A stretch of DNA of 23,413 nt from a virus, in the IMG/VR virus record IMGVR_UViG_3300031774_000160, positions 1 through 23,413 of that record; one strand, given 5' to 3'. Positions 1-23,413 of the stretch are shown here, piece by piece. The position numbers were made by a program, and so were the translations under genes. The notes under the pieces were generated by a model. It had not been told where the DNA came from and searched no databases. It saw only the letters and a program-made list of their open reading frames with translations. The first letter of the stretch is position 1. The number at the start of each line of letters is the position of its first letter.

Positions 1-292
1 CGTATAATTTTAACTCACCTTGAGCTTTTAATCTAATTTCATCAAGGTAAGAATTAGCATCAGTAATTAATGCACTACTTGCAGTAAGGTTTCCAGGAGT
101 GTGGTCGAGCATATCCATGAAGTGCTTTCCACCAATAATCTCTGGAGTGTTTCCACCTCCACTTTCATTCCCTATAGCAAGACGCTTTCCATATGTTCCA
201 TTATCCCCATAGGCATAAAATAGCTCCCCCTGTGCAACACTAGTAGGTTTGCCCGTGCCTGTGGTTCTTTTAATCTGAATTGTTTGAGCCAT
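1..292 (-). CDS. Tail fibre-like protein, N-terminal part (runs off the left edge)
   Basis: Reading the minus strand from ATG at 292 gives 97 codons with no stop before the window ends, so the gene is partial. This ORF was translated by hand. The protein begins MAQTIQIKRTTGTGKPTSVA and continues QGELFYAYGD, then YGKRLAIGN. This 'IKRxxGxGxPTxxxxGELxY...LxIG' pattern opens many phage fibre and receptor-binding proteins, where the N-terminal piece anchors a larger fibre. A GGAG ribosome binding site lies about seven bases before the ATG. It follows the 137-aa fibre-type gene with an 18-base gap and is probably in the same transcript. The receptor-binding end lies outside the window, so specificity cannot be judged. 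Confidence 0.75.
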   Translation of the reverse strand, partial: MAQTIQIKRTTGTGKPTSVAQGELFYAYGDNGTYGKRLAIGNESGGGNTPEIIGGKHFMDMLDHTPGNLTASSALITDANSYLDEIRLKAQGELKLY

Positions 293-310
293 TTATAACT
301 CCGAATTATC

Positions 311-724
311 CTAATAGGATCCTGCGTCTACTGTATCAGAGTCGCCACCAGCTGCGCCCACTATTATGGGTACCCACTGAAAAGTGCCTGTACTTGTTTC
401 TCTATAGACTTTGAATTGTTCATCATCGGTATCATACCACGTGTCTCCTTCCTCTATATTGGAACCAGTAGGAGCGGATGCACCGCGAAAATCTTGATCT
501 GCTAGTTGTTCTAATGCTGCTTGAACATTGGTAGCAGTTATTGTCTTATAAGGGGTAACAACAGAATTAGATGCTTGTTGATATTGAAACCCCACAGCAA
601 AGTTATTTACACTTACGCTAGTTATAGTATCAACTAAGGTAACGCCAATACTATTATTATTTGTTACAGATACATTAGTGACTTCTTCTGTAATTGCAAC
701 TTTTGTTCCGGAAGAATCTGGCAC
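311..724 (-). CDS. Fibre/tip accessory structural protein, 137 aa
   Basis: This is a small acidic protein rich in Ser, Thr, Val and Asn. The N-terminal half (about residues 1-50) is beta-rich and repetitive (VTNVSVTNNN, then ITSVSVNN). Residues about 62-75 read TITATNVQAALEQLAD, a motif common in phage fibre shafts and collars. About residues 78-106 contain GASAPTGSNIEEGDTWYDTD and then FKVYRE, a module widespread in phage tail fibre proteins. The C-terminus ends DSDTVDAGSY, resembling fibre 'DxDTxDG' termini. The start is GTG at 724, overlapping the previous stop as TAGTG, so it is probably translated by coupling. A role as fibre subunit or connector is inferred from these modules and from its place between the BppU-like gene and the fibre gene. 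No enzyme motif is visible. Confidence 0.65.
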   Translation of the reverse strand: MPDSSGTKVAITEEVTNVSVTNNNSIGVTLVDTITSVSVNNFAVGFQYQQASNSVVTPYKTITATNVQAALEQLADQDFRGASAPTGSNIEEGDTWYDTDDEQFKVYRETSTGTFQWVPIIVGAAGGDSDTVDAGSY

Positions 725-1062
725 TACCTTGTTACCTCTGGATTAATAGTAACACTTCCTTGTATTAATCTTTTTACAGTTGCGTCACCCGAAGTATGAA
801 TTTCCAGATCATATACATACCTACCTGCAGAAATACCAGAAGTAGTAGAAGATGACATTTCCATTTTCATTGTACCGGCAGAAGCATTAACTACGCTTAC
901 AGTAAAGCTTGCCGTCGCACTAGAGGAAGCATGGGTTGAGCGCATCTGAGCCCTGCCTGAGTAGCCAGTAAGATTCTTAGCTGTTCCTGACTCTGTAATT
1001 GTTAAGTCAATGGCAAAGTCGGAGCCTTGGTCGATGACTAAGTCATATGTAGCTGCTGTCAT
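724..1062 (-). CDS. BppU-like baseplate/fibre attachment protein, 112 aa
   Basis: The protein reads as one compact beta domain: YDLVIDQGSDFAIDLTI at residues 5-21, then LTGYSGRAQMR at about 31-41, then SAGRYVYDLEIH at about 78-89, ending VTINPEVTR. This order (strand-rich start, 'LTGYxxRAQxR', 'GxYxYDLEI', 'GxVxxxPEVTR') matches small phage proteins related to the N-terminal domain of baseplate upper protein BppU, which docks fibres on the tail tip. The family assignment is from memory of the pattern. The start is ATG at 1062 with GGAG eight bases upstream. It is the first gene after a strong promoter at 1082-1110, so the fibre block (this gene, the 137-aa gene, the partial fibre) can be transcribed separately from the rest of the tail. 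Its stop overlaps the next start (TAGTG). Confidence 0.7.
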   Translation of the reverse strand: MTAATYDLVIDQGSDFAIDLTITESGTAKNLTGYSGRAQMRSTHASSSATASFTVSVVNASAGTMKMEMSSSTTSGISAGRYVYDLEIHTSGDATVKRLIQGSVTINPEVTR

Positions 1063-1081
1063 GTGTATTCTCCATTCTAGA

Positions 1082-1110
1082 ATTATATCTCAAAGGACAT
1101 ATTTAGTCAA
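1082..1110 (-). promoter_or_regulatory. Sigma70-type promoter for the fibre genes
   Basis: On the minus strand TTGACT (1110 to 1105) and TATAAT (1087 to 1082) are separated by exactly 17 bases. That is 11 of 12 consensus positions at the optimal spacing. An A-rich tract lies directly upstream (about 1112-1121 on the map), like an UP element. The expected start is near 1075, giving a leader of only about 13 bases that contains the GGAG ribosome binding site of the gene starting at 1062. It lies in the 68-base gap between the oxygenase and the BppU-like gene. Confidence 0.85.
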
Positions 1111-1130
1111 GTTTTATTTTTGGGGTGGTA

Positions 1131-1694
1131 TTATGTAAAAGGAGGGCCGCTGTACCATTGTACAAGAGAGTACCTTGTTCCCTCATTTACTGGACTAACT
1201 TCATGCAACAAAAAAGACGGAAAGATAATAATAGTACCACGAGCATTAACTGTAGGTATTTCGTGAGTCCCCCAACAATCTTTTAATTTAAGATCTCCCC
1301 CAGAGTATTCACTAGGATCTGATAATTGTACTGTTACGGAAACTTTCCTCGTTATATTACTTTCAATATTATTATCTCTATGCCAAGTATAGAAATCATT
1401 TTTCTCATACACAGTGAACTGAGCTTTCTCACTTCCATTAAGATTAAATTGCCATTCTTGCTCATTCGTTTTGTGTACGTAGTAAAATAATAATCTATCT
1501 ACCCAAGAAGTTTTTTCAAACCAAGCAACCTTACCATCCCGAATCTTAGTATCTATGTCATTCAGATCAGACTTGGTAGATATGGTTGCTTGTTCCTGGG
1601 CTAAGAGTAGTCCTTGCTCTATTATCTTGTCACAAACTTCATTTGATAGCTCGCCCGACCAAATTCCTACGGGACTTATTTCGACTTGTTTCAC
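1131..1694 (-). CDS. 2OG-Fe(II) oxygenase, prolyl-4-hydroxylase-like, 187 aa
   Basis: This is a 2-oxoglutarate/Fe(II)-dependent dioxygenase, a family that uses 2-oxoglutarate and O2 to hydroxylate a substrate and releases succinate and CO2. The metal and co-substrate residues are all visible: His105 and Asp107 in FYTWHRDNN, distal His164 in IIIFPSFLLHEVSPV, and Arg174 in GTRYSLVQW for the 2OG carboxylate. The segment SEYSGGDLKL (129-138) is typical of the prolyl-4-hydroxylase/PKHD branch. The length is normal for a single-domain enzyme, and there is no signal peptide. The start is GTG at 1694 with AGGAAG about seven bases upstream, 14 bases after the stop of the J-like tip gene. Such enzymes are known in marine phages, mostly with unknown substrate. 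Here the neighbour encodes a collagen-like Gly-Pro-Pro stretch, so the tip protein is an attractive but unproven substrate. Confidence 0.88.
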   Translation of the reverse strand: MKQVEISPVGIWSGELSNEVCDKIIEQGLLLAQEQATISTKSDLNDIDTKIRDGKVAWFEKTSWVDRLLFYYVHKTNEQEWQFNLNGSEKAQFTVYEKNDFYTWHRDNNIESNITRKVSVTVQLSDPSEYSGGDLKLKDCWGTHEIPTVNARGTIIIFPSFLLHEVSPVNEGTRYSLVQWYSGPPFT

Positions 1695-1708
1695 TTAGTT
1701 ACTTCCTA

Positions 1709-4700
1709 CTACGCTAAATTTCCTATTTTTACTCTCAGAACCTGACTAGGACCGGGAGCACTCTCATATACTTTTATGTTACCACTAGCAGCGTCCAAAT
1801 GGATGCGGCTAGAATTAGCAGTTGTAGAAGAGATCTTTAACTGCTCCGTATCTATTGAATTGGCAGTAATATGAGTAGCTCCAATACTACCACTAACTAT
1901 CATATTTCCATGAATTGTAAAATCAACAGTTGCCCAAGTAGTCGTTTGATTGGCAGCTGGACCATTAGCTACATTAGTAACAACATATCCTTGCATAGCT
2001 GTTCCGTCAGTCCTTCTTACTAGTGCCTGATCATTTACTACTGGGTATCTACCTACATCACCATACCAAGTCGCTTCAGTAGGCGCCGCAGGAGTAGCAT
2101 TATTTGCTATAATAAACTGCCTAAAGAAGGAATAAGTGGCTCCAGGTCCAGGTGGTCCTGGGGTTGAAGCTCCAGGCGGTCCAGGTCCCCCAGGAGGTCC
2201 AGGGGTTGAAGGTCCAGGCGGTCCGGTCGGTCCAGTAAAGAGAAACTGTCCGGCAAAGGTAAAATTACCAGTACTAGCATCAAACCTCATATAGTTTGTA
2301 TTATTACCTACTGAAAAATCTCCAGCACCATCCATAAAGAAACCGGCTGTTGTACTTGTGAAAGAGGTTTTCTGAAAGCTATGAACTTTGGCTGCTTGTA
2401 AATTGGAATTATCAACATGAGTTTGAGACCCGACTTTAAGAGCACTACCTACATGCAATACATTACTAAAAGTATCGTTCGCTGTTATAGCATCTGCAGC
2501 TAAGGTACCATCTACAATTACACTACCATCAAAGTCATTTGTAACTACTGAGCTAAAGTCGGCCACGTTAATTTGTGAAACTTGAGACGACTTTCTTGCA
2601 ACATCCTGATATATTCTAGTTGCGATAGTACTACCACTAAAAATAGTAATTCTGTCATTAGGAACAATTCTTTTTACTAATGCCGTAGTATTAGTGTCCA
2701 TATGGCCGTCCTCTGTATTAAGAGGGCTAGCAATAACTAGATTGGCGACTGCTTGTGCTGTTGCATCAGTTAAAGTGCCTTTCCAAGCAGCAGCATGGGT
2801 TGAGCTCTCAAATTTGTAATGTTGGCCACTTCTCTGATTAAGTTGCATTTTAGTAAAAGTATAAACAAATTCAGCAAACTCATCGCCATCTTCATTATCT
2901 CTTAATGTAGCTGTAAAACCTCCTCTATTTATAGCTTTTGTATCTATAATATTGGCAGAGTTATCTAACTGCAAAGTGCCTGCATCTGCTCCAGATGCTA
3001 CGATTGTAACATCTCCAGAAGCTACTCCTCCTGTGTAGTCGCTGAAAATAATCTCGAATGTGTTTGCGGTGTTACCTGTAGCTGCGTAAGTCCATAGTGT
3101 ATCATCTGAAACAACTTTAAAAACAGAACTCCAATCATTATTAGCAACTCCATCCACCATATCAAACATATAAGTAAGATTACTAGCACTAGCTACTATT
3201 CCTTTACTATCTGTATTTCCAGGCGCTACAGGATTGGGCTGTAGTACCCACTCACTAGCAAGAATATCATCTGTTGCTCCATGTCCCTTTGCTAATGCAT
3301 ATACTCCCCAAACAGCGGCACTACCTACCTGTGCCTGCATTGTTCTATACCAGCCAGTACTACCTATTTGATCTCCGCTAATACTACCGGCGGATACACC
3401 CGTAATACCGCTTGCAAAGGTATAAGTAATGGTTGGAAATCCAGAAATTTGGGGAGGTAGTAAAGCATTTGGGGTTCCATGACCCGCGTTAAAAGCAGCT
3501 AAATCCTGAGCTGCATCATTTCTATATAAGAAGACGGTTGCTTGATTTTCAACATCGGACGGGTTAACTGTAGCGGCGCGCCCATTAGTATTTGGAAAAA
3601 ACAAGGATCTATAATGGGATGTTGTACCATTGGCTTTTTTTACTTCTTTAATATGTCTTGCCCAGTAATAATAAACAGTATTAGTAGTAGTTTCTACTTG
3701 TACATCTTCATAGTCCAGCACCCCTGTTTTTCCTTTCCAGCTATGTATTATATTAGAGTCTGTTAAAGAACCTACGGAGTCAGAGGTAAATCTATAAAGT
3801 ACTGTTTCCCACGCTGGTCCTGCCTTGATTGAAGTAGTAACTTTTAATGTAACCTTATTGGCTGATCCTGTAGCAGTTAAAGCCTCAGGATGGGCTGGAG
3901 TATGATCTCCCTCACCTCCTCCGTTACCTTCTCCGTCTTGAATACGATCAGTAACCTTCGAACCAATTATATAAGTGTTATCATCATGTTCTGTAGCTGT
4001 TACTTGTGTTAAACAATCCGCTGTATAACTTAAATTTGTTATTCTAAATACTTTATTATTATAACCAAATCTAGGGTAGGTTACTTTTATTAGCTCTCCC
4101 GCCACTAAAAGCACGCCTTGAGGTCCTATTCTAAAATTGATCTTTTTATTCGAGCGGGACTGTATTAAATATTGCTCAGCATTTATCCTAGCATTAAAAT
4201 AGTTAGAAATTAACGGAGATTTAAGATCCTTTTTCTTTGGAACTCCTCGATCTTGCTTTAAATATTCTGAATTGAAAAAAGTAACTGAACGATTATCATA
4301 TCTTATAGATGGATCTGGTATACTTATACTAACACTATTTGCGGAACCTTTTATACCGGCATCGTCAACACTAATAGCTCCAATGATTTCGTCCTCAGTA
4401 ATTATTCTAGGATCATCTGTAACATAGCCTGACTCATTAACAGCTTGTTCTACTGCTAAAACATACTTTCCTGCAGAATATCTTAAAATACCATTAAAAT
4501 GATCTAGTAAAGTATTTACATTTTGAAAAACAGGATCACTTGTTCTTAAAGCAGCATTACACTGATGTCTAGTTACCTCATCTTGGGATTGACTCTGCCA
4601 TCCCACATATCTCCAATACATAACATCATCAGAGTCATATATTGTATATCCACTATTTGTGGCAAGATTCGTTTTACTGTCCCAAGCTTTGACAATGGGG

Positions 4701-7700
4701 TTACCATCTGCACTTACACTATTAAGGCTTAATCCGTTTGTGGGACAGCTAAGGGTGATCGTGGAAGGACCAGCTCCGGATAGTTTAGTAAGATCAACAT
4801 TTGCCTGCACGTGAGTATCTGATACTACTGAGGCAAGTTCTGTGATACCGTTAGGAATTTTATGGACTTTACTTCTAAAAGTAGGTTCTGAGTTGACTGT
4901 GGTTGTATGTTGTTTCCAAAAAAGCTGCCCCTCGTTAATAGACTTAGTACTTCCATAAGTTTTCCACTTTTCCCACTTACTTATAAGTTTTCCAATACAA
5001 TCTTTAAAAACTACTTCATAGGAGACAGCACCATTGTCTCGAGTTCGTTGTGTAACACTTTCTACAGTACCCTGCCAGAATAGAGTGCTTCCCCCACCTG
5101 TAATAGAAGGCTTATATTGATATATATCCCCTACAGCCATATTGGTAGTGCTATTAGCAAAGACATGAATCTTAGAGCGAGTATCACAAGCACGAGCAGC
5201 TTCTTTAAAAGATTCAAGATCAATATCTTCTTCTAAATCTAATCCTCTACCAAATCGAGTATTAGTTAAGTAATCCAGTAATTGCATAGCAGGATTAATA
5301 GATACTTTTTTATCTCCTTTAGAAATAATTTTATAAGTATCTCCTGTATTAGCAATAAATTCTCCTGTTCCTGGTTCAAATACTTCCAAAGTAGAGGGAT
5401 CAGTACCGGTAGGATTATACGTATGGTATAAAGTAGCAGCAACACTTAACTTAACCGATTTATTATATGTTATTCTTCTATTAGCAATGTCTACCGAAAC
5501 TACTCTTGTTCCGTCTTCTATACTATGTATTTCCTCATTATAATTTCTTTCAACGGGATAGACAGATTTTGCAGGATCTTCATCTAATTTTGCCTTTATC
5601 GCAGTTAAAGTGTTAGTAGTAGCTTGATTATTATTGAAAGTAATAACGGTTCCTTCGCCTGGAGTTCCTGAAGCATCTGCAGGCATCTCAACACTGATAT
5701 AAGCAGCCACAGTACTTCCATTAATGCTAGCCGTAACATAAGGATAAGCTTGTGTTTGTGCACCTGCAACTGACGGAGTTAAGTCCCCAAATAAAACAAC
5801 TTTAGTACTGCCACCCTTATAACTTATTATTTGGGAATTATAAGTTTTAATAGTATCGTCAGCTAAGGTACGTGTGATCTCAATTCTTTGACCTTTATAA
5901 TAATCATCCACAGTAGAAGCACTATTTGCTAATTTAACAGCATTTGCTACTACAAGAATATCATTTGCTGCAGGAAGATTATCTGTTATTTGTGTATTTC
6001 CGATATTTATAAGTTTATTATTACTAGTATCAAAAGAACCGGGTTGAATATATGTACATGTTTTTTCAATATCAACAGTACCAGGTGTTTCAGTAGACTC
6101 TAAAACACTTATTAGTACACTTTCATTAGAAGCAGAATAAGTTAAAACATCTCTAAGGTCTCCAGAAGGTACAGTAATATCAACTCCACTACCTCCTGAG
6201 TTAGCAGCAACTATAAGCTTATTCGCATCAGTACTAGTAAGGCCGCCATTAAATTGACTTGAAACTATTCCTGGAATAGTTCCTGATTCACTTTGTGCAT
6301 CCCATGTTGATAGAAGTAGTTTATCATTCGCATTACTTAACTGTCCATCTTTTACAATCCAAAATTCAGTTGTAGTTATTCTAACATTACTAGCATTAAT
6401 TAAAGGATCTTTATTAAAACGGAACTTAGTTATGTCTTCTTCTCTGGCATTTGTGTAGACAGGCTTTGCCATAATAGTCACATCTTGAGCTAAAGCCGTA
6501 ATAGTACCAGAATCATCATAGTAAACATCTACCTTATCACCTACTTTAAAGGAGGCTTCTTGTGATATACTAGTGTTTCCTCCCGCATAGACAGGATTTT
6601 CCTTTTGCTCGTAAGACCAATCATAGTTATATTGCTCTACTTCCCTTCCTCTAACTACAAAGTCAATAGACGGTATACTAATATCGCCTTCAGCAACTTT
6701 GTATTTAGCAGCAACATAAGCCGTATCTAGTAATCTATGATTCGGTGTCCAGTATATATCCTCATTTTCTGCTCCTGCTTGTAGTTTAAATCCTTGATTC
6801 TGCACACCACCATCATTACTTAATGATTTATCTGCAATTCTAACCAACATATCATCGGCTCGTTGGTGAGGCCTACCCGCATGAAAATTAAAATCTCCTT
6901 TTATAGGGTATGTAATGGAAGTTCGTTTTTCGTGTGTAACTCCAGAGGCTTGGTTAATACTAGAGTCACTATTTCTATTTAATCCTCGAACTCGTAAAAT
7001 ATAATCAAGATTGGCAAGATTAGGGATACCAAATCTAAAGCTAGTCATACGTCCCATGAAATAATTATAACTACTATCGTATGTAAATGCGGGTAAAGAG
7101 CTTAAAGTATCACCTCTATCCATTCTGCCTTCGCAGAGGACATCTATAGTTTTATCAGTATTTTGTGTACTACGTGTGTCAGAATCATTCTCGCTTAAAC
7201 AAATTCGAGATTGGTCATCAATATACATATCATAAATGCCACCAATTTCTCCTTCGCAAATTGCATAAATAACATAAATCTCAGACGCATCCGAATATAA
7301 TGTATCTGCAAAAACAGGAATACTATCCGTTCTCTGAACACCGTAGATTACAGGTAGGTATTTAGCCTCTAAATTAAATCGTAGGTCAACATCTGCGTCA
7401 ACCATTTCCGTATACTCTACCATTCTATAACGTTTGAAGATAAAACCACTACTCTTCATTCTATATTTGGTTTCTGCTCGCTGATACTCTGCTATAATAT
7501 TTATAGCTTTTTCCGAGTGCATGAATCCTAAGTCACTACCATATTCGTATCTTACAAGCGCGTCTTCATCTACCCGTCCATTACTAGCAAGAGCTCTGTG
7601 CTGGGAGTCGGAAGTTAAACGACCGTTTACACGAACAAAATCACCCCAGTGGCTAGTCATACTCCATACTACTTGTGAACTTTTACTAACGTCTTCTACA

Positions 7701-8488
7701 ACTTTTGCTTTTGCAATAATTCCTTTAAAAATTAAATAAGGAGACCCAATAATAGCTCCTGTTGTTGGATTAATATGAGTTTTATATACGAATACTTCTC
7801 TATTTATGTAGCCTGCATATGCTCCGTTTTCTCCGGTAGCTTCATATTCTTCATAAAATACAGACTCATATTGATCAGCAGAATTAAAAACAACATAGGT
7901 ACCTGTTGTCTGAACATCTGTTGCGCCATCTAGTGCTTCACAAGTAATAGTTCTATCATTATTAGAAAAGGAAGTAATTATTGCTCTTTTATTGTGATAG
8001 TTAGGAGCATTCGACTTCTTAATAGTAATTTTATCGCCTTCTAGAAATCCTGATTGTTTCCAGTCATCTACAGTTCCGGCAAGGGTAAGCGTTACAGCAC
8101 TACCAATAGTATTGGCAGTAGTATATTTAATAGTTATTTGAGCATTTTCGGGGCTTCTACTGCTTAAACCTTCCGAAGCAATAGCAATACTCATATTAGT
8201 TGCTTTTGCCTCTATAGTCTCAGAGATTGTACCTACTTTCTTTACTCGATCCGCACGATATGTTTGTGTTCCGTTACTTACCCCTTTTACATTTTTTGAG
8301 CCATCATCCCATGAAATATCAACAGATGCATCGCTAATATAAGTATAATCTCGGGCATTTCTTGCAGGTTTAGAACTAGCAGTAGTTACTGCTCTTTCGA
8401 ATTTGATTAAATGGGCATATACAAAAGGATCTCCATTAATTAATGAAGTTCTTAATGCAGTACTGCCTAGGTCTCTTTCTGTGCTCAT
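1709..8488 (-). CDS. Tip attachment / host-specificity protein, J-like, 2259 aa, with collagen-like stretch
   Basis: This large tail-tip protein is expected to form the trimeric hub and central fibre that contacts the host. Residues 1 to about 350 resemble a minor tail protein fused in front of the J core. The J-like core starts near residue 378 (KYLPVIYGVQRTDSIPVF) and YAICEGEIGGIYDMYIDD, and is recognisable again near 1075 (LTNTRFGRGLDLEEDIDLES) and 1340-1460 (GKYVLAVEQA, NAEQYLIQSRSNKKINFRIG). A Gly-rich linker (about 1520-1530) leads into fibronectin-III-like and beta-rich segments. Residues 2086-2116 are Gly-Pro-rich collagen-like repeats. The last 140 residues hold a fibre-type end (IVSGSIGATHITANSIDTEQ). 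At 2259 aa it is about twice the length of lambda J (1132 aa), with much extra sequence between about 450 and 1050. The start is ATG at 8488, overlapping the previous stop as ATGA. Confidence 0.88.
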   Translation of the reverse strand: MSTERDLGSTALRTSLINGDPFVYAHLIKFERAVTTASSKPARNARDYTYISDASVDISWDDGSKNVKGVSNGTQTYRADRVKKVGTISETIEAKATNMSIAIASEGLSSRSPENAQITIKYTTANTIGSAVTLTLAGTVDDWKQSGFLEGDKITIKKSNAPNYHNKRAIITSFSNNDRTITCEALDGATDVQTTGTYVVFNSADQYESVFYEEYEATGENGAYAGYINREVFVYKTHINPTTGAIIGSPYLIFKGIIAKAKVVEDVSKSSQVVWSMTSHWGDFVRVNGRLTSDSQHRALASNGRVDEDALVRYEYGSDLGFMHSEKAINIIAEYQRAETKYRMKSSGFIFKRYRMVEYTEMVDADVDLRFNLEAKYLPVIYGVQRTDSIPVFADTLYSDASEIYVIYAICEGEIGGIYDMYIDDQSRICLSENDSDTRSTQNTDKTIDVLCEGRMDRGDTLSSLPAFTYDSSYNYFMGRMTSFRFGIPNLANLDYILRVRGLNRNSDSSINQASGVTHEKRTSITYPIKGDFNFHAGRPHQRADDMLVRIADKSLSNDGGVQNQGFKLQAGAENEDIYWTPNHRLLDTAYVAAKYKVAEGDISIPSIDFVVRGREVEQYNYDWSYEQKENPVYAGGNTSISQEASFKVGDKVDVYYDDSGTITALAQDVTIMAKPVYTNAREEDITKFRFNKDPLINASNVRITTTEFWIVKDGQLSNANDKLLLSTWDAQSESGTIPGIVSSQFNGGLTSTDANKLIVAANSGGSGVDITVPSGDLRDVLTYSASNESVLISVLESTETPGTVDIEKTCTYIQPGSFDTSNNKLINIGNTQITDNLPAANDILVVANAVKLANSASTVDDYYKGQRIEITRTLADDTIKTYNSQIISYKGGSTKVVLFGDLTPSVAGAQTQAYPYVTASINGSTVAAYISVEMPADASGTPGEGTVITFNNNQATTNTLTAIKAKLDEDPAKSVYPVERNYNEEIHSIEDGTRVVSVDIANRRITYNKSVKLSVAATLYHTYNPTGTDPSTLEVFEPGTGEFIANTGDTYKIISKGDKKVSINPAMQLLDYLTNTRFGRGLDLEEDIDLESFKEAARACDTRSKIHVFANSTTNMAVGDIYQYKPSITGGGSTLFWQGTVESVTQRTRDNGAVSYEVVFKDCIGKLISKWEKWKTYGSTKSINEGQLFWKQHTTTVNSEPTFRSKVHKIPNGITELASVVSDTHVQANVDLTKLSGAGPSTITLSCPTNGLSLNSVSADGNPIVKAWDSKTNLATNSGYTIYDSDDVMYWRYVGWQSQSQDEVTRHQCNAALRTSDPVFQNVNTLLDHFNGILRYSAGKYVLAVEQAVNESGYVTDDPRIITEDEIIGAISVDDAGIKGSANSVSISIPDPSIRYDNRSVTFFNSEYLKQDRGVPKKKDLKSPLISNYFNARINAEQYLIQSRSNKKINFRIGPQGVLLVAGELIKVTYPRFGYNNKVFRITNLSYTADCLTQVTATEHDDNTYIIGSKVTDRIQDGEGNGGGEGDHTPAHPEALTATGSANKVTLKVTTSIKAGPAWETVLYRFTSDSVGSLTDSNIIHSWKGKTGVLDYEDVQVETTTNTVYYYWARHIKEVKKANGTTSHYRSLFFPNTNGRAATVNPSDVENQATVFLYRNDAAQDLAAFNAGHGTPNALLPPQISGFPTITYTFASGITGVSAGSISGDQIGSTGWYRTMQAQVGSAAVWGVYALAKGHGATDDILASEWVLQPNPVAPGNTDSKGIVASASNLTYMFDMVDGVANNDWSSVFKVVSDDTLWTYAATGNTANTFEIIFSDYTGGVASGDVTIVASGADAGTLQLDNSANIIDTKAINRGGFTATLRDNEDGDEFAEFVYTFTKMQLNQRSGQHYKFESSTHAAAWKGTLTDATAQAVANLVIASPLNTEDGHMDTNTTALVKRIVPNDRITIFSGSTIATRIYQDVARKSSQVSQINVADFSSVVTNDFDGSVIVDGTLAADAITANDTFSNVLHVGSALKVGSQTHVDNSNLQAAKVHSFQKTSFTSTTAGFFMDGAGDFSVGNNTNYMRFDASTGNFTFAGQFLFTGPTGPPGPSTPGPPGGPGPPGASTPGPPGPGATYSFFRQFIIANNATPAAPTEATWYGDVGRYPVVNDQALVRRTDGTAMQGYVVTNVANGPAANQTTTWATVDFTIHGNMIVSGSIGATHITANSIDTEQLKISSTTANSSRIHLDAASGNIKVYESAPGPSQVLRVKIGNLA
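2154..2224 (-). repeat. Two 29-base direct repeats, 42-base period, encoding the collagen-like stretch
   Basis: The copies at 2154-2182 and 2196-2224 differ at two of 29 positions and lie 42 bases (14 codons) apart, so they keep the reading frame. They encode the repeated piece S/A-x-T-P-G-P-P-G inside the J-like protein (residues 2086-2116). In-frame repeats of this kind can expand or contract by slippage or recombination, so the length of the Gly-Pro stretch may vary between relatives. Confidence 0.85.
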
Positions 8489-9210
8489 AGGTATTCTTCC
8501 AGTTTTAGGGAAAAGGAATATAGGTTATCCTTATTTAAAGTATACGAAGCTAGAGGTTTGGGAAGAACTACTTTAATAAGAGGTTCACTAAACTTAATAG
8601 TTTCTTCATCCGAAACGGCCTTAGATAAAGAGGGGCTCAATGTTAGCCTAAAGTTATTAGCATCGGGAATGGCTGTTTGATTGTCTGAGGGGGTCTCTAC
8701 TCTAGTAATTAGATAAGCTTTTGTATGATTGGTGAATGTGCACATATCTCCAGGAGTAGGATACCCCATACTACCTATAGAATAGGCTGTGGCGCCTCCT
8801 GTTGTATTAATTTCTACCATAACTTCGGATTTAGCTGCTGCAACTGCTCCATTAACTCGTGGTGTATAATTAGTATTTACTACTGTAGTGTCCCAAGTAG
8901 AATTTTGAGAAGCCCTATACTGAGGTAGTGACACAAAAAACGGAGTAAGTGGTCCTTGTTTTCCTAGTAAGAAAGTGAATACAGGCTCGAACTCTTCTCT
9001 TGTCATTGGATTATAATTAATATCAATATTCCATTTTTGTCCTGCAATGCTTCTTGCAATTAGTCGTTGAGAATTAGTTCTAGTTGACAACACTTTATGA
9101 CTGTTATCTAACTTTATCTGTGCGAAGCCGGGCCCGTAACTACCGCTTGCATGATCTCCACCACCACTTATTCTGTAGTTAGGATCTGGTAATATTTCTT
9201 GTAATGCCAT
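8485..9210 (-). CDS. Distal tail / tail-tip assembly protein, 241 aa
   Basis: The gene lies between the tape measure and the J-like tip gene, the place of the distal tail and minor tail proteins (lambda M/L region). Residues about 35-90 (HKVLSTRTNSQRLIARSIAG, KWNIDINYNPMTREEFEPVF) followed by FLLGKQGPLTPFFVSLPQYR look like the first beta-domain of tail-tip ring proteins, which form the adaptor between tube and hub. The C-terminus (VVLPKPLASYTLNKDNLYSF, SLKLEEYL) returns to the same beta-fold style, and the middle (about 105-200) looks like an inserted domain. The start is ATG at 9210 with AGGAG about seven bases upstream. The stop overlaps the next start (ATGA). Function is inferred from gene order and general fold pattern, not from a catalytic motif. 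Confidence 0.65.
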   Translation of the reverse strand: MALQEILPDPNYRISGGGDHASGSYGPGFAQIKLDNSHKVLSTRTNSQRLIARSIAGQKWNIDINYNPMTREEFEPVFTFLLGKQGPLTPFFVSLPQYRASQNSTWDTTVVNTNYTPRVNGAVAAAKSEVMVEINTTGGATAYSIGSMGYPTPGDMCTFTNHTKAYLITRVETPSDNQTAIPDANNFRLTLSPSLSKAVSDEETIKFSEPLIKVVLPKPLASYTLNKDNLYSFSLKLEEYL

Positions 9211-9214
9211 TATA

Positions 9215-12200
9215 TTATCTCCTGCTCACCCCGTCTGACACGACCGGTGAAGTATATATAGACTCATCAATATCTTCCATAAATTCTTCTCCATAAGAAT
9301 TTGCTGCCTGTCTAAGCATTCCAATTATATTTCCTTGCTGTTCTTCAAGTACTGACTCTACGCCTGTTGCATCAATAGTATTAATATTAAAGTTTACAAC
9401 TCCACCACCGCCAGTCATTGCTGCAGTATCATCTGCAGGTACTATAGTACCGGGGCGATCTGGCATAAATAACTCAGGACCCTGCTCTCCTACTATATAA
9501 CCCATATTTCCACCGGCTGCTCTATGTCGAGAACCATAGAAAGCTTTTCTAAAGTTCTCCGGTCCGCCGGTTCCTTGTGCACCTCTGAAGTAAGCTAATT
9601 CTCCTCCAGCATTTTGAGATTTTGAAATATCTACTGAATCCCGTCGTTGTCCTACTGCTACCGATGACGGTCCACCAGCTCCTGCTGAAGGAGTAGACGC
9701 TCCGCCTTGGTAAGAAGTACCTGCAATTACTGCTAATTGAGCAGCACCTAATGCAAGAGTTACCCCATTCAACATAGCAAGGGTGGATCCAAATACAGCG
9801 GGTCCGGCCGGGCCTGCAAATTTAGCTACTGCTGCTGCGGTGGCTACGTTTGACATCATAGCAGTAGCTATATCAATAACGGCCATAGCCATTTGTATCT
9901 TCTTATTTCGTTCAAAAGCTTTTTTCTTTGTTGCTTCTTTTTTAGCTTCTAAAGCTTTAATTTTGTCTACAGATGCTTTGGATTTTCCATCCCTCTTTTT
10001 CTCTGCCTCAATCTCTTGATCAATGGCGGCAATCCTTGCATTAGTAGAGGCATTCATAATATCAGATACTGCACTTAAAGTCTGTTTTGCTGCACCAAGA
10101 ACTGCTGCCATCCTCTCCGTTTTATCACCAGTCCTAGCAAAAGTCTCAGCAACGCCTGACCATGCACTTCCAACAGTAATCGCTCCTTGAGTTGCGGCTG
10201 CGATAAGCTCTCCTTCAGGACCTAATTGTTTAAGAGACTCTAGCATAGGATTTACTGTACTTTGAAGAGCTGCGAGCTGTTCTTTTCCAACTAACTGAGC
10301 TTGTTTTTTAGTACCTTCTTGACCTGTCTTTTCATCATCTTCAGTACCAAACTGTCCTTCTGTACCCAAAACCTTTGCTGCGTCTTTTCTTATTAGTAGA
10401 TTTTCTTCAGCATCCTTTCCTTGAGGATCCATGAATTCTTGTTTTACTCGCTGTAATAATGCGGCGGCTTCTTCCCTAAGACTACTTATAGCTGCTATTC
10501 TTTGTGCTTCGATACTAGCTATCATTGCATCTTCGGAACTTGTTAAAGCTGATATTGCTCCTAATAGTGATTCGCCCTGTTCTGTCTCGGCATACTCTGC
10601 ATCAGTCAAATTCATTTTTGCTGCTTGTTCTTTAGCTAAAACATCTAGTCGTGCTTTCAACACTACCATTTCTGCTTTTGCAATAGCTTCCTTTAATTTA
10701 AATTCTTGATTAATTATCTCTACTCGATCTTCGAGTGTTTTTCCTTCTTCCTGAAATTGTTTTGCATACTGTTGAGCTGCGCTAGGCTCGGCATCACTTC
10801 GTCTACTATCTGCACGATTTGCACTTCTAATGGCATTCATTCCTGTTGTGTTTTCAGCCTCATTTTGAGCTTTTTTACTATCAAGTATCTTCTGATGAGC
10901 GGCAGCGATTGCTTGCTCAACAGATAAAGTGTTCTCTGCTAGCATTAGCTTTTCTTTGTCCTGTCGTAATCCCTCATTATTGAGAAATGTATGATGCGCT
11001 TTTACATTAGTTATTTCCCTTTGTAAATTCAGAAGATGGGTTTGTATATCTGCGTCCTCAATATTTGCAGAATTTGCCATCGCGAACTCATTCCTTTTAT
11101 TTATAAGCGTTTGTAGTGTTTCGTTTTGTATTATCTTCTCTTGATCTAATACATCTTTCCATTGATTTCCTACTAAATTTCTATTTTTAAAGAGTTGTAG
11201 TTCTGATTTTGCTCTGCTTATTTTACCTTTGCTAAGCTTCTCTTCCTTCTGTATAAGTTTGAGGTCTTTCGCTCTTAATTTTAGCTTCGCATGTACCAAT
11301 TTAAAAAGATCCTCTTCATAATTACTACCTTCAGCTGCTGCCTGCTGACTTAACTTTTCAAATCCTATTATTTTCTTTAAAGCCGCAGGCATTTTCGCTA
11401 GTATTTCTAGTCTATCATTACTACTATCTTGTTTACCTGCTTGTTCCATAACTAAATTAAGATTATCAAACTGTGTAACTATATCATCAACACTGGTTTT
11501 TAGCTTATTTGCGGAAACAAATTTTTCTGTTGCTTCTTTTGCGTCATTAAGTCCTATAACTAATTGCTCTAAGGGTCCTATTGATTCTTGTAACTTTACG
11601 GTGAGAGCCTCGCCTAAAATTTGTGCTGTTGTTTCAAGCATATTATTTAGGCCCCCGGTTTCTATTTTCTTAATCTGCGCGGCAGAAACTCCTGCATCTG
11701 TGGCTAATTGAGCAAGCTCCTCCCTGGTAGTACCTGCTGATCGCATCAAAGCATCTAAACCGTCCCTAAAGGGCTGAATATTATCACCAAACATTCTCCA
11801 ACCAGTTCCTTCTCCGGGTTTTAACTTCTGTAAATTCTCTCCTACGCCTCTAATAATATTACCGAGCGCTAAGTATTTTTGTGAAACTCCAGATATAGTG
11901 CTTGATTGCCCCTTCATGAACTTATCAACTTCATCTAAACTTTCCGAATATTCTTTCATGGCTTCAGAAGCTTTTCTAGTATCTGCTTCATATTGTTTTT
12001 GCGCATCGCTCTTCATCATTTCCATGAGTTTCTTAAGAAGTGACCATGCAATTCCAACAGCAGCAATAATTTGTCCGATAATAGGTATTGCGGTTAAGAA
12101 GGCAGTTCCAAGTACACGAACTCCTAATGCCGCTTTAGTTGCAGCATTTCCTAAAGTAATTTTTGCTTTAGTTAATCCTGAAGTTCCTTTCTTTGCTTTT

Positions 12201-13585
12201 TCTGCATTTTGGTTATACCCATCAAATTGCTCACTTAATTGAGAAAGTGCACCTTTAAAATCACCAGAAGCTGCAGCATTAACAGCTATTGCATCTCCAT
12301 CTGCCAGTGCAGCTTTTCCATGCTGGTAAAAAGACTCTGCAGTTGCATCAAGAGCTACTTGGGACTCTCTAACCATGCCGTTCTTTCTTTCTATTGCATC
12401 TGCATAATCTCCTGATTCGTTAGTAAGATTTTTAAGGTGTTCTTGATTAACCTGTAAGGAAAGTTGCGCTCCAGCTAGTCCTTTATTAAAATCTTCCTGA
12501 GTAGCGGTACCAGCAGCTATTGCACCTTGTAGATGTTTAACTGCTTTACTACCACCGGTTAAATTCTTTAAATTCTTTACTTGTGCTTCTGAAGATTCTT
12601 TTGCTTTTTGACGACTTTCTGCATACCCGCCACTTAAGTCAGCAAGTGCAGGAACCATAGAAGTAGCAATAGTTCTAGCAAACATTACCATACCACCCAA
12701 CATAGCGGCTTGTGAATTAGCAAACACACCAACAATAGGAATTAATACATTATTTAAAATATTAAGAAGAGCTTTGGTTAAGTCATTAAATGTTGCTGCT
12801 AGTCTATCGTAAGGATTTGTTTCAACATCTGCCATTGCAGCAAATTTTGTTTCACCTTCTTCTAATACAGCGTTCATAAAAGCTTGTCGTTTTTCAAATA
12901 AGGTTAACTGGTTTGCAGTTTTACCCAACCCTCTCGCATACGTTTCTGTTGCTTCGTCTAAACGAACCATTATACCTAGTTCGTCTAATAATTCTGGTTC
13001 TAGTTTGATGGCACCTTTTGTTAATCGATTTAAAGAATCCGCAGTATCTCTACCAAGTGCAATACTAGCTTTCCTAGCAACGTCTCCTAGTCTTTCAATA
13101 CTGGAGGAGTCGAACCCCGCACTCGTTGCGAGTGCTGTTGCACGCATAGCATCTTCCATATTTAAGGCATGGCCAGTTGCTTCACGTAAGCCATTAGAAA
13201 GAGTTTTTAACGCAGTACCTGAAGCAGTACCCATTGCTGATAAGCCTGCTTCTAACTGCTTGACCTGGGCTGCTCGTTGTAGCGCCCCAAATGCAGCAGT
13301 TAAAGCAAAGATATTAGCAGCAAGAACCGCATACGCACCAACAAGCCCGGAGCTTCCTCCTCCGATTGCTTGCTTCATTTTTGATAGAGCTTTTCCACTG
13401 GAGAGACCTGTTTGGCCTACTCCTTTCTCTACCTTATTAAATTTATCTCGTTTTTTGGTTAGAGTATCTGTTGATTTGCCAAGATCATCAGTGGCCTTTG
13501 CAGCCGATTTAGCCTCTTTTGCGACTACTTTTAAGCTACCGTCTTTTTCAACTTTGACTTTAAATGTAATGCTATTACTGGCCAC
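9215..13585 (-). CDS. Tape measure protein, 1456 aa
   Basis: This protein sets tail length and is ejected with the DNA. The N-terminus is Lys-rich and helical (residues 1-75). Hydrophobic segments occur at about 81-102 (LVGAYAVLAANIFALTAAFG), 272-313 and 488-516 (FLTAIPIIGQIIAAVGIAWS), which could insert into the host membrane. A long charged helical/coiled-coil region covers about 690-1200. Near 1228-1290 is an Ala/Gly-rich hydrophobic stretch, and near 1365-1385 the typical tape measure ending YIVGEQGPELFMPDRPGTIV. No lysozyme or peptidase motif was seen. By the usual 0.15 nm per residue the tail would be near 220 nm (inference). The start is GTG at 13585, overlapping the stop of the chaperone gene as TAGTG, with AAGAG upstream. 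It is the second longest gene here and lies directly after the two chaperone ORFs, as expected. Confidence 0.93.
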   Translation of the reverse strand: MASNSITFKVKVEKDGSLKVVAKEAKSAAKATDDLGKSTDTLTKKRDKFNKVEKGVGQTGLSSGKALSKMKQAIGGGSSGLVGAYAVLAANIFALTAAFGALQRAAQVKQLEAGLSAMGTASGTALKTLSNGLREATGHALNMEDAMRATALATSAGFDSSSIERLGDVARKASIALGRDTADSLNRLTKGAIKLEPELLDELGIMVRLDEATETYARGLGKTANQLTLFEKRQAFMNAVLEEGETKFAAMADVETNPYDRLAATFNDLTKALLNILNNVLIPIVGVFANSQAAMLGGMVMFARTIATSMVPALADLSGGYAESRQKAKESSEAQVKNLKNLTGGSKAVKHLQGAIAAGTATQEDFNKGLAGAQLSLQVNQEHLKNLTNESGDYADAIERKNGMVRESQVALDATAESFYQHGKAALADGDAIAVNAAASGDFKGALSQLSEQFDGYNQNAEKAKKGTSGLTKAKITLGNAATKAALGVRVLGTAFLTAIPIIGQIIAAVGIAWSLLKKLMEMMKSDAQKQYEADTRKASEAMKEYSESLDEVDKFMKGQSSTISGVSQKYLALGNIIRGVGENLQKLKPGEGTGWRMFGDNIQPFRDGLDALMRSAGTTREELAQLATDAGVSAAQIKKIETGGLNNMLETTAQILGEALTVKLQESIGPLEQLVIGLNDAKEATEKFVSANKLKTSVDDIVTQFDNLNLVMEQAGKQDSSNDRLEILAKMPAALKKIIGFEKLSQQAAAEGSNYEEDLFKLVHAKLKLRAKDLKLIQKEEKLSKGKISRAKSELQLFKNRNLVGNQWKDVLDQEKIIQNETLQTLINKRNEFAMANSANIEDADIQTHLLNLQREITNVKAHHTFLNNEGLRQDKEKLMLAENTLSVEQAIAAAHQKILDSKKAQNEAENTTGMNAIRSANRADSRRSDAEPSAAQQYAKQFQEEGKTLEDRVEIINQEFKLKEAIAKAEMVVLKARLDVLAKEQAAKMNLTDAEYAETEQGESLLGAISALTSSEDAMIASIEAQRIAAISSLREEAAALLQRVKQEFMDPQGKDAEENLLIRKDAAKVLGTEGQFGTEDDEKTGQEGTKKQAQLVGKEQLAALQSTVNPMLESLKQLGPEGELIAAATQGAITVGSAWSGVAETFARTGDKTERMAAVLGAAKQTLSAVSDIMNASTNARIAAIDQEIEAEKKRDGKSKASVDKIKALEAKKEATKKKAFERNKKIQMAMAVIDIATAMMSNVATAAAVAKFAGPAGPAVFGSTLAMLNGVTLALGAAQLAVIAGTSYQGGASTPSAGAGGPSSVAVGQRRDSVDISKSQNAGGELAYFRGAQGTGGPENFRKAFYGSRHRAAGGNMGYIVGEQGPELFMPDRPGTIVPADDTAAMTGGGGVVNFNINTIDATGVESVLEEQQGNIIGMLRQAANSYGEEFMEDIDESIYTSPVVSDGVSRR

Positions 13586-13908
13586 TATTTTCTCTTTATT
13601 TTATCATATTGCCGTTTTAGTTCTTCTGCGGCTTTTTTGATAGCTCTGGCATCTAGCCAATCAAGAAGTTCAAGAATAAATTCTTTCTCGCTTTCTTCTA
13701 TATTATATGCCTCTAATAAAGGCTGTAAAAGTGTAAAATCTTTACCAACATACCCTATATCAGGATACACTCTATCCCCTAATCTATTAAAAATTTGTAC
13801 TGCATCTAGAACTTGTTCTGGCATATCATCCCAATCTGGAGGAATTTTATCTATGTCAGGTTCTAGTCCCATCTGCTCTTGCATTTCGAAATAACGCTCT
13901 CGCGTCAT
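13585..13908 (-). CDS. Tail assembly chaperone, second (T-like) part, 107 aa
   Basis: The small, acidic, helical protein begins MTRERYFEMQEQMGLEPDID and contains IPPDWDDMPEQVLDAVQIFN, RLGDRVYPDIGYVGKDFTLL, and ends in a charged helix (DWLDARAIKKAAEELKRQYD). Its position directly before the tape measure gene and its composition fit the downstream half of the tail assembly chaperone pair, which holds the tape measure protein during tube assembly. Its ATG at 13908 lies only seven bases beyond the stop of the first ORF, and no good ribosome binding site is visible (only CGGA touching the ATG). The reading frame is open upstream to 13995, overlapping the first ORF. It may therefore be made mainly as a frameshift fusion rather than from this ATG. 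Confidence 0.75.
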   Translation of the reverse strand: MTRERYFEMQEQMGLEPDIDKIPPDWDDMPEQVLDAVQIFNRLGDRVYPDIGYVGKDFTLLQPLLEAYNIEESEKEFILELLDWLDARAIKKAAEELKRQYDKIKRK

Positions 13909-13915
13909 TCCGGAA

Positions 13916-14368
13916 TCAAGATTTAGAAACAGGTTTTCCAGTCTTTCTAGGCATATCTCCTTCTGACTTGCTACGAAAATTATCGAGATCGAAGACTACC
14001 TCATTGAGCCATGTATCAAATTCTGTAGATTGACTTACAAGTACTTCTGCATTGTCTTCAGTGTACTCGACTTCTTTGGACATGTCCTGTCCTTCCGTAT
14101 CTATTAAGATCAAAGCTTCTAGGTGCGCTAAAGTTAATCCTTTCCAGTTTTTTACCGTTTTACGAGTAAACTCAGTAATGAATTTTTCTTCATCAAGTGT
14201 TTCTTCTGCAACTCTTGATCGTCTATTAAACTTTGTTGTTGTACATTTTTTTCGTATTGCGGTTAATTCTTTTCTTGAAAGATTTGCTACTTGTACTGAA
14301 AATCCCTCTAATCCTCCGAAGTCGAGCCACATGGCTTTACTATCGACTACTAATTTTTTTAATTCCAT
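13916..14368 (-). CDS. Tail assembly chaperone, first (G-like) part, 150 aa
   Basis: This is a mixed-charge protein of 150 residues: MELKKLVVDSKAMWLDFGGL at the start, then FSVQVANLSRKELTAIRKKC, a helical middle (KNWKGLTLAHLEALILIDTE), and FDTWLNEVVFDLDNFRSKSE near the end. Size and position (after the tail tube genes, before the tape measure gene) are those of the first tail chaperone ORF (lambda gpG equivalent). The start is ATG at 14368 with AGGAG 11 bases upstream, a rather long spacing. It ends with TGA at 13916-13918, whereas the +1 frame stays open from 13995 through into the 107-aa ORF. Sequence similarity to lambda gpG is not evident by eye, so the call rests on context and the overlapping-frame arrangement. 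Confidence 0.72.
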   Translation of the reverse strand: MELKKLVVDSKAMWLDFGGLEGFSVQVANLSRKELTAIRKKCTTTKFNRRSRVAEETLDEEKFITEFTRKTVKNWKGLTLAHLEALILIDTEGQDMSKEVEYTEDNAEVLVSQSTEFDTWLNEVVFDLDNFRSKSEGDMPRKTGKPVSKS

Positions 14369-14388
14369 CTAATTTTGTGCTCCTGTGT

Positions 14389-15429
14389 TTAAGTTATTAA
14401 TTTAAGTACACTCGAAAGTGCTGTTGGGTTTTGCGTCATTCGCCAATTATACTCTTCAGTATAAATAGTACCAGAACTTATTCTATTTGTAAAAGAACAA
14501 TTACTAATATCTAGTTCCAATCCTTTACTACCTGCACTATTTGTCGCTTTTAGCTTCAAACTAGTATTAGACTCCCAAGTTAATGCGCTTTGGGAAGTAT
14601 CAGATAAATACTTTGTTATTGACCCTCCTAACACCCTAGTACCTATATGAAAAGTTTCTGGATACTGTGAAGTTGCTGCGTTTGTAGCAGAAAGTGCTCC
14701 ATGAACAGTATTATAGCTTCTCCAGTTTATATCATTCTGTAATTCGGCACTTACACCTATTACATTACTAGAAATATTTGTTCCACCTATGGTCAATAAA
14801 TTCAATCTAGGCACTATATAGGTGGTTGTACTAACTCCTACATTTTGTAAAGTTCCTGGGTGCGCTGTATATGCAGTACCGTTTCCAGATCCATTACTTG
14901 TTGCAGTAAAAATAGTCCCTACTTTACTATTAGGTGCACCTATTGAGATCCAGTCCGTATTACCTACGGTTTGGATCTGGATACGCTTTCCTGATACTGC
15001 ATTTAATGCCACACTCACAGTAGGCGTATATTTAGACAGCTTTGATGCTTCACCTGATATTGCTAGTCTCAAGGGTCTAGATTGATTAATCTCGAACGTC
15101 CCATCTTGAATAACGCATTTTTCAAGTTTCCAAACATCATGCTGAGAGGAAATGTATAAATCAAAAGCTGCAGCATCAACAAGTCTATCAAATAACACAG
15201 TATTGGTAGCTTCTTCTAGTAGAGGCACATTTAGACTAAACTCTGCAGCGTTTGCCTTATTTATTACAGAACCTTCGAAACTTCCTTGGCTCTGTATAGT
15301 TTTTACCTCAAAACTACTTTCTTGAAATGTTTGTCCAAACGAAATTTCACTTGTAAGTATGTTATACGCATTATTACTGTAAACAGCAAATACTTGTACA
15401 TCATCCTTCCTAAAAGTAAAATTTGGCAT
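14389..15429 (-). CDS. Second tail tube-like protein, 346 aa, paralogue of the major tail protein
   Basis: The protein shares the order of landmarks of the 588-aa major tail protein just upstream: EISFGQTFQESSFEVKTI (28-45), NAAEFSLNVPLLEE (60-73), and IGTRVLGGSITKYL (262-275), against GFSFSQATNASEITL, SAAEWSFSTYARPF and TGTRTVTGSLTCYL there. It is thus likely a tube-fold paralogue, perhaps a minor tube, end-ring or tip-proximal tube protein. Residues about 149-187 (QIQTVGNTDWISIGAPNSKV, GTIFTATSNGSGNGTAY) form an inserted module that I recognise from other marine phage structural proteins. The ATG at 15429 has only a weak ribosome binding site (CGAG), and an out-of-frame ATG lies at 15434. 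The gene has its own consensus promoter (15484-15512) and a strong hairpin in the leader. Confidence 0.72.
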   Translation of the reverse strand: MPNFTFRKDDVQVFAVYSNNAYNILTSEISFGQTFQESSFEVKTIQSQGSFEGSVINKANAAEFSLNVPLLEEATNTVLFDRLVDAAAFDLYISSQHDVWKLEKCVIQDGTFEINQSRPLRLAISGEASKLSKYTPTVSVALNAVSGKRIQIQTVGNTDWISIGAPNSKVGTIFTATSNGSGNGTAYTAHPGTLQNVGVSTTTYIVPRLNLLTIGGTNISSNVIGVSAELQNDINWRSYNTVHGALSATNAATSQYPETFHIGTRVLGGSITKYLSDTSQSALTWESNTSLKLKATNSAGSKGLELDISNCSFTNRISSGTIYTEEYNWRMTQNPTALSSVLKLIT

Positions 15430-15448
15430 TTCATCTCGTTATATAAGA

Positions 15449-15468
15449 AGGGGGTCAAAAGACCCCCT
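15449..15468 (-). terminator. GC-rich hairpin between the tail tube gene and its paralogue
   Basis: AGGGGGTC and GACCCCCT form a perfect 8-bp stem with a 4-base loop. On the minus strand it is followed by TCTTATAT, which is T-rich but not a clean T-run, so termination would be partial at best. It lies downstream of the promoter at 15484-15512, so it would also sit about ten bases from the 5' end of the new transcript. There it could act as an attenuator or a 5' stabilising hairpin. Confidence 0.65.
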
Positions 15469-15483
15469 AATCTTTACCCATAT

Positions 15484-15512
15484 ATTATATTTCAAAACAC
15501 CAACAATGTCAA
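15484..15512 (-). promoter_or_regulatory. Perfect-consensus sigma70-type promoter
   Basis: On the minus strand TTGACA (15512 to 15507) and TATAAT (15489 to 15484) match the sigma70 consensus at all 12 positions with a 17-base spacer. It begins nine bases after the stop codon of the major tail protein gene. The expected start near 15477 gives a leader of about 48 bases that contains the hairpin at 15449-15468. It should drive the second tube-like gene and the chaperone and tape measure genes behind it. Confidence 0.9.
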
Positions 15513-15521
15513 GAAATATTT

Positions 15522-17288
15522 TTAGGCAGCTTTGTAGGTAACTTTCATTTCATCACCTTCACCAACACCTGATCCTAATCCATGGAAGTTTGTCTCAACA
15601 GAGATCACGTCTTCAATAGAGTGTGAAGGAATTTCTAAGTGGGCTGTAGGTAGTGATAGTTCTACTTTCGGGCCTGTTGCTGTTCCACCAACCTGCAATG
15701 TAATTGCAAATTTGTTAATAACAGTATTATTATCAGCAACTAAGTCTTTGAACAAGTCAGCAACTTTGTTAGTAGCAACGTCAGAGCTACCTAAGTAGCA
15801 AGTTAGACTTCCTGTAACAGTACGTGTTCCAGTAACGTGCTCGATTGGTTGGTTAACCTTACCGAGTTCCTCTGGAGTTAAGTAAGAAATATTATTACTA
15901 ATAGTAACATTTCCGCCTGTTAGAGCTACCTGATATGAGGTTTCATACTGCTGATTTGCAGTACCGTTAGCATCAGTGAACGTAGTACTTGAACGGAAGG
16001 TTGATTCCGGAGCAAGAGTTAACTGAGTCAAACGGTTACGAATAAAGTTTCCAGTATCCGTTGCACCTTCATCAATCACTGATCGCCATCCCATAACATT
16101 AGAAGCATTATCGCCAGAAGCATCAATAATATTTGTTGCTGTACCACTAGACTCATGATTGGCTATATAGACCTTATCAGAAGCATCAGTATCAATCCAG
16201 AACTGCTTGTCCGCAGTAATAGTTGGAGCTGCTGCTTGAGCAGTCCATACATCAGCTTTTGCACCTGTGACTTCTCCAGGACTTACATCCTTGATTTGTC
16301 CCGCCATTCCAGACCAACCAATGGTAGCAATACCATCAATATCAAAGTCCATAGATGCTTCGTTCACAACTGCATTTTCTAACTTATAAATCAATCGACC
16401 CGCACTTCTATCTGAAAGAATAAAGTACAAATTGAAAGTTCCGAGTGCCGCTCTGTTTGAGTCAGTAAAATTAATTACAGACCGATCAGAAGCAGTACCT
16501 GCGTTCGCATAAGTAGGAGTAGCACCTGCACTTGAAATAGTCTTTGCAGGAGTTCCATCTGGACTAGTATTAGCATTAGTTGCTGCTGCTGTATACTGAA
16601 TCATACTTTCTGCATAAATAGTTATAGTCATATTCTCAGAATCGGCATCACCGCCAAGACCTTCACCATCTACTACTATTGTTTGTCCTGAAAGAAACTT
16701 TTGTCCAGCTTCTGTTACAGTAACGGTAGAAACACCACTTGCTACAGTTACTGAAATTACAGCGTTTACGCCAGAACCGCTATAAGTTATATTGGTACTA
16801 TTTTGACCACTTCCTACGTTGAAAGTATAAGTACCATCAGCTCTATCTCCAGAATCAGTATCAGTCGCATCGTCAATAGTAAAGCTTGAAATTGAGCCCC
16901 CTGTTGTTGGATGCGTAAACTTACTTCCTGCTCTGTTGTACACGTTCTGACCTGCCATAGCAACCCAAAGGGCTTCTTCAACAGCGTGCACCTGAGCTGT
17001 AGTTTGTCTGTTTGCTTTACCTGTTCCATCTTCATTAGCTCCCGCAGCAGCTAAGAAAGGACGAGCATAAGTGGAAAACGACCATTCTGCCGCTGATAGA
17101 GAGTCCGTAAACATTTTACGACCTCTACGTGAACGACCTGAAGAGTCTTCCATTTCGTTGAGAGTTATCTCTGATGCATTCGTTGCTTGAGAGAAACTGA
17201 ATCCATCAAGTACCGGAATAGACCACAGATAGCCGTCTTTTTCCATGTAGAGCCGCGAATCTCTACTAAAATGTAAATATTCAGCCAT
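15522..17288 (-). CDS. Major tail (tube) protein, 588 aa
   Basis: This is probably the main subunit of the tail tube. The start (MAEYLHFSRDSRLYMEKDGY, then LDGFSFSQATNASEITL at 28-44 and SAAEWSFSTYARPF at 65-78) resembles tube proteins of marine siphoviruses. It sits directly after the tail terminator-like gene, the usual place. It is long for the family. Residues about 130-230 look like an inserted, surface-exposed module (GTYTFNVG, then VTVTEAGQKFLSGQTIVVDG, then LGGDADSENMTI), a Gly/Thr/Ser-rich beta motif seen in other phage virion proteins. The C-terminal part (about 450-588) contains TGTRTVTGSLTCYL and ends in KVTYKAA. The start is ATG at 17288 with AGGAG about six bases upstream. The gene is followed at once by a promoter and hairpin. 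Confidence 0.82.
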   Translation of the reverse strand: MAEYLHFSRDSRLYMEKDGYLWSIPVLDGFSFSQATNASEITLNEMEDSSGRSRRGRKMFTDSLSAAEWSFSTYARPFLAAAGANEDGTGKANRQTTAQVHAVEEALWVAMAGQNVYNRAGSKFTHPTTGGSISSFTIDDATDTDSGDRADGTYTFNVGSGQNSTNITYSGSGVNAVISVTVASGVSTVTVTEAGQKFLSGQTIVVDGEGLGGDADSENMTITIYAESMIQYTAAATNANTSPDGTPAKTISSAGATPTYANAGTASDRSVINFTDSNRAALGTFNLYFILSDRSAGRLIYKLENAVVNEASMDFDIDGIATIGWSGMAGQIKDVSPGEVTGAKADVWTAQAAAPTITADKQFWIDTDASDKVYIANHESSGTATNIIDASGDNASNVMGWRSVIDEGATDTGNFIRNRLTQLTLAPESTFRSSTTFTDANGTANQQYETSYQVALTGGNVTISNNISYLTPEELGKVNQPIEHVTGTRTVTGSLTCYLGSSDVATNKVADLFKDLVADNNTVINKFAITLQVGGTATGPKVELSLPTAHLEIPSHSIEDVISVETNFHGLGSGVGEGDEMKVTYKAA

Positions 17289-17347
17289 AGTTATCTCCTA
17301 TGATCTTGAAAAGACTGGGCGTGAATGTTTATTCGTGCCAGAATTTT

Positions 17348-17800
17348 CTAATAACGAACCTCGATGAGCATTTCGCCTACTCCTAAAGGTTCGAGTACAC
17401 CCTCATCAGTATCAATACTAATGACTGTGATTTGTTGAGTATAATAGACAGTATTCATCTTGTCAGTATACTCTAATCTTGAGTTATCTTCGATAACTGT
17501 TTCGACATCTTCCATCAGTTCGTTTAATGCTTCCTGTGCATCTTCTTCCTGCACATAACAGCGAATCGTTACCGATAAAAATCTATCTCTTACACCTGCG
17601 GATTGATACTCTCTAGTTTCACTTCCTGCATTTAGATGTAAGGCGGGGAATTCATCAACTTCATCCCAAAATTTTAATGTTGGATGTACATTTTCTCCAA
17701 CATCTGTTAAAAAAGCTCCTTGACCGTTTATTGTTTTTAATTTTGTAACAAGAGCGTCAACAATGCGTTTTCTTCTTGAAGCATACGTTCTTGCGGTCAT
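17348..17800 (-). CDS. Tail terminator / tail completion protein, 150 aa
   Basis: A compact alpha/beta protein: RRKRIVDALVTKLKTI (9-24), FPALHLNAGSETREYQSAG (51-69), DRFLSVTIRCYVQEEDAQEA (72-91), LNELMEDVETVIEDN (92-106), then beta strands to GEMLIEVRY. The order helix, 'PALxL..G.E', 'R.L.VTIRCYV', helix 'AxxxLxxLxxxVE' is the pattern of the lambda gpU / minor tail terminator family, whose ring caps the tail tube and joins it to the head. It lies just before the major tail protein gene, as in many siphoviruses. The start is ATG at 17800, overlapping the previous stop (TAATG), with AGGAG seven bases upstream. Confidence 0.78.
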   Translation of the reverse strand: MTARTYASRRKRIVDALVTKLKTINGQGAFLTDVGENVHPTLKFWDEVDEFPALHLNAGSETREYQSAGVRDRFLSVTIRCYVQEEDAQEALNELMEDVETVIEDNSRLEYTDKMNTVYYTQQITVISIDTDEGVLEPLGVGEMLIEVRY

Positions 17801-19254
17801 TATTGTCTCCTAGTAAATATTCTTCCTAATCCAAACCCTATTACAATTTCTCTTATGGACTGATCTATTAAAGGTCTGGGGTCTCTATCAATATCTGCAA
17901 ATCTACTACCACTTGTACTCTCGTATCCGCCGTATCGCTCTTTCATATAAGTATAACCAATACTTGTGAAACCTTGAGGGGTTTTTGTTGCATCTGTGGC
18001 TCTTACACTTTGTGCGAATCTTCCAGTCCTATTTTCAAGTCTAGGAGTACCCATATTTGCGGCTACTACTCTAGGGAGTTGATTATTTAGAACTCCCAAT
18101 ATATTTTGTAGAGCCATTTTTGGCGGAGCTGGTTTTCTTTTTCCTGTTCGTCTTTTTGCCTTTGGAAGAGCGACCGTTTTAGCTAAAGTAACTGCTTTTG
18201 CTTTCTTAATCTTAGGCTTACCAATAATAGCGGAGGCTTTTCCTTTTGACTTTTTAAGAGTTGTATCTTCTGTTGTTACTCTAGCACGTCGGTTCTTTCT
18301 AAACTCCTCTGCTATACCTTTTATAATTAGTTTTCTATTTCTTCTAACTACAGAGTCTGAGCCTTCCATATTTCCAAAATCTAGCTTTGGGCTTCTTATA
18401 ACGTCTGAAGCAGTTTCTATAAATGCTCTTTTTGCTTTTTTTGCAACATCTCCGAACGCCCTATTACCTATTCTATTTTCTAGCATTATTACAAAACCCT
18501 CTCCATCATCAGCTCTTATAGCGGAGAGTTTAAGGCCTAAGCCTTGTAATAATTGATACATCTCTTGAGCATCTGCAATGCCCTCTGCCTGTAATTCTTT
18601 TGTTAGTTTATCGTAAGTAGTATTAAAAGCGGCTCTCATTTGAGTCTCGACAATGCCTTCGCCGTGTTCGTGTCCTGCCTCTAATACGGAACCTGCTGAT
18701 GCGGCTATTCCGCCACCCCCCTCTTTTCCTGTTCGTAGAGCTTTTTTCCTAGTTCGTTTTGTTTTTTTACTTGTATAGGTCTCTTCTTGAGAAGTAAAAT
18801 AAAACTGAACCGATTCAAAATAAGCTTCAATAGTATCAGAATACGCAGATTTTACTTTCTGATAGATATTGCTTTGATCAAACATTGGAGGAGCATCAGG
18901 CATTGCGTCTCTTTTCCACTTAGGGTTTAGTACTTCTTGATCTGTAGAAGTAGTAAACGTAAGTTTTACACCTTTTGTACTATACGATTTTCCTCCCAGA
19001 CTTTTTATATAATTTACTAAGAAAGCGCCCTGTTTCTCCGCTAACATTCTAATCTGTGCCATATCATTATTTGTTAGCTCCCATCCGTCTTTCGATGAGT
19101 GTTTGGCTGCCTTGATCATTTGTGTTCCTAACCTTCCTGGCGTGAAAACAAATGTATGTGGCTGTAAATTATAATCACTCCTAAATATAGGGGACTTTTT
19201 GCCCATTTCTACAACTAGCTCATCTACAAAATTTTGTATTGCTGCTTTACTCAC
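17800..19254 (-). CDS. Neck protein with gp10-like C-terminus, 484 aa
   Basis: The gene occupies the slot between connector and tail terminator where HK97 gp10-like proteins (about 120-150 aa) usually lie, but it is three times as long. The C-terminal 100 residues carry gp10-like features: NRTGRFAQSVRA (TGR near 415), YTYMKERYGGYESTSGS, DRDPRPLIDQSIREI. The N-terminal 330 residues are not recognised. They include TSKKTKRTRKKAL, a Gly/Ala patch and EAGHEHGEGIVETQMRAAFN. A very basic linker (KSKGKASAIIGKPKIKKAKA, then KAKRRTGKRKPAPPK) covers about 335-385. The start GTG at 19254 overlaps the previous stop (TAGTG), and no ribosome binding site is visible, so coupling is likely. The basic region might contact DNA at the neck (inference). 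Confidence 0.6.
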   Translation of the reverse strand: MSKAAIQNFVDELVVEMGKKSPIFRSDYNLQPHTFVFTPGRLGTQMIKAAKHSSKDGWELTNNDMAQIRMLAEKQGAFLVNYIKSLGGKSYSTKGVKLTFTTSTDQEVLNPKWKRDAMPDAPPMFDQSNIYQKVKSAYSDTIEAYFESVQFYFTSQEETYTSKKTKRTRKKALRTGKEGGGGIAASAGSVLEAGHEHGEGIVETQMRAAFNTTYDKLTKELQAEGIADAQEMYQLLQGLGLKLSAIRADDGEGFVIMLENRIGNRAFGDVAKKAKRAFIETASDVIRSPKLDFGNMEGSDSVVRRNRKLIIKGIAEEFRKNRRARVTTEDTTLKKSKGKASAIIGKPKIKKAKAVTLAKTVALPKAKRRTGKRKPAPPKMALQNILGVLNNQLPRVVAANMGTPRLENRTGRFAQSVRATDATKTPQGFTSIGYTYMKERYGGYESTSGSRFADIDRDPRPLIDQSIREIVIGFGLGRIFTRRQ

Positions 19255-19841
19255 TAAAAGTTTTTATATAAGTCTAGGACTCGCTTTATGTGATCAGGAA
19301 AAGCTACGTTGTCTTTCTGTGAAGAACTGGCAGCATTTTGTATACTTGCTCCTTGTATAGTTCTTCGCTCTTTATGTTCGTCTTTTAAGTAGTATGTAAT
19401 TAAATCAATTACTGCCAGTTTTAAATCTGCTGGTACAGCGCTGTATCCTGCTGTATAAACTATTTTTACTGATGCTACTCCTTTCTGCCAGTTTTTATAT
19501 CCTGACGCTGTAGTACGAAGTATACTATCAGTTGAAGTATCTAAATAATACTCTTGTGCGCCTGTTGTAAGCGTAGCGTAACTACTAGCGTAGTCTTCTC
19601 GCTCTTGTACACTTACGATGGCATTGACAGGACTCTCAGTTAATTGTACAATATGAGTGGACCAGTCAACATTAAATGTTTCAGTTTTATTTGATGAAAA
19701 ATAATCAACAAATGTGTTACCACAATAAGTTTTTACTAATTGACTCACGGACGGAATTAATGCCTCAATTTTCAAGTCCTCTTTTGGAGTACTTAAACCT
19801 TCAGCGTCTTTATATGTTTGTAATGTTATTAAATCTGCCAT
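19254..19841 (-). CDS. Head-tail connector, gp6-like, 195 aa
   Basis: Probably the ring that binds under the portal (HK97 gp6 / phage head-tail connector family). Typical features are a helical N-terminus (LITLQTYKDAEGLSTPKEDL, KIEALIPSVSQLVKTYCGNT) and a beta-rich middle with SPVNAIVSVQEREDY and TEYYLD-like strands (YYLDTSTDSILRTTASGY). After these come VKIVYTAGYSAVPADLKLAV, the family hallmark 'VxxxYTAGYxxvPxDLKxAv', and a C-terminal helix (DHIKRVLDLYKNF). The gene follows the capsid gene, separated from it by a terminator-like hairpin. The start is ATG at 19841. No strong ribosome binding site is visible just upstream, where the terminator T-run and AT-rich sequence lie. Confidence 0.85.
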   Translation of the reverse strand: MADLITLQTYKDAEGLSTPKEDLKIEALIPSVSQLVKTYCGNTFVDYFSSNKTETFNVDWSTHIVQLTESPVNAIVSVQEREDYASSYATLTTGAQEYYLDTSTDSILRTTASGYKNWQKGVASVKIVYTAGYSAVPADLKLAVIDLITYYLKDEHKERRTIQGASIQNAASSSQKDNVAFPDHIKRVLDLYKNF

Positions 19842-19853
19842 AAGTTAATTAGT

Positions 19854-19881
19854 AAAAACTTGGGGAGGGATTACCTCCCCA
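19854..19881 (-). terminator. Rho-independent terminator after the capsid gene
   Basis: On the minus strand a perfect 8-bp stem (TGGGGAGG / CCTCCCCA, 19861-19868 with 19874-19881, 5-base loop) is followed within two bases by TTTTT (19858 to 19854). This has the form of an intrinsic terminator, located in the 78-base gap after the capsid stop. It would cut most transcripts after the most abundant virion protein and let a fraction read through to the neck and tail genes. Confidence 0.82.
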
Positions 19882-19888
19882 GTTTCCA

Positions 19889-19908
19889 AAGATTACCGTA
19901 GTAATCTT
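19889..19908 (-). other. Second hairpin in the capsid 3' untranslated region
   Basis: AAGATTAC and GTAATCTT form a perfect 8-bp stem with a 4-base loop, 11 bases after the capsid stop codon and seven bases before the terminator hairpin. It has no T-run. It may protect the 3' end of the capsid message or help the terminator; the role is inferred. Confidence 0.6.
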
Positions 19909-19919
19909 AGTAGTCAATA

Positions 19920-21356
19920 TTAGACATACTTGAGTCGCAATGAAGGCTTATCAGAACCTGAAGCTGCGTACAGTTCGGCGAAGCCGAGGGACTGTGCTGC
20001 AACGATCACATTCTGCTGATCTTTCACGCTGTACTCTGTCTCAATGCTAACGCCCTTTAATCGGGGTATAACATAGTTGTCGACATTAACTGCTATTGCT
20101 GCTGATGTAGTTGCTGCTCCACCTGCGGCTAGGTTATTGGCTAGCTGGTTAGTTGCGACTACGGGGGACCCGAAGACCGAACCAACTACACCGATACGCT
20201 TAGTAGCAAGGTCGTTTCCAACTTCGCTTACGTCGGTGAATCCAGAAGCATCAATTAACTCGTAGTAAACGTCATTAGGAACAATGAACGCTACCTTTGA
20301 GGGATCCATGCCATACTTGCCCATTTCCTTTCTCATGCCGAGAAGGATGGCGGGAGTAACTTCAGCTGAGGTATCAGCATCGATTGATACTGCAGAAACG
20401 GCAGTAGTTGCGCTTCCATAACCACCTGCATCATCAGCACCATTATCACCTGCTAGACCTTTTGATATTGAGCCAGCGGAGGCACCAACAAGGATAGCCT
20501 TGTCAAGCGCAACTGCGTGCGCACGTGCTAGTGCGGAAGTAACAATAGGTAACAATGTTACAACTACTTGCTCGTCGGTATCATTTGAGATATAAGTACC
20601 AGCGATCAATCTGTGAGCCTGTAAGATTACTTGGCTAACAGTATAGTTGTTATCACCTGCGTCAGAGAGTTGGTTAGATGAATCACCTACACCAGCTGCG
20701 CTGAACGTTGCTGCTCCTGCGTCTGGGGCCAATGGTAGTACAGTGGCACCGGAAGCAACTTGGATATCACGGAAAAGAGGTGCAACCTTCATTTCCTGAC
20801 GTACTTCGTTCTCAAACTGAGTTGAAACGATTACATCGATACCTGCTGAGGTAGTAGATGTATAATCCACTCCAGCTTTTTGCATGACATTCTTTCCGAA
20901 ATCGGTATCCATACCTTTTCCAGTAATCTTGCCAAGAACAGTTGCTTCGAGAAGCTCTCGACCATGTGCCTGAAGATCGCTCTTCTGACGTCCAGAGAAA
21001 TCACGCTTACTGTTTTGAATTGCTTCAAGTTCAGCTTGCTTCTCTTCTAGGTCTTTCTTATACTTCTCCATAACTTCCGCAGCATTCACTTTCTCATCTT
21101 CGAATTCTTTACGGATGTCTTGCATCAAGCGTTCTGCACCTGACTCTACGCCAGTTTTGATTGCAGTCTTGACTTCTTCTTCTTGCTGAGCTTTGGCTTC
21201 TGCTTCCGCAGTTGCTTTTTCCTCAACTTCTTTTTGTACAGCCTCATCGGCTGCTTTTTGCTCGGCTTGCTTCATTGCAATTTTAGCAGCAGTTTCCTCA
21301 GCTACTTTTTTAGCAAAAGCTTCCAAGTCAACGGGTTGATTTGTCTCTTCAGACAT
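19920..21356 (-). CDS. Nested scaffold-capsid product from an internal start, 478 aa
   Basis: Inside the protease-capsid fusion, codon 189 is an ATG (MSEETNQPVDLEAFAKKVAE) preceded by AAAAGGAG with a 6-base spacer, the strongest ribosome binding site in this gene. Initiation here would give a protein with only the coiled-coil scaffold (about 110 residues) and the capsid domain, with no protease. This would solve the stoichiometry problem of a protease fused to an abundant capsid subunit. The same frame and stop are used. That this product is made is an inference from the site and its exact position at the domain boundary. Confidence 0.72.
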   Translation of the reverse strand: MSEETNQPVDLEAFAKKVAEETAAKIAMKQAEQKAADEAVQKEVEEKATAEAEAKAQQEEEVKTAIKTGVESGAERLMQDIRKEFEDEKVNAAEVMEKYKKDLEEKQAELEAIQNSKRDFSGRQKSDLQAHGRELLEATVLGKITGKGMDTDFGKNVMQKAGVDYTSTTSAGIDVIVSTQFENEVRQEMKVAPLFRDIQVASGATVLPLAPDAGAATFSAAGVGDSSNQLSDAGDNNYTVSQVILQAHRLIAGTYISNDTDEQVVVTLLPIVTSALARAHAVALDKAILVGASAGSISKGLAGDNGADDAGGYGSATTAVSAVSIDADTSAEVTPAILLGMRKEMGKYGMDPSKVAFIVPNDVYYELIDASGFTDVSEVGNDLATKRIGVVGSVFGSPVVATNQLANNLAAGGAATTSAAIAVNVDNYVIPRLKGVSIETEYSVKDQQNVIVAAQSLGFAELYAASGSDKPSLRLKYV

Positions 21357-21893
21357 TTGTATCTCCTTTTGGACTTGCGCCCCGTCACTATTAGTGAAAG
21401 TTTTTTTGAAATCTTCGTACTCATCCATCGAGTCGAAGGACTTCGCCAGTGAAAAAGTAGCCGTTTGGTTACAGGGTACAGATACTACAGATACCTCAAA
21501 CAACTCAGCGTCCTTTATCCTTAATCCGTCGGTTTCCTCTATATAATCAGCATCCTTGACTCGGAAACCAACAGAAAAGGCTCCAAGGACACCGTCTTTA
21601 ACTAAGTCCACAACATCTTTGGCGGCTTTACTTATCTTAGCCTCCATTTCTAAACCATTATCAGTAGCTTTTAGTCCAGTCGCTCTTCCAATGGGTCTAT
21701 CATAGTTATGGTTAAAAAGAATTATGGGATTCTTTTCAAAATTTTTCAATCCACCTTTAGTCCAAGCATCTGCTGAAATAGAATCGCCCGCGCGATCAAA
21801 ATCAGTGGTGCTAGCCATACCTCGAATTTTGACACTACCGTCTTCATCAGTATGTGACTTAAAAGTAGAGGTCAGATTAAATATCTTCTCCAT
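19920..21893 (-). CDS. Fused prohead protease, scaffold and HK97-type major capsid protein, about 657 aa
   Basis: Residue numbers here count from a TTG at 21920 (666 aa); I prefer ATG at 21893 (residue 10), which has AGGGGG a few bases upstream. Residues 10-160 are an HK97-family (U35/S78) prohead protease: RGMASTTDFDRAGD, catalytic His71 in ILFNHNYDRPIGRATG, Ser116 in GAFSVGFRV, and ELFEVSVVSVPCNQTA. Residues 200-305 are an Ala/Glu/Lys-rich coiled coil, like the delta (scaffold) domain. Residues about 310-666 are the HK97-fold capsid protein (EVRQEMKVAPLFRDIQVASG, ALDKAILVG, IVPNDVYYELIDASG, GSPVVAT). In HK97 these are separate genes. The protease presumably cleaves off itself and the scaffold; the cut site cannot be seen. 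The start overlaps the end of the 105-aa gene. Confidence 0.9.
   Translation of the reverse strand: MEKIFNLTSTFKSHTDEDGSVKIRGMASTTDFDRAGDSISADAWTKGGLKNFEKNPIILFNHNYDRPIGRATGLKATDNGLEMEAKISKAAKDVVDLVKDGVLGAFSVGFRVKDADYIEETDGLRIKDAELFEVSVVSVPCNQTATFSLAKSFDSMDEYEDFKKTFTNSDGAQVQKEIQMSEETNQPVDLEAFAKKVAEETAAKIAMKQAEQKAADEAVQKEVEEKATAEAEAKAQQEEEVKTAIKTGVESGAERLMQDIRKEFEDEKVNAAEVMEKYKKDLEEKQAELEAIQNSKRDFSGRQKSDLQAHGRELLEATVLGKITGKGMDTDFGKNVMQKAGVDYTSTTSAGIDVIVSTQFENEVRQEMKVAPLFRDIQVASGATVLPLAPDAGAATFSAAGVGDSSNQLSDAGDNNYTVSQVILQAHRLIAGTYISNDTDEQVVVTLLPIVTSALARAHAVALDKAILVGASAGSISKGLAGDNGADDAGGYGSATTAVSAVSIDADTSAEVTPAILLGMRKEMGKYGMDPSKVAFIVPNDVYYELIDASGFTDVSEVGNDLATKRIGVVGSVFGSPVVATNQLANNLAAGGAATTSAAIAVNVDNYVIPRLKGVSIETEYSVKDQQNVIVAAQSLGFAELYAASGSDKPSLRLKYV
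21363..21370 (-). promoter_or_regulatory. Internal ribosome binding site for the scaffold-capsid product
   Basis: AAAAGGAG on the minus strand, six bases before the ATG at 21356. It matches the anti-Shine-Dalgarno far better than the sites before the TTG or ATG codons at the start of the fusion. It falls at the end of the protease domain and just before the coiled coil. Confidence 0.75.
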
Positions 21894-22194
21894 CATCCCC
21901 CTCATCATCCGCTTTAACAACGGTCTTTGCCTGTGCCATTTTTACTTCTATGGTAGGCTCTTCTTTTTCGGGGACTTTATTAGCAAGTTCCCATAATTTG
22001 GGATGCTCTTTTTCTAGCATTGTTAACATCCTAGTCCAAGTCCCAAAAATCTTATCAACCTCTTTTACATCTAAAAATTTGGGTCGATTAGGCATCCTAG
22101 CGTACTCTTTCCGATCAGGAATTTTTCCTAGCTCCGAAAAAAACATACCAAGTTGTCCTGCAATTTTTACTCTTTTAGCGTGTGTTGCTGCCAT
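21877..22194 (-). CDS. Unknown 105-aa protein between portal and protease-capsid genes
   Basis: The function is not recognised. The N-terminal 70 residues look helical and basic: AKRVKIAGQLGMFFSELGKI, then PDRKEYARMPNRPKFLDVKE, then VDKIFGTWTRMLTMLEKEHP. The pattern 'GxxPxxxEYxxxP...hxxxFGxWxxxL' resembles the short helical DNA-binding repeats found with homing endonucleases (HNH_repeat type), but no nuclease motif is present. The C-terminus is strongly acidic (KADDEGDDGEDI). The start is ATG at 22194, sharing its A with the portal stop (TAATG), so it is likely coupled to portal translation. Its end overlaps the start of the protease-capsid gene. The slot between portal and protease suggests a head assembly, packaging or scaffold helper role, which is inference only. 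Confidence 0.7.
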   Translation of the reverse strand: MAATHAKRVKIAGQLGMFFSELGKIPDRKEYARMPNRPKFLDVKEVDKIFGTWTRMLTMLEKEHPKLWELANKVPEKEEPTIEVKMAQAKTVVKADDEGDDGEDI

Positions 22195-23378
22195 TATTCT
22201 TCTTCCTCTTCTACGGGTCTCCCGCCTTCGTTAGGGTTTGATGCACTACCTGCAATGTTAGCAGGTATTCTTAAATCATCATACCCGTCCATTGGGTCAA
22301 AACCTAGTTGATCTCTTGCTTCGTTTGGTGAAATAATACCTGCATTAACCAATCCAGAGTAGTAAAAGGATTGGTCACGTAGTTCTGGTTGCAAAGCAGG
22401 AATATCGGTCACATCTTCCTTTATTTCAAAACCGAAAAACCTGCTTAAGCCAAAATTCATTTTTCTAACAATAGGTAGTATAGTCTCTAAGTAGTATAGT
22501 CGCATATTTGGTCGTATGTTAGCATTATTTCCAGAATCTAACATAATTGGAGGTACACCTATTGCCTTTAATATAATCTTTTCGTTTTCTTGAATAGACG
22601 ATTGAAAGTCCAGTTCTTTAAAATTAACATTTGAGATTGAATCGACCTCAATACCACCATCAAGAATAAGTGGTCGTCGTCCCCCAGCATCAGGACGGTA
22701 TCGTACTTGCCAGGACTGCAACATTCGCTCTTTGATTTTCTCAGATAATGTATTTGGAGACTTTAGCACTAAGCCAGGGACTGCTCCATTCTTAAAAAAA
22801 TTATCTTGAAAAGTACGCATATATGACATTATTTGCATAGTGCGAACTGCAGGCTTTAATCGTGAAACTCCCCTATAAATATCATGGAAAGAGTTTTCTT
22901 TAATATGTATCATTTCGTTAGGCTTATAATCAATTTCATTATAAGTATATCTTTCGACATAAGTTTTAGCATCACCATGTATTTGTACAGTATCTGCAGG
23001 AACATGGTATAAATGCGCCCCGTCGTAATAGATAAACATATTTCCATCTAGAAGATAGTCTGTGATTAGGTTTCTTTTGAAAGTACTGATGTCTTGGAAG
23101 GGATTGGGCTCTTTATTTAATAAAGTATCAACTTTAGCCCTTTTTATTCCTCTGATAACGCCAGGAACGGAAACTCTGTCTACTATAGATGGTATTTCGG
23201 CTGCATCGTCTACAACCATATTTACTGCACGGTTTACGACTTCTAGATTTTCATAATAAGTTTCATACTTATCAGTAAATTCTCTGGAAGTTTGTGTTGA
23301 GGCTCCAAGATAGGCTTGAACAGGATTTAGTTTTTCCTCAACTTCCTCACTTCGAAAGAATCTGTCATACCATGCCAT
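22194..23378 (-). CDS. Portal protein, HK97 family, 394 aa
   Basis: Forms the dodecameric DNA channel at one head vertex and docks the packaging motor. Length and motifs fit the HK97 portal family: MAWYDRFFRSEEVEEKLNPV at the start, VVNRAVNMVVDDAAEIPSIV (48-67), LLNKEPNPFQDISTFKRNLI (86-105, the family's 'LLxxxPNPxqs...F'), DYLLDGNMFIYYDG, EMIHIKENS, GVSRLKPAVRTMQIM, FFKNGAVPGLVL, LKAIGVPPIMLDSGNNANIR (about 270-290), and LVNAGIISPNEARDQLGFDP near the end, followed by a Glu-rich tail. The start is ATG at 23378 with AAAGAG upstream. The frame is open upstream to the window edge, but those codons do not resemble a portal and the ATG start fits the family. It overlaps the next gene by one base. 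Confidence 0.95.
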   Translation of the reverse strand: MAWYDRFFRSEEVEEKLNPVQAYLGASTQTSREFTDKYETYYENLEVVNRAVNMVVDDAAEIPSIVDRVSVPGVIRGIKRAKVDTLLNKEPNPFQDISTFKRNLITDYLLDGNMFIYYDGAHLYHVPADTVQIHGDAKTYVERYTYNEIDYKPNEMIHIKENSFHDIYRGVSRLKPAVRTMQIMSYMRTFQDNFFKNGAVPGLVLKSPNTLSEKIKERMLQSWQVRYRPDAGGRRPLILDGGIEVDSISNVNFKELDFQSSIQENEKIILKAIGVPPIMLDSGNNANIRPNMRLYYLETILPIVRKMNFGLSRFFGFEIKEDVTDIPALQPELRDQSFYYSGLVNAGIISPNEARDQLGFDPMDGYDDLRIPANIAGSASNPNEGGRPVEEEEE

Positions 23379-23380
23379 GT

Positions 23381-23413
23381 TTATCTCTTTGAATCTGTAC
23401 CCAGCGCATTTGT
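23381..23413 (-). CDS. Possible C-terminal end of the upstream gene (terminase?)
   Basis: In one minus-strand frame the last 33 bases read TNALGTDSKR then TAA (23381-23383), leaving a 2-base gap to the portal ATG. Such tight spacing matches the rest of the module, and the gene before a portal is usually the large terminase subunit. Ten residues cannot identify a protein, so this is called from context alone. Confidence 0.35.
   Translation of the reverse strand, partial: TNALGTDSKR

Follow-up and report, generated by a model that had tools for sequence, protein, structure and literature searches.

The 2OG-Fe(II) oxygenase encoded directly behind the tail-tip gene of this marine phage is probably a prolyl hydroxylase whose substrate is the collagen-like stretch in the preceding tip protein, a reading that draws on sequence comparison and structure prediction. 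As far as the sequences go, the J-like tip gene and the oxygenase gene are adjacent, lie upstream of a separate fibre-gene promoter and have been gained or lost together.

The window analysed here is a 23.4-kb virus record. Its minus strand carries a siphovirus-like late region with head, tail tube, tape measure and distal tail protein genes, followed by a 2,259-aa J-like protein, the oxygenase, an LtfC-like chaperone and more fibre-region genes. The J-like tail-tip/hub protein (1709-8488, minus strand) is assigned by homology and position: its body is homologous to the ‘central tail fiber J/baseplate hub’ proteins of T5-like phages (28-33% coverage, 30-33% identity, E down to 5e-54), and a distal tail protein of PHROG_1302 precedes it. 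The oxygenase gene (1131-1694, minus strand; 187 aa) begins with GTG, a start supported because the alignments of relatives begin at that residue, and by its coordinates 14 bases separate it from the J stop codon, as the first-pass annotation had said; in three related loci (L002, L012 and L016) the two genes abut or overlap. Next come the LtfC-like protein (L-shaped tail fibre assembly; 724-1062, minus strand; 112 aa) and a 137-aa protein of unassigned function (311-724, minus strand); an ORF of 136-138 aa, matched by size and position, also lies directly behind the LtfC-like gene in L002-L004. The chaperone and fibre genes are preceded by a conserved sigma-70-type promoter, TTGACT-17-TATAAT (1082-1110, minus strand), which hardly varies among 12 aligned loci from divergent phages, with the enzyme present or absent. 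The promoter is thus real and precedes the LtfC-like gene, so that the oxygenase belongs to the J side, upstream of it; the earlier placement of the enzyme on the tail side of a fibre promoter is confirmed.

The collagen-like stretch, the predicted substrate, spans residues 2086-2116 of the J-like protein (2141-2233, minus strand) and reads GPTGPPGPSTPGPPGGPGPPGASTPGPPGPG. Gly or Pro occupies 25 of its 31 positions, compared with a maximum of 14 over 2,000 shuffles of the J-like protein, which bears out the Gly-Pro stretch first reported from the letters alone. With Gly at every third residue plus Pro it is collagen-like, and it forms an imperfect Gly-X-Y run made of in-register triplet runs of 3 and 4 with two ‘TP’ interruptions; that it is short and interrupted counts against the reading that we prefer. 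The C-terminal part beyond it (1709-2140, minus strand) comprises a small predicted domain (approximately residues 2118-2190) and the conserved end LRVKIGNL, which is also present in relatives that lack the oxygenase. Monomer prediction of the C-terminal part was poor (pLDDT 49.6), and a search for its cultured relatives found none. In one relative, L100, the J C-terminus lies in a different frame from the J body (one ORF ends at 4494, the other spans 4344-4928), possibly through a frameshift or an assembly error. Like the window J, phage collagen-like fibre proteins such as prophage EPclA are trimeric phage proteins with a Gly-X-Y stretch, but they were described without a preference for proline in the Y position and without a prolyl hydroxylase, in a paper that held bacteria and viruses to lack the prolyl hydroxylases that collagen needs (PMC3368898).

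The oxygenase matches Pfam PF13640 (E 9.5e-17). The residues singled out in the first-pass annotation, the iron triad His105, Asp107 and His164 and the basic 2OG ligand Arg174, are invariant across 36 family members, as are Tyr96 and Tyr102. The two Tyr, with His105 and Asp107, make up the strand motif Y-x5-Y-x2-H-x-D, whose spacing is identical in 5c5t, 5hv0 and 2jig, whereas PiuC carries Phe at the P4H-type Tyr. An AlphaFold2 model (pLDDT 91.8) has a P4H-like double-stranded beta-helix and aligns with prolyl hydroxylases across 160-182 residues; its structural matches are the Pseudomonas putida P4H (top, Z 19.5), the PBCV-1 viral collagen prolyl hydroxylase (vCPH; Z 19.1), PHD2 (Z approximately 19), PiuC (17.9) and an algal P4H (17.6). 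The predicted fold and the motif favour a prolyl-hydroxylase-type enzyme; they do not prove its substrate. The breadth of this match, the position of the gene in a tail-tip unit and the lack of any replication gene in the window make it highly improbable that the protein is an AlkB-like enzyme of nucleic-acid repair or modification, even though P4H-domain genes of T4-like cyanophages, which adjoin uvsX/uvsY in some of them, have been suggested to function in DNA repair (PMC2984593) and relatives of the window oxygenase adjoin helicase or DNA polymerase genes.

Sequence and structure rank the relatives differently. In profile searches the closest solved proteins are PKHD-type PiuC/YbiX, best in the catalytic half, followed by PBCV-1, algal, Dictyostelium and Bacillus prolyl hydroxylases. 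We nevertheless rejected membership of the PiuC/PKHD family: the best of four NCBIfam models scores 70.9 bits against a cut-off of 143, and the P4H Tyr is replaced by Phe in PiuC/YbiX, with which the alignment begins only at residue 92. Among these enzymes PiuC/YbiX and PHD2 bind 2OG through Arg, and collagen-type P4Hs, the PBCV-1 enzyme included, through Lys. The window oxygenase has Arg174 at the His+10 position in place of Lys and is therefore no collagen-type P4H in the strict sense. Of the known systems, PBCV-1 vCPH (PDB 5c5t) is likewise viral and shares the fold (165 residues, 2.4 Å), the motif and a sequence match in the N-terminal part and core; it differs in coming from a virus of eukaryotic algae and in having no known action on the product of an adjacent tail-tip gene. 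The bacterial P4H of Bacillus anthracis (5hv0), deposited as a procollagen-proline dioxygenase, is remote from the window enzyme (2.3e-3, profile). The best phage family match is to the 2OG-Fe(II) oxygenases of PHROG_61 (E 1e-34), which differ in being classed as auxiliary/moron genes, many of them in other contexts. Bacterial genomes scanned with the J-linked oxygenases yielded no relatives.

Comparisons across phages link the enzyme to the stretch. First, we surveyed relatives with the LtfC-like chaperone gene, the next gene after the oxygenase, as a neutral anchor; because the scan used this gene, the sample is independent of both enzyme and collagen. Among 100 loci with sufficient upstream sequence, six carry an oxygenase between the tip gene and the chaperone. 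A collagen-like stretch, defined as a 24-aa window with at least 5 in-register Gly and Gly plus Pro of at least 12, is present in 4 of the 6 enzyme-positive and 4 of the 94 enzyme-negative loci (Fisher p 2.5e-4), and the association persists after clustering at 95-80% chaperone identity (p 4.8e-4 to 3.6e-3). PG-rich tips (at least 3 PG dipeptides per 30 aa, a criterion picked after part of the data had been seen) separate the two groups further, 4 of 6 versus 1 of 94 (p 1.9e-5). The two enzyme-positive loci that fall short of the definition carry short Pro-Gly stretches, GPPGPPGAASTVPGPPGG and NGQDGDNGQPGGPG. Enzyme and stretch thus co-occur in relatives far above expectation, and among related phages the enzyme is not equally common beside tips without the stretch, the outcome that the first-pass annotation had named as a refutation. 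Along the chaperone tree there are about five switches between presence and absence of the enzyme, by gain or loss, and the nearest enzyme-less sisters (chaperone 88-95% identical) lack the stretch; the pairs compared were window/L098, L117/L140, L126/L124, L129/L139 and L202/L201. Relocation of the enzyme to another site in these phages was rejected, since in a search of enzyme-less contigs of up to 83 kb PF13640 turned up elsewhere only in L138. The sample is small, with only six enzyme-positive loci and about five events in the unbiased set, and the majority of the relatives of the oxygenase lie in other contexts with no collagen neighbour. When bacterial genomes were scanned with the chaperone, only two contigs were recovered, the gammaproteobacterial single-cell contig AG-333-E20 and a contig of the Betaproteobacteria TMED41 bin, which hint at possible hosts of the phage group.

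Second, enzyme and stretch appear to move between otherwise different tip proteins. The closest enzyme found, 67% identical to the window oxygenase, lies in L002 beside a J protein whose body is unrelated to the window J (22%) and whose last approximately 280 residues are homologous to it. One clade holds 10 of the 11 J-linked enzymes; the eleventh, in L117, is a separate lineage that occupies the same slot between the J and LtfC-like genes, behind a J protein with 234 Gly-X-Y triplets. Downstream of its chaperone, L117 has a second collagen-like ORF (7732-10339; 869 aa, 47 triplets) with no Y-position proline. Two further loci, L110 and L172, have collagen-like J proteins without an oxygenase and carry in the slot glycosyltransferase-type genes (3779-4930, PF00534, E 2.6e-15; and 3897-4955, PF05159, E 2.4e-8, respectively), and a weak acetyltransferase match lies near the slot in the L189/L183 group. 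Because of these oxygenases, glycosyltransferase-type genes and the weak acetyltransferase match, the slot may be a site for tip-modifying enzymes. We tentatively suggest that phages repeatedly build cassettes of a collagen-like fibre plus a modifying enzyme, and that in this slot 2OG prolyl hydroxylases, glycosyltransferases and perhaps an acetyltransferase-like protein take each other's place beside collagen-like tips; the cultured cyanophages P-SSM2 and ACG-2014f hold comparable pairs. Elsewhere, L341 (26000-31000 of G018) encodes a very Gly-rich 335-aa protein with a 2OG oxygenase of the family a few genes later and has no enzyme in the slot. L005 and L007 contain approximately nine tandem ORFs of 165-215 aa (around 4093-9285), several with an HxD...H...R pattern; these are probably 2OG oxygenases adjoining structural genes, and have no collagen-like neighbour.

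Third, we scanned viral contigs independently for DNA encoding GPPGPPGPPG, with 120 stretches among the matches listed. Six oxygenases occur among these matches, five of them at a distance of 0-1 genes from the GPP-encoding gene (L234, L235, L254, L267 and L316); the chance of such closeness is approximately 0.005, based on four GPP loci with an automatically called gene map. These adjacent oxygenases fall into two subfamilies. That of L234 and L235 differs from the window subfamily and has Lys or a Lys/Arg pair near the His+10 position, and the closest solved relative of the L235 enzyme is the B. anthracis P4H (1.3e-11). Most GPP-repeat genes among the matches listed have no nearby oxygenase, and the enzyme is therefore not required for such repeats. 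In the cultured Prochlorococcus phage P-SSM2 (24237-28270; L330/L339), a gene annotated ‘piuC’ lies two genes behind the collagen-like fibre genes PSSM2_027/028, which together hold 128 Gly-X-Y triplets with 27 Y-position prolines, and 18 GPP triplets in PSSM2_028. A pairing similar to that of P-SSM2 is seen in the marine virus AG-345-F15 and in L235. In Synechococcus phage ACG-2014f, PiuC shares a single block with a glycosyltransferase and a protein with collagen repeats. At the oxygenase loci of the cultured phages HTVC033P, HTVC008M, S-CAM8 and P-SSM7, no collagen neighbour was found.

Exchange of a cassette would also be predicted if the enzyme and the C-terminal J segment travelled together as mere neighbours and the true target lay elsewhere, for example in a host protein such as EF-Tu, the target of the P. 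putida P4H, or in the iron/2OG role proposed for PiuC. The top structural match was indeed solved bound to EF-Tu, the nearest solved protein by sequence is PiuC/PKHD, and phages commonly carry members of the family outside fibre regions. We nevertheless regard this explanation as unlikely: the L117 lineage arrived independently next to a collagen-like J, unrelated phages show such adjacency with a P4H from a different subfamily, sisters without the enzyme are also without the stretch, and the scores reach only half of the NCBIfam PKHD/PiuC cut-offs. The initial proposal that the phage hydroxylates proline in its own tip is accordingly upheld in part, with co-occurrence, fold and motif in its favour and, against it, the sequence proximity to PiuC, the many relatives without collagen and the enzyme-linked stretch of L014.

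This last stretch bears on the residue that might be modified. All enzyme-linked stretches share just one residue besides Gly, namely proline. It occupies the Y position in 53 of 181 triplets (29%) of the main J-linked clade, compared with 0-3% for the long phage collagens at other places in the loci. The enzyme-linked stretch of L014, however, has 25 Gly-X-Y triplets with proline in the X position only and none in Y, and proline occupies Y positions in certain J proteins that have no enzyme beside them (6 of 9 triplets in L173); these two cases led us to reject a strict rule that the enzyme occurs only with Y-position proline. The tip protein could instead be modified at X-position proline (3-hydroxylation), at lysine, at Asp/Asn or at a residue of the domain that follows the stretch. 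L014 would fit such a choice, as would the L117 stretch, which is rich in Y-position lysine, and lysyl hydroxylases, prolyl 3-hydroxylases and PHDs all bind 2OG via Arg. Given that proline alone is shared by every enzyme-linked stretch and is enriched in the Y position in the main clade, we consider modification at these other sites quite improbable.

If the oxygenase is the prolyl hydroxylase that we favour, it would use 2OG, Fe(II) and O2 to hydroxylate prolines in the nascent Gly-Pro segment ahead of J trimer assembly, probably with X-Pro-Gly as the preferred site. The resulting hydroxyproline would stabilize the three-chain segment or alter its surface; hydroxylation of the tip, stabilization of a triple helix and altered host contact are all inferences.

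Marine phages often carry 2OG oxygenases as auxiliary genes. One survey matched most of them only to a PiuC/iron protein and called their relevance unclear (PMC13184970); in another, the use of prolyl 4-hydroxylase by viruses was termed ‘cryptic’ (PMC9301287). Our search of the open-access literature, with subscription journals outside its scope, found no description of a phage prolyl hydroxylase or 2OG oxygenase paired with a collagen-like tip. Algal viruses already provide examples of viral prolyl hydroxylases; a phage tip as the adjacent and probable substrate has, as far as searched, no precedent. The association offers a concrete candidate substrate, the phage’s own tip protein, and P-SSM2 is a cultured phage in which virion hydroxyproline is measurable. 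The co-variation of enzyme and stretch across related phages suggests chemical self-modification of phage fibres. If such cassettes do recur, phages would possess a post-translational modification system for collagen, and many phage 2OG oxygenases that now lack a substrate would gain one.
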